Origin: Nitrospira sp.
GTDB lineage: Bacteria; Nitrospirota; Nitrospiria; Nitrospirales; Nitrospiraceae
Reading direction: 5' to 3'
DNA: 64,000 bases
Assembly (NCBI GenBank): GCA_022226935.1
Contig: CP092081.1
Coordinates: 1,633,332 to 1,697,331 of the forward strand
Below the pieces are notes generated by a model. That model did not search any database. It saw only the letters and a program-made list of their open reading frames with translations, and was not told the origin of the DNA. Position 1 is the first letter of the stretch; each line of letters starts with the position of its first letter. Of this stretch, positions 1 to 64,000 are shown piece after piece. Both the position numbers and the translations under genes were made by a program.

Positions 1-1
1 A

Positions 2-217
2 GAATCAGTCGAGCAACTTGCCAAGCAGGGTGCGACCCACATCACTGTGGCCACCACCATGTTTACGCCCGGCGGGTCTCACTCGGAAGTGGAGATCCCT
101 GAAATTCTTGAACATCTCCGGCCTCAGTATCCTGGCGTCGAGCTTCGGTATGCGTGGCCGTTTGATCTTGGCATGGTCGCCGGGACGCTGGCAGAACAGG
201 TCCGTCGATTCTCTTGA
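2..217 (+). CDS. sirohydrochlorin chelatase CbiX-like, C-terminal part
   Basis: The window opens inside this reading frame, so only the last 71 residues are visible, ending at TGA 215-217. They contain the stretch MFTPGGSHSEVEIPEIL and end in PFDLGMVAGTLAEQVRRFS. This resembles the second half of CbiX-type chelatases, which insert Co or Fe into sirohydrochlorin on the way to cobalamin or siroheme; the metal-binding His is in GGSH. The family call rests on this fragment alone and the metal cannot be told. About 185 bases without a gene separate it from pyrE on the same strand. Confidence 0.6.
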   Translation, partial: ESVEQLAKQGATHITVATTMFTPGGSHSEVEIPEILEHLRPQYPGVELRYAWPFDLGMVAGTLAEQVRRFS

Positions 218-402
218 GGAGAATGTCAATCGGTTGTGGGATCTTGTGAACGCAGCTCATGGACAGGAATGCGGCAGGTAGGTCGGTGAATCATTTGATG
301 TCATCTGAGTTGAGACCGGTGTACAATCAGCCGCCGTTGCGAAGCGCCGGCACAGCCGTGGTGGCTTGATGAACCGGGCTTCAAGGGAGCGCTGGACCGA
401 TC

Positions 403-978
403 ATGCTGCAAGACGAACTTATCGCTGCGTTTCACAAGACGCAGTCGTTCAAATGGGATCCGAAAGGCGGCTTTAAGCTAGCCTCGGGGTTGCTCAGTCC
501 GTTTTATGTCGATTGCCGGACGTTGATGGCGTTTCCCCACGCTCGCCACTTGGTCGCCCAGAAAGCCTGGGAGGTCATTAAGGATCTACAGATCGATTGT
601 CTGGGTGGGTTGGAAATCGGCGCGATCTCGATCGCTACGTCCATCTCGGATTATGCCTATGCGGCTGCTCCTCGCCGCGAGTGGCGCACCTTTTTTGTGC
701 GGAAGCAGGCAAAAGACCATGGGCTCGGCCGATTGGTCGAAGGGGTCGTGGGAACGGGAGATCGCGCCTTGATCGTGGATGACGTGTTGACGTCCGGCGG
801 ATCTGTGGTGAAAGCCATTGTCGCAGCTCGTGAGGCTGGATTGAACGTCACAGAGGCACTGGTGATCGTCGATCGAAAAGAGCAGGAAGGGCGCGCCCGT
901 GTCGAGCAGACGGGAGTGAGAGTCAGAAGTCTCTTGACGATTGATGATCTGATGAAGGGCGGCCCGATTCCGCTCTGA
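403..978 (+). CDS. pyrE: orotate phosphoribosyltransferase
   Basis: This 191-residue protein transfers a phosphoribosyl group from PRPP to orotate to form OMP, the fifth step of de novo pyrimidine synthesis, in the cytosol. The PRPP-binding signature ALIVDDVLTSGGSV lies at about residues 124-137. The N-terminal part has the expected F-x-L-A-S-G-x-x-S-x-x-Y-x-D pattern (residues 25-38, FKLASGLLSPFYVD). Length is slightly below the E. coli enzyme (213). The ATG at 403 is the first plausible start. The stop at 976-978 abuts the stop of the convergent lipoprotein gene at 979, so the two genes meet tail to tail with no spacer and no room for a dedicated terminator. Confidence 0.93.
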   Translation: MLQDELIAAFHKTQSFKWDPKGGFKLASGLLSPFYVDCRTLMAFPHARHLVAQKAWEVIKDLQIDCLGGLEIGAISIATSISDYAYAAAPRREWRTFFVRKQAKDHGLGRLVEGVVGTGDRALIVDDVLTSGGSVVKAIVAAREAGLNVTEALVIVDRKEQEGRARVEQTGVRVRSLLTIDDLMKGGPIPL

Positions 979-1290
979 CTATTTGCACTGGAACTGAATG
1001 CCCCACCGCCGTTCCTCGACCACGTCGCTTGATCCCGCAACGGGGCTGGCCTGACGAAGGCGTCCCTTCGTTTCCCCTTCTCGCACGATCGCATACCCGC
1101 CCGGGCATTTCTGTTCCATCAGACGCACGGCTTCCTTACGGAACGACGACAGCAGGGTACCCTGTTCGGCTCGATAGGGATACACGACCACCCCTCCGTC
1201 GACGTTGTCCTTCACGAGGAGGGCACCCTCACCACAGCTTGCCAGGACGAGCGAAACAGCAAGGACTGTCCAGCTTGACCACCTTTTCAT
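979..1290 (-). CDS. small predicted lipoprotein, function unknown
   Basis: This 103-residue protein begins MKRWSSWTVLAVSLVLASCGEG, a signal peptide followed by the lipobox LASC, so the mature protein should be lipid-anchored at Cys19. The mature part is only about 85 residues, with two further Cys (in QKCPGG and at the extreme C-terminus, FQCK) that could form a disulfide. A longer frame begins seven codons upstream, but the MKRW start gives the proper short basic N-region. I recognise no family. It converges on pyrE with zero spacing. Confidence 0.65.
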   Translation of the reverse strand: MKRWSSWTVLAVSLVLASCGEGALLVKDNVDGGVVVYPYRAEQGTLLSSFRKEAVRLMEQKCPGGYAIVREGETKGRLRQASPVAGSSDVVEERRWGIQFQCK

Positions 1291-1355
1291 AGGGCTTTTA
1301 TCATACAGCATATGTCACACACCTATTCCGGCTCGCCAAAAGGAGAGAGATAGCC

Positions 1356-1781
1356 ATGCGATACCTTACGTCTATCATGTGTGGGCTCTGTCTGTGTGGT
1401 CTTCTGCTCGATGGCCCTCAATCGGCCGTTGCGTATCACTCTTATGTCTTGAGCGTGCAGCAGTTGCGGGCCGGTCTCATGAAGGCCTCGTCGACGAGTG
1501 CCAAGGGTTTTGTTCTGGTCGATGTGCGTTCCCCTGAAGAGCATGCGTCCGGCATGATTCCCGGCACAGACCTGAACATCGATTTTCGCGAGATGAAAGC
1601 CCGCCATCGTGAGCTCGGAGCAAAGCTGGAGGATCATATCGTCGTCTACTGTCAATCTGGTCATCGCAGCAATATTGCCGCGGAGACTCTGGCCGATTTG
1701 GGCTACACACATGTCTACAATGTAGTGGGAAGCATGAATGCCTGGACGGAGGCTGGATTTCCCGTTTCTCCAGGGCGATAG
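1356..1781 (+). CDS. exported single-domain rhodanese-like protein
   Basis: This 141-residue protein has an N-terminal signal peptide (hydrophobic residues about 6-25, ending near SAVAYHS) followed by one rhodanese domain. The domain signatures are VLVDVRSPEEHASG at about 50-63 and the active-site loop CQSGHRS at about 96-102, where the Cys would carry persulfide sulfur. The C-terminal part VYNVVGSMNAWTEAGFPV is typical of the fold. A purine-rich GGAGAGAGA lies just upstream of ATG 1356. Periplasmic rhodaneses of this type transfer sulfur or act as sulfur carriers; the partner here is unknown. It converges with the next gene one base away. Confidence 0.85.
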   Translation: MRYLTSIMCGLCLCGLLLDGPQSAVAYHSYVLSVQQLRAGLMKASSTSAKGFVLVDVRSPEEHASGMIPGTDLNIDFREMKARHRELGAKLEDHIVVYCQSGHRSNIAAETLADLGYTHVYNVVGSMNAWTEAGFPVSPGR

Positions 1782-1782
1782 T

Positions 1783-2706
1783 TCAGCGTCCGCGAGTGGA
1801 CTGTGATGGGCCTGGAACCGGTGCGCTACGCGCGGGGTTACGTGGACTGATGCCGATCACCGTCGGCAGCGGGATATGTACCCCCATCGTCCCCGCCAGG
1901 AGCGATCGCCATCCAGCCTGCGAGGAGGTTTCCTGGGCCGCGTGCAACAGGTCGGGGCTGGCAATGACATCGGATGATGCGCCTCCATCCATGGCCATGG
2001 CCTGTTGAAGAGTCGGCAGTTGGCGGTGTAAACAGTCGGCGAGGTGGTGGAGCGATACGATATCCACCGTCTTGATCACAACAATGGCGCCCTGGCCGTC
2101 TTCGGCCACTACGGTTTGAAACGCCCGTTTTCCGCTATCCTTGACCCGAAGCTTGCCGGTTCGATCGAATAACATCAGCGACTGTGCGGCCTCTCGATAC
2201 AGTGGTGGATCTTCGGTGAATCCCTCGAAGGCGAGATCCAGCACGCGTGCTTTTCTCAGTGTTCCGTCGGTGGGTTCGGCGGCGAACAGGCCCTGCCAGG
2301 AATGGTGTTTCTTGGTGCCGAGCGAACGCCCTTCTTTCAAGAGGACGCCCAGGTACGAATAATCCTCCCGAAACAGCCCCGCATTGAACAGGACATACGC
2401 ATCGGTCCGTTGCTGCCAGTCGTGAATCGAGATCGGCGATCGCAACCCTTCATCGCGAAACTGATGGATGGAAAAACGATACCGCTCCGGATCGACCTGC
2501 AGCATGAGCAGTGAGGGCACTTGAGGGCAAGCCTCCAGGGGGTTCCACAGCGCTACGTGCATGCCAGCGGTTAATCGCTCCCAGGGGACCGGTTCTGCCG
2601 AAGCCGCTGCCGTCTGAACCCATCCATGACTGAGTGCTAGAAGGCAGGCGCATACTAAGATCAATCGGTGAAGGGATCGTACCCCGTATTGGTTGGAATC
2701 GATCAT
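1783..2706 (-). CDS. exported phosphodiester glycosidase family protein (NAGPA/DUF2233-like)
   Basis: This 307-residue protein has an N-terminal signal sequence (hydrophobic about 13-35). It has the landmarks of the phosphodiester glycosidase fold: YVLFNAGLFREDYSYLG at about 103-119 and AMAMDGGASSDVI at about 237-249. The fold removes a sugar from a phosphodiester in the lysosomal uncovering enzyme, and in bacteria it is linked to cell-wall or exopolysaccharide processing; the substrate here is unknown. The C-terminus is Pro/Ser/Arg-rich and probably disordered. It lies alone on its strand, converging with the rhodanese gene. Family assignment is fairly firm; activity is inferred only. Confidence 0.75.
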   Translation of the reverse strand: MIDSNQYGVRSLHRLILVCACLLALSHGWVQTAAASAEPVPWERLTAGMHVALWNPLEACPQVPSLLMLQVDPERYRFSIHQFRDEGLRSPISIHDWQQRTDAYVLFNAGLFREDYSYLGVLLKEGRSLGTKKHHSWQGLFAAEPTDGTLRKARVLDLAFEGFTEDPPLYREAAQSLMLFDRTGKLRVKDSGKRAFQTVVAEDGQGAIVVIKTVDIVSLHHLADCLHRQLPTLQQAMAMDGGASSDVIASPDLLHAAQETSSQAGWRSLLAGTMGVHIPLPTVIGISPRNPARSAPVPGPSQSTRGR

Positions 2707-2833
2707 GGAAGCACGCAGTCTTTCATGGTATCAGCAGGAAGTGACGGCATACATGCCTCACGCGAGGTCAGTATAAAAAGGATCGATACAGGGGTCAAAT
2801 TCGCCGGGATATTCGGCTGGTGGAAGTACTTCC

Positions 2834-4477
2834 TCAGGAGGCGCGTGCAGTGCGTGGAGCTTGATCCGGTGGAGAGAACGGCTGTTGAGTCTGCCCCATT
2901 GCCGGCGAGGAGGAGTCGAGTAAGGCACGCACAGTGCGCAGCAGAATATCCGGGGTGAACGGCTTTTGTAAAAACGTGGTTCGATGGGGATCCATCCCGC
3001 TGTTGACGCAGATATCGTCCAGGTACCCGGACATGAACAGCACCCGTAAGTTCGGTTTGATGACGGAGAGGTGCTGTGCGAGTTCGCGGCCGTTCATGCC
3101 CGGCATGACCACGTCGGTCAGCAAGAGATCAACATGATAGCTTTGTTGCGTGGCGGTCAGACAGGCTTCGACGCCATTCTTCGCTTCAATCACTTGATAC
3201 CCGGTTTTGACCAATTCATGACGAATCAAGTCGCGCACGCCGCCGTCGTCCTCAACCAGCAGGATGGTCTCCGAGCCTTCGCGGGGCCGACTTTGGGTTT
3301 TCTGGGCAGGAGTAGTAGATGTCTGCGGGTTTGCGCGCGGGAAATAGAGGTCGAAGGTGGTGCCGTGTCCGACCTGGCTCCAGACATCGATTCCGCCTCC
3401 GCACGTCGTGACGATCCCGAATACGGTAGACAGCCCCAGGCCCGTGCCTTGGTGTTCCTCTTTCGTCGTAAAAAACGGCTCAAATAAATGCGCGAGGACC
3501 TCGGCGTCCATGCCGCACCCGGTATCGGTGACCGTCAGTTTGACGTAGTGTCCCAACGGCAAGGGATGGAGATGATGCATGGGGGTGCGCGCGAGGTCCG
3601 TCTGCGACGTTTCAATGGCCAGCAAGCCCCCGTTGGGCATCGCATCCCGGGCATTCACGACCAAGTTCATGAGCGCTTGTTCCAGTTGTCCCGGATCGGC
3701 CTTAACATGGCCGTGATGCGGGTCTGGGCGGATGACGAGTTGAATGTCTTCGCCGATGAGGCGGCGGAGCATGCCCTCCACATTGGCAAGAATCGAATTC
3801 AGTGGCAGTACCTGTGGCTCTACCGGTTGCTTGCGGCTGAAGGCCATCAGTTGGCGAATTAAACTCGCGGCCCGCTCTCCGGCTTTTTGCATCTCTTCAA
3901 TTTTCGAGCGGATTGGGTTACCGGCGGGCAGTTCTCCGAGGAGCACCTGGCTGTGTCCCATGATGACCGTCAGGAGATTGTTGAAGTCGTGAGCCAGTCC
4001 TCCTGCAAGGCGGCCGACGGCCTCCATTTTCTGCGCCTGGCGGAATTGCTTTTCGCTCATGCGCAGCGCCTCTTCGGCCCGTCTGCGTTCAAGGCGCTCA
4101 TCAAGTTCGCGCAAGGTCCGTTTGATGGACGGCACCAACCTGCCTAGGCGTTGCTTGAAAATATAGTCGGTCGCCCCGCGTTGCATCATGTCGATGGCGA
4201 ATTCTTCGCCCTGCGTCGCGGAGACGAAGAGAAACGGCACATCCGGATGCAGCGTCCGCGCGAGGCCGAGCGCGGCGGCTCCGTCGAAACCGGGCACGGT
4301 GGTGTCGGCGAGAATGAAGATGAAGCCTTCCTGGCGGAGGGCTGCGAGAAACTCCTCGCGCGTGTGAACGCGCTTGGGTTGGCACAGAATGCCGGCCTCC
4401 CGGAGGGTGGAGTCGATTACTTCCGCGTCCGCCGGGTTGCTCTCAAGATGGATGAATCGCAGGGGCTGAGTCATCAT
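2834..4477 (-). CDS. hybrid sensor kinase, REC-HisKA-HATPase-REC
   Basis: This 547-residue cytosolic protein has an N-terminal receiver (about 5-120; phospho-acceptor Asp in LADTTVPGFDG), a coiled linker, and a HisKA domain with phospho-His in GGLAHDFNN (about 161-169). The ATPase domain is complete: N-box NLVVNARDAMPNGG, G1 DTGCGM, F-box FEPFFTTK and G2 GTGLGLS. A C-terminal receiver follows (about 402-520; Asp in LLTDVVMPGMNG). There is no membrane segment or input domain other than the first receiver, so it probably takes its signal from the upstream response regulator or kinase. It is third in a co-directional operon, 17 bases after the preceding gene. Confidence 0.9.
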   Translation of the reverse strand: MMTQPLRFIHLESNPADAEVIDSTLREAGILCQPKRVHTREEFLAALRQEGFIFILADTTVPGFDGAAALGLARTLHPDVPFLFVSATQGEEFAIDMMQRGATDYIFKQRLGRLVPSIKRTLRELDERLERRRAEEALRMSEKQFRQAQKMEAVGRLAGGLAHDFNNLLTVIMGHSQVLLGELPAGNPIRSKIEEMQKAGERAASLIRQLMAFSRKQPVEPQVLPLNSILANVEGMLRRLIGEDIQLVIRPDPHHGHVKADPGQLEQALMNLVVNARDAMPNGGLLAIETSQTDLARTPMHHLHPLPLGHYVKLTVTDTGCGMDAEVLAHLFEPFFTTKEEHQGTGLGLSTVFGIVTTCGGGIDVWSQVGHGTTFDLYFPRANPQTSTTPAQKTQSRPREGSETILLVEDDGGVRDLIRHELVKTGYQVIEAKNGVEACLTATQQSYHVDLLLTDVVMPGMNGRELAQHLSVIKPNLRVLFMSGYLDDICVNSGMDPHRTTFLQKPFTPDILLRTVRALLDSSSPAMGQTQQPFSPPDQAPRTARAS

Positions 4478-4494
4478 CTGCGTCGAGATCGGAG

Positions 4495-4962
4495 TTAGGT
4501 GGACCGGCCGGTTGCCCGACTGGCTCCTTCGGGCGGCGGTTCGTTGATCATGCCCCAGAACACGCCGAGTTCTTTGACCGCTTTCAGGAACTGATGGAAC
4601 TCCACCGGCTTGACGACATAGGCATTGGCGCCGAGGGCATAACTCTCAGCCAGGTCCCGTTCTTCGCGAGAGGATGTGAGCATGACGACCGGAATCGGTC
4701 TCAGCGCCGCGTCGTTCTTGATCGTGCGCAAGACTTCAAGGCCGTCGACCTTGGGCATTTTCAAATCGAGAAGCACGACGGCAGGATTGCCTTGGAGACG
4801 CGTCTTGAAATGGCCTCGGCAATACAGATAGTCCAACACTTCCGCGCCATCATGGCAGAGGATGACCTTATCGGCCAAATGATGCTCTTCCATGGCCGCG
4901 AGCGCCAGTTCCGCGTCGCGCGGATTGTCTTCAGCGAGCAAAATGGGTTTAGAAGCGGTCAT
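4495..4962 (-). CDS. single-domain response regulator, Rcp1-like
   Basis: This 155-residue protein is one receiver domain. The acidic pocket is in LLAEDNPRDAELA, the phospho-acceptor Asp in VVLLDLKMPKVDGLEVL, and the conserved Thr/Lys in VVMLTSS and VVKPVEF. The loop DYLYCRGHF between strands 2 and 3 is typical of the Rcp1 subgroup, which pairs with phytochrome-like kinases lacking their own receiver. There is no output domain, so it should act by phosphotransfer or protein contact. Its start codon overlaps the stop of the kinase gene upstream by four bases (ATGA), indicating translational coupling and a cognate pair. Confidence 0.9.
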   Translation of the reverse strand: MTASKPILLAEDNPRDAELALAAMEEHHLADKVILCHDGAEVLDYLYCRGHFKTRLQGNPAVVLLDLKMPKVDGLEVLRTIKNDAALRPIPVVMLTSSREERDLAESYALGANAYVVKPVEFHQFLKAVKELGVFWGMINEPPPEGASRATGRST

Positions 4963-6452
4963 GCCGAGGGCCTCACTCTCGGGAGGCTGACGTAAAAGGT
5001 GGCCCCTTCGCCGAGCGCACCTTCCGCCCAGGTTTTCCCCCCATGTCGATGAATAATTCGTCTGACATTGGCCAATCCAATGCCTGTCCCTTCGAACTCA
5101 TCCGCTCGATGGAGCCGTTGAAACACCCCAAAGAGCTTGTTGGCGTATCGCATATCGAATCCTACCCCATTATCGCGCACGAATAACACCGCTTCATCCG
5201 GCCCGTTGTCCAGGCTGCCGATTTCGATCATCGCTTGTGGCCTGGTCCCGGTAAATTTAATGGCGTTCGCAATGAGGTTCACAAAGACCTGCCGCAACAT
5301 GGCGGCGTCTCCCGTTACTTCAGGGAGTTGAGCGATTGTCCATGAGATTGCGCGATCTTGCAAGTCATGTCGAAGATCATGCCGCAAGGCGGCGATTAAT
5401 TGGTTCAGATTGACCGTGCCGTGCAACATTTCCTGCCGCCCCATGCGCGAAAACACCAACAGATCGTCGATGAGTTGTCCCATCCGGGTGGCGGATTCGG
5501 AAATCGTCTGTAAGTAACGTTTCGCCTTGTCATCGAGAGAGATCGACGCGGCTTTTGCGAGGAGCGAGGCATAGCCGTCAATGTGCCGGAGCGGCGCGCG
5601 CAAGTCGTGCGACACGGAATAGCTGAACGCCTCCAGTTCCTTATTGGCGGCTTCAAGGAGTTCTCCACGGCGGTGCAGCTCGTCGGCAATCCGGCGCCGC
5701 TCGGTAATATCATGCCGGATCAAGTAGTACACGGCCGCAAGGAGCACGAACAGCAGGAGCGCCCCGATGGTTAACAGAATGATGCTGGAGCGAGTGGTCG
5801 TGGTCGATTCAATGACTCGTTGAGCGAGTGCTTTCGTCTCCTCCTGATCCATCTGGGCTTGCAGCCGCCTGGCTGAATCGAGCGCGGTCTTGGCGACTCC
5901 CGTGAGTGCCATTCCCCGCACCGAGTCAAAGCCTGTCTTGGCGCGTAGTTCGATGGCGGCGCGTTCTTCCTGCAATTGCTGACTGATCAAATGTTCCAGA
6001 TCGCCCACATGCCCGCGCTGCGTGCTCTCTGGATCGGTCAGCTCCCGCAGATAGCGAATATATTCCGGCGCGCGTTCCCGCAAGGTGTTATAGGCGGCCA
6101 GATAGCTCTCGTCTCCGGTGACGAGGAACCGGCGGTGGCCATTCTCTGCGTCGTCGATGGCTTCTCCGGTCGCTCCGAGAAATTGGATGAACTCGTGACT
6201 TCGTTTATCCAACTCGCCATTCCTAATGAGGACCGTCATGTTGCGATAGGAGATAGCGGAAATAACTAGGATGCCGGCAAAGACGAGCCCGAATCCAGCC
6301 AGGACTCGTTGCTCGATCGATCGCTTCTGAAATGTTTGAAGTAGCGGCGTGAGGAATGACGTTCGGTCCGGACTCGTTTCAGCCTGCGTCGAGGCAGGAA
6401 ATGGGGAGTCGAGCCCGACGTCGACAGGTTGCTGGCGGTTCGGTTCGTCCAT
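4959..6452 (-). CDS. membrane sensor histidine kinase with CHASE3-type sensor
   Basis: This 497-residue protein has a first transmembrane helix at about 53-72. A periplasmic helical segment of about 135 residues follows, with the CHASE3 signature NGHRRFLVTGDESYLAAY. A second membrane helix lies at about 223-245. Then come HisKA with SYSVSHDLRAPLRHIDGYAS and a complete ATPase domain (N-box NLIANAIKF, G1 DNGVGFDM, G2 GTGIGLANV). It is the phytochrome-kinase type that usually signals through an Rcp1-like receiver, which is the next gene and overlaps it by four bases. The ligand is unknown. It is first gene of the signalling operon. Confidence 0.9.
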   Translation of the reverse strand: MDEPNRQQPVDVGLDSPFPASTQAETSPDRTSFLTPLLQTFQKRSIEQRVLAGFGLVFAGILVISAISYRNMTVLIRNGELDKRSHEFIQFLGATGEAIDDAENGHRRFLVTGDESYLAAYNTLRERAPEYIRYLRELTDPESTQRGHVGDLEHLISQQLQEERAAIELRAKTGFDSVRGMALTGVAKTALDSARRLQAQMDQEETKALAQRVIESTTTTRSSIILLTIGALLLFVLLAAVYYLIRHDITERRRIADELHRRGELLEAANKELEAFSYSVSHDLRAPLRHIDGYASLLAKAASISLDDKAKRYLQTISESATRMGQLIDDLLVFSRMGRQEMLHGTVNLNQLIAALRHDLRHDLQDRAISWTIAQLPEVTGDAAMLRQVFVNLIANAIKFTGTRPQAMIEIGSLDNGPDEAVLFVRDNGVGFDMRYANKLFGVFQRLHRADEFEGTGIGLANVRRIIHRHGGKTWAEGALGEGATFYVSLPRVRPSA

Positions 6453-6500
6453 GTCTACCGTGAAAACTCCGAGATCTGCTGACTGGAGTCCGGGAGATGC

Positions 6501-6519
6501 GCGTCAAAGATGTTGACGC
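6501..6519. repeat. perfect inverted repeat between nuoN and the kinase operon
   Basis: GCGTCAA, a 5-base spacer, then TTGACGC: a perfect 7-bp dyad. It lies about 90 bases after the nuoN stop and about 50 bases before the sensor kinase start, both on the minus strand. No T-run follows it, so it may be an operator for the kinase operon or a weak terminator-like hairpin of the nuo transcript. Its function is unproven. Confidence 0.4.
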
Positions 6520-6610
6520 AGCCGGAAGACTGCACAGTCCATTGTACCAGAAGGTATTGATATGCGAAGAGAATTGATGGAAGCCGAGAAGCGCGACGCC
6601 GAACGAATTC

Positions 6611-8107
6611 TCAGCTTCCGAACGGGGTGACCGGCGGAGTCAGGGACGCGGCCGGTCCAATGAGGTTCGAAAACATCAGCGTGGCTGCGACAGCCCAATC
6701 GAGGAACGGTTGGGGATAGATGCCGATCACGAGCGTTCCCGCCAGTCCGACATAGATCACCGCTCGCAGGGGACCCGTGGTCTTGATGGGAGAGGAGTCG
6801 AGCGGTTCGTTGATGTACATCTTTTTGACGACGATCAGATAGTAGTACATCGAGACGACGATGTTGACGAGGCCGACGGTAATGAGAATGTAGAGGCCTT
6901 CTTTGATGGCGGCGACAAAAATATACAGTTTTCCGATAAAGCCGGCGAGTGGAGGAACTCCTGCCAGGGACAACAAGAAAATTAACATGGCGAATGCCAG
7001 AAAGGGCGAGCGACGGTTGAGTCCGCGATAATCGTCGATCTCATCACTCCCCACCGAATTGCTGATCGCCATGATGACTGCGAAGGCTCCGAGGTTCGCG
7101 AAGAGATAGGTCAAGAGGTAGAAGAGAATCGAGTCGGTGCCCATCTTGGTCCCCGCGGCCAGACCGATCAGCACATTTCCAACCTGGGCGATACCGGAAT
7201 AGGCCAGCAGACGCTTAATGTTTCGCTGTGCGATGGCCACGATGTTGCCGTAGGTCATCGACAGAATTGAAGCGGCGACGATGAGCAACGCCCACGCAGG
7301 CTTGAAGGTCGCCAGCGCCACAAGGAACAACCGGAGCAGGATGGCGAAGGCGGCGACTTTCGGGGCGATGGAGAGGAAGGCCGTCACCGGTGTCGGGGCG
7401 CCGTGATACGTATCCGGAATCCAGGAATGGAAGGGCACGGCGCCGATCTTGAATCCCAATGCCGCAAAGATCAGCAGAAAGCCGATGACCAATCCCGTCG
7501 TCGGGGTTGCGCCGCTCATGTCGGAAAAGACGAGTTTGCCTGTTTCGCCGTAGACGAGGCTGATACCGTACGCCAGCAATCCTGCCGCAAAGACTCCCAA
7601 GATAAAGAACTTGAGGCCTGCCTCATTCGAGGCCATGTCGTCCCGGAGATAGGAGACCAGCACATAAAAGCCGAAGGTTGCGAACTCGAGCGTAACGAAG
7701 AGAGATAAGAGGTCATTGGCGGAGGCCATGAACATCATACCTAACGCCGACATCGCGACGAGGAAATAATATTCGCCCCGAAAGAGGGAGAATCGATGCA
7801 CATAGTCGATCGAGAGGAGAATGACCAAGATAGTCGCCAGGAGGATCATGACTTTGAAGAAGATCGCCATCCGATCCACGACGAACATCTTTCCGAACAG
7901 GGTGCCGGTGATGCCGGTCATGTCGAACCATGCAAGGCAGGCCAGCGTGATGATCACTCCCAAAATGGTCAGGTAGGCTAACTGTTCCTGTACGATACGC
8001 TTGAACGAAAAATCCACAGCCAGGACGACGCACAGCCAGAGTGTGAGAAACAGCTCGGGAAGCAGGAGGAGAAGATCGCTGGCTGAAAGCGTCAGGGAGA
8101 AAGTCAT
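6611..8107 (-). CDS. nuoN: NADH-quinone oxidoreductase (complex I) subunit N
   Basis: This 498-residue polytopic membrane protein is the innermost antiporter-like proton-pumping subunit of complex I. About 14 hydrophobic helices are visible. The broken-helix and pump motif LGFKIGAVPFHSWIPDTYHG carries the conserved TM7 Lys, and the TM5 Glu is in FVTLEFATFGFYVL. APKVAAFAILLRL carries the second Lys. Length is close to E. coli NuoN (485). It is the last gene of the nuo operon, and its start overlaps the stop of the upstream nuoM-type gene by four bases. Confidence 0.95.
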   Translation of the reverse strand: MTFSLTLSASDLLLLLPELFLTLWLCVVLAVDFSFKRIVQEQLAYLTILGVIITLACLAWFDMTGITGTLFGKMFVVDRMAIFFKVMILLATILVILLSIDYVHRFSLFRGEYYFLVAMSALGMMFMASANDLLSLFVTLEFATFGFYVLVSYLRDDMASNEAGLKFFILGVFAAGLLAYGISLVYGETGKLVFSDMSGATPTTGLVIGFLLIFAALGFKIGAVPFHSWIPDTYHGAPTPVTAFLSIAPKVAAFAILLRLFLVALATFKPAWALLIVAASILSMTYGNIVAIAQRNIKRLLAYSGIAQVGNVLIGLAAGTKMGTDSILFYLLTYLFANLGAFAVIMAISNSVGSDEIDDYRGLNRRSPFLAFAMLIFLLSLAGVPPLAGFIGKLYIFVAAIKEGLYILITVGLVNIVVSMYYYLIVVKKMYINEPLDSSPIKTTGPLRAVIYVGLAGTLVIGIYPQPFLDWAVAATLMFSNLIGPAASLTPPVTPFGS

Positions 8108-9759
8108 CGCGAGGTCACCTTCGCAATCGCCTCACCGGGAGCAGGCACGGGCATGGTGTGTGAGCTGGCTTGTGGAATGTTCATCGGAAGCTCTGCGACC
8201 GGGACCACTTTGGTAATGCGAGCGATCAACGGGTCGACCCCTGATCTGACCACGGAGTAGAGATGTCCCGGAAAAATACCGAAGCTGATGCTGACCGTGA
8301 TCATAATGAGCAGAGGCATGCGATCGACAACTGCCACGGCATCGTGCGAGTGGCTATATTTTTCCGCCATCGAACCGTAGAAGAGCCCGCGCATCATCTT
8401 GAAGAGATAGGCCATGGTCAACACGATGCCGAGCACTGCCACGACGACTTGGAACGGATATTTATTCCAGCTGCCCACGATGATCATGACTTCGGCGATG
8501 AAGTTGACGGTCCCGGGCATTCCGATCGAGGCCATACAACCAATGACAAAGGCCGCAGAGATAAACGGCATCCGGTTGGAGAGTCCTCCCAAGGACGGGA
8601 TATCTCGAGTGTGTGTTTGATCGTAGACCCAGCCGGCCATGGCGAACAGCATGCCGGTGGCCATGGCGTGCGCGAACATGTAGATCACGGCTCCGCTGAG
8701 ACTGATGTAGTCCAAGGCCGCCATGCCCAGAAACACATAACCCATGTGGCTGGAGCTCGAATAGCCGATGACGTATTTGGTGTCTTTCGCATAGTACGCG
8801 ACAAGGCCGCCATAAATAATGCTGAAGATGCACAGCACCGCGGCGATGGGCATGAGTTCACGGGTAGTCTCGGGCAGAATTTCGAACGCCACGCGAATAA
8901 TCGAAAAGTGTCCGAGTTTCATCAGCACGCCGGCATGCAACATGCTGGTGGCGGCTGGGGCGGCGGCGTGACCCACCGGAGACCAGGAATGCAAGGGCCA
9001 GATCGGCGCGATGGACGCAAAGCCGAAGAAAATCAGCAGCCAAATGAGCGTGGCCAACGGCCCTGAGAAATGAGCCTTCTCGCGCAAAATCAGGATATCA
9101 AACGTGTTCAGCCCGGAAAATTTGTAGATGAGCAGAATGCCCATCAAGGCTGCCACGGCGAAGGCGGAAAGGAACAGGACCAGCTTCATCGCTGCATATT
9201 CTTTGCTGTTCGCCCCAAAATTGAAGATGAAGCCGACGGAGTCGCGCTGTTTCAGGCCTTCGGGATCCGTCATTTCGAGATATTTCTTGGTATGGCTGCC
9301 CCACATGCCCAACAGCAGATACATGGGGATCACGGACATCTCATAGAAGAAATACAGGAAGAATAAATCGAGCGACATGAAGACGCCGATTGTCGCGGCA
9401 GCGAGAATCAGGATCCAGATGTAAAACTCTTTCATCCGGTCTTTGATATGCCAGGAGACGAAGATGCCGGCGAATAACAAAATGCCCGATGCAAGCACCA
9501 GGGGAGTCCCAATGCCATCGACGCCGAGATGCAGGGAAATGCCGAGCTGACGAGACCATTCAATGCGCTGGATGAACTGATAGCCGCCCTTCACTGAATC
9601 ATAGGCATAAAAGAGATAGACGGAGGCGGCCAACGAGACAAACGCCGATCCGGCGGCAATGCCTCGTACCAGCGAGACTTGACGGTTGGAGACAAAAATT
9701 AATCCCAACGCCCCGAGAAAGGGCGCAAACAAAATGATGAGCAGCGTGTATTCAGCCAT
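8104..9759 (-). CDS. nuoM: second, divergent complex I subunit M (extra antiporter-like subunit)
   Basis: This 551-residue polytopic protein is of the NuoM/Mrp-antiporter family and longer than usual (about 510). The TM5 Glu is kept in FFYEMSVIPMYLLLGMWG, the TM8 Lys in GVLMKLGHF, and the distal Glu in VNFIAEVMI. At the TM7 site, where family members have a Lys (FAFKAP in the neighbouring NuoM), this protein reads FASIAPIWPLHSWSP, so the pump lysine is absent. About 30 extra polar residues (about 155-190, TKKYLEMTDPEGLKQRD and onward) interrupt the region after TM5. It lies 8 bases after the first nuoM and overlaps nuoN by four bases. It presumably forms the fourth antiporter-like subunit of an enlarged complex I. 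Confidence 0.9.
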   Translation of the reverse strand: MAEYTLLIILFAPFLGALGLIFVSNRQVSLVRGIAAGSAFVSLAASVYLFYAYDSVKGGYQFIQRIEWSRQLGISLHLGVDGIGTPLVLASGILLFAGIFVSWHIKDRMKEFYIWILILAAATIGVFMSLDLFFLYFFYEMSVIPMYLLLGMWGSHTKKYLEMTDPEGLKQRDSVGFIFNFGANSKEYAAMKLVLFLSAFAVAALMGILLIYKFSGLNTFDILILREKAHFSGPLATLIWLLIFFGFASIAPIWPLHSWSPVGHAAAPAATSMLHAGVLMKLGHFSIIRVAFEILPETTRELMPIAAVLCIFSIIYGGLVAYYAKDTKYVIGYSSSSHMGYVFLGMAALDYISLSGAVIYMFAHAMATGMLFAMAGWVYDQTHTRDIPSLGGLSNRMPFISAAFVIGCMASIGMPGTVNFIAEVMIIVGSWNKYPFQVVVAVLGIVLTMAYLFKMMRGLFYGSMAEKYSHSHDAVAVVDRMPLLIMITVSISFGIFPGHLYSVVRSGVDPLIARITKVVPVAELPMNIPQASSHTMPVPAPGEAIAKVTSR

Positions 9760-9767
9760 GATCCTAC

Positions 9768-11327
9768 TTACTTCGCGGGCACGTGGGTAACCGTGTCGAC
9801 TGAGGCCACTTTCGCGCGATCAAGCCGGTCGACGAGAGCTTGAATGGATCCATTCATCATTCTCAGGAATGGCGAAGGATAGAGGCCGATCCACAAAATC
9901 ATAATCGAGAGCGAGAGCGCAATGGTGATCTCACGCATGTGGAGATCCTTGACGGCTGCCGACACCTGTTTACTGAGCGGACCGAGCATCGCGCGCTCGT
10001 AATACCACAGAAAATAGGCAGCTCCGAAAATCACGCCGAGTACCGCTACGGCTCCGAACCACCACTTCGCTTTGAAGGCACCCAAGAGAATTAAGAATTC
10101 CCCGACGAAACCATTGGTCCCCGGCAGTCCGATAGAGGCCATGCCGATCAATAGGAGGAAAGTGGCCAGGAGTGGAGCCTGCTTGGCGAAACCTCCGAAG
10201 GACGATAACTGCGAGCTCTGTTGACGAGTTGACAGGAACCCGGCCATGAAAAAGAGGCCGGCCGTACTGAAGCCCAGATTAATCATCGTCAGCAGGCTGC
10301 CCTGGAGGCCTTGGAAATTCAACGCAAACAATCCCACCACCACAAACCCGAGGTGGCTGATGCTGCTAAATGCAAGTAATCGTTTGAAATCCGATTGCAC
10401 CAACGCCACGACCGCGCCATAGAGAATGGCGGTCAACGCTAAGACCATGACGATGGCGACCACTCCTTCGCTTTTTGATGCATCGGGCACCAATGGGAAA
10501 GTGAAGCGGAGGAAGCCATAGGTGCCCAATTTCATGCCGGCTAACATGACGGCCATGCCGATCGGACCTTCCACGAGGGCATCAGGAAGCCAGGTGTGAA
10601 AAGGGAAGACCGGCGCCTTGAACGCAAATCCCATGAACATGAGCCAGAAGATCAAAATCTGCTGCGAGAGTGGAATGGGGACGGAGAGCAACTCGAGCAG
10701 GTCGAATGAGTACACGTGATCCATATGATGGGTCACGGCCCACTGGTGATAGTTGATGTCGAGCAAGGCAATGCCGACCAACATAAAGACGCTGCCCAGG
10801 AGTGTATAGAGAACGTATTTCAGCGCGGCGTAATGGCGATCAGCCCCTCCACCCCAGAGCTTGATGAGAAAGTAGCTGGGAATGAGCATGAGTTCCCAGA
10901 ACACGAAGAAGAGGATCAGATCGATCGAGACAAAAATCCCGATCGTGGTGGTTTCAAGTGCCAGAAGGGCCATGAAATAGAGGCGCACCTGGTTACGGAT
11001 CGTGTCCCAGGAATAGATCACCACCAAAACGGTCAGAAACGCCGTCAACCCCACGAAGAGCACGCTGATGCCGTCGACGGCGAGGTGATAGCCGATTCCC
11101 AGCGCCGGCATCCACCTGGCGTGTTCCGCAAACTGCATGGCCGCCGAATCAGGGACAAAGCGCACCAGGACGAGGCAGGCGAGCGCCAGTTCGACGAGGG
11201 TAATACCCAATGTCGTGGACTTGAGAAGATCCTCGTCGTCAATCAGCCAGAGAACCGCCGCCCCGACCAGGGGGAGGAAGATCAGGTACGAGAGGATGGG
11301 GAACCCGAAACTGAACTCTTCAAGCAT
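9768..11327 (-). CDS. nuoM: complex I subunit M (canonical copy)
   Basis: This 519-residue protein has about 14 membrane helices and all pump residues of NuoM. The TM5 Glu is in FFVFWELMLIPSYFLI, the TM7 Lys in GFAFKAPVFPFHTWLPDA, the TM8 Lys in LAGMKLGTYGFLRF, and the distal Glu in GTNGFVGEFLILLG. It translocates protons across the cytoplasmic membrane when complex I turns over. It lies between nuoL and the second nuoM, in the normal L-M-N order apart from the duplication. Length is close to E. coli NuoM (509). Confidence 0.95.
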   Translation of the reverse strand: MLEEFSFGFPILSYLIFLPLVGAAVLWLIDDEDLLKSTTLGITLVELALACLVLVRFVPDSAAMQFAEHARWMPALGIGYHLAVDGISVLFVGLTAFLTVLVVIYSWDTIRNQVRLYFMALLALETTTIGIFVSIDLILFFVFWELMLIPSYFLIKLWGGGADRHYAALKYVLYTLLGSVFMLVGIALLDINYHQWAVTHHMDHVYSFDLLELLSVPIPLSQQILIFWLMFMGFAFKAPVFPFHTWLPDALVEGPIGMAVMLAGMKLGTYGFLRFTFPLVPDASKSEGVVAIVMVLALTAILYGAVVALVQSDFKRLLAFSSISHLGFVVVGLFALNFQGLQGSLLTMINLGFSTAGLFFMAGFLSTRQQSSQLSSFGGFAKQAPLLATFLLLIGMASIGLPGTNGFVGEFLILLGAFKAKWWFGAVAVLGVIFGAAYFLWYYERAMLGPLSKQVSAAVKDLHMREITIALSLSIMILWIGLYPSPFLRMMNGSIQALVDRLDRAKVASVDTVTHVPAK

Positions 11328-11351
11328 CGTACATCCAAAAAATCTGCCGGG

Positions 11352-13355
11352 TCAGCGTGCTGAATAGCCGGTCGAACCGCCTCCGGTCCAGATCAACAAG
11401 ATGAGGTGGACGAGAATGAAAAGTCCCGCCACGATGATAGCTGCATACTGATGGACCATGCCGGTTTGCAGGCGGCGCCAGGAGCGCGCCAGCAGGTGAT
11501 TTGCATAGCCGATAATATTGAGGCCGGCGTAAACCACGTGCTTTTCCGTCCACGTAATGGCCGCAGAGCTGAGGTCCGTTCCTCGATCAATGCCGCGGAC
11601 AAGTCCATCAATAATGGTGCGGTCGAACCAATCGCAAAGACGCCCCAATTGTTTGGTGGGCTCCACGAACAGGGTATCGTAGAGCTCATCGACATAGTAC
11701 TTGTTGAGCAAAGTGGTGTACGCCCCAGGCATCCGGTCGGCAAGGGCCGAAGCGGCGGTGGACGGACCGCTATAGAAATAGTGCGCGAGGCCCCACCCGA
11801 GGAGGGCGATGACGGTCGCCGTACCCATGAGGCCAAACATCAATGCTGGCGGCGTCGCATGCTCCTCACCCGCGACTCCTGCCACGGAGTGGAGGAAATG
11901 GTGAAACCAGCCGTTTTCAGGTGGAACGCCCGGAAACCCGCCGATGACGGACAGAGTGGCCAGCACGACGAGAGGGCCAATCATCACCATTGGCGATTCG
12001 TGCACGTGTTCGGCCGTATGATGATCGAGCCGCGAGGTTCCATAGAATGTCAGGTATGTCAGGCGGAACATATAAAAAGACGTGAGGAAGGCGCCGACTG
12101 CTGCCATGCCGTACAGGAGATAGTGATGATGGACGAAAGCATGACCCATGATTTCGTCTTTGCTCCAGAATCCGGCCAGGGGCGGAATTCCCGCGATCGC
12201 GATCGTGCCGATCAGGAAGAGCGTGTGGGTCCAAGGAATTTTCGACTTCAAGGCGCCCATCTTGCGGATATCCTGCTCGCCGGAAAGAGCATGGATGACC
12301 GAGCCGGCTGACAAAAAGAGAAGGGCTTTGAAGAACGCATGTGTCATAAGATGGAATACGGCGGCTGTGTAGGCGCCGAGACCGCAACCAAGGAACATAT
12401 AGCCGAGTTGGCTCACAGTGGAATAGGCCAGGACACGCTTGATGTCGGTCTGCACCAAGCCGATGGTGGCGGCGAAGAGTGCCGTCAATCCGCCGATCCA
12501 GGCGACGGTCGTCATCGCCATAGGCGCCAAGTCGAAAATGGCATGATTCCGAACGATCATGTACACGCCGGCCGTCACCATCGTGGCAGCATGGATGAGT
12601 GCGCTGACGGGGGTCGGGCCTTCCATCGCATCCGGCAGCCAAGTGTAGAGCGGCAATTGGGCTGATTTTCCGACGGCTCCCACCAGGAGGCAGAGCGCGA
12701 TCGCAGTGGCCATTTCAGGCGACAGTTGCGCCGCATTTTGCATCACCTGCGTGTAGTCGAGTGTCCGGAAATTCACAAAGACGAGGAAAATCGCCAGTAA
12801 AAATCCGGCATCCCCGATACGATTGACCACGAACGCCTTCGTCGCCGCTTTGGCTGCGGATACCTTGTCGTAGTAATAACCGATCAAGAGATAGGAACAG
12901 AGGCCGACGCCTTCCCAGCCGATGAACAGGACAACATAGTTGTTGCCCATGACCAGGAGAAGCATCGACACCATGAAGAGATTCATGTACACGAAAAATC
13001 TGGTGAAACCGGCTTCTCCGTGCATGTATCCCACGGAGTAGACATGGATGAGGAACCCTACTCCCGTGATGACCAGGAGCATGATGCAGGTGAGAGGGTC
13101 TATCAGATAGGCGAGATTGATCGTGAGATCGCCGCCGAAGATCCATTTATAGGCAATGACCTCACGAGCCGTTCCGGTTCGCAGTGTTTCCGTGAAGACC
13201 GCGAGCACGCAGAGGAAGGACATGAGGACCGAGCCCCATGCAAAGCGGTGAGCCAGATCATGGGAATAGCGGTGCCCGAAGAGGCCGTTCACAATGACGG
13301 CCATCAGCGGAAACAGGGGAATCAATTTTACGATCAGGTCAATGGAGTCAGACAC
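11352..13355 (-). CDS. nuoL: complex I subunit L with extended lateral-helix region
   Basis: This 667-residue protein is the distal antiporter-like subunit of complex I. The pump motif GAVGKSAQLPLYTWLPDAMEGPTP holds the TM7 Lys, and DIKRVLAYSTVSQLGYM is typical. After the last pump helix comes the long amphipathic lateral helix (from about residue 565, NKYYVDELYDTLFV). It continues through an extra polar/amphipathic stretch around GTDLSSAAITWTEKHVVY before RRLQTGMVHQYA and the final anchor helix. The protein is about 50 residues longer than E. coli NuoL (613). A longer lateral helix is what is known from complex I variants that carry a fourth pump subunit, matching the extra NuoM downstream. 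Confidence 0.95.
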   Translation of the reverse strand: MSDSIDLIVKLIPLFPLMAVIVNGLFGHRYSHDLAHRFAWGSVLMSFLCVLAVFTETLRTGTAREVIAYKWIFGGDLTINLAYLIDPLTCIMLLVITGVGFLIHVYSVGYMHGEAGFTRFFVYMNLFMVSMLLLVMGNNYVVLFIGWEGVGLCSYLLIGYYYDKVSAAKAATKAFVVNRIGDAGFLLAIFLVFVNFRTLDYTQVMQNAAQLSPEMATAIALCLLVGAVGKSAQLPLYTWLPDAMEGPTPVSALIHAATMVTAGVYMIVRNHAIFDLAPMAMTTVAWIGGLTALFAATIGLVQTDIKRVLAYSTVSQLGYMFLGCGLGAYTAAVFHLMTHAFFKALLFLSAGSVIHALSGEQDIRKMGALKSKIPWTHTLFLIGTIAIAGIPPLAGFWSKDEIMGHAFVHHHYLLYGMAAVGAFLTSFYMFRLTYLTFYGTSRLDHHTAEHVHESPMVMIGPLVVLATLSVIGGFPGVPPENGWFHHFLHSVAGVAGEEHATPPALMFGLMGTATVIALLGWGLAHYFYSGPSTAASALADRMPGAYTTLLNKYYVDELYDTLFVEPTKQLGRLCDWFDRTIIDGLVRGIDRGTDLSSAAITWTEKHVVYAGLNIIGYANHLLARSWRRLQTGMVHQYAAIIVAGLFILVHLILLIWTGGGSTGYSAR

Positions 13356-13356
13356 G

Positions 13357-13659
13357 TTACCACTTCAATAGGTTCATTTCGTCCACGTTGGTCGAAATCT
13401 TGCCTCGGAATACGACAATGATGATGGCGAGCCCGATAGCTGCTTCTCCCGCTGCGATGGCGATGATAAACAACGCCACGATCTGACCTTGCATGGATTC
13501 GAGGTAATGAGAAAAGGCGACCAGGTTGATCGTGGCCGCATTCAGCATAATTTCGACGGACATCAGCACGATAATAAAGTTGCGGCGAATGAGAACCCCA
13601 AGCAGGCCCGTCGTAAACAAGATGGCACTGACCGCGACGTAGGCGGATAAAGGAATCAT
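13357..13659 (-). CDS. nuoK: complex I subunit K
   Basis: This 100-residue, three-helix membrane protein has the same length as E. coli NuoK. The two buried carboxylates of the central proton path are in IVLMSVEIMLNAATINLV (TM2) and AAGEAAIGLAIII (TM3). It couples quinone chemistry to the antiporter-like subunits. Its start overlaps the end of nuoJ by four bases, and nuoL begins within a few bases of its stop, as usual for these co-translated subunits. Confidence 0.95.
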   Translation of the reverse strand: MIPLSAYVAVSAILFTTGLLGVLIRRNFIIVLMSVEIMLNAATINLVAFSHYLESMQGQIVALFIIAIAAGEAAIGLAIIIVVFRGKISTNVDEMNLLKW

Positions 13660-14180
13660 GCGTCCCGCCTCGTTTCGATGGATTTGGGCGCTTTGGCTAG
13701 GACGATCGCGCCGACGATCGCGCCTGTCAGGAACACACCGATAATTTCAAACTGAAGCAAATAATCGCTGAACATCTTGATCCCCACGGCATGCGCATCT
13801 CCGTTCAGGAGGACGGCGGCCGTGGAGGCATCACCTCGAGATCCGCTGAACGGCGAACGGATGAGCAGGAACAGCAGGTAGATCAACCCAATGACAGCCG
13901 GAGCCAGGAGATACGGAGTTCTCGCATGGAAATAGCGGTCGTCAGTTTTGAGGTTCAATAGCATGAGCACGAAGAGGTAAAGAACCAGAATGGCGCCTGC
14001 GTAGACGATGACTTGAACAGCCCACAGGAACTCGGCGTTCAGCATCACAAACAGCCCTGATACATGGAGCAACAGAGCCAGAAGCGCCAAACCGCATTGC
14101 ACAGGATTCTTCAACGCCACGGTGAGAATGCCGGCGACAATACTGACCACTGCGAAATACGCGAAAAACACGAATGCCAT
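13656..14180 (-). CDS. nuoJ: complex I subunit J
   Basis: This 174-residue protein has five hydrophobic helices. The TM3 stretch EFLWAVQVIVYAGAILVLYL is the family hallmark, containing the pi-bulge helix that changes shape during turnover. It sits between the Q-module and the antiporter subunits. It overlaps nuoK by four bases and starts 11 bases after nuoI, inside the nuo operon. Confidence 0.95.
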   Translation of the reverse strand: MAFVFFAYFAVVSIVAGILTVALKNPVQCGLALLALLLHVSGLFVMLNAEFLWAVQVIVYAGAILVLYLFVLMLLNLKTDDRYFHARTPYLLAPAVIGLIYLLFLLIRSPFSGSRGDASTAAVLLNGDAHAVGIKMFSDYLLQFEIIGVFLTGAIVGAIVLAKAPKSIETRRDA

Positions 14181-14191
14181 AACGGTACGAT

Positions 14192-14779
14192 TCAGCTCAA
14201 ATGTTTGGGTTGTGACTGTGTGGGCTTCAGCACGGACTGCGGAAAGTAGTAACGATACTCCCGGCTTTCGTCCGAATTTTTTTCTTGATTATGGGTGTAC
14301 AAATATTTTTTAGCGTCCTCGAGGTGGCGTTCACCCACCTCGTAGAGCCGTTTCTTGTCGAAGAGGAGGGTCCGCTTGTCGTGGGTAGAGTACTCATACA
14401 TTTTCGTCATGGCTAATGCGTTGACCGGACAGGCCTCGACGCAGTATCCGCAAAAGACGCATTTGGTGATGTCGATATAAAACTCGCTGGCAAAACGCTG
14501 CAGCGGTCGTTCGGGATCTTCCTGGCTGATCACCTTGATGCAGCGAGAGGGGCAGGCGGCTTCACAGAGATCACAGCCGACGCAACGATCACGTCCATCA
14601 CCATAGCGAAGCAGGCCAAGGGCGCCCCGATGACCGTCCGGAATGGTGCGTTGTTCTCGCGGATACTGGAACGTAATGGGGCGATGGAACATGTGCTTGA
14701 AGGTGACCTTCATGGCGTCCCAGATTTCATAGAACAACGCCGCCTGCAGAACTTTTTTGGTCAAGGTCCCGACACTCAT
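14192..14779 (-). CDS. nuoI: complex I subunit I, 2x[4Fe-4S] ferredoxin-like
   Basis: This 195-residue peripheral-arm protein carries the N6a and N6b clusters between NuoG and NuoB. Two CxxCxxCxxxC motifs are seen, CVGCDLCEAACP and CVFCGYCVEACP. The ATG at 14779, preceded by AAGGTGG, is preferred over a TTG start eight codons upstream. The C-terminal tail (KNSDESREYRYYFPQSV and onward) is longer and more polar than in E. coli. It follows nuoG directly, where nuoH would normally lie between G and I. Confidence 0.93.
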   Translation of the reverse strand: MSVGTLTKKVLQAALFYEIWDAMKVTFKHMFHRPITFQYPREQRTIPDGHRGALGLLRYGDGRDRCVGCDLCEAACPSRCIKVISQEDPERPLQRFASEFYIDITKCVFCGYCVEACPVNALAMTKMYEYSTHDKRTLLFDKKRLYEVGERHLEDAKKYLYTHNQEKNSDESREYRYYFPQSVLKPTQSQPKHLS

Positions 14780-14823
14780 TCCCACCACCTTTAACGAGAT
14801 CAAAAAGACGGACGAGCTTACTC

Positions 14824-17523
14824 TTACGGACCAACCTTTTCAATCTTTACACGCGTCGATTTGAAATACGGCACTCCGGTCACGGCATCGACTTCAGTCG
14901 TCATCAAATCTTTTATCGGAGGCTCATTAAAATGTTCAGGGACAAAGCATGATCCGGCTTGCACATCCGGGTCTGCTTTCACTCCGGCCTGCACAGAAGC
15001 TTGCTGGGAGGTCAGGCGGACAGTGGATTGCTCGGTTAGGCCGAGTTTCTCCACATCAGCCGGATTCATTCGTATACGCCCGTTATTGGGTTCAATATTG
15101 ATGAGCCCTGACGCCTGCGTAGACATTTTCCCGGAATGATAGAGCACTTGTCCCATCACAAGGGTGAATGGCCGTGAGCTGTCATCCATGGCCTGCCGTT
15201 TGCGATATCGAGTGGCGACCTCGCTGGAATAGCCGTTGGAGAGGTATGCGTCAGGTGAGGGAGCAATGCGGCGCGGCTGACCGAGATTGTAGTAACCGGG
15301 GAGCAGCTTCATGATTTCGTTCTGCACATCCTGCGGTGACTGGTAGGGCCATTCATAACCGAGACCGTTGGCTAAGGCCGTCATGATATGCCAGTCCGGC
15401 AGGCTTTCTCCGACCTGGTCAAGTGCCTGGCGAACACGCAGAACTTTTCCTTCCAGATTCGTGAAGGTGCCATCTTTTTCCGCATACGTCGCCGCGGGGA
15501 GCACCACATGGGCCATGCGGCCTGTTTCGGTGAGAAACGGATCCTGAACGATCAGCAGTTGCAGCTTGTCGAGGGCCCCTCTCACATCCATGGAGGCCGG
15601 CAACGTTGCCAGTGGGTTTTCCCCAATGACATAGAGCGCCTTGATTTGGCCCTTTTGAATGCGGGTGAAAATCTCCAGAAGATTAGCGCCAGTGCCGATC
15701 GCCGGAAGGGTCACTTCCCACGCTTTCCCGAACCGTTCACGTGCGCCGGGATCGTCGAAGCGAGCCTGTCCCGGAAGGAATTCAGGGGCAACCCCCATGT
15801 CGATGGCTCCCTGTTCATTCACCTCCTCGGTGACGGTCGTGACACCGGATCCTGGCTGCCCCAATTTTCCGGTGACCCATGCGAGGTCAATAAGTTTGAG
15901 GACATTCTCGTATCCGTTAGGACGGCGGACGATGCCTTCCGCGCACAAAGCCACGGCTCGCGGCGCTTCCGCAAAAATGGCAGCCACCTCGCGGATCTGT
16001 TCGAGAGACACCCCGGTCGCCCGGGATACCTCGTCCAGAGAGACCTGAGCCACAGCTTGTTTCAAGGCTGCAAATGCCTGTGGGTGTTGGCTCGTACTGG
16101 ATTCATCGACCAGATCCTGTTCGATGACGGCTTTGACGAGACCATCGATCAGCAAGGCTTCCGTGCCCGGCTTTACCAGGAGTGGATGCGAGGCCAATTG
16201 AGCGATATTCGTATTCGATGAATCCACGACGATCACTTGCGCGTGATAGACACGGATGGCTTCTTTAATGCGGACAGCGGTCAGTGGGTTGGTTTCCGTA
16301 ATATTGGAACCGATGACGAGGACCGCTTTGGCCTTGGTTAGATCTTCCCAATCGTTGAGCGGCCGACCAACGCCGACGGCATGCCGGACGGCGTGCACGT
16401 AATTCAAGTGACCGTACCGGGCGCTACTGTCGAGTTGATTGGTCCTGAGGCCGCCACGCATGAGCTTCTGAAACAAGTAGAGCTCTTCGTTCGTGCAGCG
16501 GGCGGTAATAAGCCCGGCAATCGATTCCGGGCCGTGCTTGCGGTGGATGTCTGACAACTGATCGATGACGGTCTGCATGGCATCGAGCCATGGCGTTTCT
16601 TTCAGCGCGTCACCGGTGCGAACCAGTGGTTGCCGGAGTCGTTGTTGACTGTCGATATATTGAAATCCGAATCGGCCTCGAACGCACAGTCCGCCGTGCC
16701 CCTTGGCGGTTTCAGACCTGTCGCCCCATTTGTTTTTCCAGGAAAGCGGCGACGTGACACGCACGACTTCCGTGTCCTTCGTTTCGAGGTGCATTTGGCA
16801 GCCATCGCCACAATAGTTACATGTGGTGGTGGTCTTCTTCATCTGCCACGGCTTATAGAGATATTTTGAATATTTGTTCGTGATGGCGCCGACAGGACAC
16901 ACGGCCAAGCAGTCACCGCAGAACTCGCATGCGAGCGGCTGATCACCTTTGGCCACTACCTGGTTAAAGCCGCCTTTCTTCATAAATTGCAGCGCGTCGA
17001 TCATCAGCACGTCTTTACAGACGTTGATGCATTCGGCGCACGCGATGCAGCGATTCATGTTGAAATCCAGCACCAAGCTTCGGGTGTCTTCAGGGATGAA
17101 CTTTTGTTTAGCGTTGGCGAGATTGGTGACGCCATGCTGAAACGCCATGTCCTGAAGTTCGCAATGCCCATCCGCGTCGCAGACGGGACAATCCAGCGGA
17201 TGGACGGAAAGGTGTTTTTCGACTGCCTTCTTTCGAGCGGCGAAGAGGTCATCACCCTCGGTCCGAATCACCATGCCGGCTGCCGCTTTCGCAGTGCAGG
17301 AGCGAACCGGAGCTTTCTTCCCTTCCTGCATGACGAGGCACATCCCGCACGACCCGAACGGATCGAAGGTGTAGTGGTAGCACATGGCAGGAATAATTTT
17401 GCCGGTGCTGGCGATCACATCGTAAAGCGAGACGCCGTCCTTGGCCGATACCGTTCGTCCGTCAATAGACAGTTCAATGGTCGCGGCTTCAACGTCGGGA
17501 TTGGTCGCTGGTTTCAAACCCAT
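14824..17523 (-). CDS. nuoG: complex I subunit G, iron-sulfur/molybdopterin-fold subunit
   Basis: This 899-residue protein begins with a [2Fe-2S] ferredoxin domain (Cys48, 59, 62, 76). Next is the His-Cys3 [4Fe-4S] site (His108, Cys112, 115, 121), then two CxxCxxCxxxC sets (Cys159-169 and Cys199-209), then a fourth cluster site CNYCGDGC (235-242) at the head of a molybdopterin-oxidoreductase-fold domain. The many clusters make it the electron wire of the peripheral arm. With no nuoE or nuoF here, electrons must enter from something other than the usual FMN subunit, or from one encoded elsewhere. The overall look is intermediate between NuoG and formate dehydrogenase alpha subunits. Neighbours are nuoD upstream and nuoI downstream. 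Confidence 0.92.
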   Translation of the reverse strand: MGLKPATNPDVEAATIELSIDGRTVSAKDGVSLYDVIASTGKIIPAMCYHYTFDPFGSCGMCLVMQEGKKAPVRSCTAKAAAGMVIRTEGDDLFAARKKAVEKHLSVHPLDCPVCDADGHCELQDMAFQHGVTNLANAKQKFIPEDTRSLVLDFNMNRCIACAECINVCKDVLMIDALQFMKKGGFNQVVAKGDQPLACEFCGDCLAVCPVGAITNKYSKYLYKPWQMKKTTTTCNYCGDGCQMHLETKDTEVVRVTSPLSWKNKWGDRSETAKGHGGLCVRGRFGFQYIDSQQRLRQPLVRTGDALKETPWLDAMQTVIDQLSDIHRKHGPESIAGLITARCTNEELYLFQKLMRGGLRTNQLDSSARYGHLNYVHAVRHAVGVGRPLNDWEDLTKAKAVLVIGSNITETNPLTAVRIKEAIRVYHAQVIVVDSSNTNIAQLASHPLLVKPGTEALLIDGLVKAVIEQDLVDESSTSQHPQAFAALKQAVAQVSLDEVSRATGVSLEQIREVAAIFAEAPRAVALCAEGIVRRPNGYENVLKLIDLAWVTGKLGQPGSGVTTVTEEVNEQGAIDMGVAPEFLPGQARFDDPGARERFGKAWEVTLPAIGTGANLLEIFTRIQKGQIKALYVIGENPLATLPASMDVRGALDKLQLLIVQDPFLTETGRMAHVVLPAATYAEKDGTFTNLEGKVLRVRQALDQVGESLPDWHIMTALANGLGYEWPYQSPQDVQNEIMKLLPGYYNLGQPRRIAPSPDAYLSNGYSSEVATRYRKRQAMDDSSRPFTLVMGQVLYHSGKMSTQASGLINIEPNNGRIRMNPADVEKLGLTEQSTVRLTSQQASVQAGVKADPDVQAGSCFVPEHFNEPPIKDLMTTEVDAVTGVPYFKSTRVKIEKVGP

Positions 17524-17603
17524 GCTTTGGCCTAATACTCAGTTATAAGTGTTTGGAGTGGAGTGAGAAATTCAGAGTTTCGCACTAGCCACTCTCAATG
17601 TGC

Positions 17604-18851
17604 TTATCGGTCACATTCTCCCATGACGATGTCGTATGTTCCGAAAATCGTCACGGCGTCGGAGATCATATAGCCTTTCGACATATGATCGAATGCCCCC
17701 ATGTGAATAAACGAGGGGGCGCGGATTTTCAGTCGGTACGGCTTCCCGCCGCCCGTGCTGACGATATAGAAACCCAACTCGCCCTTATGCGCTTCGGTCC
17801 CGCAGTAGATTTCTCCGGGAGGTGCATTGAACCCCTGCGAGAACAGTTTGAATTGCTGAATCATGGATTCCAGGTTCGTGAACACGCGCTCTTTGGGGGG
17901 CAGGGTCACGCTGGGTACGTCCGCCATAATGGGCCCGTCCTGGATCTGCTCGAGGCACTGCCGTATGATCTTGACGCTCTCGTAGAGCTCCTGCACGCGG
18001 ATCCAGTACCGATCGTAGGTGTCGCCGTTCTTGCCGACAGGGACGCTGAATTCACACTTGGGATAGGCAGAATACGGTTCGTATTTGCGAAGATCGAAAT
18101 CAACACCGGACCCTCGCAACGTTGGTCCGCTCAAGCCAAAGCTCAACGCATCTTCTGCTGAAATAACGGCCACGCCCTTCGTGCGTGCCAGCCAGATACG
18201 ATTCTTCTCAAGGAAAATGACGTATTCGTCGATCTTCGGTGGGAAGTAATCGAGAAATTGCTTCAATTTGGCAAACAAAGACGGAGTGAAGTCGCGCTCG
18301 ACTCCGCCGATTCGGTACCAGCTGGTTGTCAGGCGGGCACCGCAGAGCTCATCGAACCAATCCAGCAAAATTTCCCGGTCGCGGAAGCAATAAAAAAACA
18401 CGGTCATCGCCCCGATATCAAGGGCTTGCGTGCCCAGCCAGAACTGGTGACCGATGATACGTTGGATCTCCGCGACAATCGTACGCAGGTATTCGGCACG
18501 ATCCGGCACGGTGATGTTCATCAATTTTTCAACTGCTCGGCAGTAGGCGAAGTTGTTGTACATCGCGCAGACATAGTCGAGGCGATCGGTATGCGGGATG
18601 AATTGATGGTACGTCCCTTCTTCGGCCAGCTTTTCCACGCCCCGGTGGAGAAAGCCCATAACCGGAGTCGACTTGACCAACCGCTCCCCTTCCAACTCCA
18701 GAATCACCTTCAACACTCCATGGGTGCTTGGGTGTTGAGGCCCCATATTGAGCAGGAGTTCTTCGGTCCTGAGCGTTGGAAGCGTTTCGCTCTCCGGGTG
18801 CTCCGGATCAATTTTATAGACGGTAGTTCTTTGATCTTCGAACTGTGCCAT
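17604..18851 (-). CDS. nuoD: complex I subunit D (49-kDa homologue)
   Basis: This 415-residue protein of the quinone-reduction module has the start of the fold in NMGPQHPSTHGVLKVILELEGE (about 35-56), with the His loop that lines the quinone site. GFLHRGVEKLAEEGTYHQ and HTDRLDYVCAMYNNFAY are hallmarks, and the C-terminus ends in TIFGTYDIVMGECDR. It is separate from nuoC, unlike the fused E. coli NuoCD. It lies 28 bases after nuoC and 80 bases before nuoG, the largest internal gap of the operon. Confidence 0.96.
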   Translation of the reverse strand: MAQFEDQRTTVYKIDPEHPESETLPTLRTEELLLNMGPQHPSTHGVLKVILELEGERLVKSTPVMGFLHRGVEKLAEEGTYHQFIPHTDRLDYVCAMYNNFAYCRAVEKLMNITVPDRAEYLRTIVAEIQRIIGHQFWLGTQALDIGAMTVFFYCFRDREILLDWFDELCGARLTTSWYRIGGVERDFTPSLFAKLKQFLDYFPPKIDEYVIFLEKNRIWLARTKGVAVISAEDALSFGLSGPTLRGSGVDFDLRKYEPYSAYPKCEFSVPVGKNGDTYDRYWIRVQELYESVKIIRQCLEQIQDGPIMADVPSVTLPPKERVFTNLESMIQQFKLFSQGFNAPPGEIYCGTEAHKGELGFYIVSTGGGKPYRLKIRAPSFIHMGAFDHMSKGYMISDAVTIFGTYDIVMGECDR

Positions 18852-18879
18852 GATCGTTCAGCCGGTCAAAACCTGTTCC

Positions 18880-19377
18880 CTATCGGGACGGTTCATCCAA
18901 AAATTCGAATGTGTCACGCCACCCCTTGCCACGAAGCGGAAAGTCTTTGCGCAAGGGATAACCTTCGTCGTATTCGTCCGGCATCAGGATGCGGCGAAGA
19001 TCCGGATGATTCCGGAACCGGATGCCCATCATGTCGTAAACTTCGCGCTCCATGAAATCGGCGCCTTTCCAGACGTCGGTCAGGGAATCGACGATACAGT
19101 CTGATTCCGGCACGCGAGTTTTCAGGCGAATCCGTTGTCGCGTACGAATTGAGTAGACCTCGTAGACGACTTCAAACCGTTCTTCATCGTCAGGCCAGTC
19201 GACCGAGCTGACATGGACGATATAATCAAAGCGTAAGGCAGGGTCGTCCCGCAGGAACCGGGCCACATCGTGCAACGTCTCAGGCTTCACTGTCACGGCG
19301 AGGTCCCCACGCCATTCCACCACCTTTGTGCAGGCGCCAGGAAAGGTGTCCTCGATGCGTTGTGCGAGTTGGCTCAT
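18880..19377 (-). CDS. nuoC: complex I subunit C (30-kDa homologue)
   Basis: This 165-residue Q-module protein has the signature ERFEVVYEVYSIRTRQRIRLKTRV, followed by WKGADFMEREVYDMMGIRFRNHPDLRRILMPDEYDEGYPLRKDFPL, nearly invariant in the family. It contacts NuoD and NuoI in the peripheral arm. It begins 16 bases after nuoB stops and precedes nuoD. Confidence 0.95.
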   Translation of the reverse strand: MSQLAQRIEDTFPGACTKVVEWRGDLAVTVKPETLHDVARFLRDDPALRFDYIVHVSSVDWPDDEERFEVVYEVYSIRTRQRIRLKTRVPESDCIVDSLTDVWKGADFMEREVYDMMGIRFRNHPDLRRILMPDEYDEGYPLRKDFPLRGKGWRDTFEFLDEPSR

Positions 19378-19393
19378 GAAGTCGTTCCGTCCG

Positions 19394-19921
19394 TCAGACC
19401 TTCAGTGCGTCCTTCACTTCTTTGGGTTGGGAGAGGAAGACGCGTTTTTGCATGATCCGCTCCTGCAATTTCAGAATGCCATCGAAGAGCGCTTCTGGGG
19501 TTGGGGGGCACCCCGGCACATAAATGTCAACCGGCACGAATCGATCAACTCCCTGAACCACACTGTAACTGTCGTAAATATTTCCGGACGTTGCACAGGA
19601 ACCCATGGCAATCACGTATTTCGGTTCAGGCATCTGGTCGTAGATCTTTCGAATCACGGGCGCCATGCGTCGGCAAACGGTACCTGCCACAATCATGAGA
19701 TCGGACTGGCGGGGAGAGGCTCGAAAGACCCCTGCTCCATAACGATCCATGTCATAGCGGGATGAAACCGCCGCGATCATCTCGATCGCGCAGCAGGCCA
19801 GACCGAAGGTCATCGGCCATAAGGACCCTTTTCTTGCCCAATTCACGGCTTTTTCAACCGTGAGGGTAATGACATCGGGAGAGCCGTCTTTATCGTGGCC
19901 ACCGAGTTGAATTAATCCCAT
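19394..19921 (-). CDS. nuoB: complex I subunit B (PSST homologue, cluster N2)
   Basis: This 175-residue protein binds the terminal [4Fe-4S] cluster N2 that hands electrons to quinone. The unusual adjacent-Cys ligand pair is in [11 protein letters not shown]. The other ligands are in GTVCRRM and in [16 protein letters not shown], and MGSCATSGN is also conserved. The start lies inside the end of nuoA (10-base overlap). Confidence 0.96.
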
Positions 19922-20295
19922 TCCAATGCTCCTTTTCGCCAGGCGTAGACATAGGCGACGAGGAAAAGCCCGATAAAGATCAACATCTCGATCAGGCCGA
20001 TGAGGCCGATCTTGTTAAAGACAATGGCCCAAGGGTAAAGAAAGATGACTTCCACATCGAAAATCACGAACAACATCGCGAAGATATAGTAGCGGACGGG
20101 AAATGGCATTCTGGCGTCAGAAAAGGGTTCAGATCCGCACTCATAAGTAGATAGCTTTTCCGGTTCAGGATACTTGGGTTGAACAAAGTAACTGATCAGC
20201 AGTGTGCCGGCGCCGAACGCCAGGGCGATGAACACAAAGACGAGTACCGGAAAATATCGACTGAGATACTCTAAGAGGAGCTCGGAACCGGCCAT
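19912..20295 (-). CDS. nuoA: complex I subunit A
   Basis: This 127-residue membrane protein has three helices (about 12-35, 68-90 and 95-118). The loop [24 protein letters not shown] after helix 1 is the family signature and includes the Cys of the quinone-access loop. It is first gene of the nuo operon, and the following 550 bases upstream hold its likely promoter. GAGG nine bases ahead of the ATG serves as ribosome binding site. Confidence 0.95.
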
Positions 20296-20348
20296 TGGCT
20301 CGAACCTCAGCAGGTTTGAGGGCTTATAAGGCTATTTAGGAGGTCGGA

Positions 20349-20378
20349 ATCTTAGCCCTTGGTTATTTTTAATAGCAA
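20349..20378 (-). promoter_or_regulatory. candidate sigma70-type promoter of the nuo operon
   Basis: On the minus strand, TTGCTA (20378-20373), an 18-base spacer rich in A/T, then TAAGAT (20354-20349). Each hexamer matches four of six consensus positions. It leaves a leader of about 45 bases before nuoA. It is the most plausible promoter seen here, but evidence is by pattern only. Confidence 0.35.
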
Positions 20379-20784
20379 GCGCACAAAGGACCTAGGGCTT
20401 TAGTCCCGATAGTCCTAGAAAGTGAATACTGTCCAGGAGTTAGGAGCGAGCGCCGATTGTCACGATTCGTGGGGATTGTTTGAGGTTTTCGGCCGGGATG
20501 CCGCCGAAACATCACTGACGGAATGGTCATGCGCAGAGGCCGGCCTCATCTGACTTGCTGGAGTTCTTAGGCCGGACGGCGGAGATCCGCCACCGATATC
20601 CCACTCCGATGCCATGAGTGTGGATGGTTGAACCTTCGTCCGGCGAGGCATCTGGGTGTTGATCCGTCGTTTCTCCATTCCCATTCCGTCACCGCCCGAT
20701 CTGGTTCCGTGAGAATATCCGGTCCCGACCTCACGATAACATCCAGAGGCACCTGAATCAAACCCTTGCTCTCCGGACAGTTTC

Positions 20785-20812
20785 TTGACAACCCCCTGCT
20801 CTTTGCTAAGGT
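20785..20812 (+). promoter_or_regulatory. candidate sigma70 promoter of the OmpA-domain gene
   Basis: TTGACA (20785-20790), a perfect -35 hexamer, a 16-base spacer, then TAAGGT (20807-20812). Transcription would begin around 20820, leaving about 25-40 bases before the ATG choices at 20845 and 20860. Confidence 0.5.
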
Positions 20813-20844
20813 TGCTACAGACAACCCTCCTAGGTGTGATCAAT

Positions 20845-22404
20845 ATGAGGACATTACCTATGCGCGCCAGCCTGACTATTCTTTCCTGTAGTCTCATGGC
20901 CATCACGGCCATACCTGCTTACGCAGAGAATGCGCAAAGCGTGCGCTTGGGTGACGCAGCATTGACTTATGCCGCCGGATCGATTCGACAGGACATGCCG
21001 ATTGAGGGCGTCATCAATGTCATGACCGGCGATAATCAATTATCCGGCAATCGGATGATGCTGGGATGGTCCGGCACGGATACGTTATATCTCAAACTGA
21101 AAAATCCCGGCGAAGCTGCGATTGGTGATCTGTACACCGTCTATCGGCGGTCTCGTAAAGTGTTTCATCCCATGACCAAGCAGTATCTCGGGTATGTCAT
21201 CAATCGGGTTGGTGTCGTGAAAGTCGTTCAGCTGGATCCCGTGCTGGTAGGTGTGCAGGTTGTCCGATCGTACGCGCCACTTTCACCTGGTGATCCGGTC
21301 ATGCGTTTTACGCCTCCTCCTGCAGAGGAAATCAGCGGGCCTGCTTCTGCCGGGCCAGATGTCGAAGGGATGATCGTCGAGTTACAGGCAGACAAACATA
21401 TGTCGCTCGTGTCGCAAGGAAATGTGGTGTACCTCGATAAGGGGCAAGATGACGGACTCCGATCCGGAGACTTCATGGAAGTATTTCGAACGGGCGGCGG
21501 CCTTCCCGAGCGAAAGATCGGCGAAGTGAGGGTGCTTGCGACGGAACCTCATACGGCCACTGCGGTGTTGTCCAAGGCTTCGGCCCGTGCCCTGGTCGGA
21601 GATCGTCTTCGCTCCAAGCATGGCGTGGCCCTCGACGCCATGCAGTCCGACGGCGGAGAGATCGATCATCAGGCGGCTACCGCGCAGTCTGTGATGGTTT
21701 CGAAGTCGGATGCTTCTGTCTCCGATGCGAATGAAGCCCGTTCGACCGGCAAGGGAAAAATCGAACATGCCCGTAGAAGTCAGAGGCTCAATCTTGACGA
21801 TCTGGCGGACCAGTTGGAATACGAGTCGGGGGAAGTCAAAGTGAAACCCGCAGGGGTGCCCATTCTTGAAAAATTGACCGAGTATCTGACGACGACGGCC
21901 GGCGGTCAGCAGGTTCGCGTCGAAGGTCATTCCGACAACATGGAAATCGGACCGTCCTTGAAGGGCGTATTCCCCACCAATTGGGAATTATCCAAAGCCC
22001 GCGCGGCAGAAATCGTACGGTATTTGGTCGAGAAGGGTGGAATGGATTCCGCGAAACTGTCTGCCGTGGGATATGGAGCGAGCCGCCCGGTGGCCAGCAA
22101 CGGGACCGAAGAGGGACGCAAGAAAAATCGCCGCATTGAAGTCGTACTGGAGTCGCTCGAAGAGACAGTCTCAGCACACTCGGTGAAAGCACCGGTTGAT
22201 GAAAAGTCAGCAGGCTCGGCACAGTTTACCTACAACCACATGGATTCAGTGCCGGTAAATCCGACGAACGCGCCGGTGTCGGAGGTGCCGTCTGGCCCGG
22301 CTTTGTCGGATGTGCCAACCGATCGTGGCCCGATAGCTCCTGATGCCGGAGTGCCGGCCTCTCCCGCTGACGGGATGCCACCATCGCCTGCCCCTGGCTC
22401 GTAG
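20845..22404 (+). CDS. exported OmpA-domain (peptidoglycan-binding) protein
   Basis: This 519-residue protein has a signal peptide ending at IPAYAENAQS. The first 240 mature residues contain repeated short beta-type units such as GDLYTVYRRSRKVFHP and GDFMEVFRTGGGLPERKIG, which look like LysM-adjacent or barrel-sandwich segments. An OmpA/MotB domain follows (about 330-445), with GHSDNMEIG, ELSKARAAEIVRYL and GRKKNRRIEVVLE marking the peptidoglycan-binding site. The C-terminal 75 residues are Pro/Ser/Ala-rich. Starts at 20845 or 20860 are both possible (GAGG precedes the second). It probably links outer membrane or periplasm to the wall. Confidence 0.75.
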   Translation: MRTLPMRASLTILSCSLMAITAIPAYAENAQSVRLGDAALTYAAGSIRQDMPIEGVINVMTGDNQLSGNRMMLGWSGTDTLYLKLKNPGEAAIGDLYTVYRRSRKVFHPMTKQYLGYVINRVGVVKVVQLDPVLVGVQVVRSYAPLSPGDPVMRFTPPPAEEISGPASAGPDVEGMIVELQADKHMSLVSQGNVVYLDKGQDDGLRSGDFMEVFRTGGGLPERKIGEVRVLATEPHTATAVLSKASARALVGDRLRSKHGVALDAMQSDGGEIDHQAATAQSVMVSKSDASVSDANEARSTGKGKIEHARRSQRLNLDDLADQLEYESGEVKVKPAGVPILEKLTEYLTTTAGGQQVRVEGHSDNMEIGPSLKGVFPTNWELSKARAAEIVRYLVEKGGMDSAKLSAVGYGASRPVASNGTEEGRKKNRRIEVVLESLEETVSAHSVKAPVDEKSAGSAQFTYNHMDSVPVNPTNAPVSEVPSGPALSDVPTDRGPIAPDAGVPASPADGMPPSPAPGS

Positions 22405-22563
22405 TGTAGGCGACGGCTGGTTTCTCTCAAGAAGCTGGCCGCCGTCCAGTGCCCTCTCTGTAGCCTCTTTCCTTCTCTAAACCCCTCTCTGTTCGATCTC
22501 ATTTTCGTGCGGTCTCTCACCAGTCGTCATTGTTGCACCGGACCGGTGTTGCTAGAATGCCGC

Positions 22564-24879
22564 ATGCTCGACCCTCCCGTGCAGCAGTCCAGCGTGATGA
22601 TTCCGACGCCTTCTCCTGCGTATGTTGATGTGGTATTGCCACGCCGGCTTCATCGACCGTTTACCTATATCATCCCCGCTGAACTCAAGGGCCGCGTCGT
22701 CATCGGACGTTCGGTGGTTGTGCCGTTCGGCTCCCAAGACCTTCGCGGTCTCGTGATTGCGGTGTATCAGCGGCTTCCACCTGGTGCCCCGCAGGAGGGC
22801 CTCAAAGCTATTCGTTCGCTGAGTGCGGCGTCAGCGGATCACCTCCTCACGGCCGACCAAATCGGGCTCAGTCAGTGGGTTGCGGAACGGTATGCCGCAC
22901 CGTGGGGGCAATGTATCAAGCTCGTCCTGCCTCCTGTCGATCGAATGGGGCCGTCTCAGCCTCGATATGTGCTGACAGCGCAGGGCCTGGCAACGTACTC
23001 CTCCGTCGAGCCGTTGGGAGATACCGAAACAGAGTTGCTCGCCCGCTTACGCCGGCGTCCCAAAGGCATCATGGCGACGACTCTGCTGAAGGGAGACCAG
23101 GCCCGCACGACCCCTGCCTTACAGGCACTAGTCCAAAAGGGGCTGGTGGGTCGTTGCGATGAACCGGTCGCTCCCCGAATCCTTCGTCCCGCAAAGCAGG
23201 AGGGCCAACTATCAGGAGGCGGACTTCCTATGGAGTTGGTAGAGGCGACGAATGGTCTCGAACTGCCTCATCCAGAAGCCCTGCCGTGGCCGGCTGTTCT
23301 GGAACAGGCACTTGTGAAGAAGACCTCCGTCCCTTTGCTTCTGCAGGGGAATTACCGCACGAGACAGTGGTGCCTGGCCCAAGCGGTCCAAGCTACCGTT
23401 CGTCTCGGGAAGCAGGTGTTGATTCTCACGGGTGATGTCGAGCATGCGAGTCGGTTGGCTGGATTTCTGGCCGCAGGAAGCGAACGTGCGATGCTCCTGC
23501 ACAGCGGTCTTTCGATGAAGGCGCGGGCGGCGGTCTGGCAGGCGGCGCAAGAGGGTTCGGTCAAGATTCTAATCGGCACCCGCATGGCGGTCTTTGCTCC
23601 CCTGGAGCGGCTAGGTCTCGTGTGGGTGGACGGTGAGGATGATGCGTCCCTCAAAGAAGAGCAGGTGCCCCGGTATCATGCGCGAGAGGTGGCGCACTAT
23701 CGTGCTTCCCGTGACGGTGCGGTGTTGGTGTTGGCCTCGAACCATCCGTCTCTCGAGAGTCTGTCGGCGGTTCAGGAAGGACGCATGACGGCATGTGTGT
23801 ACCGTGATCCGGGGCAACTGCCGATGGTGCAAGTGATCGACATGAAAGACTCTCCCAGAGCCGCGTCAGGAGGCACGGTATTGTCGCCTCCTCTGATCGA
23901 AGGACTGCGTGACGCATTGCGGCAGAATGCCCTGGCGATGCTGTATCTCAATCGCAAAGGGTTTGCGAGTGTCCTGCATTGCGGAGATTGCGGGACGACG
24001 CCGCAGTGCGATGCCTGCAGTGTCGCGCTGACATTCTTTCGGCGCCGCAATCATGTCCGGTGCCATTACTGCGGCCGAACCAAGCCTGTGCCCGAACATT
24101 GTCCCCGCTGCCAATCGCTCAAGTTGGAACCGGTGGGGTCGGGTACGGAGCGTGTCGAAGAGGCCGTCCGACGGATGTTTCCCCAGGCGCGGGTGGGACG
24201 TGTAGATGGCGAAACGATTCGTCGTCCTGCCGATGCGCGGGCTTTGAATCGGCTGCTGGCAGCTGGGGACATTGATATCCTGATTGGGACACAGATGATA
24301 TTCCGCCTCGGTCTTCACGGGCGGGCATCGTTCGTCGCGCTGCCCGATGCGGATGCCGGTCTCCACGTTCCCGATTTCCGTTCTGCGGAACGGATGTATC
24401 ACGCCCTTCGGGACGCCGCCGATCTGGCTCGTCCTGCCTCTGCCGGAGGCCGGCTTCTTATCCAGACGCGCTTGGCAGACCATCATGCGATCATGGCCCT
24501 GGCTTCCGGTGACGAAGAGGTGTTCGTGCAGCAGGAGATGGCCTTCCGGCAGATGCTTCACTATCCACCCTGGACTTGCCTTGTTAGGCTGGATGTGTCC
24601 GGAACAAAGGAGGCAGTGGTGTCTCAGGCCGCCGATCGCTGGGCGGCGTTGCTGAAAGCGCAGGTTGCGGGTAGGGAACCGACGGTTGTGGTCTTGGGCC
24701 CATCTCCGGCGCCGCACGTTCTGACGCGAGGTCGGTACTGTTGGCAGATCCTGGTCAAATCCAGTTCTCCGAAGGCCGGGAAGGAGATCGCCGTGCGGAC
24801 ACGTGAGGAATTGGAGCGGGAATCCCGCCGGGGTGGGCTCCGATATGATATTGACGTCGATCCGGTCTCGATGGCGTGA
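22564..24879 (+). CDS. priA: PriA-like primosomal protein with degenerate helicase motifs
   Basis: This protein of about 771 residues is colinear with PriA. It has the N-terminal 3'-DNA-binding domain (YVDVVLPRRLHRPFTYIIP), a winged-helix part, the two helicase lobes, an intact Cys-rich zinc domain (CGDCGTTPQCDACS, CHYCG, CPRCQ), and the C-terminal domain ending in DIDVDPVSMA. The ATPase motifs are lost. Walker A reads LLQGNYRTRQW instead of GxTGSGKT, DEEH reads DGED, the SAT motif reads SNH, motif V reads GTQMIFRLGLHG, and the arginine-finger QVAGRAGR region reads DAADLARPA. It can probably bind forked DNA and load partners but not unwind. ATG 22564 is preferred; an upstream in-frame start exists at 22507. 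Confidence 0.85.
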   Translation: MLDPPVQQSSVMIPTPSPAYVDVVLPRRLHRPFTYIIPAELKGRVVIGRSVVVPFGSQDLRGLVIAVYQRLPPGAPQEGLKAIRSLSAASADHLLTADQIGLSQWVAERYAAPWGQCIKLVLPPVDRMGPSQPRYVLTAQGLATYSSVEPLGDTETELLARLRRRPKGIMATTLLKGDQARTTPALQALVQKGLVGRCDEPVAPRILRPAKQEGQLSGGGLPMELVEATNGLELPHPEALPWPAVLEQALVKKTSVPLLLQGNYRTRQWCLAQAVQATVRLGKQVLILTGDVEHASRLAGFLAAGSERAMLLHSGLSMKARAAVWQAAQEGSVKILIGTRMAVFAPLERLGLVWVDGEDDASLKEEQVPRYHAREVAHYRASRDGAVLVLASNHPSLESLSAVQEGRMTACVYRDPGQLPMVQVIDMKDSPRAASGGTVLSPPLIEGLRDALRQNALAMLYLNRKGFASVLHCGDCGTTPQCDACSVALTFFRRRNHVRCHYCGRTKPVPEHCPRCQSLKLEPVGSGTERVEEAVRRMFPQARVGRVDGETIRRPADARALNRLLAAGDIDILIGTQMIFRLGLHGRASFVALPDADAGLHVPDFRSAERMYHALRDAADLARPASAGGRLLIQTRLADHHAIMALASGDEEVFVQQEMAFRQMLHYPPWTCLVRLDVSGTKEAVVSQAADRWAALLKAQVAGREPTVVVLGPSPAPHVLTRGRYCWQILVKSSSPKAGKEIAVRTREELERESRRGGLRYDIDVDPVSMA

Positions 24880-24885
24880 GGCGAG

Positions 24886-25320
24886 TCAGTTTCGGGAGCG
24901 GTTTTTCTTGCCTCTCGGCGGGGCCGGTTTGCCTTCTCGAATCAAAACCGGTGGCGCGTTCTGTGCCCGCAGCCGTTTGAACAGACCAAGGGCAAACGTC
25001 ACCCAGAACACCGAGGTGAACAGGCCGAACAGCACAGCATTCAGAATCGTTCCCATCTGTTCTTCCGTCGGCTGAATTCCTTCCATCCGGATGCGCACCA
25101 TAGTCACAATCGGCCAGGTCATGCTTTCAATACCAAGCCCCAAGCTTGTCCAGGCCCATACGGCCCCGATGCTGCGCCCCCGCCAGAGAAGGAATGCGGT
25201 TGCTACAACGGCGACAAGCAGCGTCCAGACGAGCCCTGCTTGGTCCCACATGACAAAGATGCCGCCGGCGACCACCAGGCCGCCCAGGAGCGCGTTCAGT
25301 TGGGGAGTCCACCAGGTCAT
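24886..25320 (-). CDS. small integral membrane protein, unknown function
   Basis: This 144-residue protein has four predicted membrane helices (about 7-25, 27-45, 50-70 and 92-112) and a basic, Pro-rich cytosolic tail (PPRGKKNRSRN). The ATG at 25320 is preferred over a GTG two codons upstream. It converges on priA with six bases between stops. I recognise no family. Confidence 0.6.
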   Translation of the reverse strand: MTWWTPQLNALLGGLVVAGGIFVMWDQAGLVWTLLVAVVATAFLLWRGRSIGAVWAWTSLGLGIESMTWPIVTMVRIRMEGIQPTEEQMGTILNAVLFGLFTSVFWVTFALGLFKRLRAQNAPPVLIREGKPAPPRGKKNRSRN

Positions 25321-25432
25321 GATCACGGTCTCATTGACGGGTACAGGGAGACGAAAGCGGGCGTAGTGTGAGGATGGATCGGCTGGAAGTCAATGGAGCG
25401 CCATGCCGCGAAAATCGAGTAGGCGTGTTTCG

Positions 25433-25804
25433 TCAGCCGGCAATTTCAGCCTGAACGGCGTCCAGCAGCTGTTGCATCTCGAAGGGTTTCTGAAGCGTGC
25501 GGCGGGCGCCGAGCATGCGGGCGACATCCAGAAAATTGAGGATGCCGATCATGTCGCTGCCGCCGGTGATGGCCATGATTTTGGCGTTGGGGAATTCTCG
25601 CCGCAAGGTCAAAATGCTCTCCAAGCCGTCCTGGTCCGGCATGAGAATATCCATAATCACCAAATCGGCGGGCGCTTGACGATAGTGTGACAAGCCTTCT
25701 TTGCCATCGGCCGCTTCTTGGACACGATAGCCTGCCTGCTCAAGCGTGCTGCGGATAAGCCGGCGAATCGCTTCTTCGTCGTCCACAATCAACACCGATG
25801 GCAT
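25433..25804 (-). CDS. stand-alone response regulator receiver
   Basis: This 123-residue single receiver domain has the acidic pocket in VLIVDDEEAIRR, the phospho-acceptor Asp in LVIMDILMPDQDGLES, the Thr in AITGG and the Lys in LQKPFE. GAGG six bases ahead of ATG 25804 fixes the start against a longer frame upstream. There is no output domain. It follows the PAS kinase gene by about 100 bases on the same strand and may be its partner, which is notable because that kinase has a damaged ATP-binding domain. Confidence 0.85.
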   Translation of the reverse strand: MPSVLIVDDEEAIRRLIRSTLEQAGYRVQEAADGKEGLSHYRQAPADLVIMDILMPDQDGLESILTLRREFPNAKIMAITGGSDMIGILNFLDVARMLGARRTLQKPFEMQQLLDAVQAEIAG

Positions 25805-25908
25805 AACGTTCCTCGCAGCAGTTCTAGTGATGGCTCTGGGGTTAAGTTGTGCGGCCCTACAGAGATGGCTGATTGGATCTCTATCAGTTGCCGGCACTCA
25901 TCGCGAAT

Positions 25909-27519
25909 CTATCGCTCTTTGTCGCGCTCAGCAAGAAATTCCTTCTGTCCTGTGATGTCCGATGCATTTGCTTGAGGCGACTCGGCGGTGCCCATGGACA
26001 TGGGGGGAAGTATCGCAGGCAAGTAGACTTCGATCGTCGTTCCCTGGCCGATTGTGCTGGTGGAGCGGACCGTTCCGCCATGCTCGCTCACGATGCGTTG
26101 CACCTCTGCGAGTTCCGTCCCGGCCTGGGTTCCATCCGGAAGGTGGGCAAACAGCGGCCCAACTTTTTGACGATGGTCTTGGGCACTGACTTCCTCGCCT
26201 GTATCGGACACAGTGAGGCAGACATAGTGGCCAGGGCGAAGTGGAAGATCCTGCGCGTTGGTCGATTGGGTCAGGTGGACATTGTCGAGGCGCACCTCAA
26301 GGATGCCACCGTCCGGTTTCATGGCTAACTCGGAATGGGCGAGGAGCTTCACGCAGACTTGGTGAATCTGTGTCGGGTCGGCATAAATCGGATGGGTCGC
26401 GCCGGGAATCCACTCGCGAAGGCTAATGTTATCCGGCAGCGTCCCCTTCAAGAGCCTCAGCGTTTCTTTCAGGAGGATATCGAGCGAAACCGGTTGCTTG
26501 ATGCCCTCGGCTTGGCGGCCGAACATGAGCATCTGGGTCACCAGATCTCTCGCTCGTTTCGATGCGAGAACCACTTGCTGGATATGACCATAGACGCGAC
26601 TGTCGGGCACAAGTAACGGCAGGGCGAGGTCGGAGAATCCCATGATGGCCGTCAGGCAGTTATTGAACTCATGGGCGATCCCGCCGGCAAGGGTTGCCAC
26701 CGCGGCCATTTTGTGCGCCCGTCGCACCTGCGCTGCGGCATCTTTTTGTGCGGTGATATCTGTGGCCAGCACCTGAATGGCCGAGTGTCCATCAAAGCTC
26801 ACTTGGCTTACCACCAATTCCATATCAAGGCGCGTTCCATCGCGGCGTACGTACTGTCGTTCGACGGGGGTGGCGGATTCCGTCCCATGAACGGCGTTTG
26901 CCAAGGGAAGATCCTGCAGAAATTCTTTCGGAAAAACTTCTAACAGAGAGCGGCCTTCAATAGAGGGTGCTGGCGGTAGAGTAAAGAGCCGCATGCCCGC
27001 GTCATTCATGAATAGAATCGTCTCGTCTGCATAGACCAGGATCGGATGAGACGACAGCGCGGCCAAGCTCCGGTAGCGGTCTTCGCAGGCATGTAAGGCC
27101 TCGAGTGCCAAATGTCGCGGGGTGATATCGCGGATCATGCCCACGTATCCACTGGGTGGAGACCCCACTTCGCGTAGGGGAAACGCTTCGGCCATCACCC
27201 AGCGGAGTGATCCGTCTGGTCTGTGGAAGCGAAATTCGCGTGAAAAGCTCCGGGCCTGCTCGGTGGCCGTCAACCATTCGGTGACAATCGCGTCGTGGTC
27301 TTCAGGGGCAAGAGCCGTGAGCCAACATTCTGCTGCTGTCGGGGTAGTGGGAAGTCCGGCCATGCGGCGCAGGCGTTCGTTGAGATAGAGGGTATGCCCT
27401 TCCGGGTCCGAGAGGAAAATACCGATCGAAGCCTGGCCGGATAAGGTACGGAGAACGGCCTCAATCGACCGGAAATCTCCCGAGGAAGGGAAGGCCGCTG
27501 CCAAATCTTGCGCGCTCAC
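25909..27519 (-). CDS. PAS-PAS histidine kinase-like protein with degenerate ATPase domain
   Basis: This 536-residue cytosolic protein starts at GTG 27519, with AAGGAG six bases ahead. Two PAS domains (about 18-135 and 145-260) precede HisKA, which keeps the phospho-His in GGIAHEFNNCLTAIMG. The ATPase domain aligns end to end with active kinases but has lost the nucleotide motifs. The N-box reads KLLAHSELAM instead of NLLVNARDAM, G1 reads DTGEEV instead of DTGCGM, the F-box FEPFF reads VGPLF, and G2 reads GTQAGTELA instead of GTGLGLA. No frameshift is needed to explain this. It is probably a pseudokinase that senses through PAS and modulates another kinase or the neighbouring receiver. Confidence 0.85.
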   Translation of the reverse strand: MSAQDLAAAFPSSGDFRSIEAVLRTLSGQASIGIFLSDPEGHTLYLNERLRRMAGLPTTPTAAECWLTALAPEDHDAIVTEWLTATEQARSFSREFRFHRPDGSLRWVMAEAFPLREVGSPPSGYVGMIRDITPRHLALEALHACEDRYRSLAALSSHPILVYADETILFMNDAGMRLFTLPPAPSIEGRSLLEVFPKEFLQDLPLANAVHGTESATPVERQYVRRDGTRLDMELVVSQVSFDGHSAIQVLATDITAQKDAAAQVRRAHKMAAVATLAGGIAHEFNNCLTAIMGFSDLALPLLVPDSRVYGHIQQVVLASKRARDLVTQMLMFGRQAEGIKQPVSLDILLKETLRLLKGTLPDNISLREWIPGATHPIYADPTQIHQVCVKLLAHSELAMKPDGGILEVRLDNVHLTQSTNAQDLPLRPGHYVCLTVSDTGEEVSAQDHRQKVGPLFAHLPDGTQAGTELAEVQRIVSEHGGTVRSTSTIGQGTTIEVYLPAILPPMSMGTAESPQANASDITGQKEFLAERDKER

Positions 27520-27925
27520 ACGTCACTCCTTCATCCGCACTGAGGGAACTGATGCGGCCAGCACTGCCGCCCACCGTAGAGGTTGCCCTGCTGATGGTAA
27601 TGGCCCTCGAGAATCATGGAAGGCACGAATACGTATCTCAGTGCGCGTCATAGCCTGCAGGATCCGCATCATATCACCAAGCCAGATCGTGCGGTGAGAG
27701 ATGATTGAAATTTTGCAACGTAATTGGGCCCTAGTGCAGTAGGGCCATTTATCTGCGTGAAGGGCGGCATGAAATCCCACTAGCCCATAGGTATTCGCAG
27801 TGAGACCCTCATGTGATGCGATGATGGGTATGTGCTGGAAGAAGGAGGCTCGCTGAGGGGCGCTTGGCTTTCCGTTCCCACTGCACACTGCGGTGGGTGG
27901 AATGCCTGTTTGCCATTGCTGAGTT
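27520..27925. other. intergenic region upstream of the PAS kinase
   Basis: About 400 bases lie between the tRNA-Leu 3' end and the kinase start, both on the minus strand. Apart from a 7-bp hairpin (27727-27746) I see no gene. A long open frame runs through it but also through the tRNA, so it is not real. A promoter for the kinase is expected here, but none is convincing. Confidence 0.4.
27727..27746 (-). terminator. possible terminator hairpin downstream of tRNA-Leu
   Basis: GGCCCTA, a six-base loop, then TAGGGCC: a perfect 7-bp stem with a GC-rich base. It lies about 180 bases past the tRNA-Leu(GAG) 3' end on the minus strand. No clear T-tract follows, so it would be a weak or factor-assisted terminator. 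Confidence 0.3.
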
Positions 27926-28009
27926 TGGTGCCGAAGGCGGGACTTGAACCCGCACGGCTTGCGCCACACGCCCCTCAAACGTGCGTGTCTGCCATTCCAC
28001 CACTTCGGC
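27926..28009 (-). tRNA. tRNA-Leu, anticodon GAG
   Basis: This 84-base tRNA has CCA encoded (27928-27926). The acceptor stem GCCGAAG pairs with CTTCGGC. The anticodon stem CACGT/GCGTG encloses a loop TTGAGGG with anticodon GAG, which reads CUC/CUU Leu codons. The T-arm carries GGTTCAAGTCC, and a long class-II variable arm is present. It has a consensus promoter about 100 bases upstream. Confidence 0.95.
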
Positions 28010-28116
28010 AACCGGATCGCTCTTCGTCGACACATGAGGCTGGGTACGGACGAGCCGAACGCGGGCGATGAATTGCCCGTTCTCGCGACGTAGCCCCCAG
28101 GCCCCAGAGGAAGCGC

Positions 28117-28146
28117 ATTATAGAAGTGGTCCAAAATGCTTGTCAA
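28117..28146 (-). promoter_or_regulatory. consensus sigma70 promoter reading into tRNA-Leu(GAG)
   Basis: On the minus strand, TTGACA (28146-28141), an 18-base spacer, then TATAAT (28122-28117). Both hexamers match the consensus at all six positions. Its -35 box overlaps the -35 box of the divergent promoter for the HAD gene. The leader before the mature tRNA would be about 100 bases. Confidence 0.75.
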
Positions 28147-28168
28147 TCAACTAGTTGTCCGGTAGAAT
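28140..28168 (+). promoter_or_regulatory. sigma70 promoter for the HAD-queE genes
   Basis: TTGTCA (28140-28145), a 17-base spacer, then TAGAAT (28163-28168). Each hexamer matches five of six positions. Transcription from about 28175 would make the upstream GTG at 28176 leaderless, which favours the ATG at 28239 as the true start of the HAD gene. Confidence 0.6.
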
Positions 28169-28238
28169 CTGACGCGTGCTGCGTGGACACGTGGCATACC
28201 CTTCTCCCATTACAGCGATCAGCGGACCGACGGTCGAG

Positions 28239-28934
28239 ATGACGCCTCTCTCAGCCCCACATATTTCATATACAAGCCGGCAGACGGACATCGCCGCACT
28301 CTTTGATGTCGACAACACGTTGCTCCCGGGACAAGCCAGCGAAGTGCGATTTTTTCGTTTTCTTTGGAAACGGGGGCTTGTGGGATGGCGTGAGGTTCGA
28401 GACAGCCTTCAGTGGGTGCTGCGATGTGCGCCTCCGGTTTCGCTCCACCCGTTACGGGAACGGAAACTCTATTTGGCTGGAAAGGATGCCGCTGAGGTCG
28501 AAGCGTTGGCTGAAGAGTTTTGCCGTACCGAATTATGTCCCCGTCTATCCGCTCAAGGGCTCTCTCGCATGGATGAGCACCGCCGGGCCGGGCATCATAT
28601 CGTGCTGGTGACCGGATCGCTCGATTTCCTGATTGCTCCGCTGGCCGCACTGCTGGAGGTGCCGACCTTGCTGGCCGCGAGGCTGGAACAACAGGAGCGA
28701 CAGTTTACGGGACATGTCTGTGCGCCCCTCCCCTATGGCCCCGGCAAACGGGAGTTGATCGCGCGGCTGACGCGGGACTCCGGCATTGATTTGGCCCAGT
28801 CGTTTGCCTATGGCGATAGTCCGGGCGATGTCGAATTGCTTGAGATGGTGGGCTATCCGTTGGTTGTGAATCCTATTCGAGGGATGGACCGTATCGCTCA
28901 ACGGAACGGATGGCCGATAACCACATGGACATGA
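28239..28934 (+). CDS. HAD-superfamily phosphatase, SerB-like (HAD-IB type)
   Basis: This 231-residue cytosolic hydrolase has motif I DVDNTLLPG (nucleophile and acid/base Asp) near the N-terminus, motif II VLVTGSLDFLIAPLAALL, and motif IV AYGDSPGDVELLEMVG (metal-binding Asp). Between them is a helical cap typical of the IB subclass, which includes phosphoserine phosphatase and membrane-lipid or polyol phosphatases. The substrate is unknown. Its last 25 bases overlap queE, suggesting a shared transcript. Confidence 0.8.
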   Translation: MTPLSAPHISYTSRQTDIAALFDVDNTLLPGQASEVRFFRFLWKRGLVGWREVRDSLQWVLRCAPPVSLHPLRERKLYLAGKDAAEVEALAEEFCRTELCPRLSAQGLSRMDEHRRAGHHIVLVTGSLDFLIAPLAALLEVPTLLAARLEQQERQFTGHVCAPLPYGPGKRELIARLTRDSGIDLAQSFAYGDSPGDVELLEMVGYPLVVNPIRGMDRIAQRNGWPITTWT

Positions 28935-29623
28935 AGACCTCCGCCGGCCCCTCGTCACAGGCTGACCCGCTACATCGAGCCACGATGCTCAGGGTCACCG
29001 AAATTTTTCACAGCATTCAGGGTGAGTCAACGCACGCCGGTCGGCCTTGCGTGTTCATTCGTTTGACGGGATGCCCCTTGCGCTGCACTTGGTGTGATAC
29101 CGCTTATGCGTTTTACGGCGGTCAGGATATGGCGCAAGATGACATCATTAAGCAGGTGCGCGGATTCGGTTGCAATCTGGTAGAAGTCACTGGCGGCGAG
29201 CCGCTCAGCCAGCCGGCGTCCCTGCCCTTGTTGACCAGGCTCTGCGACGAGGGGTTCGAGGTGCTCCTGGAGACCAGCGGAGCCGTCGATACGTCCGGCG
29301 TGGATGAGCGAGTTCACGTCGTGCTGGATGTGAAATGTCCTGGAAGCGGCATGACCGAGCGTATGTATTGGCCGAATGTCGATCGGCTGGCGTCTTGCGA
29401 TGAAGTGAAGTTTGTCATCAAGGATCGGGCCGATTATGAATGGGCGCGCGAGGTGGTGCGCAGTCGGAATCTGGCGGCGCGCTGCACCGTGCTGATGAGT
29501 CCCGTCTTTGGCGAAGTTGATGCGCGACAGTTGGCGGAATGGGTGCTGACCGATAAATTACCGGTCAGGTTTCAGTTGCAAATGCACAAGCAGATTTGGG
29601 CGCCCGATATGCGTGGGGTATAA
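28910..29623 (+). CDS. queE: 7-carboxy-7-deazaguanine synthase (radical SAM)
   Basis: This protein of up to 237 residues contracts the ring of 6-carboxy-tetrahydropterin to 7-carboxy-7-deazaguanine, the radical-SAM step in queuosine synthesis. The core begins LRVTEIFHSIQGESTHAGRP. The cluster motif is CPLRCTWCD (CxxxCxxC), followed by the SAM-binding VEVTGGEPL. DEVKFVIKD and LQMHKQIW complete the family pattern. ATG starts at 28910, 28925, 28931 and 28985 are all in frame, and none has a strong ribosome site; the core itself begins at 28985. No other queuosine genes are in the window. Confidence 0.9.
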   Translation: MADNHMDMKTSAGPSSQADPLHRATMLRVTEIFHSIQGESTHAGRPCVFIRLTGCPLRCTWCDTAYAFYGGQDMAQDDIIKQVRGFGCNLVEVTGGEPLSQPASLPLLTRLCDEGFEVLLETSGAVDTSGVDERVHVVLDVKCPGSGMTERMYWPNVDRLASCDEVKFVIKDRADYEWAREVVRSRNLAARCTVLMSPVFGEVDARQLAEWVLTDKLPVRFQLQMHKQIWAPDMRGV

Positions 29624-29688
29624 CCACGACAGGTTGGCCACATGTCGGCCATGCGAGAGCAGCGAACGGCAAGAACCAGGGAGGATTG

Positions 29689-31209
29689 ATGAAGAAGATT
29701 CAAGTGCACGCACAGGTTGGGCGGGCGGAACAAGAAGTCGCCGAGGTGCTGGTATTGCTCTGTTGCGAGGGCGCGTCAGACCTTTCCTCGGAAGCGGCCG
29801 CCATCAATACTCAGCTCGGTGGACAGCTCGCTGCCTTGATTCAGCGCGGGGAATTCGAAGGCAAGCTCGGCGAAGGGCTATTAGTACATACGCAGGGCAA
29901 AGCCAAGGCGAAGCGGCTGCTGCTGGCCGGTTTGGGAAAGGAAAAGGATTTGCGTCTGGATGCGTTCCGTCAGGCGTTAGGCTCTGCGGTCAAACGCGTC
30001 CGCCAGGCCAAGGTGTCCTCATTCGGCGTGGTGCTGCCGGGTGCGGTTCTGGAGGAGATTCCTATTCAGGACGTCTCACAGGCCATGGCCGAAGGCGCCA
30101 TCCTCGGCAATTACCAATTTACGGCGTACCGGAGTGCGAACGGAAGCAAACCGGTGGACGTCGAACGGCTGACCATCTACGTCGCGCAAGCATCGCTGCT
30201 GGCGCAGGTTACCGAGGGCATCCGGCGCGGCGTGGCGACGGCGGAGGCCACGGTCCTGGTTCGCGATCTGTGTAACCATCCAGCCAATATCATGACCCCC
30301 AGCCGGATCGTGCAGGAAGCGAAGGCGGTGGCGAAAGAACCGGGCGTCAAGCTGAAGGTGCTTGAACAGAAAGATATGGAACAACTCGGCATGGGGGCCC
30401 TGCTCGGCGTGGCGAAGGGCAGTCATGAGCCGCCGAAGTTCATCATTCTGGAGTACAAGAGCGTCAAGGCGAAGAAGGGTGATCCCCCGGTCGTTATGGT
30501 CGGCAAGACCATTACCTTCGACACCGGCGGTATTTCACTCAAGCCGGCCGAGAATATGGAACATATGAAGGCCGACATGACGGGCGGCGCTGAAGTGCTC
30601 GCCACGATGCGGGCTGCGGCACGACTCAAATTGCCGGTGCATCTGGTGAGTATATTGCCGGTCGCGGAAAATATGCCCGGCGGTCGTGCGATGCGGCCAG
30701 GCGATATCGTGAAGACGCTTTCGGGAAAAACCGTCGAAGTTCAAAACACCGACGCTGAAGGCCGATTGATCCTCTCTGACGCCTTGGCCTATGCGACCCG
30801 CTACAAGCCGGCAGTCTTGATCGACATCGCGACCTTGACCGGCGCCTGTGTGGTGGCGCTCGGTCAATTTGCCATCGGCATGTTCGGTAACAATGATCAG
30901 CTCAAGGAACATGTCCGGAATGCCGGCATGCGAGCCGGTGAGCGGGTATGGGAAATGCCGCTTTGGGAAGAATATTTCGAGCAGTTGCGCAGCGATGTGG
31001 CCGATATGCGGAACATCGGTGGCCGTGGCGGAGGCATGATTACCGCTGCGCTGTTCCTGAGCAAGTTTGTCGGGGACTGCCCATGGATCCATCTGGATAT
31101 CGCCAGCACCGACTGGAGCGAGCGCGAGCGGGCCTATCTCCCGAAAGGCCCGACCGGGATCGGCACGCGGCTGCTCATCCAATTCCTGCTTGATCGAACC
31201 TTGCCCTAG
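29689..31209 (+). CDS. pepA: leucyl aminopeptidase, M17 family
   Basis: This 506-residue cytosolic dinuclear-metal peptidase removes N-terminal residues from peptides. Catalytic signatures are KTITFDTGGISLKPAENM (Lys and Asp ligands), HMKADMTGGAEVLATM, and the M17 motif NTDAEGRLILSDAL, which supplies Asp/Glu ligands and the catalytic Arg. GGAGGA six bases before ATG 29689 sets the start against a longer frame. Length matches E. coli PepA (503). Some PepA homologues also bind DNA; nothing here tests that. Confidence 0.95.
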   Translation: MKKIQVHAQVGRAEQEVAEVLVLLCCEGASDLSSEAAAINTQLGGQLAALIQRGEFEGKLGEGLLVHTQGKAKAKRLLLAGLGKEKDLRLDAFRQALGSAVKRVRQAKVSSFGVVLPGAVLEEIPIQDVSQAMAEGAILGNYQFTAYRSANGSKPVDVERLTIYVAQASLLAQVTEGIRRGVATAEATVLVRDLCNHPANIMTPSRIVQEAKAVAKEPGVKLKVLEQKDMEQLGMGALLGVAKGSHEPPKFIILEYKSVKAKKGDPPVVMVGKTITFDTGGISLKPAENMEHMKADMTGGAEVLATMRAAARLKLPVHLVSILPVAENMPGGRAMRPGDIVKTLSGKTVEVQNTDAEGRLILSDALAYATRYKPAVLIDIATLTGACVVALGQFAIGMFGNNDQLKEHVRNAGMRAGERVWEMPLWEEYFEQLRSDVADMRNIGGRGGGMITAALFLSKFVGDCPWIHLDIASTDWSERERAYLPKGPTGIGTRLLIQFLLDRTLP

Positions 31210-31283
31210 CGGCAACCGGTGCGTGGAGCGGCGTCAACCGAGCATCCATCTGCTTCTCACTCAGATCGTCGTCGAAGGGGGTT

Positions 31284-32435
31284 ATGACATTACGCGAGCA
31301 AATCGGCCAGCTCTTCATGATGGGATTTACCGGGACCACGGTCAGTAACGACCTGGCCTCGTTTCTCACGGCGTACAAGCCGGGCGGCGTGATTTTTTTT
31401 CGGCGCAACCTCGAATCGGTTCAGCAGATCGTCGATCTCACGAATGGACTTCAGAAGTTATCTCCAGTTTCGCCGCTCTTGATCGCGATTGATCAGGAAG
31501 GGGGACGTGTCTCCCGGCTGCCCGCCGAATTTACGATCTTTCCCCCCTGCGGTCAGCTGGGGCAGTGTAATTCCAGTGAGTTGGCCTATTCCGCGGCGGC
31601 CACCATTGCAAAAGAGTTGCGAGCCGTGGGCATCAATATGAACATGGCGCCGGTACTGGACGTGAACAGCAACCCCGACAATCCCGTGATCGGTGACCGG
31701 GCGTTCGGTGCCGAGCCCGACCTCGTCGGAGAAATGGGGCGGGCCACGATCGGCGGCTTGCAAGACAATATGGTCGTGGCCTGCGGGAAACATTTTCCCG
31801 GCCATGGTGATACGGCGACGGATTCGCACAAGGAGCTTCCCGTGGTGGCTGCGGGGATTCAGCGGTTGCGCGAGACGGAGTTCCCCCCGTTTCAGCAGGC
31901 GATTCGGCAGGGCGTCGCCAGTCTCATGACGGCCCATGTGTTGTATCGGGCGTTGGATCCCGATGCGCCGGCGACGCTGTCTCCGGCCGTGATCCAGCGG
32001 CTGCTGCGCGAAGAGTTTCGTTACGACGGAGTGGTCTTCACTGACGACTTGGAGATGCATGCGATTATCGATCATGATGGGATCGGCGAAGCGGCGGTTC
32101 GATCGTTCGTGGCGGGCTGTGATGTGCTGCTGATCTGCAAAGATCAGGACCGGGTCATGACGGCCATGCAGGCGATGGAGCGCGCGGTGCAAGACGGCCG
32201 GATTACGCCGGAACGACTGGAGCAGTCATTGACGCGGGTGGCGCGGCTCAAGGCGCGATACCTTGCCCCCTGCAAGCCGGTGACGATTTCTGACGCGCGT
32301 CTGGTGGTCGGGTGCCGTTCGCACAAGGTATTGCTGGATTCTTGGCACAAAGCCTATGCCCGTCTGCCTTTCTCGAAGGTGTCGGAGAGCGACGAGCCGG
32401 CGGCGGCGTTGGATTCACCCGTCACGCATGTCTGA
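31284..32435 (+). CDS. nagZ: beta-N-acetylhexosaminidase, glycoside hydrolase family 3
   Basis: This 383-residue cytosolic enzyme releases GlcNAc from anhydro-muropeptides in cell-wall recycling. KHFPGHGDTATDSHKELPVV holds the general acid/base His and neighbouring Asp of the NagZ loop. The nucleophile Asp lies in VVFTDDLEMHAI. GDRAFG and MAPVLDVNSNPDNPVI are also typical. AAGGGGG precedes ATG 31284. About 40 residues at the C-terminus go beyond E. coli NagZ (341). It follows pepA by 75 bases and may be co-transcribed. Confidence 0.92.
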   Translation: MTLREQIGQLFMMGFTGTTVSNDLASFLTAYKPGGVIFFRRNLESVQQIVDLTNGLQKLSPVSPLLIAIDQEGGRVSRLPAEFTIFPPCGQLGQCNSSELAYSAAATIAKELRAVGINMNMAPVLDVNSNPDNPVIGDRAFGAEPDLVGEMGRATIGGLQDNMVVACGKHFPGHGDTATDSHKELPVVAAGIQRLRETEFPPFQQAIRQGVASLMTAHVLYRALDPDAPATLSPAVIQRLLREEFRYDGVVFTDDLEMHAIIDHDGIGEAAVRSFVAGCDVLLICKDQDRVMTAMQAMERAVQDGRITPERLEQSLTRVARLKARYLAPCKPVTISDARLVVGCRSHKVLLDSWHKAYARLPFSKVSESDEPAAALDSPVTHV

Positions 32436-32616
32436 GGCGCACCCGTGCCTCTACCTGCCAGGGCCTAGCGGTGGGAAGCACCGGGGAGAGGGGGGCCCTC
32501 GCTGAGACACATGGTGTGTGATTTCCTGGGGGCGTCGGCGCTGGATTTTCCTCCCGGCTTCTGATTCACTAGCGCTGGGTCCGACTTTAGCCATCTACTC
32601 ATCAAACTGAGGTGCC

Positions 32617-33006
32617 ATGGCCATCAAGAAAGGCGACATTCTCGACGAACGGAAACGATTTCCGGATTCCTGCGGGTTAGTGGTCAAGTGTACCGGTGGC
32701 GGTGAGGGCTTCCAGAGGATCTTCTGTTGTGGGCATGAACTCACTGAAGCGGATCTCGTGCCGGAGATCGTCTCGTCGAGGGGCCGGAAACGAGGGACGT
32801 TGCTTCCGGGGGCCATGTTGGAAGAGCGGCGGCAGTTTCCTGATTCCTGCGGCCTTCGCCTCATGGTGATGGATGGCGGCGCCGGCCTGCAAGGGATCGA
32901 CTGTTGCGGCCATCTCATTACGACCGGTGCGGTGCATGGACTGAGGTTCGGTCAACCGCTGGAGGACGGGCTTCCTACGCCGACCGGCCCGGCAGGGCAG
33001 GCGTAA
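32617..33006 (+). CDS. internally duplicated Cys/His mini-protein, unknown family
   Basis: This 129-residue protein is made of two copies of a 40-residue unit, at about 4-42 and 64-102. Both contain R-x-F-P-D-S-C-G-L, then GG-x-G, then a CCGH-x-(I/L)-T motif. Cys19, Cys37, Cys38 and His40 in the first copy match Cys78, Cys96, Cys97 and His99 in the second, a pattern that would suit metal or cluster binding. There is no signal peptide or membrane segment. GAGGTG precedes the ATG. Its stop overlaps the start of the next gene (TAATG), so they are coupled. I recognise no named family. Confidence 0.75.
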   Translation: MAIKKGDILDERKRFPDSCGLVVKCTGGGEGFQRIFCCGHELTEADLVPEIVSSRGRKRGTLLPGAMLEERRQFPDSCGLRLMVMDGGAGLQGIDCCGHLITTGAVHGLRFGQPLEDGLPTPTGPAGQA

Positions 33007-33527
33007 TGCGCTCACCAAGTGTGCCGGAGGCAGACGAGAAGTTTCATCGACCCAGTCTGCGCTGGTGGCTCGGGTTTATGGATCAACTGGACCGGCTCGG
33101 CTATGTCGCGGCCGGGTTCAGCTTGCTGGCTCTTTGCCTGATTATTTTCGTCCATGCTTGGTACATCTTCCTGGCTCGACCCGTTCAGCTCGCGCTTCTT
33201 CCTGCCGCACTCAAGTTACTGAACGATTTGCTCCTGGTCATCATTCTTCTGGAACTGTTTCGCACGGTGGTGCGATTTCTTCAGACGGAAGTGTTGGAAT
33301 TAGAACCGTATCTGTCCGTGGGGATCATTGCTTGCACCAGGAGACTGCTGACGGCCAGCGCGGAACTCTCCTACCAGCTTGAAGCGGTGGCCAAGGAAAC
33401 CAGGCACGAGTTGTTTCAGCAGTACCTCATGGATGTCGGCTTGAATGTCGTCGTCATCATCATTCTCATCGGAGGGCTCTACTTGCTGCGCTCCCGTCCG
33501 TCGACCGAGCGTCCGGCCCTTTCCTGA
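33006..33527 (+). CDS. PsiE-family membrane protein
   Basis: This 173-residue protein has four predicted membrane helices. Between helices 2 and 3 is the motif LELFRTVVRFLQTEVLELEPYLSVGIIACTRRLL, which matches the PsiE (phosphate-starvation-inducible) family; its biochemical role is unknown. The ATG at 33006 overlaps the stop of the Cys/His mini-protein by one base, so the two are probably translated together. A longer frame starting inside the upstream gene is unlikely. Confidence 0.75.
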   Translation: MRSPSVPEADEKFHRPSLRWWLGFMDQLDRLGYVAAGFSLLALCLIIFVHAWYIFLARPVQLALLPAALKLLNDLLLVIILLELFRTVVRFLQTEVLELEPYLSVGIIACTRRLLTASAELSYQLEAVAKETRHELFQQYLMDVGLNVVVIIILIGGLYLLRSRPSTERPALS

Positions 33528-33613
33528 TCGGATGGACCGAATAGCAGGGGGGTGGTAGGTCCTTCTTGCCCTCTTCCTACCTCTTATGGCATCATGCACC
33601 TCTTCTTGGAGGC

Positions 33614-34063
33614 ATGGTGGCCACATTGCTTGAATATGTGGGATCGGTGCATATCTACCTCGGGCCCTACCGAGGCAATCCTATTGCCTTATATTTGAAG
33701 CGTACGGAGGCGGGATGCCAGATCGGTCCGCGCGCCTATCCATGGAATGACGTGGTCGGAGCCGGTGAAACTCCCAACAAGGCCGCTGCGGACTTCGAAG
33801 AAAAATGGAAGGGCAAAGGGTTGGCTGCCGATATGTACTCGGGCCCGTCTTGGGAAGGCGGGATTAAGCCCGAACGGCCTGCCCCTCCGAAACCCGCGGC
33901 TCCTCCGAAACCGGCGGCAACACCGGCAGCCGGTGCGCCGGCTCAGGCCGCTCCAGGTACTTCGGCTACCGCTCCTGCTGCGAAACCGGCTACCCCTGCT
34001 GCGGCGCCGGTCGCAGCTGCACCCAAAGTTACTCCAGTCGCTCCAACCGAAGCGTCGTCCTAA
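33614..34063 (+). CDS. small protein with Ala/Pro-rich tail, unknown
   Basis: This 149-residue protein starts at ATG 33614 with GGAGG close ahead, in preference to a start 16 codons upstream. The first 80 residues form a small globular-looking domain (VHIYLGPYRGNPIALYLKR, then YPWNDVVGAGETPNKAAADFEEKWKGKG). The rest is a low-complexity run of PKPA, PAA and APA repeats, probably disordered. There is no signal peptide. Function is unknown. Confidence 0.6.
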   Translation: MVATLLEYVGSVHIYLGPYRGNPIALYLKRTEAGCQIGPRAYPWNDVVGAGETPNKAAADFEEKWKGKGLAADMYSGPSWEGGIKPERPAPPKPAAPPKPAATPAAGAPAQAAPGTSATAPAAKPATPAAAPVAAAPKVTPVAPTEASS

Positions 34064-34096
34064 TTCTTCCCTTCTCGGATGGTTCACGCAGCGGCG

Positions 34097-35587
34097 TCAT
34101 GTGCGTCGAGGGCTACCGGTGTGCTCAAGAGCCGGATCGGTGGCGAGCTTGCTACGCCGTATGCCGTACGTGGCATAGACAACGACGCCGATGATCGTCC
34201 AGACAAAAAAGCGGATCCAGGTCATCCAGGGCAGGAAATACATCAAGCCCAAGCAGGCTAGGACACCCAACAGGGGGATGACCGGCATGAAGGGCATGCG
34301 AAAGGGCCGGGGATGGGTCGGGTTGGTATAACGAAGCACAATAATCCCGATACAGACGAGGACGAAGGCAAAGAGGGTCCCGATGTTCGTCATGTCCGCC
34401 GCTTCGCCGATAGGAATCAAGGCGGCCATGATGGCCACCGCTATGCCGGTGAGGTAGGTGGCATGGTGGGGTGTTCGAAATTGGGGATGTACCCCTGACA
34501 GCCAGGGACCGAGGAGGCCATCTCGGGACATGGCGAAAAACACGCGAATCTGGCCCAGCATCATCACCACCAGCACGCTCGTGATTCCGGCCACTGCTCC
34601 GACTGCCACGACGGCGGCCCCCCATTTGAAGCCGGCGACCCGCAATCCTTCAGCTACTGGGGCATGGATGTCGATTTGTGAAAACGGCACCAGCCCGGTC
34701 AGGACCGCCGCTACGGCAATATACAGCAGGGTGCAGATGCCCAGTGACGCGAAGATGCCGATAGGAAGATCGCGTTGTGGATTCTTGGCTTCTTCGGCGG
34801 TGGTCGAGACGGCATCAAACCCGATATAGGCAAAGAATACGATGGCCGCCGCCGCACCCACACCGGCAAATCCAAACGGCATGAACGGCGTCCAGTTGGT
34901 CGTGTCGACGGAGGAAGTCCCGACGGCGATGAAAAAGACGATCACGGCCAGCTTGATGAGGACGATGCCGCAGGTGGCTCTGGCACTTTCCTTTACGCCG
35001 ACGATTAAAATGCCGGTAACGAGCAGCACGATGATTGCGGCCGGGATATTCGCGATTCCCCCGTCCGTTCCCGGGGGATGTGTGGCCCAATAGGGAAGTT
35101 CGAAGCCACACAGTTTCAGAATGTTATTGAAGTAGCCGGACCAACCGATGGCGACCGCGACACAGGCCACGCCGTATTCCAAAATGAGATTCCATCCCGT
35201 CAGCCAGGCCAGGAATTCGCCGAGAGTCGCGTAGGAGTAGGTGTACGCGCTGCCGGCCACCGGGATCATGGCTGCAAATTCCGCATAACAGAGCGCGGCG
35301 AGCGCGCAGGTGATGCCGGACAGAATGAACGACAGGACGATCCCGGGACCAGCTCCTGGTCGATGCGCATCGCCGACGATCGCGGTGCCGATCAGGACGA
35401 AGATGCCGGTGCCGATGATCGCACCGATGCCAAGCCCGGTCAGGTCCCAGGCGGTCAGGCTTCTTTTTAGGCGATGTTCAGGGGCGTCGGAATCAGCGAG
35501 GATTCGTTCGATCGATTTGGTGCGAAACAGCGGATTGCCCACGCCGTGTCCTCTCTCCGGTGACGTCATGCCCATGTCCGCTGGCAT
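34097..35587 (-). CDS. APC-superfamily amino acid permease (cationic amino acid transporter type)
   Basis: This protein of about 496 residues has 12-14 membrane helices. The first helix carries GLGIGAIIGTGIFVLIG, the backbone substrate-binding turn of APC transporters. FFAYIGFDAVSTTAEEAKNPQRDLP (after helix 5) is the strong signature of the CAT/YhdG subgroup, which moves amino acids by proton or sodium symport or exchange. The substrate cannot be read from sequence. ATG 35587 is chosen; 35575 and 35569 are equally possible and no strong ribosome site decides. It converges on the Ala/Pro-tail gene. Confidence 0.88.
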   Translation of the reverse strand: MPADMGMTSPERGHGVGNPLFRTKSIERILADSDAPEHRLKRSLTAWDLTGLGIGAIIGTGIFVLIGTAIVGDAHRPGAGPGIVLSFILSGITCALAALCYAEFAAMIPVAGSAYTYSYATLGEFLAWLTGWNLILEYGVACVAVAIGWSGYFNNILKLCGFELPYWATHPPGTDGGIANIPAAIIVLLVTGILIVGVKESARATCGIVLIKLAVIVFFIAVGTSSVDTTNWTPFMPFGFAGVGAAAAIVFFAYIGFDAVSTTAEEAKNPQRDLPIGIFASLGICTLLYIAVAAVLTGLVPFSQIDIHAPVAEGLRVAGFKWGAAVVAVGAVAGITSVLVVMMLGQIRVFFAMSRDGLLGPWLSGVHPQFRTPHHATYLTGIAVAIMAALIPIGEAADMTNIGTLFAFVLVCIGIIVLRYTNPTHPRPFRMPFMPVIPLLGVLACLGLMYFLPWMTWIRFFVWTIIGVVVYATYGIRRSKLATDPALEHTGSPRRT

Positions 35588-35605
35588 GGGCAAGTGAGTC
35601 CCGTA

Positions 35606-36382
35606 TCATGTGGTGGTCCCGCGTTGCGGAGGCGATGGTTGAAGCGCTGGCCGGCGGGAGGCCGCCCGTAAGAATGCCTCAAAGAGCCGCCGATGGAGCT
35701 GGTGGCGCTCAAACAAAAATTCGGGGTGCCATTGCAGACCCAAAAAAAACGGGTGGCCGGGATGTTCGATCGCCTCGACGATGCCGTCGGGCGCCGTGGC
35801 GCTGGCGATCAATGCGCGGCCCACGCCTTTCACGGATTGGTGATGGGAGCTGTTCACTTTCATGCGCGGGCGTTTGATGATGCGATCGAGCAGCGTGCCG
35901 GGAGTGATGGAGATGCTGTGAGAGACATGGATCGCCGGTATTGTCTGCCGATGTTGCAGCACATCGGAAACCTGGGCAGGAATGTCCTGGTAGAGCGTTC
36001 CACCAAACGCGACATTCATCGTTTGCATCCCGCCGCAGATGGCCAGGGTCGGGAGATGATTGCGGGTTGCGAGATGGACGAGATCCAGTTCAAAGCTTGC
36101 GCGTCGCTGGGCGACGATTGGAAAAGCGTATCGCTGCCGTTCGCCATACAGGGCGGGGTCTAAGTCTGGGCCGCTGCCTGTCAGCAGCAGCCCGTCGAGA
36201 GTGCGGAGGAGGCGGCGACGCGCGGCACGATCAGCCACAAGGGGCAGGATGAGCGGCACCCCGCCGAGTTCTTCGATCGCGCGGACATACCGGGCCCTGA
36301 GAAAATAGGTGGGCTCTTTGCCGCCCCAGTCCTGACGATCACCGGCATTGAAGTCGGGCGTGACTCCGATGACGGGTTTCAT
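35606..36382 (-). CDS. class-I glutamine-amidotransferase-like hydrolase (PuuD family)
   Basis: This 258-residue protein begins MKPVIGVTPDF and shows the peptidase C26 / gamma-glutamyl-GABA hydrolase pattern. The nucleophile Cys is in LAICGGMQTMNVAFGG, and the catalytic His and Glu in LGLQWHPEFL. GLLLTGSGPDLDPALYG supplies the oxyanion region. Substrates of the family are gamma-glutamyl amides such as those of putrescine or GABA; no other polyamine genes lie nearby, so the substrate is open. The stop of the upstream exported protein is one base before this start, suggesting one transcript. Confidence 0.85.
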   Translation of the reverse strand: MKPVIGVTPDFNAGDRQDWGGKEPTYFLRARYVRAIEELGGVPLILPLVADRAARRRLLRTLDGLLLTGSGPDLDPALYGERQRYAFPIVAQRRASFELDLVHLATRNHLPTLAICGGMQTMNVAFGGTLYQDIPAQVSDVLQHRQTIPAIHVSHSISITPGTLLDRIIKRPRMKVNSSHHQSVKGVGRALIASATAPDGIVEAIEHPGHPFFLGLQWHPEFLFERHQLHRRLFEAFLRAASRRPALQPSPPQRGTTT

Positions 36383-36383
36383 A

Positions 36384-36860
36384 CTATCGGATCGGTTCCA
36401 AGGGGAGCGGCAGGGGCTCTTGAGGGGTATAGTCCCCGGCCTCCCGCGCGGGTTCGTTCGAGGAGACACCGAGGAAGCGGATCGGTTTATCTCCCTTCAG
36501 ATGGTCCGGCGTGATGATGTACGTGCCGTACATGCTGGGGACCCAAATATTTTTTGCGGTTTGCTCACTCCCGCCTGAGAACCCGTAGGCTAAGCCGCCG
36601 ACCACGCCTCCACCGATTGCAAACGCCAGTTTGAGCGGGAAGTAGATGATCGTTGCCAGCGCGGATCCTGCCTGAATGCCCACGCCTGAAGGGCTGGCAT
36701 CGTTCGAGGAGACGGGGACGTTGGAAGCACTGCCCGATTCTTGCGCGGCCACCGGCACAATGAGGATGGCCAGTGAGCACAGCGCTACCAGGCCCAGAAC
36801 CAAAGCGTTCGACCAGAGGCTGCGGCGTCTTTTAAAGGACACATTGACAGAGACGTTCAC
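36384..36860 (-). CDS. exported protein with glycine-rich membrane segment, unknown
   Basis: This 158-residue protein has a long basic signal sequence (hydrophobic about 19-38, AA cleavage site before QESGS). A second hydrophobic, glycine-rich segment runs about 70-93 (FAIGGGVVGGLAYGFSGG), reminiscent of glycine-zipper helices. The C-terminal 60 residues are soluble (VPSMYGTYIITPDHLKGDKP). No family is recognised. It lies immediately upstream of the amidotransferase-like gene. Confidence 0.6.
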   Translation of the reverse strand: MNVSVNVSFKRRRSLWSNALVLGLVALCSLAILIVPVAAQESGSASNVPVSSNDASPSGVGIQAGSALATIIYFPLKLAFAIGGGVVGGLAYGFSGGSEQTAKNIWVPSMYGTYIITPDHLKGDKPIRFLGVSSNEPAREAGDYTPQEPLPLPLEPIR

Positions 36861-37016
36861 GTTAAGTGCCTCCTTCGTGCTGAAATGCTGACGGTGTGAA
36901 ATTAGAAGATGAGTGCCGATGAATGTCTACAATTGCGAGTACTCCGTTGTCGTTATAACAAATTCATCCCCATTTTCAAACCCCTTCTGCCTTTGTTGCA
37001 GGTGTTCCCCCGCTCT

Positions 37017-37475
37017 TCAAAGGTCCGAAGTCTCCCCCAAGTCTAATTCCTGGCGAATGCGATCCGTCACCTGTTCGGGCTGTTCGGTAGTGATGTGCCG
37101 GAGTTCATCTGTAAAGAGTGCGGCCTCAATCACCTGATTGTGTTGCTCAATGCCTGCGTGGAGCGCGAGATTGAGGGCACAGGTGCATATGGATTGAACG
37201 AAGAGTTCATCCGCCCGCCGCGTCGCTTCCTCCTGCTCTTCCGGGCTGCTTGTTTGTAACTGCTGTTCAATCCAGGTTGAAAAGTCGATCTTTCGACGAG
37301 CTTCCTCGACGTACTCCTGAGCGATGTCGATGCCGACCTGTACGCCGCCTTTCCAGCTGCGTTTCTTCACATTGAACACACAACGCAGATGATCGGGCCG
37401 ATGCTCGACTGGTTCGGGTCCGAAGAAAAATGTGACGCGGTACTGGCTTGGCTCTGCTGCGGGGGGAATACTCAT
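37017..37475 (-). CDS. hypothetical cytosolic protein
   Basis: This 152-residue protein is acidic and soluble, with no signal or membrane segment. A beta-rich first third (YRVTFFFGPEPVEHRPDHLRCVFNVKKRSWKGGVQVG) is followed by mostly helical, Glu/Gln-rich sequence ending QELDLGETSDL. ATG 37475 is chosen; an in-frame ATG eight codons upstream (37499) is possible and neither has a strong ribosome site. It is divergent from the M24 peptidase gene. No family is recognised. Confidence 0.5.
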   Translation of the reverse strand: MSIPPAAEPSQYRVTFFFGPEPVEHRPDHLRCVFNVKKRSWKGGVQVGIDIAQEYVEEARRKIDFSTWIEQQLQTSSPEEQEEATRRADELFVQSICTCALNLALHAGIEQHNQVIEAALFTDELRHITTEQPEQVTDRIRQELDLGETSDL

Positions 37476-37568
37476 AGATGGTCGACGGCATTGTATCATT
37501 CCAGAGAGCGGAGAGCATCGCCTGATTGTCGAGTGGTTTCGATTTCAAAATGACGCTATGATGCGACC

Positions 37569-38786
37569 ATGGACACTTCCTCCCGGTTCATGGCCCAGGT
37601 CAGCCGTATTCAACAAGCCATTCGAGAACACCCCGGGATTGACGGATGGCTCTTTTATGACTTTCGCCATCTCGATCCCATTGCCTATCGGGTGTTGTTG
37701 TTAGATCCGTCGATGCACGTCACGCGCCGCTGGTACTACTGGGTTCCGGCGGTGGGAACGCCGGTGAAACTGCAGCATCGCATTGAGCCGCATGTATTGG
37801 AGGGATTGCCGGGAGAGCTGCAGGTCTACGTCTCCTGGCGAGAACAGCAGGCGGCGCTCAGGGCCCTTCTTCATCCAGCCAAACGCATTGCCATGCAGTA
37901 CTCGTCGATGAATGCGATTCCTTATCTTTCGCGGGTGGATGCTGGAACGGTGGATCTCCTGCGCAGCTGGGGTCTGGAGGTGGTCACATCAGCCGATTTG
38001 GTCCAGCAATTTGAAGCCGTGTGGGATGAGGCGCAGTTGGCGTCGCACCAGGCAGCTGCCACGGGGCTACGGGCGATTGTAGATGAAGCGTTCGGGTTTA
38101 TCGGGACGTCCCTTGCAACCGGCTCCTCCCTCACTGAATACGGGTTGCAACAATATATCCTGTCTCGCATGCATGCTCGCGGCCTCGTCACTTCGAGTCC
38201 ACCCATTGCCGCAGTCAATGCCCATAGTGCCGATCCTCACTATGGACCATCTGCCGAGGGCTCTGCTCCTATCCGCCAGGGAGATCTCGTGTTGATCGAT
38301 TTGTGGGCCAAGCAACCAGAGTCCCGAGCCGTGTATGCCGATATCACCTGGACAGGCTTTGTGGAGAAGGTTGTGCCTGCGAGACAGCAAGATATCTTCC
38401 AGATCGTTCGTCAAGCGCGGGATGCAGCTGTGACATTCGTGCAAGGGCGCGTTCGAGAGGGCGTGTTCCCCTACGGCTGGGAGGTGGACGATGTGTGTCG
38501 ACAGGTTATTCAGCAGGCTGGATACGGAGAATATTTTGTTCACCGGACCGGACATTCGATAGGTGAAGAAGTTCATGGCAATGGCGCAAACATCGACAAT
38601 CTGGAAACCCAGGATGCCCGCCGATTGTTGCCCGGCACCTGTTTTTCTATCGAACCGGGAATTTATCTTCCAGGAGACTTCGGTATCCGGAGCGAGCTGG
38701 ATGTCTATCTCTCAGCCAATGACGCGGTGGTGTACGGCCAACCGGTACAAACCGAACTTGTCGCGATTCCCGTTCCCACGACGTGA
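37569..38786 (+). CDS. M24-family metallopeptidase (Xaa-Pro aminopeptidase-like)
   Basis: This 405-residue protein has an N-terminal creatinase-like domain (about 1-150) and a C-terminal pita-bread domain. The five metal ligands are present: Asp in VLIDLWAKQ, Asp in VYADITWTG, His in VHRTGHSIGEEVHG, Glu in FSIEPGIYLPG and Glu in IRSELDVYL. It probably cleaves Xaa-Pro bonds, though some members are other M24 hydrolases. GG-poor upstream sequence gives no clear ribosome site. It is monocistronic, followed by about 135 bases before tatA. Confidence 0.88.
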   Translation: MDTSSRFMAQVSRIQQAIREHPGIDGWLFYDFRHLDPIAYRVLLLDPSMHVTRRWYYWVPAVGTPVKLQHRIEPHVLEGLPGELQVYVSWREQQAALRALLHPAKRIAMQYSSMNAIPYLSRVDAGTVDLLRSWGLEVVTSADLVQQFEAVWDEAQLASHQAAATGLRAIVDEAFGFIGTSLATGSSLTEYGLQQYILSRMHARGLVTSSPPIAAVNAHSADPHYGPSAEGSAPIRQGDLVLIDLWAKQPESRAVYADITWTGFVEKVVPARQQDIFQIVRQARDAAVTFVQGRVREGVFPYGWEVDDVCRQVIQQAGYGEYFVHRTGHSIGEEVHGNGANIDNLETQDARRLLPGTCFSIEPGIYLPGDFGIRSELDVYLSANDAVVYGQPVQTELVAIPVPTT

Positions 38787-38922
38787 AGCCGTGTCTGCTC
38801 CTCAGGGCTGACCGCCGCCTTTCTTGACACCCTTTGCATTGGGCAGCTATCGTGAGAGATCGACTGGCCGCACAGGTCTTGCTGCCTGATTGGTCCCTAT
38901 TTGCCGAGGAAGGATACCGAAC

Positions 38923-39777
38923 ATGTTTGGCACGATGGGATTCTCCGAACTGATTATCATCCTGGTTATCGTCTTGATTATTTTTGGCGCGGGGAAGCTT
39001 CCACAAATCGGGGAAGGCGTGGGTAAGGCCCTGCGAGGCTTTAAGAAGGAAGTAAATGATATCCCTGCTGCCGACGTCACTCCCGAACAGGGTGAAGCCG
39101 TAACGGCTGCGTCTCAGGCTCAGATACCGCCGACTGCAGAAGTTGCCCAGACAGCTGCCCCAGCGCCGACGGCTCAGGCTGCTCCCAGTCTGAAAGCCAC
39201 CGCTCCCTATACGCCTGGTCCGGAACTAACACCCGGGACGACAGCGGCTTTAATGGCTGCCGCTGCGCCTCAGGGGCCACAAACCGCCCAGCCGTCTAAG
39301 CCCCGGGTCGCTACGGTCACGCCCACTCAGGCTGCTCCCGGATCGGCAGTGGCACAAGGTCATCAACCTCCTACCATGGAAGATCGTATGGCGGCTCCGG
39401 CACCGGTGATGCGGGGACAGTATCCCCCTCTTCCTGCTTCGGCTCAAAGTAAGCCTGTAGCCAAGCGCCCTTCTGCTATTGTGAACAAAGATGCGGTGGC
39501 CCGTGTACAGGCTGCGCAAGCTGCCATACGTGCAAAAGCCGCGCAGCCTCAGCCCGCGCCTTTTTCTCCCCAAGACATGCAGGGCTTGGGCGAGGGACTG
39601 GGAGATGCGGTGCGGACCTTCCGGCAGGCGGTTGCGGATGTGCGGAGTTCGGTCGATCCTCAAATGCGGACGATCCGAGCAGAAATGGATTCCGCCCAAA
39701 AGGAACTGGAGCAGTCGATCGAAGCAGCGAAGCAAGCGCCCGTGCTGGACGAAGACACTCCTGCCAAGCCGCTCTAG
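38923..39777 (+). CDS. tatA: TatA-like protein with very long Ala/Pro-rich extension
   Basis: This 284-residue protein begins with a textbook TatA unit: a short periplasmic start, one membrane helix (FSELIIILVIVLIIFGAGKLPQIG) and the amphipathic helix GEGVGKALRGFKKEVND. TatA normally ends at 60-100 residues. Here about 160 residues of Ala/Pro/Gln-rich low-complexity sequence follow, then a charged helical end (about 225-275, RTFRQAVADVRSSVDPQM and onward) like the cytosolic helices of TatB. GAGGAAGG seven bases before ATG 38923 fixes the start. Other tat genes are not in the window. It could serve as TatA, or as a combined TatA/B form. Confidence 0.85.
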   Translation: MFGTMGFSELIIILVIVLIIFGAGKLPQIGEGVGKALRGFKKEVNDIPAADVTPEQGEAVTAASQAQIPPTAEVAQTAAPAPTAQAAPSLKATAPYTPGPELTPGTTAALMAAAAPQGPQTAQPSKPRVATVTPTQAAPGSAVAQGHQPPTMEDRMAAPAPVMRGQYPPLPASAQSKPVAKRPSAIVNKDAVARVQAAQAAIRAKAAQPQPAPFSPQDMQGLGEGLGDAVRTFRQAVADVRSSVDPQMRTIRAEMDSAQKELEQSIEAAKQAPVLDEDTPAKPL

Positions 39778-39961
39778 CCTCGCGGGGTTTTGGTTGCCTC
39801 TGGCCTGGATCGCTAGCTGGGTTGTCTTGCGCCAATTCGATGTGTACGAGATCTGTCTCATCATGCCGGGTTGATCCACGCACCTAGGCGAAGGAAATTG
39901 TCACCCGATTCCTGGTCTCTATCCCTCTCATACAGCATGAACGTGCCATTTTAATGCTCGC

Positions 39962-40771
39962 ATGATCCCTGAATCGTTCCCGCGTAACGCGTCGTACGTC
40001 GCATTCCTATTACCGCTGATAGTCTCCTTGACGTTGTCCGGTTGCTATGTGGAAGTCTCGCCAGCGACTCCCGCGGTGGTTTCCATGAGGTTGAGCGAAT
40101 TACTCGCTGATCCTGACCCGGACGTGCGGCGGACGGCGGCAGAAGCGTTGGGAAAAATCGGTCACCCATCTGCAAGCTCGGGGCTTATTACTGCCTTGGC
40201 CGATCGAGACCCCCACGTTCGCGCAGCTGCGGCGCTCGCCTTGGGTCGAGTGAGTGACGGAAAGAGCGGGGCGGCGCTTGTGAAACATTTATCGGATCCG
40301 TCCGAGTCTGTTCGGGCGGCATCCGCGTTGGCTCTTGGTGAAATTGGCCTTTCGGTCAGCCATGAGGAGCAGATTCTTCACGCACTCCACCATCCGGAGG
40401 TTTCGACCCGGCTTGCTGCCAGTCGGGCTCTCCTCAGTTTGGAGACTGTTTCATTTTCATCGGATCTCGTGTCGGCCCTGAAAGATTCCAATGCGCAGGT
40501 GCGTCAAGGGGTTGCAGCAGTTCTCAGTGAGACAGGGGACGTGAGATCTCTCCCAAGTCTCTTGAGGCTTTTACAAAACGACGCCGATGCGGGCGTGCGC
40601 GCTGAAGCTGCGTTTCGGCTGGGAAAAGTGGGAGATGCCGGCGTGGCGACTGCGTTGTCCGAGGTAGCCGAGAGGGATTCCAATGCGACGGTTCGTGAAT
40701 GGGCGCACTGGGCTGTTCGACAGATTACGACACCGCCCGGCTCCGGTTCAGGGAATCGACGAGGTCAATGA
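39962..40771 (+). CDS. HEAT-repeat lipoprotein
   Basis: This 269-residue protein has a signal peptide with lipobox LSGC (Cys at about 28). About six HEAT/PBS-lyase-type repeats follow, each near 31 residues, such as DPDVRRTAAEALGKIGHP, DPHVRAAAALALGRVSD and ESVRAASALALGEIG. They form a right-handed solenoid for protein contacts, here at the outer membrane or periplasm. The last 47 bases overlap the end of the convergent PilZ gene at 40725. Confidence 0.8.
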   Translation: MIPESFPRNASYVAFLLPLIVSLTLSGCYVEVSPATPAVVSMRLSELLADPDPDVRRTAAEALGKIGHPSASSGLITALADRDPHVRAAAALALGRVSDGKSGAALVKHLSDPSESVRAASALALGEIGLSVSHEEQILHALHHPEVSTRLAASRALLSLETVSFSSDLVSALKDSNAQVRQGVAAVLSETGDVRSLPSLLRLLQNDADAGVRAEAAFRLGKVGDAGVATALSEVAERDSNATVREWAHWAVRQITTPPGSGSGNRRGQ

Positions 40772-41243
40772 GTCGGGTTTGAGCTTCGGGATCAATGTCG
40801 GTAAATTGGATGCCCATACCTGGAAAAAGCAGATAACGCTCAGGCTTTGACCGTGTCCAGGCGACTTTCGCGCGCGTGGAAAATTTCTGATTCGGCCGGT
40901 CTGGCAAGGCAAATTCCACGGTCAGTTCCGTGCCGGGTGCCAAGGGCGTGCTACTTTCGATAAACAATCCCCCTCCGCCGATTCCGCCAGTCAGGCTGTC
41001 AAAGTGCTTCCCGTCCTCTGTGGTGCAATGAACTTTGATTGCAAGGGGAGCGCGTGGATGCGTTCGACTATGTGCAAAGCGGGCATCTTCATCAACGGAG
41101 AGCATATGCTCGATGAGGGTTCCCCAGCTCAGGATACTGAGCTGTTGCCCCTTGTGATCGAACAACGATACCGTTTCCTGTTCGCAATCAATACCCAGCG
41201 TTTTGCCGTGGTGCTCACGAGTGGCGGTGACGGGAAATTTCAT
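40725..41243 (-). CDS. PilZ-domain protein, copy 1
   Basis: This 172-residue protein has an N-terminal part of about 55 residues (KTLGIDCEQETVSLFDHKGQ) and then a PilZ domain. The first c-di-GMP motif is kept as RTHPRAPL (RxxxR), but the second, normally (D/N)xSxxG, reads TGGIGGGGLF, so the polar residues are replaced by Gly. The domain end ARVAWTR and GMGIQFTDIDPEAQTRLIDLVDSL is typical. A paralogue lies immediately upstream. Function may be c-di-GMP sensing or a nucleotide-independent variant. Confidence 0.85.
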   Translation of the reverse strand: MKFPVTATREHHGKTLGIDCEQETVSLFDHKGQQLSILSWGTLIEHMLSVDEDARFAHSRTHPRAPLAIKVHCTTEDGKHFDSLTGGIGGGGLFIESSTPLAPGTELTVEFALPDRPNQKFSTRAKVAWTRSKPERYLLFPGMGIQFTDIDPEAQTRLIDLVDSLNRSRAVS

Positions 41244-41317
41244 CGATGAGGTCTCGGAGGGTCCGCAGTGAATCGATCTGTGACGATGGAATCGTGTGTC
41301 GAGCGTGTTTAGTGGGA

Positions 41318-41836
41318 CTATTCGCTCTGCGGAATGCCTTTTACGGAATGGACCAGATTCAGCACGCGACTTCGTGTCTCTGATGCGATATCTGTGAAGC
41401 GCACACCCATACCAGGGCTAAAGGTATACTGATCGGCTTTGGGACAGACCCACGCGATCACTCCCTTTGCCGACATCCATTCGCTGGGGTCTTCTGGAAG
41501 CGTGAATTCCATGGCAAGTTTGGTTCCGACTGCCAATGGTGCAAGGCTCTCGATAAATAGTCCGCCACCGCCGATTCCTCCGGCTCGACTCTCGAACTGC
41601 ATGCCGTCTGGAGTGTGGTATTTGACGCGGATAGACAGGGAAATCCGCGGTTCGGAACGAGCTTCCCGGGACTGCTGAGGCTTTCGATAGGTCAAGATTT
41701 GATCGACGAGAAAATCCCACGCGAGGCTTCCCATCGGCTCGCCGTTGATGCCGAGCAATGTGATCGATTCCTTCGAGGAATCAATTTCAAGCGTCTTGCC
41801 CTTATGTCTTGAGCTGGATACGACGGGGAATTTCAC
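41318..41836 (-). CDS. PilZ-domain protein, copy 2
   Basis: This 172-residue protein is exactly as long as its neighbour and similar throughout (KTLEIDSSKESITLLGINGE versus KTLGIDCEQETVSLFDHKGQ), so it is a tandem duplicate. RSEPRISL supplies the RxxxR motif, and the second motif again reads AGGIGGGGLF. The C-terminus GMGVRFTDIASETRSRVLNLVHSV matches copy 1. It is co-directional with copy 1, 74 bases apart, and lies downstream of the clpX terminator. Confidence 0.85.
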   Translation of the reverse strand: MKFPVVSSSRHKGKTLEIDSSKESITLLGINGEPMGSLAWDFLVDQILTYRKPQQSREARSEPRISLSIRVKYHTPDGMQFESRAGGIGGGGLFIESLAPLAVGTKLAMEFTLPEDPSEWMSAKGVIAWVCPKADQYTFSPGMGVRFTDIASETRSRVLNLVHSVKGIPQSE

Positions 41837-41977
41837 GAGCCGCCCTTTAAAAATTCAAAATGTCGCGAAACGGCATCTGATGCAAGTATAGCCTATCGAT
41901 CGAGCTTGTCGATAAAAACCTGCGATTCGAGGCGTTTGGCGAAGGAGAGGGTAGGTGCTGTACTGCAAAGAGGTATG

Positions 41978-42003
41978 AAAAAGAGGGGGCTGATGCCCCC
42001 TCT
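41978..42003 (-). terminator. intrinsic terminator of the tig-clpP-clpX operon
   Basis: On the minus strand, AGAGGGGGC, a four-base loop, then GCCCCCTCT: a perfect 9-bp stem followed by TTTT (41981-41978). It lies 43 bases after the clpX stop. This is the clearest rho-independent terminator of the window. Confidence 0.9.
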
Positions 42004-42045
42004 CTGTTGCTGAAAGATGCTTAATAAGTGAGTAGTCTTCAGAGG

Positions 42046-43302
42046 TTAGGCGCTTTTGACGTCTTTGTCCTGCTCAAAAATGCGAATGGGTGCATGTTTT
42101 CCGCTGATGGCATCCTCGGTGATCACTACTTCCTTGATCTGTTTCTGCGAAGGAGCGTCGTACATTACATCAAGCATGGCCTCTTCGAGGATGGCGCGTA
42201 ACCCGCGAGCGCCTGTTTTTTGAGTAAAGGCTTTCCGGGCTACAGCACTTAGCGCGCCTTCAGTGAACCGGAGCTTCACTTTTTCGAAGGACAGCAGTTT
42301 CTCGTACTGCTTGGTCAGCGCATTTCTGGGCTCGGTGAGAATCCGAATGAGCGCTTGTTCGTCGAGTTCATCGAGCGTAGCGACGACCGGCAAGCGACCA
42401 ATAAATTCTGGGATCAATCCATATTTCAGCAGATCTTCCGGCTGCACATGCGGCAGCAGTTCGCCTAATCGAATATCATTGCGGCCCCGGACCTCGGCTC
42501 CGAACCCCATCGATTTCCGGTTCAGACGTTGCTCAATAATGTGTTCGAGTCCGACAAATGCACCGCCGCAGATGAAAAGGATATTGGACGTATTGACCTG
42601 AATGAATTCTTGATGCGGATGTTTTCGCCCGCCTTGAGGAGGGACGTTTGCGACCGTTCCTTCAATGAGTTTCAGCAGAGCCTGTTGAACACCCTCGCCG
42701 GACACGTCTCGCGTGATCGACGGACTGTCACTTTTCCTGCTGATTTTGTCGATTTCGTCGATATAGACGATTCCGCGCTCTGCGCGTTCGACATCGTAAT
42801 CGGCAGCCTGGAGCAATTTAAGAATGATGTTTTCTACGTCTTCTCCGACATAGCCGGCTTCCGTGAGTGTCGTTGCATCCGCCAGCGTGAAGGGGACATC
42901 CAGAAATTTGGCCAACGTTTGAGCCAGAAGGGTTTTCCCCGTCCCGGTCGGGCCGACGACGAGAATGTTCCCTTTTTGAAGTTCGACGTCGTCGACGTCT
43001 TTATCCTTTGCTGAGATACGTTTGTAATGGTTATGTACGGCGACCGAGAGGATGCGTTTCGCACGATCCTGGCCGACGACATACTGATCGAGATGATGTT
43101 TGATCTCGGCCGGCTTCTTCAGCTTTGAGGAGATTTCCTCCTTCGCTTCTTCCCAGTCCTCGGCAATGATGTCATTACAGAGGTTTACGCATTCGTCGCA
43201 GATGTAGACAGTAGGACCGGCGATGAGTTTGCGCACTTCGTCCCGGCTTTTCCCGCAGAACGAGCAACGCAGGTGCCGATCAATCTTTTCCTGTTTAGCC
43301 AT
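42046..43302 (-). CDS. clpX: ATP-dependent Clp protease ATP-binding subunit
   Basis: This 418-residue AAA+ unfoldase feeds substrates to ClpP. The N-terminal zinc domain has CSFCGK and CDECVNLC. Walker A is [13 protein letters not shown] and Walker [11 protein letters not shown], with sensor and arginine-finger regions in [18 protein letters not shown]. The ClpP-binding IGF-type loop is present ([12 protein letters not shown] region). Length matches E. coli ClpX (424). It lies 26 bases after clpP and ends before a strong terminator. Confidence 0.97.
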
Positions 43303-43328
43303 GCTGCCTCCTGTACACCAAAGGTCAA

Positions 43329-43964
43329 CTAGCTCTTGCCGCCGTCCTTCCCTGAGTCCGTAGACCCAACGGGTTTAAGGCTCTTGAGGGGGCGTGTGAT
43401 AACTTCATCGATCAGTCCGTAGCGTTTGGCTTCCTCACTGGACATAAAGTAGTCCCGCTCGGTGTCCTGGGAAATTTTATCCAGCGGTTGCCCGGTATGT
43501 TTAGCCATGATTTCATTCAGGCGTTCACGAATCTTCAAAATCTCTCGGGCATGAATGTCGATTTCCGTCGCCTGGCCCTGGAATCCGCCCATCGGTTGGT
43601 GGATCATGACGCGCGCGTTGGGGAGTGCATAGCGCTTGCCCTTTGTCCCGGCTGTTAAAAGAAAAGCCCCCATGCTGGCTGCCTGCCCCAAGCAGATCGT
43701 ATTAATGGAAGGTTTGACGTATTGCATGGTGTCATAGATACCGAGTCCCGCCGTGACGCTGCCCCCAGGAGAATTGATGTAAAGATTAATATCCTTCTCC
43801 GGGTCCTCTGCTTCCAGGAACAGCAGTTGGGCAATAATCAGGTTCGCAAACACGTCATCGATCGGAGCGCCGAGAAAGATGATGCGGTCCTTGAGAAGGC
43901 GTGAATAAATGTCGTAGGCACGCTCGCCGCGGTTTGTTTGCTCAACAACAATCGGAACTAGCAT
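43329..43964 (-). CDS. clpP: ATP-dependent Clp protease proteolytic subunit
   Basis: This 211-residue serine protease forms the barrel that degrades proteins delivered by ClpX. The catalytic Ser is in [14 protein letters not shown], the His in [14 protein letters not shown], and the Asp in the following helix region ([12 protein letters not shown]). [24 protein letters not shown] is a normal N-terminus and processing region. It is the middle gene of tig-clpP-clpX, the conserved order. Confidence 0.97.
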
Positions 43965-44090
43965 TCGGCCGAATCCTTTCCGCTAGAGGACTAACAGGTG
44001 GAAACTCTTTAGTTTACCATACTCATCCGCCGAGATTTGGTGATGACCGCCCGACCTTCTAGTACCCGCGACTCCAGGCATTGGGAGCTG

Positions 44091-45428
44091 TTAGCCCTGA
44101 ATCATCGCGTGCTTGTAGACAAAATCCAATGCTTTGTCAGCCAAGATTCTTGACCGAAGATCATTCAGTGTATCTTGACCACCGGCTTGAATCATGCGGG
44201 TGACTTCCTCGACGGAGAGTTTCACTTCAGCAGCGAGCCGCGCGATTTCGTTGCTGAGATCTTCATTGGTCACCGTGATGTTTTCTTTCGTCGCCAGCGC
44301 TTCCAGAATGAGCCCGACCTTCACGCGACGCTCGGCTTCCGGACGATATTCTTCCTGCAGCTGTTTGGCTTCGTCGGCTTGAGAGGCGGCGGGTGAAGCC
44401 TCTGCAGCCTCACTGCCCTTCCGTTGACGGGACTGCAATTGTTGGCGAACCATAGCAGAGAGTTCCCGTTCTACTAGCGTTCCGGGAAGATCAAAATGGT
44501 GAGTTTCGGCCAGTCGCTTCAAGATCGTGTCCTTATAGGAATCCTCAATATCCTTTTTCAAGGCCCGGTCCATTTCAGCGTGGAGCTTCTCTCGGATTTC
44601 CTGCAGGGATTGATACGGGCCGCAATCTTTTGCAAATTCGTCGTCGAGAGCCGGAAGTTGTTTGCGCTTTATTGACTTCACGATGCAGCGAAAGTTGACG
44701 GTTTTCCCCGCCACTCGTGCATCGGGATGTGTTGCCGGATAGGCCTGGGGAATGGTGACGACGTCTCCCTCCTTTTTCCCGAGGAGGTGCGGTTCAAGGT
44801 CGATTCCCAGGACAGAGGCGTGAGACCCCATTTTATGAAGGTGTCCCGTCTTGGTTGTCCCATCAAGAGCGGTCCCGTCCACCGTGCCGTCAATGTCGAC
44901 AACTGCATAGTCTCTCTCGGCCAAGGTCGTACCTGCTGGAGCAGGATGTAGCTGAGCCATCTGTTCACGAAGAACTTCGAGAGCCTTTTGCACCTGTTCA
45001 TCTGTGACTGTTCTCTGGTCCTGTTTCAGAGAGATCGGATTTGGAGCTTTGTAATCCCGAAGCTCAATCGTCGGCTTGATTTCAACGGTCGCCGTAAAGC
45101 TAAAGGGGGAGTCTTTCTTCACTTTGACCCGTTCCAACGGTGGGATTTCTACAAGAACTGGAACGATTCCCGCCTGGCGGATGGCTCGATCATAATAATC
45201 CGGCACGAGGCTTCGAATGACATCTTCTTCGATCGTTTTGGCATAGCGTTTTTCCAGTAATTGAAGCGGGGCTTTTCCTGGGCGGAAGCCGGGAATGCGA
45301 ACTTGCCGATTCAATTCGGAGTAAGCCTGGACAAAACGCAGGTTCACTTCGTCCGCAGGCACTTCGATCTTGAGCGCTCGCTTCATGGGGCCGAGTTCAG
45401 TCATTTCCATTTTCATAAGGCTATTCAC
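44091..45428 (-). CDS. tig: trigger factor, ribosome-associated chaperone/peptidyl-prolyl isomerase
   Basis: This 445-residue protein has the ribosome-binding N-terminal domain with the signature PGFRPGKAPLQLLEKRY. A central FKBP-type domain follows (about 155-245, RDYAVVDIDGTVDG and onward), then the long helical chaperone domain. It binds nascent chains at the exit tunnel. GGAGG lies two bases before a GTG at 45428, which is close; the ATG at 45416 is the alternative and more usual start. The gene follows tRNA-Leu(UAG) by about 48 bases with no terminator between, so the tRNA may share its transcript. Confidence 0.95.
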   Translation of the reverse strand: MNSLMKMEMTELGPMKRALKIEVPADEVNLRFVQAYSELNRQVRIPGFRPGKAPLQLLEKRYAKTIEEDVIRSLVPDYYDRAIRQAGIVPVLVEIPPLERVKVKKDSPFSFTATVEIKPTIELRDYKAPNPISLKQDQRTVTDEQVQKALEVLREQMAQLHPAPAGTTLAERDYAVVDIDGTVDGTALDGTTKTGHLHKMGSHASVLGIDLEPHLLGKKEGDVVTIPQAYPATHPDARVAGKTVNFRCIVKSIKRKQLPALDDEFAKDCGPYQSLQEIREKLHAEMDRALKKDIEDSYKDTILKRLAETHHFDLPGTLVERELSAMVRQQLQSRQRKGSEAAEASPAASQADEAKQLQEEYRPEAERRVKVGLILEALATKENITVTNEDLSNEIARLAAEVKLSVEEVTRMIQAGGQDTLNDLRSRILADKALDFVYKHAMIQG

Positions 45429-45475
45429 GTCCTCCGAGTCCGATTGTTTGGTGCGTCATGCCAGGTCATAGAGGG

Positions 45476-45558
45476 TGGTGCGAGAGGGGGGACTTGAACC
45501 CCCACGGTTACCCACGAGATCCTAAGTCTCGCGCGTCTGCCAGTTCCGCCACTCTCGC
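45476..45558 (-). tRNA. tRNA-Leu, anticodon UAG
   Basis: This 83-base tRNA has encoded CCA (45478-45476). Acceptor stem GCGAGAG pairs with CTCTCGC. The anticodon stem CGAGA/TCTCG holds loop CTTAGGA with anticodon TAG, which reads CUN Leu codons. It has a long variable arm and T-arm GGTTCAAGTCC. It is the second Leu isoacceptor of the window. It lies just upstream of tig on the same strand. Confidence 0.95.
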
Positions 45559-45639
45559 GCGACGCTGAGTACTAGGCTGTTCACTGATGGTGTGTAATGA
45601 ATGGATACACATGTGTAAAAGCACGATGAATAATGACAT

Positions 45640-45669
45640 TTTGTACCGTCGATCGTGTCTGCCTGTCAA
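45640..45669 (-). promoter_or_regulatory. sigma70-type promoter for tRNA-Leu(UAG), possibly tig-clpP-clpX
   Basis: On the minus strand, TTGACA (45669-45664), an 18-base spacer, then TACAAA (45645-45640). The -35 is perfect and the -10 matches four of six. The distance to the tRNA 5' end is about 80 bases. No other promoter is evident between the tRNA and tig. Confidence 0.5.
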
Positions 45670-45818
45670 CCCATACGCAGGTGGGGACCGTGTGTTGAGA
45701 TGTCATTCTGAGGGGAACTCGTCCGGAGAATATCTTGTATAGGGCGAGGCCTCCATCACGCCGTGGTATCTCACCGTGATGAGAGGTCTTCCCTAGCACT
45801 GCTCTACATAAGGAACGG

Positions 45819-45824
45819 TATAAT
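45819..45824 (+). promoter_or_regulatory. -10 element upstream of the exported HEAT-repeat gene
   Basis: A perfect TATAAT about 70 bases before the ATG at 45893. The -35 region at the right distance is poor, so this may need an activator. Confidence 0.4.
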
Positions 45825-45892
45825 GAGCACGCAGGTGTGGCTCATCATCATGACACCATTCGAACGTTCTTCGAAAGAAAGGGAGATACCAT

Positions 45893-46978
45893 ATGAAACG
45901 CCAGTCTGTGACGGCTGCAGTTGGGTGTCTCATTCTGCTGTGCGGCTTCCCTCTTTCGGCCGGGGCCTATCGAGACTATTTTACCGACGCACAAAAGAAA
46001 GAATTGGGAAAGATTCAAACAGTGTTGATTGAGGCATTGGCCCTGACGGACAAAGGGGCTGGCAATGTCGGCGGGATTCTGGACGTGGTGATGAAGCGCA
46101 TGGGCGAACTCGGTTATGCAACGGCCTCGGATCCACGCACGCCCCACGATGTCGTCGTCCGGGTCAAGTGCGAGCAACGGAAGACCTGGGAGGGGACGGC
46201 GTCCGCGGGGGGAGACAATGATTTGCCCGATGCGCCGTCCCGCCTGTGGAAAGGTCCGGCATGTCAGATTACGTACGCCTTGGGCGGCATGAAGGTTAAA
46301 TGGCAGAAGGAGGTTCGGACGGAATTTGAAGATGCCGTCGAAGCGACCCAGTCGGCTCAGGCACCAGACCCGGGGCTGTATGCGATGAATGCGCTCCATG
46401 ATGCGCTGGAGAAATATGAGTTCCCGCTTCTCTTGACCGCAGAGTGGGGCCAGCCTGATCGCCTGCTCAAATTACTGGATGCTCCGCAAACCAGTCAAAT
46501 CAGGAAATTAAAGATTATTTCCTTGTTGGGAGAGATGGTCGCCGATGAAGCCTTGCCCCACCTCACCGAGGCCTTGAAGGACAAAGATCTTGCCAAACAA
46601 GCCGCGGTCGCATTGGGCAACATGGGAAAGGAAGGCATCCCTGTGCTGATCGACATTTTGAAGCAGTCCAAGCAGCCCGAGCTGCAGGCGGCTGCGGCGA
46701 AAGGTCTTGGCGATCTAGGCAATATTCATAGCGACTCCAGAGTTGTTCCTCCCTTGCTGGAGATGCTTGATGCCCCCGGCATCGACATAGCGGTGCAAAC
46801 GGAGATTGCCTGGGCCTTGGGGCGGGTGCCGGATCGGCGGTCGGTTGAACCGTTATTTGCTCTCGACCGGAAGCTGCAAAAAATCCGGAAGGATCCTCCG
46901 GATCCTCAGATTAAGAAATTAAAGGAGGCGGTCTTCTGGTCAATCAAGCAGGTATATACCGAAGACCAGTACAGTTAA
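45893..46978 (+). CDS. exported HEAT-repeat protein
   Basis: This 361-residue protein has a signal peptide (LCGFPLSAGAYRDYF). A mixed N-terminal domain (about 27-190) has two Cys (VKCEQRK and GPACQI) that may pair. About four HEAT-type repeats follow (for example DEALPHLTEALKDKDLAKQAAVALGNMGKE and PVLIDILKQSKQPELQAAAAKGLGDLG). GGGAG precedes ATG 45893. It resembles periplasmic scaffold proteins; no enzyme motif is seen. It is unlike the HEAT lipoprotein at 39962 in its N-terminal domain. Confidence 0.75.
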   Translation: MKRQSVTAAVGCLILLCGFPLSAGAYRDYFTDAQKKELGKIQTVLIEALALTDKGAGNVGGILDVVMKRMGELGYATASDPRTPHDVVVRVKCEQRKTWEGTASAGGDNDLPDAPSRLWKGPACQITYALGGMKVKWQKEVRTEFEDAVEATQSAQAPDPGLYAMNALHDALEKYEFPLLLTAEWGQPDRLLKLLDAPQTSQIRKLKIISLLGEMVADEALPHLTEALKDKDLAKQAAVALGNMGKEGIPVLIDILKQSKQPELQAAAAKGLGDLGNIHSDSRVVPPLLEMLDAPGIDIAVQTEIAWALGRVPDRRSVEPLFALDRKLQKIRKDPPDPQIKKLKEAVFWSIKQVYTEDQYS

Positions 46979-47245
46979 TGGGCAGGCATTTGACTTAGCG
47001 CTGCATCTTTTTCCGCTCTCGACAATACGCTCACGATGGCGTCGTATTCTTGGCCACCATGCTTTTTAATACGGTGACGTGTGTCGCGTCCGTTGTGAAG
47101 ACCACAGCCGAACATCACCGCAACTTCGAGCTGTGAAAACACCGGCGACTCTGCTATGAGAGTCGAGATTGTGGAGAGACCTGTGTAAGTAGGGCACAGT
47201 AAACATGCCGGCAACATGCCTAGGACAACAAAGAGGGATAGGACG

Positions 47246-48487
47246 ATGAGTGGTATCTCGCGACGACGATTTCTGCGCATATCCGCTATGAGTGGTGGCG
47301 CGCTGCTCTTGGGAGATCTCGCCGGGCGCCTGCTCGATGCGCCTTTTGTACGATCAGCTGCCTTGGCGGCAGAGCCGATCAAAATCGGTATTCTGGACCC
47401 GCTATCGAGCCCCTATAAGACGTCTTCCATCCACGATGTGCATGGGGCGAACGTCGCGGTCGATCTCTTCAACAAGCGCGGCGGGGTCTTGGGGAGGCCG
47501 GTGATGATTCTGGAGGCGGATGATGCGTCTAATCCTGAGGCAGCGCTGAAGGCCGCGACCAAATTTGTGCAGGACGATCGTGTCGATGTCTTGATGGGGA
47601 CATTCAACGCTGAGTGCGCGCTCGTGGTTTCTGAATTCGCGAAGAAGGAGAACAAGCTATTCATGGTCACGGGGTCACATTTGCCTGAATTGACGGGGGC
47701 CGCCTGTAATTCCCACACCTTCGTGTTTATGCCCAATGCCTCCATGTTGGCGCAGGCCGTAGTTCCGCCGCTCGTGAAAACCTATGGCACTCGATGGTAC
47801 ATGATCACGACCAGCTCTTTGGACGGAAAAGCTATGGCTCAGGCGATGGCGTCGACCGGTCTCACCCATGAGGTGGAATTTGTGGGCGAAACATTGATGC
47901 CGTTCGGTTCAACGGATTTCACGTCGGCACTCACAGCGGCCAAGGACAAACGTCCCACGCTGGTGCTGTTGAACCTCTATGGATGGGATTTGGTCCACGC
48001 CCTCAAAGCTTATAGCAAATTGGAATTCGCCAAGGACAAAATCGGTGTCGGAGGAATGATTGCCGGCGAACAAATCGGCCGTCCCCTCGGCTATGCGAAC
48101 AACGCCGGTATCTGGGGGCTTATCTGGGATCCGAAAGTGAATACGGACGGATCCAAACGATTTATCCAGGGTGTCGTGGAAAAATACGGTCATACTCCGA
48201 CGTCGCGCTGTTATCTCGGATACGCTGCCATGACTCAGATTCTTGAAGCGATCCAACGGGCCGACACCGCTGAGGCGTCCGCGCTCATCAAGGTGTTGGA
48301 AGGGCATGAGTTCGATGGTCTGAAAGAAGGGCGATCGTACTTCCGGGCCTCGGACCACCAGCACGTGCAGGATGTGCTGGTCGGAGAGGCATACGGCAAG
48401 GAACTGGGACTGGGGCACTACAAGATTCTGGCGACAGTTGCCGGTGACGCTGTTGCCACCGTGCAATCGGGTGTCTGCCAGTTGTAA
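47246..48487 (+). CDS. Tat-exported ABC-type substrate-binding protein (amide/urea/branched-chain class)
   Basis: This 413-residue protein starts with a twin-arginine signal, SRRRFLRISAMSGG, and cleaves near SAALAAEPIK. The mature part is a type-I periplasmic binding protein of the LivK/UrtA/AmiC class: IKIGILDPLSSPYKTSSIHD, NKRGGVLGRPVMILEADDAS and VDVLMGTFNAECALVVSEFA. The ligand is unknown; the class binds amino acids, urea or short amides. No permease or ATPase gene is adjacent, so it is an orphan. ATG 47246 is chosen because it places the RR motif correctly. Confidence 0.85.
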   Translation: MSGISRRRFLRISAMSGGALLLGDLAGRLLDAPFVRSAALAAEPIKIGILDPLSSPYKTSSIHDVHGANVAVDLFNKRGGVLGRPVMILEADDASNPEAALKAATKFVQDDRVDVLMGTFNAECALVVSEFAKKENKLFMVTGSHLPELTGAACNSHTFVFMPNASMLAQAVVPPLVKTYGTRWYMITTSSLDGKAMAQAMASTGLTHEVEFVGETLMPFGSTDFTSALTAAKDKRPTLVLLNLYGWDLVHALKAYSKLEFAKDKIGVGGMIAGEQIGRPLGYANNAGIWGLIWDPKVNTDGSKRFIQGVVEKYGHTPTSRCYLGYAAMTQILEAIQRADTAEASALIKVLEGHEFDGLKEGRSYFRASDHQHVQDVLVGEAYGKELGLGHYKILATVAGDAVATVQSGVCQL

Positions 48488-48507
48488 GCCGAGCCGCAAA
48501 GGTCGGT

Positions 48508-49959
48508 CTAGTAGGAAGGGGCCAGCGCGGCGAGACGATCCCGGTCATCCGTCGGTTTCCCTGTCGTTGACGCGACGGTAGGGCCCTGCACGATGACCAA
48601 TTCGAGGCGGCGGTTTTTCTGGCGACCTTGTTCGGTGGCATTGGAGGCGATGGGTCTGGAGTCGGCCAACCCAACCGCTTTGGTTCGTTCGGCAGACATC
48701 CCTCCGGTCACCAATGCTCGGCGCGCGTTTTCAGCCCGAGCCCACGACAGCGCCTTATTATCTGAAAATGTTTTTTGAAGGGTTTTGCTGAGCGCTTGGT
48801 TGTCCGTGTGGCCGGCCACGTGGACGAACTTGTCGGAAAGCGGTCCCAGCACAGTGCCGATGCGTTTGAGCATGGTCATGCCTTCAGGGGTCAAGGCGGC
48901 CTCGCCGGAAGCAAACAGCCAATTGCTGGCCAGCGCGATCGTCAGGCGGCTCCCCTCCTGCTTCACCGTGATCGCCTTCTGCCCGCTATCGCTTGGGAGA
49001 ACCTTCAGAATCTCCTCCTTCATGGCCGCAAAACTGGCCTCACGCGCCGTGGACTGCGTGGAACTTGTTGGGGGCGGGCCTCCTGCGCGGCCGGTGTCCT
49101 TTTCCGAGGATCCGGCATTTTTGTTGGAAGTCGTTCCCGCCTCTCGCGGGGTCATCGGCGCTTGAGCACTCTTTTGGCGCGGCGAAAGATCCCGAGTCTT
49201 TTCATTCAGACGTTGTTCAAGTGCGGCGATCCGGTGCCGGGCCTGGTAAATTTCGGCGATCATCGCATTGTATTGCGGCACCAGCTTATCCCGTTCCGTG
49301 AGGCGCGAGCGCACCGTTTCGAAGGCGTGCTCTCGGTCTCGCAGCTGCTGATCGAGCGCACTGATGCGCGCCTTCAACGACTCAATCGTCGCCGTGGCCG
49401 TTTGCAATTGAACGGAAAGACTGTCCCGTTCGGCATTTTCAGACTTGACTGTGCGGAGATCGTGATCCTGTCGAGCGACCTGTGCTTCCAGATCCATGAT
49501 TCGGCGTCGGGCAACCTCCAGATCGGAGAGGGCGGTTGTGCGGGTCTGAAGAGTGGCCAGATCTTTTTCCCGTGTCGCCAGCTGTTGTTCCAAGCTTCCA
49601 ATGCGCTGCCGGGCTTGCAGTAATTCATTGTTGGCCATTGCCAACTGGCTGACGAGTTTGTCGTGTTCAGGAGTGAGTCGGCGCAGCTCGGCCAATTCCG
49701 CATCTTTTGCATTCAGCAATTGGTCGTACGAAGCCGCGGCCGGCTGGTTTTGGCGATCCCCCAATTTACTTTCAAGATCGCGAATACGATCGTGGAATTC
49801 ACCGAGAGTCGTCAGGAGCTGCTCTCGCTCCTGTTGAAGCGCTAGGAGTTTGGCATCCCCTGCCGGTGGCGATGGCACGAGAGGCTGCGGCCGAGGAACG
49901 GTCTCACAGGCTGGAGCGAGGGCACCGAGAACCATGAGCGCCCACACAGCTCGTCTCAT
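48508..49959 (-). CDS. coiled-coil OmpA-family lipoprotein, copy A
   Basis: This 483-residue protein has a probable lipoprotein signal (ALAPACETVP). A long coiled coil occupies about 35-265, with units such as LRRLTPEHDKLVSQLAMANNEL. A Ser/Thr/Gly-rich linker is followed by an OmpA/MotB-type peptidoglycan-binding domain (about 325-455): GHTDNQALSK, SWARAENARRALV and GRQKNRRLELVI. AGGGAGAGA precedes the ATG. It is a paralogue of the gene at 50204-51427. It would bridge the outer membrane and wall through a rod of about 230 residues. Confidence 0.85.
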   Translation of the reverse strand: MRRAVWALMVLGALAPACETVPRPQPLVPSPPAGDAKLLALQQEREQLLTTLGEFHDRIRDLESKLGDRQNQPAAASYDQLLNAKDAELAELRRLTPEHDKLVSQLAMANNELLQARQRIGSLEQQLATREKDLATLQTRTTALSDLEVARRRIMDLEAQVARQDHDLRTVKSENAERDSLSVQLQTATATIESLKARISALDQQLRDREHAFETVRSRLTERDKLVPQYNAMIAEIYQARHRIAALEQRLNEKTRDLSPRQKSAQAPMTPREAGTTSNKNAGSSEKDTGRAGGPPPTSSTQSTAREASFAAMKEEILKVLPSDSGQKAITVKQEGSRLTIALASNWLFASGEAALTPEGMTMLKRIGTVLGPLSDKFVHVAGHTDNQALSKTLQKTFSDNKALSWARAENARRALVTGGMSAERTKAVGLADSRPIASNATEQGRQKNRRLELVIVQGPTVASTTGKPTDDRDRLAALAPSY

Positions 49960-50132
49960 ACGATCTCTCCCTGGTCATCGGAACCGCCGGCGAACATGGC
50001 GGAGAGGGCGATAGTCGTCACAGGAATATTCAGACGGGCCGCAAGCCCAGACGACGAAGGCTGATGTGGTTGATGCCGATCAGCCGGTGTGAGCAATGTG
50101 TGCCTCCCGAATCGGGTGACAACCATGCACGC

Positions 50133-50169
50133 CCCAAGAACACGCCGGGTACTCTAGCGTGTTCTTGGG
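50133..50169 (-). terminator. stem-loop downstream of OmpA lipoprotein copy B
   Basis: CCCAAGAACACGC, an 11-base loop, then GCGTGTTCTTGGG: a perfect 13-bp stem starting 35 bases after the stop at 50204. There is no T-run, so it may protect mRNA 3' ends or act as a factor-dependent terminator separating the two OmpA paralogues. Confidence 0.5.
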
Positions 50170-50203
50170 ATGGACGCAAGGCGTGCACTGTGACGGACGA
50201 GTA

Positions 50204-51427
50204 CTACTGGCTGACCACGATTTCGACGCGCCGATTTTTCTGCCGCCCCTCGGCGGTTGCATTGCTGGCAATGGGTCGGCTGTCGGCGTGCCCTTTGGCG
50301 TCGATCTTGTCAGGGGCCATGCCACCTTCCGTTAGCGCCTGGCGCGCGCTCTCGGCTCGCGCCTGAGAGAGCTCGGCGTTGGTCGGGAAGCGTTTTGCCA
50401 ATCGTCCCTTGATCGGCACATTGTCCGTGTGGCCTGCCACATGGATCGAGCGATCCGGATAGTTCTTGAGCACGCTGCCGATACGATTCAATACGTCCGC
50501 TCCACCCGGCTTCAGGGTGGCCTCCCCGGAATCGAACAGCAAGGTCGTGGCTAACCCGAGGGTGAGCTGATCCCCCAGTTGTTTCATGGTCACATTGCCC
50601 TTGGACACTTCCGCCTGGAGGAGTTTGGATAAATCGTTCTTGGCCTCGGCGAGACTCGTCTTGTGTTGATCAAGCGCACCGCGCAGGCCTGCCATCTCGT
50701 GGTCGCGCCGCGCGATTTCGCTTTCGAGGTCCGTGGCCCGCTGCTTGGTTGCGGCAAGATCCGCCACCAGCCTATCGCGGTCGCCGGCCGCGCCCTTCAG
50801 TGCCCCCAGTTCTTGATCCTTCCCATTGAGTTGGCGTTCCAGGTCGGCGATGTGCTGTTTCGCCTGTGCCAATTCTGACGAAAGACGATCGCGATCCCCG
50901 GCACTGTTTTTCAAACCGGCAAGTTCCTGCTCTTTCGAGGCGAGAACCCCTTGCAGGGCGGCCAGCTCACCGGCCAGCCGGTCCTTGTCTCCGGCGCTTT
51001 GTTTCAAGGCCGCCAGTTCTTGATCCTTGGCTGACAATTGCCGGCTCGTGTCGGACAATTGACTGGCCAACCGATCCTTATCCCCGGCGGCATTGCGGAG
51101 CGCCGCCAATTCCCGGTCGCGCTGGCTGAGTTGATTCTCCAGTTCGGTGATCCGTGCCTTGGTCTGATCCAGGTCGGCGGCGGAAGAGGACCGGAGCCGT
51201 GCCAGTTCCGCTTCGAGATCAGCCTTTTGCCGCTCAAGGTTGGCTTTCTGCTGCTCCAGATCGGCAATCTTGAGATCGCGCGGATCGGGCTTGGGCGGGA
51301 TGGGCCTGGCGGCGGCTTTCATCTCATTCAGCGCTCGGCTGGCTGAATCGTTGGGGGCTGGTGTGGATGTGCAGGCGGCGAGCATCACAGCACTGAGCAG
51401 CGCGGGAACTACGCAAAGGTATTTCAT
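50204..51427 (-). CDS. coiled-coil OmpA-family lipoprotein, copy B, with 18-residue repeat motif
   Basis: This 407-residue protein has a lipoprotein signal with lipobox LAAC (Cys19). Residues about 55-265 form a coiled coil in which the unit KDQELAALKQSAGDKDRL recurs at about 103, 134, 165 and 203, with a fifth degenerate copy at 241. The C-terminal OmpA domain (about 285-405) has GHTDNVPIKG, ELSQARAESARQAL and GRQKNRRVEIVV. It is a paralogue of copy A but with a regular repeat. It probably tethers outer membrane to peptidoglycan. Confidence 0.87.
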   Translation of the reverse strand: MKYLCVVPALLSAVMLAACTSTPAPNDSASRALNEMKAAARPIPPKPDPRDLKIADLEQQKANLERQKADLEAELARLRSSSAADLDQTKARITELENQLSQRDRELAALRNAAGDKDRLASQLSDTSRQLSAKDQELAALKQSAGDKDRLAGELAALQGVLASKEQELAGLKNSAGDRDRLSSELAQAKQHIADLERQLNGKDQELGALKGAAGDRDRLVADLAATKQRATDLESEIARRDHEMAGLRGALDQHKTSLAEAKNDLSKLLQAEVSKGNVTMKQLGDQLTLGLATTLLFDSGEATLKPGGADVLNRIGSVLKNYPDRSIHVAGHTDNVPIKGRLAKRFPTNAELSQARAESARQALTEGGMAPDKIDAKGHADSRPIASNATAEGRQKNRRVEIVVSQ

Positions 51428-51495
51428 GCAATCCTCCTTACAACACAGTCAGACATGCCGGACATGTCCGAGCAGCACGGGCGAACGGCCCATGG

Positions 51496-51921
51496 TTAGT
51501 GACGCTGATTCTTGAGCAAATCACGGATCTCGGTCAGCAAGACTTCTTCCTTCGGCGGCGCCGGTGGGGGGCCGGGAGGCGTGGCCTTCTTAAAACGGTT
51601 CATTTGTTTCACGACCAAAAAAATGACAAACGCGAGAATTGTAAAGTCGAGCAGGGTTTGCAGGAACACGCCATAGTTGATCGTAGCGGCACCGGCGGCT
51701 TTGGCTGCGGCGAGGGATTTGCCTTTGGCTTCTTCACTCAACGGAATAAAGAGACTGGAGAAATCCATGTGCCCCATGAGGAGACCGATGGGCGGCATGA
51801 GAATATCGCTGACGACGGATGACACGATTTTCCCGAATGCCCCTCCGATGATGACTCCCACGGCCATGTCGAGCACATTCCCTTTTACGGCAAATTCTTT
51901 GAACTCACTCATCATGCCCAT
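51496..51921 (-). CDS. mscL: large-conductance mechanosensitive channel
   Basis: This 141-residue protein has the MscL layout: a short amphipathic N-terminus ([22 protein letters not shown]) with the pore helix, a periplasmic loop, a second helix ([23 protein letters not shown]) and a cytosolic helix ([14 protein letters not shown]). It opens under strong membrane tension to release solutes in osmotic downshock. AAGGAGG lies seven bases before ATG 51921. It lies between the OmpA lipoprotein and the DUF481 gene on the same strand. Confidence 0.96.
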
Positions 51922-51971
51922 TGTGCACCCTCCTTATGTGAGTCGAATGAATCCCGAAACCGTCTCGCCGC

Positions 51972-53078
51972 TTATTGTTTTCGACTGGTGTCGAAGCTGT
52001 ATCCCAGCGTGATCAGGTAGAGGTTATCGGTATCCGACACACCCGGCGGCGGATTCTTGTTGTACCGCATGGTCCATTGGAATCCGCTGACCAGTCCGCC
52101 CCACACTTTGAATCGCAACCCGGTATCAGCCGTTAAGTAGAGATCTTTGGAATTGGCGAGTGATTGGAAACCCTCCTGGAAGTGATACAGGCTGACTTGA
52201 TCACCGCCCCAGAGCGGCCAATTCCATTTGACGGCCCATCGGCCACGCGCGCTCGACTTGTCGTCGGCGACTTTGAAATCCTCATTGAAGTAGGCCGCGC
52301 CGGCTTCCGCCCAGAGCGTCATGTCTTTGAAGAATCCGGTCAGGTCACCGCGATCAAGGAGTTGATAGCCGGGACCGGTTGCGAGCGCGGTGCGCAGCTT
52401 CAGGTCCTGAAAGGTGTCCTGCTCGAAATAGGCAGACGTGAACCAATACAACCGCTTCGTCAGAAAGAAGTCAAGCTTGATGGTGCCTCGGCTGTTTCGG
52501 ACGATGAGATTACCGGTGTTGTCTCCGTAGATGTACCGGCCCAGGATAGTCAGTCGCAGCGACTCACTGCGGGCCGACAGTTCGCCCAGCAAGCTGCCGT
52601 TTCGCAAGTGGCTGTTCCCCGTGGTTTGCGAGAAGCCGGCTTGAAGAGCGCCGGTGTAAATGACGGCGGGCTGATTCATCCCGACGACCGCATCCAGAGG
52701 AATCGCCATCGGCGTTCCCATCGGCGCGGCTTGCAAGGTCAATGTGCCGGGTTCGCCGGGCTGTGCCGTGCCGACCACGGTGGTGCCCTCTTTGAGGCTG
52801 AAGGGAATAGGACGATTCACGACCAGTTTGGCCACGTTCGGCCACATGATCTTCACGATATCGTCGCCGGCGGTCGGACCAAAACCGGTCTTGATGTGCA
52901 ATTCGTCGGCGATCATGCCCAAGACCCGCCCATAAATGACGGTCCCGTCCTTGAGCGTGACCGAGTCCAGTGTCGGCGCTGCGGCTGTGGCATCCGCCGG
53001 GGCCTCGGCCCTCGCGCCGGGAGCCATGAGCGCCACGATGAGCAGCGCAAGAAAGAACCATTCAAAACGTCGCATCAT
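51972..53078 (-). CDS. DUF481 outer-membrane beta-barrel protein with N-terminal SH3-like part
   Basis: This 368-residue protein has a signal peptide (LMAPGARAEAPAD). Residues about 38-135 form small beta units (VTLKDGTVIYGRVLGMIADEL). From about 140 there is a DUF481-type barrel of alternating amphipathic strands (GALQAGFSQTTGNSHLRNGSLLGE and DNLYLITLGYSFDTSRKQ), ending in an aromatic/polar strand as outer-membrane proteins do. No enzymatic residues are evident. GGAGG five bases before the ATG and a good promoter at 53147-53175 mark it as a transcription start gene. Confidence 0.8.
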   Translation of the reverse strand: MMRRFEWFFLALLIVALMAPGARAEAPADATAAAPTLDSVTLKDGTVIYGRVLGMIADELHIKTGFGPTAGDDIVKIMWPNVAKLVVNRPIPFSLKEGTTVVGTAQPGEPGTLTLQAAPMGTPMAIPLDAVVGMNQPAVIYTGALQAGFSQTTGNSHLRNGSLLGELSARSESLRLTILGRYIYGDNTGNLIVRNSRGTIKLDFFLTKRLYWFTSAYFEQDTFQDLKLRTALATGPGYQLLDRGDLTGFFKDMTLWAEAGAAYFNEDFKVADDKSSARGRWAVKWNWPLWGGDQVSLYHFQEGFQSLANSKDLYLTADTGLRFKVWGGLVSGFQWTMRYNKNPPPGVSDTDNLYLITLGYSFDTSRKQ

Positions 53079-53457
53079 TCCATCCTCCTGGGGCTTGCGA
53101 ACGGCAACGGTGTGCCGGTTGCCTGATGAGTGAAACGCGTGTGCGTTGTATAATTGATTCTGCTTAGGAGATCAACTTTTCTCCCGCCCGTTCTGCCGCA
53201 TCCCGCTGCCCACCGTTGAGGCACGTGGCAGAGGCCAGCCGTTCCGCCCGCCCGCACAGTGCATTGCGTCCGATTCACGGCCATGATGCATTCTCATGCG
53301 ATCAGCCAGCGAGACTCTGTCGCGGAAGCAGTGTCTGGCAGATCGTCGCGAAGCCGTACATTCACTATGTGTCAAGATAAGACGGCGCGGGGCAGTCGTG
53401 GCCTCGCGTGCGCTCGCATGACCATGTCATGCGAGCGTATATACGGCGCGAGTCCCC
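53079..53457. other. intergenic region between DUF481 gene and LuxR-type regulator gene
   Basis: About 380 bases. It holds the DUF481 promoter (53147-53175). The remainder, between 53180 and 53457, shows nothing I can name. The regulator gene ends here on the minus strand. Confidence 0.5.
53147..53175 (-). promoter_or_regulatory. candidate sigma70 promoter of the DUF481 gene
   Basis: On the minus strand, TTGATC (53175-53170), a 17-base spacer, then TATACA (53152-53147). Each hexamer matches four of six consensus positions. The leader would be about 60 bases. Confidence 0.5.
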
Positions 53458-53769
53458 TCATTTGATGCTGGTGAGTCTCCGCGAAGCTTTTGCGCTCTGC
53501 GCCGCTCGTTTTGCGTCCGGCGCGCAGTCGGCGGATGGAACGGCAAGCAAGCCTTCCAGCAAAGCCAGGCGAAGCAATTGCGCGGCGTTAGCGGCACGAA
53601 ACTTTCTCAGCAAGTTGGCGCGGTGAGATTCTACGGTTTTCTGCGCAATCTGCAGTCGGGCCGCAATTTCCTGACTCGTCAAGCCTGCCCAGATGTAATT
53701 CAGTATTTCTTGCTCGCGCGGCGTCGGTTGGTCCGGCCGGGGGGGTGAAAACGGAAATACCTTATCCAT
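53458..53769 (-). CDS. LuxR/GerE-type helix-turn-helix regulator, DNA-binding domain only
   Basis: This 103-residue protein is little more than the HTH: TPREQEILNYIWAGLTSQEIAARL, then QKTVESHRANLLRKF (recognition helix). It has no receiver or other sensor domain. The ATG at 53769 (AAAGGAG upstream) is preferred; a longer in-frame extension of 36 residues exists but looks non-coding. It lies on the same strand downstream of the GTPase block, about 255 bases after the sigma54 activator. Confidence 0.75.
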   Translation of the reverse strand: MDKVFPFSPPRPDQPTPREQEILNYIWAGLTSQEIAARLQIAQKTVESHRANLLRKFRAANAAQLLRLALLEGLLAVPSADCAPDAKRAAQSAKASRRLTSIK

Positions 53770-53956
53770 CGCTGATTCTTGGCTCCTTTCTGAGGTCCTG
53801 CCCGGTGATCCCACGGGATTGCACGCAGTGGTTTGTCCGGTGACGTCTACAAACTCCGTGCCTGTGCTTGTGAACATTGCATCAGGATGAGCCGGTATGC
53901 TGGATCAGCGCGGCGGCTGATCAATGCGGAGGGATCGCGGCGACAGGATGAGACAC

Positions 53957-53996
53957 CTCACATTGTCTTTCATTGTCTCGCTGGAGACGATGTGAG
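53957..53996 (-). terminator. stem-loop downstream of the sigma54-type activator gene
   Basis: An 11-base inverted repeat with one mismatch (CTCACATTGTC with GACGATGTGAG) and an 18-base loop that contains a second small dyad (GTCTC/GAGAC). It lies 28 bases past the stop at 54024. No T-tract follows. Possible end of the GTPase operon. Confidence 0.4.
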
Positions 53997-54023
53997 ACAT
54001 CTTCGCGAAGGTTCCGAAGGCAT

Positions 54024-55820
54024 CTAGCTGGTCGGGAGATCGAGTTCAGTCAATCGGCGGTAGAAGGTGGCGCGACTCATGCCGAGCAGACGTGCGGCTT
54101 TGGTGCGATTGCCACGGGCCTGTCCGAGGGCGGAAACGAATCGACTGCGTTCGTCGCTCTGGATGAGTGGTTCAGGTGTAAGGTCCGCCGGGTCCCGCCG
54201 AAGCTCCGGCGGGAGATCCGTCGCCTCGAGCGTGTCGCCTTTGCAGTGAATCATCGCGCATTCGATCGTGCTCTTGAGTTCTCGCACGTTGCCGGGCCAG
54301 TGATAGTCCATCAGGGCCGCCATGGCAGCCGGGCTCGCTCGATGGATCGTTTTGCCCATGCTGGCTCGCCCTTCGGCGAGGAAGGAGGTGACCAGCAGCG
54401 GAATATCCTCCTTTCGCTCTCTTAGCGGAGGAAGATGAATTCGAGCGACTCGAATGCGGTACAGGAGATCCGCGCGAAAGATCCCTTTAGCCACGTCCTG
54501 GCTCAGATTGTGGTGCGTCGCCGTCAGGACGCGCACGTCGATTTTTCTCGGCTTGGTTTCACCGAGTCGGGTCACTTCCTTTTCCTGCAGCACTCGAAGC
54601 AGATTGGTCTGAACGGTGTGAGGGATGTCACCGATTTCATCGAGAAACAGCACTCCGCCCTGCGCGGCTTCGAAGAGTCCCTGCTGATCGTCAATCGCGC
54701 CGGTAAAGGCCCCTTTTTTGTGGCCGAAGAGTTGGCTGCCGAGGAGCGAATCCGTAAGGCCTGCGCAATTGGCGGCAATGAAAGGGCCCGTGCGCCGGGC
54801 GCTGGCTTGGTGTAAGGCGCGAGCGACCAATTCTTTTCCCGTCCCGGTTTCACCTTCGATCAGGACGGTCGAATCCACGCGGGCCAGGTCTTGAATGTGC
54901 TCATAGACGTGGGTCATGCCGCGACTTTTGCCGATCAAATCGTGATAGTGCGCTTTCAACTCCAGCAGACGCCGCAGGTGATAGACGTCCGTCATGTCAT
55001 GAAGAAAGACGATCTTATTCCGTCGGTCCCGCGGATCGTCGTGCAGTTCTAATTCGAGCCAAAGACGCCTTCCCGCCGGCGTATCGATATGACAGCGGAC
55101 TCGTTCTCGTGGCGCGATCGGTTGCTCAAGGAGCGACTGCACCGTCAGCCGATCGGCTTTCGTGAGTAGGAGCACGTGATCCCATTGCAGTTCAGGGGTG
55201 ACACTGGGTGAGGGCAATTCCAAGAGACTGGCCGCGGACGCACTCACAAAGCGCACCTGCCCGTCCTGGTCGATCAACAATGTGGCGAGCCCCAGTTCCT
55301 GGAGGATAGCCGCCACATCGTCCCGCGATCGCTCCATATCCACCAGCTGCGTGGTGAGATCCTGCCGGGTGCGTTGGTAGCCGCGCTCGTGCTCATGCTG
55401 TTGGAGCGCCTGTTCCCGCGCCCGCTGAAGCATGGAAGCTTGTTGTTCATAGGCCGTGGTGCTGTGCTGGATGACCAGCAGACGGCTGGTTCCTTCGCGA
55501 AGAGCTAATGCTTCGAAGTGCCAAGGGACGTCGAAGGCGGTCTGTTCAGTCCAGAACCCGGAGCGGCCGATGCGCGCGTCACCGGTCTTCCACACCTCTG
55601 CCGCGTCGGCCAGAAAATTATGCAGTACCGGTATGCGAGTGTCGACGGAGAGTTGCAGGCCGGATTCAGCTTCCGGATAGAGACGAAACAGCCAGTTTGA
55701 CGGATGGCCGAGGACGCGAAATTGTGTGCCGCCAATATGCTCCAGAACGACGTATTGCAATCGCTCTAACAACGTGGCGCACAGGAAGTCCGGCGGGCGA
55801 GGGGACGTGTCAGGAGCCAT
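54024..55820 (-). CDS. PAS-domain sigma54-dependent transcription activator
   Basis: This 598-residue protein has a first sensory part (about 15-125), a coiled linker, a PAS domain (about 170-285, LGLATLLIDQDGQVRFVSASAASLLEL), an AAA+ domain with Walker A EGETGTGKELVARAL and GAFTGA (the loop that contacts sigma54), Walker B GGVLFLDEIGD, arginine-finger region RADLLYRIRV, and a C-terminal Fis-type HTH (GNRTKAARLLGMSRATFYRRL). It activates sigma54 promoters when signalled. Its start overlaps the end of the GTPase gene by 11 bases, so the two are translationally coupled. Confidence 0.93.
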   Translation of the reverse strand: MAPDTSPRPPDFLCATLLERLQYVVLEHIGGTQFRVLGHPSNWLFRLYPEAESGLQLSVDTRIPVLHNFLADAAEVWKTGDARIGRSGFWTEQTAFDVPWHFEALALREGTSRLLVIQHSTTAYEQQASMLQRAREQALQQHEHERGYQRTRQDLTTQLVDMERSRDDVAAILQELGLATLLIDQDGQVRFVSASAASLLELPSPSVTPELQWDHVLLLTKADRLTVQSLLEQPIAPRERVRCHIDTPAGRRLWLELELHDDPRDRRNKIVFLHDMTDVYHLRRLLELKAHYHDLIGKSRGMTHVYEHIQDLARVDSTVLIEGETGTGKELVARALHQASARRTGPFIAANCAGLTDSLLGSQLFGHKKGAFTGAIDDQQGLFEAAQGGVLFLDEIGDIPHTVQTNLLRVLQEKEVTRLGETKPRKIDVRVLTATHHNLSQDVAKGIFRADLLYRIRVARIHLPPLRERKEDIPLLVTSFLAEGRASMGKTIHRASPAAMAALMDYHWPGNVRELKSTIECAMIHCKGDTLEATDLPPELRRDPADLTPEPLIQSDERSRFVSALGQARGNRTKAARLLGMSRATFYRRLTELDLPTS

Positions 55821-56346
55821 GGGTTTTTCCGGCGGTGGGGGACGAGTCCGATGTTGCCAGCATCGCGCGGGCCAGAGTTGTGAAGGCTTCTTCCACGCCT
55901 TGACCGGTTTTGGCGCTGCTCATCACGAAGGACCACCCTCGCTGCGCCAACTGCGCGAGGTCTTGATCGGTCATATCCCACTCCGCTCTCCGATCATGCT
56001 TATTGATCAGGACGACGAACGGCACCGGACCGAGGGTATCGGTTGCACGTTCCTGGATGTGCAGGGCGATGTCCAGCGTCGCTCGCCGCATTCCGTCAAG
56101 GACCAGAAGATACCCCGAGGATCCCCGCAGATAGGACGCGCGCAGCTTTTGGAACTCGTCTTCTCCGTAGAGATCCCACAGGACCATGGTGAGGGGGGTT
56201 CCATCGACCGTCATCGATTTTTTGTCGACGGTGACGCCGATGGTCGTTTGGTACTGTTCGGAAAAACAGCTGCTGACGAAGCGCCGAACTAAACTCGTTT
56301 TTCCCACGGCAAACGCGCCCAGCATGCAGATCTTTTTCTCAATCAT
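55810..56346 (-). CDS. Rab/Ras-like small GTPase
   Basis: This 178-residue protein is one P-loop GTPase domain. G1 is GAFAVGKTSLVRRF, G2 the Thr of QTTIGV, G3 VLWDLYGEDEF, G4 INKHDRR and G5 SSAKTGQG. The order and spacing are those of the Ras superfamily, closest to Rab/Arf-like proteins, rather than of translation or Era GTPases. Against Ras, Gly12 is Phe, Gly13 is Ala and Gln61 is Glu, so unaided hydrolysis should be slow. There is no lipidation motif. It starts 12 bases after the roadblock/OmpA gene and overlaps the sigma54 activator by 11 bases. Confidence 0.92.
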   Translation of the reverse strand: MIEKKICMLGAFAVGKTSLVRRFVSSCFSEQYQTTIGVTVDKKSMTVDGTPLTMVLWDLYGEDEFQKLRASYLRGSSGYLLVLDGMRRATLDIALHIQERATDTLGPVPFVVLINKHDRRAEWDMTDQDLAQLAQRGWSFVMSSAKTGQGVEEAFTTLARAMLATSDSSPTAGKTHGS

Positions 56347-56358
56347 GGTGGAGGTCTC

Positions 56359-58089
56359 TCACGGCACCGGCTGAATCGTGACGTCCAGTGACGCTCGCCG
56401 ATGCTGCGGATGGGCTACTGCCGGGATCGCCCGCTGCGATTCAGCTTCAGGAGTCTGTCCCTTTGTCTGAAACGTGAGCGCGTGAAAGGTTACGGGATGA
56501 ATCGCGTCGAGGACCGCTCGGGCGCGACTCTCGCTCAGGCGTCGGTTCTGGATCGGCCCCCCCACGACGTCGGTTTGGCCGACAATGGAGACCGTGACCG
56601 CGGCGCCGGCAAGGCCGGCCATGTCATCCAATTGCCGAAGCATCTCGGTGATGCGGCGGATCTGCTGAAGTTGCTCCGGCGATGCCAGGGTGCTACGGCC
56701 CTGTTCAAATAGAATCGAAGTCTCGGTCAACGGCTGACGCAGCAGTTCAAGTGACCGGCTCACAAGGCGCCGGTCGTCATATCTATCGAGGCCGGGTAAT
56801 GCACGAGCCGATATTCGGCTTTGCCTGATCCAATCCGCCGGTGCAGTGCCTCCGGCTATCAGGCTGCTTCCTTCCAGGGACAAGTGAACGGTCTGCGGGG
56901 GTGAGAGGACGAATCCCGCGCGTTTCAGAATCAACGTTGGGTCGAGCGCATAGTACGGTTGCCATTTCGACTCCACTCGACTGGCGTCTATGCCGCTGTC
57001 CTGCAGGAGGACAGCCGGATCGGCGGCCAGGGGATCGCGAAGGCCGGTGAGCCGATAGCGCCGGCCTTCCGATTCAACGTCGGTCACGACAAGTCCTGGC
57101 TCCGCCGCCAGGTGAGAGAGGTACGTTTGCCAGCGTTGGCGCTCCTGGTAGGCCGATAGGCCCCACCAAGCCGTGACAAGAAGCGCGCCTACCACCAGCA
57201 CCCAGGTCATCGGGGCGACCCCGCGCCGACGTGACTCGAACTGCGCGCGCAAACACTCTTCCAAGAGTGGGGTGAGGCTGGCAAAGGTGGCGGCATCTCC
57301 GGTGAACCGGGCCAAGGCATCCGACCGTTCGGCGTGAATACGGGCGAGCGTATCTTGAAGATGCATGCGCAGGCTTTCCGGCGGAGTGCCGCGAATGACC
57401 GCGGCGAGAATGGCAGCCGGTCCCTGTTCGATCCAGACCGTGAGTTCCCCGACCTGCAAGGTGTTCAGCACCTGATCCGGTGTGGCGCCGAATGAATCCT
57501 GCACGAAGCTGCGGATGGCCGATAACATGCCGGACACCAGGGTCTGATCCTGCACGGCGACTGAATCGCCGGCGGCATGCGCCAGCAGCAGTCCGGTTTG
57601 CGAGTGAATGAGAAAGACCTGTTCGACCCGATAGCGCAAGGTATGCAGCAGGACGATTTCTGCGAACGGTTTGCCGGTGCGCAGCGCTTCCAGTCTCCAC
57701 TTCAAGCTTTGGATCGACAGGCTATGTTCGATGGTTTGATTGAGCGATTGGACCATGCTGCGCAAGGCATTGGCGATGGCCTGGCGAATGGCCGGCATCA
57801 TGATCGGCGCGATGGCATCCACGATCATATGGGGCTGTCTCCGCACGGACGCCCCCAACGCTTCGGATACATGCGGGGTCAAGACGTGTGTCAAGTGATG
57901 ATCACCCTCTCCGCGTAGCGCGATGGCCTCGGGCAAGATACGGCTGAGGTTCTGCGCATTGAGATCGATATGCTCGACCTGTTCTTGGAGCTGCTCCAGA
58001 CGCGTCTGCTCCGGCGCCAGCAGAAGGCTGCGGAGTTCGGCATAGTCCTGTTCGCCCGGCGTCGTGCCGGCGTTACGTGACTGCGCCAT
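56359..58089 (-). CDS. envelope protein: roadblock-like domain, TM helix, BON-like, OmpA
   Basis: This 576-residue protein starts at ATG 58089 (AAAGGA six bases ahead). The N-terminal 280 residues are cytosolic. Within them VEQVFLIHSQTGLLLAHAAG, then LQVGELTVWIEQGPAAILAAVIRG, has the beta-alpha-beta pattern of roadblock/LC7 domains, known partners of small GTPases. A single TM helix (about 293-312) follows. Periplasmic parts contain one or two BON-like segments (LVVTDVESEGRRYRLTGL) and a C-terminal OmpA domain (ILFEQGRSTLASPEQL, VGQTDVVGG, RRLSESRARAVLD). It can join the peptidoglycan to a GTPase in the cytosol. The GTPase gene follows 12 bases on. Confidence 0.85.
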   Translation of the reverse strand: MAQSRNAGTTPGEQDYAELRSLLLAPEQTRLEQLQEQVEHIDLNAQNLSRILPEAIALRGEGDHHLTHVLTPHVSEALGASVRRQPHMIVDAIAPIMMPAIRQAIANALRSMVQSLNQTIEHSLSIQSLKWRLEALRTGKPFAEIVLLHTLRYRVEQVFLIHSQTGLLLAHAAGDSVAVQDQTLVSGMLSAIRSFVQDSFGATPDQVLNTLQVGELTVWIEQGPAAILAAVIRGTPPESLRMHLQDTLARIHAERSDALARFTGDAATFASLTPLLEECLRAQFESRRRGVAPMTWVLVVGALLVTAWWGLSAYQERQRWQTYLSHLAAEPGLVVTDVESEGRRYRLTGLRDPLAADPAVLLQDSGIDASRVESKWQPYYALDPTLILKRAGFVLSPPQTVHLSLEGSSLIAGGTAPADWIRQSRISARALPGLDRYDDRRLVSRSLELLRQPLTETSILFEQGRSTLASPEQLQQIRRITEMLRQLDDMAGLAGAAVTVSIVGQTDVVGGPIQNRRLSESRARAVLDAIHPVTFHALTFQTKGQTPEAESQRAIPAVAHPQHRRASLDVTIQPVP

Positions 58090-58205
58090 ACCGGTTCCTT
58101 TGTCCATGGCGATGCAGGAGAAGCGCAGGGAAGAACGCGAGGCGGTGACAGGTGCGGCTCTGTGTGAGGAAGGCAGGCCGTGACCGTGCAGGCATGGAAG
58201 CGGGA

Positions 58206-58820
58206 TTATGCCTGTTGGGGAGGCTGGTCATGCGAGAGCCTCTGGGAAAGTTCTTGGAACAACGTCGCCAGGGATGCCCGGTCGGTCTTCTGATGCGAGA
58301 GTTGTTGTACGGCCTGTTCGAGCGTGGCCGATAGGGTCGCATGTTGTTGCGTAAATTCACCCGTGAGTGAGACTGTCTGATGCTGCAGTTGGTTTCGCAG
58401 GTCGCGGTGTGCCTGTTCGCTCTGTTCCCGCAGCTGCGCGGCTGTCTGCTGGAGGACTTCGGCGAGGGTGTGCAGCTCGGCGGTCAGAGCGCCGACGGCA
58501 TGCGTGCGGCCCTGTTCCTCGGCGTTCAGCCGCCCCGTCACCTGTTCGACCTCTGTACGGATATATTGTTCCAGCGACGCGAAGCGCTCTTTGAGGTCGT
58601 GACGTAGTTGAGCCGCCTCCGCGAGCAGCTGCGTTTCGAGCTTGGTAAATCGGCGCTCGTGATCGCGGACCTGGGCGCCGAAGAGGATGTCGCGGATCTT
58701 GTCGAGGTTATTGCCAGCCGTGGGATCGTCGGTGAGCGCGGGGTCCGATTCGGTCTCGGCGAGCGTGGTCGGGGTTCGTTCCGAACGTCGAGTGCGATCG
58801 AGATCCGTGTGCCTGCTCAT
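58206..58820 (-). CDS. coiled-coil protein of the GTPase block
   Basis: This 204-residue protein has no signal or membrane segment. The first 45 residues are polar, with RTRRSERTP. From about 45 to 195 it is an uninterrupted alpha-helical coiled coil rich in Gln, Glu, Leu and Arg (RFTKLETQLLAEAAQLRHDL). AGGAGA precedes the ATG at 58820. It is first gene of the co-directional block, about 115 bases before the roadblock/OmpA gene. It may be a scaffold or regulator; no family is recognised. Confidence 0.7.
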   Translation of the reverse strand: MSRHTDLDRTRRSERTPTTLAETESDPALTDDPTAGNNLDKIRDILFGAQVRDHERRFTKLETQLLAEAAQLRHDLKERFASLEQYIRTEVEQVTGRLNAEEQGRTHAVGALTAELHTLAEVLQQTAAQLREQSEQAHRDLRNQLQHQTVSLTGEFTQQHATLSATLEQAVQQLSHQKTDRASLATLFQELSQRLSHDQPPQQA

Positions 58821-58957
58821 GATGTCGTCTCCTGGGCCGCGGTCGTCTGCCAACGAAAGGCCGCTACACTAGCATGTTTATGGAGGTGCAACAAGTCACG
58901 TAGGGCCCTCCACAATGGAAGCGATAGGGCCGGTCGTAAGAATAGCCCGGTACCGAA

Positions 58958-59758
58958 TTAGGAAGGCTTGAGGAGGCGCACTTCACGTTGCGGAAAGGGA
59001 ATGTCCACGCCATCGGCTCGTAATCGTTGGATGATGGCCTGGTTGAGCTCAATGTGCGCGGATCCGACGGAAGCCACAGGGACCCAGGGCCGAATGGACA
59101 GGGTAATGGAAGAATCGGCGAAGGCGGCGATGCCGATGATCGGGGCAGGATCCTCAAGCACCTGCGGATGTCCAGCGACGAGCTCGCGCAGCACACGGAG
59201 GGTGGTTTCGATATCGGTCTGATAGGACACACCGATGGAGAGGTCTAACTGCCGGATGGTTCCGAAGTTGTGCAGAATTTCCCCGACGACTTTGCGGTTC
59301 GGGATGACAATTCTGGAATGGTCGGGATGCAGGAGTGTGGTGGTAAAGATATCAATCTTCGCAACATCGCCATGGACGCCCAAAAGAGAGATGTGTTCGC
59401 CGACTCGGTAGGGCTTGGTGAAGATGATCGAGAGCCCCGCCACGACATTGCTGAGTACTCCTTGCAAGGCAAGTCCGACCCCGAGACCGGCGACGCCGAG
59501 GCCGGCCACCAGCGGCGCGATTTGCACGCCGAGTTGATCCAGTGCGATGAGCACGCCGAGGATGACCAGCAGGGCTTTCAGGAGTCGCAGGAGCAGCAGG
59601 CGGAGGGGCGGCTCCAGGTCTTGCTTATTGAGCCAACGCTCGAAGAGACGCCCCACCGAATTGGCCACGAAGAGGGCGGCAATAATGACGAGGATCGCCC
59701 CCATGATTCGAAAGCCGTATTGCACGGCGTATTGGGTAATCAAATTGGCCAGTGACAT
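58958..59758 (-). CDS. small mechanosensitive channel, MscS family
   Basis: This 266-residue protein has three membrane helices. The third, pore-lining one has GLGVAGLGVGLALQGVLSNVVAGLSI, the Gly/Ala-rich MscS signature. The beta domain (PYRVGEHISLLGVHGDVAKIDIF) and the alpha/beta end (IELNQAIIQRLRADGVDIPFPQREVRLL) follow. It is a membrane-tension valve. It begins 18 bases after asmA-like stops and may be co-transcribed with it. It is small for the family but complete. Confidence 0.93.
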   Translation of the reverse strand: MSLANLITQYAVQYGFRIMGAILVIIAALFVANSVGRLFERWLNKQDLEPPLRLLLLRLLKALLVILGVLIALDQLGVQIAPLVAGLGVAGLGVGLALQGVLSNVVAGLSIIFTKPYRVGEHISLLGVHGDVAKIDIFTTTLLHPDHSRIVIPNRKVVGEILHNFGTIRQLDLSIGVSYQTDIETTLRVLRELVAGHPQVLEDPAPIIGIAAFADSSITLSIRPWVPVASVGSAHIELNQAIIQRLRADGVDIPFPQREVRLLKPS

Positions 59759-59776
59759 GTCTTCCTCCGCCCCGCC

Positions 59777-61885
59777 CTATCGCCCGAACAATCCTTTGAG
59801 AAGATCCTTGCCCTGCTGTTTGAGGTCCTCCGGCTTGGCCGACCCTTTCAAGAGGTCTCCCACCGCGCCCTTGACCTTTTCCTTCACCTGTTCTTGGACT
59901 TTCCCCGCAAACATTTTAGTATCGAGTCCATAAGAGGGTGCGTGGGTGCTGCCGGTAATGACCAATGGAAGCGAGAGGCGCCCATTGGTCATGGCCACCT
60001 TCGCAATGGGAGAGCCGGCGGCGATTTTTTGGCTCAGGGCCTGGGACAGATTTAGATTCAGTTTCATGTCGAGCGATTGATCGAGGCCGATCGTGCCGCC
60101 GCCGGTGGCCTGGAAATCATGGCTGTCGATCAGCACTCGCTGCAGGCCAATCAGTCCTTGTTTGACGACGATGTCACTTTCAATCGTCGAGAACGCCGTC
60201 GCTTTGACATTGTCCAAAGACACACCGACCACTTTCAGTAACATCGCAGCCTGTTGCAATAAATTGATCCCCTCGATCTTGCCCTCTCTGACGGACATGC
60301 GGCCGGTTCCTGCCAGGGCCTTTACGAGGTCCGGATGAGCAAATCCGCGCCCGCTGAGCGCCAGCTCGGCGTTGGCGGTGCCGCTGAGGGAGACCTGATC
60401 GGTGCCGACAGCCTGCAGCGCCGGGCCGACCTGCAGGCCTTGTAGCGCGACGGTGCCTGTGAACGGCGGGGTTGGCGTTCCGAGGCCGAGTGTGCCTTGC
60501 GTGTGGAGAAAGCCTCCAAAGAGTTGGAGCGTGAGATTGGTGAGTTTGGCCTCTTGGCCCTTCATTTCGGCCGCGGCCTGGAGGTCTTTGATCTCGATGG
60601 GCTTTTTCAGCGGCAACACGATGGGCAGATCCGCGGTATTCACGAGTTTCGAAGTAGCCGTCACCTTCGCCAATCCGCCGAGGACCGATCCCTTCACCTC
60701 GATTCGTGAACTTCCCAATGCGACGGTCAGACCCAGGTTCGACACTTCTGCCAGCTCAAGCGGTGCAGTTCCTTCTTTGGGCGGATATTTGGCCCGGACG
60801 TTCATGTGCAGATCTTTCACTTCGACTGGTTTGGCCAGAGGAACGGCCACCGGAAGGTCGGAGGAATTGATACTGGCCGACGCCGCGGTGACATTGGCCA
60901 GGCCTTTCATGGCGGTGCCTTTGATGTTGATGGCTGACCCGCCCATGACCAGGGTCAGGCCGAGATCCGTCAGGTCCACCTGGCTGGCGGGAGGGGTATC
61001 GGGCGGGATCGGATACAGGGCATGGAGTGTGAGGTGCAGATCCTTGATCTGGACGGGCTTCGTCAGCGGCAAGGCGACGGGAAGATCGGCCGTATCGATT
61101 TGCAGGGCATTGATCGTGGCATCCAGGTTCCCGCCGACCGCCCGTCCTTTGATCCCCACCGCCACCTTGCCAAGGCCGAGGTTGAACGTGAATGATTTTA
61201 CGTCCAGCGTTTCAACGAGTGGTCCGAATGTCCCGTCGAGATGTATGGGGAGGTTATAGGGCAGGACGGTTGCGCCCAGGCGGACCGTCGGACTGTCGCC
61301 GAGATGGACTGAGGTCAACAGAAACTCAAGCTGAGTGACGGTGTACTCGGTCGGCTTCGGGGTCGATTCGTCACGATACGTCAGTTTCCCGCCTTCGATG
61401 GAGACCCGGTCTACGGCAAAGAGCGCCAGAGCTTGGAGCGGACTGCCGGCCGGCTGGCCTGGGGCCTCCGGTTTCGACGGCGCGGCGGGAGTCGTGGATT
61501 GGGCGCCGATGGTGGAGATGTTGAGCTGACCCTGGGAATTTTTCAGGACCAGAATGACCGGATCGCGCAAGGTGATCTCTTCCACATCGACCCTGCCTTT
61601 GAGCAGCGGCAGCAGCTTGACGCCGATATCCAGCGACGCGAGAGACGCGAAGGGGCCCGTGCGGAACGCCGGATCATCTTGCACCACAAACCCGCCGATT
61701 CGGGCGCCGATGCGCGGCCATAGGGTCAGACGGATATCCTGCAGTTCGACTTTCCGGTTCAGCGCCTCCTCAATCAAGGGGCGGTATCGATCCTGGTATT
61801 TGTTCAAATCGATGAGAAAAGGCAAAGCGATGATCAGGATCAGAAGGAGCAGGATCACGACACCGATCCCGATCAGGATTTTCAT
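59777..61885 (-). CDS. AsmA-family protein with internal repeats
   Basis: This 702-residue protein has an N-terminal membrane anchor (KILIGIGVVILLLLILIIALPFLI). The AsmA start LNKYQDRYRPLIEEALNRKV follows, then a large periplasmic beta-rich body. About three 75-residue repeats sit in the centre, each with SDLPVAVPLAKPVEVKDLH or a close variant. The AsmA-like C-terminal region has GTGRMSVREGKIEGINLLQQAA. AsmA proteins are thought to move phospholipids between membranes or affect outer-membrane assembly. GGAGGTG sets ATG 61885. Confidence 0.9.
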   Translation of the reverse strand: MKILIGIGVVILLLLILIIALPFLIDLNKYQDRYRPLIEEALNRKVELQDIRLTLWPRIGARIGGFVVQDDPAFRTGPFASLASLDIGVKLLPLLKGRVDVEEITLRDPVILVLKNSQGQLNISTIGAQSTTPAAPSKPEAPGQPAGSPLQALALFAVDRVSIEGGKLTYRDESTPKPTEYTVTQLEFLLTSVHLGDSPTVRLGATVLPYNLPIHLDGTFGPLVETLDVKSFTFNLGLGKVAVGIKGRAVGGNLDATINALQIDTADLPVALPLTKPVQIKDLHLTLHALYPIPPDTPPASQVDLTDLGLTLVMGGSAINIKGTAMKGLANVTAASASINSSDLPVAVPLAKPVEVKDLHMNVRAKYPPKEGTAPLELAEVSNLGLTVALGSSRIEVKGSVLGGLAKVTATSKLVNTADLPIVLPLKKPIEIKDLQAAAEMKGQEAKLTNLTLQLFGGFLHTQGTLGLGTPTPPFTGTVALQGLQVGPALQAVGTDQVSLSGTANAELALSGRGFAHPDLVKALAGTGRMSVREGKIEGINLLQQAAMLLKVVGVSLDNVKATAFSTIESDIVVKQGLIGLQRVLIDSHDFQATGGGTIGLDQSLDMKLNLNLSQALSQKIAAGSPIAKVAMTNGRLSLPLVITGSTHAPSYGLDTKMFAGKVQEQVKEKVKGAVGDLLKGSAKPEDLKQQGKDLLKGLFGR

Positions 61886-62056
61886 CACGCACCTCCGCTG
61901 AAATTGTCCCGCAGTATAGGAATGCGCGCGAAAGGGGTCAATGGTGACCAATCGGCCGCGCAACGCATCTCGTTCCGGTCGGGAGGCACTTCGTGGCCTG
62001 TGCCTCCTTGCCGCAATCGGAAGCGGTTCGATCGAGCAGAAGAGGCCCCCCTTACC

Positions 62057-62085
62057 TTGCTGCTCACTGACCTGCGTGATAAGAT
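62057..62085 (+). promoter_or_regulatory. candidate promoter of tRNA-Ser
   Basis: TTGCTG (62057-62062), a 17-base spacer, then TAAGAT (62080-62085). The tRNA starts about 26 bases downstream. It is placed as expected between the divergent asmA-like gene and the tRNA. Confidence 0.5.
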
Positions 62086-62111
62086 GCCACCCTTTGAAGT
62101 CGTCCGATCGC

Positions 62112-62201
<90 letters not shown>

Positions 62202-62290
62202 TCGAAAGTGCCAAGGAAGATTGGGGAAGGCGTGCGAGTTGAATTGCCATTGCCAGCTGAGGCGGTGGGATTCGAATCAGGAAACGGTAT

Positions 62291-62319
62291 GAGAGGGTGA
62301 GCCGTTCAAGGCGCCTCTC
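62291..62319 (+). terminator. possible terminator between tRNA-Ser and SRP RNA
   Basis: GAGAGG pairs with CCTCTC, with a small inner GCC/GGC stem and a six-base loop, and TTTACCTTTC follows. Moderate GC and a broken T-tract make it a plausible end of the tRNA transcript. Confidence 0.4.
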
Positions 62320-62354
62320 TTTACCTTTCATCCCTGTCGGATCACGAAGTCCTC

Positions 62355-62455
62355 GGGGCCGGGCCCTGTGCAACAGAACCCTGTGAACCCCGCCAGGTCC
62401 GGAAGGAAGCAACGGTAAGCGGTTCGTTCTGTGTGCCGCAGGATCACCTGGCCCC
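62355..62455 (+). ncRNA. ffs: signal recognition particle RNA, 4.5S type
   Basis: The invariant domain-IV hairpin is present around 62393-62413 (GCCAGGTCCGGAAGGAAGCA), with the symmetric and asymmetric loops that bind Ffh. The ends pair (GGGGCC with GGCCCC), giving about 100 bases. TTATTTT follows at once, a likely terminator tail. The RNA forms the SRP core with Ffh, targeting proteins to the membrane. dnaX starts 80 bases downstream, a common arrangement. Confidence 0.9.
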
Positions 62456-62534
62456 ACTTATTTTGACGGTTGAGCGGTAATGTGGGGAAAGATGTCTGCC
62501 CAGGCATGCGAGTCCCTCGCTCGGCGCCAATCGT

Positions 62535-64000
62535 ATGAGTAGCGAGAGTCTGGCGAAAGTGGATTACCAAGTCTCCGCAAGAAAATACCGGCCCGGAACG
62601 TTTGACGATGTCATCGGGCAGTCACACGTCGTACAGACGTTGATGAATTCCATCGCCAGCAAGCGGATCGCCCACGCCTTTCTCTTTTCGGGCACCCGCG
62701 GCGTGGGAAAAACGACGGTCGCGCGGATTCTGGCGAAAGCGCTGAATTGCGAGCAGGGCCCGACCGGGTCCCCCTGTAACACCTGTGCAAATTGTCAGGA
62801 AATCACGCAGGGCACGTCGGTCGATGTCGTCGAAATCGACGGCGCGTCGAATACCAGCGTGGACGACGTGCGGGAAATTCGTGAGAACGTCAAGTTCACG
62901 CCGTTCCGGGGACAGTATCGTGTCTACATCATCGATGAAGTGCACATGCTCTCCAACTCGGCGTTCAACGCCTTGCTCAAAACCTTGGAAGAACCTCCCG
63001 CCCACGTGGTGTTCATCTTCGCGACGACGGAAATTCACAAGATCCCCGCGACGATTCTCTCGCGCTGCCAGCATTACAACTTTCGCCGGATTTCGAAGGC
63101 TGAGATTGTGCAGCGACTCCGGCATGTGGCGGACCAGGATGGCTTGACCATCGAAGACCGCAGCCTGATGGCGCTGGCGCGTGCCAGCGAAGGTAGCATG
63201 CGCGATGGCCTTAGCTTGCTGGACCAAGTGATTGCGTTCGGCGGCAAGACGATTCGCCATCAGGATCTTGAAACCTTGCTTGGCGCGGTTCCGCAGGAGC
63301 GGGTGCGGGCGATGGTTGAGGCGGTGATCAGTCAGGACAGCGCCAAGGCCTTGCAGGTCATCGCCGGGCTCTTGGATCAGGGCCACGACGTCCGCGCGTA
63401 CTGCGCCGATGTGGTGGAGTATGTGCGGAATATGCTGGTTGCCGCCGTGGTGCCTGCAGGCCCCGAGTTGCGGGGACTGATCGAGGCGACCGATGAAGAT
63501 TTGACGCAACTGGCTCGGGACGCAAAACAGTTTTCGGTGGAACACCTTCAAGAATTATTTCGATTGTGGGCGGCGGCGGAGGATCATCTGCGGGTCAGCG
63601 CCCATCCGCGGTTTGTGCTGGAAACGGCCGCCGTTCGGGCGACTCGTCTGCTGCGCGCACCTGAAAATCCGGCGGGGCAGCCGGAGGTGAACACTCCGTC
63701 AAGCGCCGCACCCGTTGATCGTGGAACGGCAGCTCGCGTATCGTCATCATCAGACAAGGTGGTTTCACCCAAACCCACGAAACGTGACACGGCGAAAAGC
63801 AATCCTGACTCGGGAGACAAGCCCGTTGTTCCGAGCGCCTCTGCTCCAGTGCCGGCTCCTGTTGCGCGTCCTCGTGAAGCGGTGGTTCCGCTGAGTCAGA
63901 CTGCGGTTCCTCCTGCTCAGGCTCCTGCGATCGCACAGGTTCCGGTCGAGCCGGCTTCACGAACACCCGATCCCCCATCTCACACGACACCCGCCTCACC
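62535..64000 (+). CDS. dnaX: DNA polymerase III subunits gamma/tau, N-terminal part
   Basis: ATG 62535 opens a frame that runs past the window end, so about 488 residues are seen. It begins LAKVDYQVSARKYRPGTFDD. Walker A is GTRGVGKTTVARIL, the zinc module has four Cys (CEQGPTGSPCNTCANC), Walker B is VYIIDEVHMLSNSAFNALL, and sensor 1 is IFATTEIHKIP. From about 380 a Pro/Ala/Ser-rich linker starts, typical of the tau-specific tail. It loads the beta clamp. Whether a programmed frameshift site makes a short gamma form cannot be checked here. Confidence 0.95.
   Translation, partial: MSSESLAKVDYQVSARKYRPGTFDDVIGQSHVVQTLMNSIASKRIAHAFLFSGTRGVGKTTVARILAKALNCEQGPTGSPCNTCANCQEITQGTSVDVVEIDGASNTSVDDVREIRENVKFTPFRGQYRVYIIDEVHMLSNSAFNALLKTLEEPPAHVVFIFATTEIHKIPATILSRCQHYNFRRISKAEIVQRLRHVADQDGLTIEDRSLMALARASEGSMRDGLSLLDQVIAFGGKTIRHQDLETLLGAVPQERVRAMVEAVISQDSAKALQVIAGLLDQGHDVRAYCADVVEYVRNMLVAAVVPAGPELRGLIEATDEDLTQLARDAKQFSVEHLQELFRLWAAAEDHLRVSAHPRFVLETAAVRATRLLRAPENPAGQPEVNTPSSAAPVDRGTAARVSSSSDKVVSPKPTKRDTAKSNPDSGDKPVVPSASAPVPAPVARPREAVVPLSQTAVPPAQAPAIAQVPVEPASRTPDPPSHTTPAS

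Follow-up and report, generated by a model that had tools for sequence, protein, structure and literature searches.

A PriA without a helicase motor in Nitrospira: a probable pseudohelicase of a kind that arose repeatedly in Nitrospirota

The only PriA found in the Nitrospira genome studied here retains the domain architecture of its family and has lost most of the motifs of the helicase motor. We read it, with a probability of roughly three in four, as a PriA pseudohelicase that would recognise forks and help to reload the replicative helicase DnaB without ATP hydrolysis or unwinding. Three sets of data support this class assignment, namely the loss of catalytic motifs in an otherwise conserved PriA, the lack of a second, active PriA, and purifying selection on the gene.

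The gene lies in the window, the 64,000-nucleotide stretch of DNA that was analysed, and runs on the forward strand from an ATG at 22564 to a stop codon ending at 24879 (771 amino acids); the coordinates and the open frame reported in the initial annotation are correct. A GTG at 22507 would give a longer possible frame (22507–24879, +), and the ATG at 22564 is the likely start because the start of priA in a near relative (L051) corresponds to it. Unrelated genes flank it: upstream lie nuoABC-type genes and one of the OmpA family, downstream a two-component pair followed by a gene list entry for a HAD hydrolase. The protein scores 403 bits against the TIGR00595 model (cut-off 230) and matches the structures of Escherichia coli and Klebsiella PriA over its full length (E 1e-83). 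Its parts, and the reading frame that follows it, are as follows (window coordinates, strand, feature).

22627–22932, +, 3'-DNA-binding domain (3'BD); PF17764, 72.2 bits, cut-off 22.7
22933–23316, +, winged-helix/linker region, the part under loosest constraint (dN/dS about 0.3–0.5); position from the alignment
23347–23370, +, motif I (Walker A), dead; GNYRTRQW, the loop one residue shorter than TGSGKT and its Lys replaced by Arg
23425–23448, +, motif Ia, lost; LTGDVEHA replaces MVPEIGLT (PEI to GDV)
23575–23595, +, motif Ib, kept; GTRMAVF
23623–23643, +, motif II (Walker B), dead; VDGEDD replaces IDEEHD
23734–23757, +, motif III, lost; SNH replaces SAT (ASNHPS against GSATPA)
23941–23967, +, motif IV, kept; LYLNRKGFA
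23980–24111, +, cysteine-rich zinc module, 8/8 Cys; PF18319, 39.3 bits
24286–24321, +, motif V, half lost; GTQMIFRLGLHG against GTQMLAKGHHFP in E. coli, with GTQM kept and AKGHHF gone
24412–24438, +, motif VI (arginine fingers), dead; DAADLARPA replaces QVAGRAGR (LRDAADLARPASAGG against YTQVAGRAGRAGKQG in E. coli)
24568–24864, +, C-terminal domain (CTD); PF18074, 59.0 bits, cut-off 26.9
24886–25326, −, directly downstream of priA: a membrane-type protein of 146 amino acids without a Pfam match

All three Pfam domains exceed their cut-offs and occur in the expected order, and the eight zinc cysteines are invariant in every PriA set aligned (Nitrospirales, a second motor-dead clade described below, and intact proteins). 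The AlphaFold model (pLDDT 85.6, pTM 0.82) has the PriA fold throughout and superimposes on E. coli PriA in 8fak (8fak_H) with Z 34.5 and rmsd 2.6 over 629 residues. We rejected the idea that this best fit, to a fork- and PriB-bound structure, reveals a locked, restart-ready shape, since an intact Nitrospinota PriA used as a control behaves likewise (Z 35.9). Model score, domain order, zinc cysteines and predicted fold together indicate that the protein belongs to the PriA family by homology, and they bear out the earlier statement that the N-terminal domain, zinc module and C-terminal domain are intact. The same six-part architecture and predicted fold are seen in E. coli PriA (8fak, 6dcr) and Klebsiella PriA (4nl4), which, in contrast, are active 3'–5' helicases with all motifs intact.

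The motor motifs were read against E. coli PriA, whose sequence was rebuilt from its alignment to the window protein. Walker A lies in the context QGNYRTRQW, which replaces GVTGSGKTEV; DEEH has become DGED, with the Glu at the third position retained; and the arginine fingers are replaced by Leu and Pro. None of the signatures of an active SF2 helicase (Walker A GxGKT, Walker B DExH, SAT, arginine fingers) is left, and every class of residue needed for ATP hydrolysis is gone, from the shortened P-loop and its lysine to Walker B and the arginine fingers. The initial annotation had described all ATPase and helicase motifs as degraded. That holds for motifs I, Ia, II, III and VI and half of motif V, but motif V retains its GTQM, and motifs Ib and IV are kept. 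Each motif string that it quoted is present, in place of TGSGKT, DEEH, SAT, AKGHHF and QVAGRAGR, and the loss of motif Ia was missing from its list. The residues of E. coli PriA that contact PriB, T482 and H483, are not conserved in the window protein.

The search for a second priA that had been proposed earlier was run on the window genome (G000), a single contig of 4,229,538 bp (4.23 Mb) that is 99.4% complete. It holds one PriA only; no second copy was found with the TIGR00595 profile, and the other matches are weak, partial and belong to other helicases, for example RecG (C1:3050352–3052325) and Mfd (C1:2882036–2883184).

We ran TIGR00595 over 296 Nitrospirota genomes, 64 of which were searched again at E 1e-20 with unchanged results. 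PriA was detected at E 1e-40 or better in 279 genomes, always as a single copy save in one case split between contigs. The score by itself cannot separate dead from intact motors, and because the scores of the intact family f20 overlap those of the dead family f1, the motifs were read from the sequences of 139 PriA frames from Nitrospirota genomes and 80 named ones from GTDB genomes. GxGK[ST], DExH and the arginine-finger motif have all disappeared from the 52 Nitrospirales PriAs (families f1–f3 and seven named Nitrospira or Nitrospirales genomes), and the frame is open in every Nitrospirales copy examined. PriA of the sister family in the same class, f8, is likewise motor-dead. A second motor-dead clade comprises 13 families (f15, f21, f23, f25–f31, f33, f35 and f38). 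In family f37, one protein (G203, L109) keeps Walker A and B and has a ruined motif VI, and the other (G280, L111) lacks Walker A together with half of motif VI; the pair is possibly a snapshot of PriA decay. Motors are intact in six other families of the class that contains Nitrospirales (f4–f7, f9 and f10) and in the remaining sampled Nitrospirota families. Outside the phylum, 73 of 73 PriAs are intact as well, in a sample whose make-up was biased by the search patterns. Recurrence of the losses in 52/52 Nitrospirales PriAs, as against 0/47 intact Nitrospirota and 0/73 other-phylum proteins, rules out a sequencing artefact or chance.

The replacements differ between the two clades. At the Walker lysine position Arg stands in 42/52 Nitrospirales PriAs and Glu in 32/42 proteins of the second dead clade, compared to Lys in 47/47 intact Nitrospirota proteins. 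Among the Nitrospirales, the first arginine finger is Leu in 49/52, the Glu at the third position of DEEH is retained in 50/52, and His in place of the Thr of SAT is a conserved replacement. The other clade resembles Nitrospirales in its loss of motor motifs, its zinc cysteines and its one copy per genome, and it differs in its separate origin, in the frequent retention of the EH of DEEH and in mostly keeping a full-length PcrA.

To place the losses, we used an rpoB tree of 67 Nitrospirota genomes and three outgroups. The window genus is represented there by another genome (G141) because rpoB was not found in the window genome; neither it nor G198 yielded a TIGR02013 candidate, both genomes being nearly complete and perhaps missing a stretch. 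Full motor loss falls on two branches. One is the stem that unites Nitrospirales with f8, supported at 80/61 by rpoB and at 99/96 by PriA; the other is the stem of a crown clade of 22 motor-dead genomes (100/99), which is nested among the intact families f22, f32, f34, f36 and f39. The alternative that every motor-dead Nitrospirota PriA goes back to one loss was rejected on rpoB (lnL 556 lower, p-AU 1.5e-43). A PriA tree from which most motif columns were left out gives the same picture: there the crown clade groups with its own intact relatives, and Nitrospirales with f8. Replacement of PriA by a transferred foreign pseudohelicase is not supported, as the sample contains no motor-dead PriA from outside and the crown clade nests with intact relatives. 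The rpoB tree needs at least two full losses and one partial loss, family f37 being the probable third case. The motor loss seen in the window encompasses a whole order and its sister family and is far older than the window genome. The comparison of PriA across Nitrospirota suggested earlier for dating the loss has placed it on these two stems, and the claim that the loss is independent of those in other phyla is supported and extends to at least two losses within Nitrospirota.

Within the window genus, dN/dS for the whole of priA is about 0.14–0.21 (pairs with dS 0.2–1.2), with 0.33 in the single closest pair. Most pairs give about 0.15–0.21 for lobe 1 and 0.05–0.18 for lobe 2 with the zinc module; the 3'BD gives 0.08–0.16 against the nearest congeners, and the winged-helix region is the loosest part at 0.2–0.6. 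The gene is under purifying selection, helicase lobes included, and is not a pseudogene; the dead lobes are constrained, since their ratios resemble those of the rest of the gene. This bears on one alternative, that the protein is a degrading remnant heading for loss in lineages where restart has become independent of PriA. Its fast evolution, with long branches in the PriA tree, would fit such decay, as would a stop codon in frame that separates the 3'BD from lobe 1 in the f37 genome G280, possibly a sequencing fault or a pseudogene, and the lack of any PriA match at E 1e-20 in two well-filled members of the window-genome family (G105 and G257, 99% and 94% complete). Those two absences may be assembly gaps or true losses. 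Selection across the entire frame, the open frames and invariant zinc cysteines throughout the order, and the order-wide motif loss, which means that the gene has long outlived its motor, all argue against a remnant, and we consider it unlikely.

A motor-dead PriA has been an established kind since Deinococcus radiodurans, and the Nitrospira protein joins that kind. D. radiodurans PriA, the best-tested precedent and one not named in the initial annotation, has no ATPase and does not unwind DNA, binds single-stranded DNA, binds forks with near-normal affinity and contacts DnaB, in an organism without clear priB or dnaT; the survey in the same paper presents Deinococcus-Thermus as the exception (PMC4504706). 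The two proteins share a preserved PriA architecture, an Arg in place of the Walker A Lys and a poor Walker B. They belong to different phyla, and while that account stresses motifs I and II (PMC4504706), the window protein goes beyond it in the loss of motifs Ia, III, VI and half of V and in a P-loop one residue shorter. We found no report in the open-access literature of a motor-dead PriA, or of its recurrence within one phylum, for Nitrospirota. The new elements are the phylum, the age of the loss, the fact that it arose more than once among lineages with intact motors, and the larger set of motifs lost. The window protein reaches 456 bits with general PriA models and no more than 175 bits, a far worse fit, with the NCBIfam PRK14873 models, which we take to be models of actinobacterial PriA. 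The actinobacterial proteins (Rv1402 type) are similar in being divergent PriAs of lineages without priB, priC and dnaC. They are smaller and very divergent (PMC1193525), which is as far as the literature consulted goes towards the lack of helicase motifs that the initial annotation ascribes to them, and that of Mycobacterium tuberculosis is essential and has been described as a helicase loader (PMC5694481).

The altered sequence, the single copy, the selection and the depth and recurrence of the loss are shown directly; we infer the absence of ATPase activity, the binding of forks, the loading of DnaB and the identity of any substitute helicase. Abandoned forks and D-loops would be recognised through the 3'BD, the dead helicase lobes, the zinc module and the CTD, and the protein would act as a platform for reloading DnaB with DciA, both of which are present in the window genome. 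ATP hydrolysis and unwinding of the lagging strand would have been given up; opening would be unnecessary at forks with a single-stranded lagging arm, or alternatively the lagging strand may be opened by another helicase, such as RecG or the remaining UvrD-type enzyme, encoded at C1:64951–66840 of the window genome. Retained fork binding and helicase loading fit the conservation of the DNA-binding, zinc and C-terminal parts and the selection on the gene. In E. coli, K230R alone abolishes the ATPase of PriA (PMC4504706), K230A still supports DnaB loading in vitro (PMC10175261), and the motor-dead allele priA300 is tolerated given priB and leans on rep (PMC9713433). By analogy with the E. coli and D. 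radiodurans precedents, Nitrospira PriA should recognise forks and recruit DnaB. Some points count against this: Nitrospirales lack a full-length PcrA/UvrD, although the E. coli motor-dead allele leans on rep, and the loss of the PriB-contact residues would weigh in the same direction.

Of the helpers suggested earlier, RecG is present in the window genome. PriC has no match over its cut-off anywhere in Nitrospirota. DnaB loading in the precedents from E. coli involves PriB and DnaT, and in Nitrospirota it would have to use other partners. A gained helper was rejected as the cause of motor loss, since DciA (69/71 genomes) and RecG (most genomes) occur irrespective of PriA state; RecG is a candidate fork opener and not a correlate of the loss. 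We did not find RecG in G023, G192 (f22), G062, G134 (f27) and G093, where the sole match is Mfd-like; in f27 and G093 the PriA motor is missing along with RecG. One genome of the window genome's order, assembled as a single contig, has a recG that appears to be split into two frames with an internal stop (G251:C1:1762921–1764643).

The absence of a PriC match in Nitrospirota, together with the fact that only the DNA-binding and structural parts are demonstrably retained, would suit a DNA-binding scaffold whose task is not to reload the replisome but, for example, to regulate RecG, recombination or SSB. Such a role seems quite improbable: the CTD and the zinc module, which in E. coli recruits partners for DnaB loading (PMC10175261), are fully conserved, and priA is single-copy and present in nearly all genomes of the order. 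That the motor is alive, binding and using ATP through an unusual pocket of the conserved Nitrospirales replacements (Arg, His and the retained Glu), is very improbable given the shortened P-loop, the Leu/Pro in place of arginine fingers, the lost Asp-Glu of Walker B, the lethality of K230R alone to the E. coli activity and the different replacements in the second dead clade, which would be expected from lost constraint and not from new chemistry.

Full-length PcrA/UvrD, scored as a TIGR01073 match reaching position 724 in the window genome and 70 other Nitrospirota genomes, is missing from 14/14 Nitrospirales tested and from f8, f37 and f13; every other family of the class has it, as do most members of the crown clade. 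Genomes without it still have a second UvrD-type helicase of about 690 amino acids and one of RecB/AddA size. Two of the three PriA-loss branches are also PcrA-loss branches, a suggestive co-loss in which three independent pairs cannot reach significance; we leave it as a lead, because three pairs are too few and the dependence on rep in E. coli (PMC9713433) predicts the opposite. A bolder form of the pseudohelicase reading, which we offer only tentatively and regard as doubtful, is that the motor-free PriA is a pure recognition platform, with DnaB–DciA itself or RecG opening the fork and no dedicated 3'–5' fork helicase, and that restart was repeatedly rebuilt in this manner in Nitrospirota, two lineages also losing full-length PcrA/UvrD.

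In Nitrospira, whose members are major nitrifiers in the environment, the label 'replication restart helicase' that the standard model attaches to these proteins is probably wrong as to enzyme activity. The conservation of the PriA motor motifs almost everywhere has been read as a sign that unwinding confers a selective advantage, yet E. coli can do without the motor. A phylum in which the motor was lost completely at least twice, independently and long ago, beside close relatives that kept theirs and one family apparently in mid-decay, offers a natural experiment on the purpose of the motor and on what can replace it.
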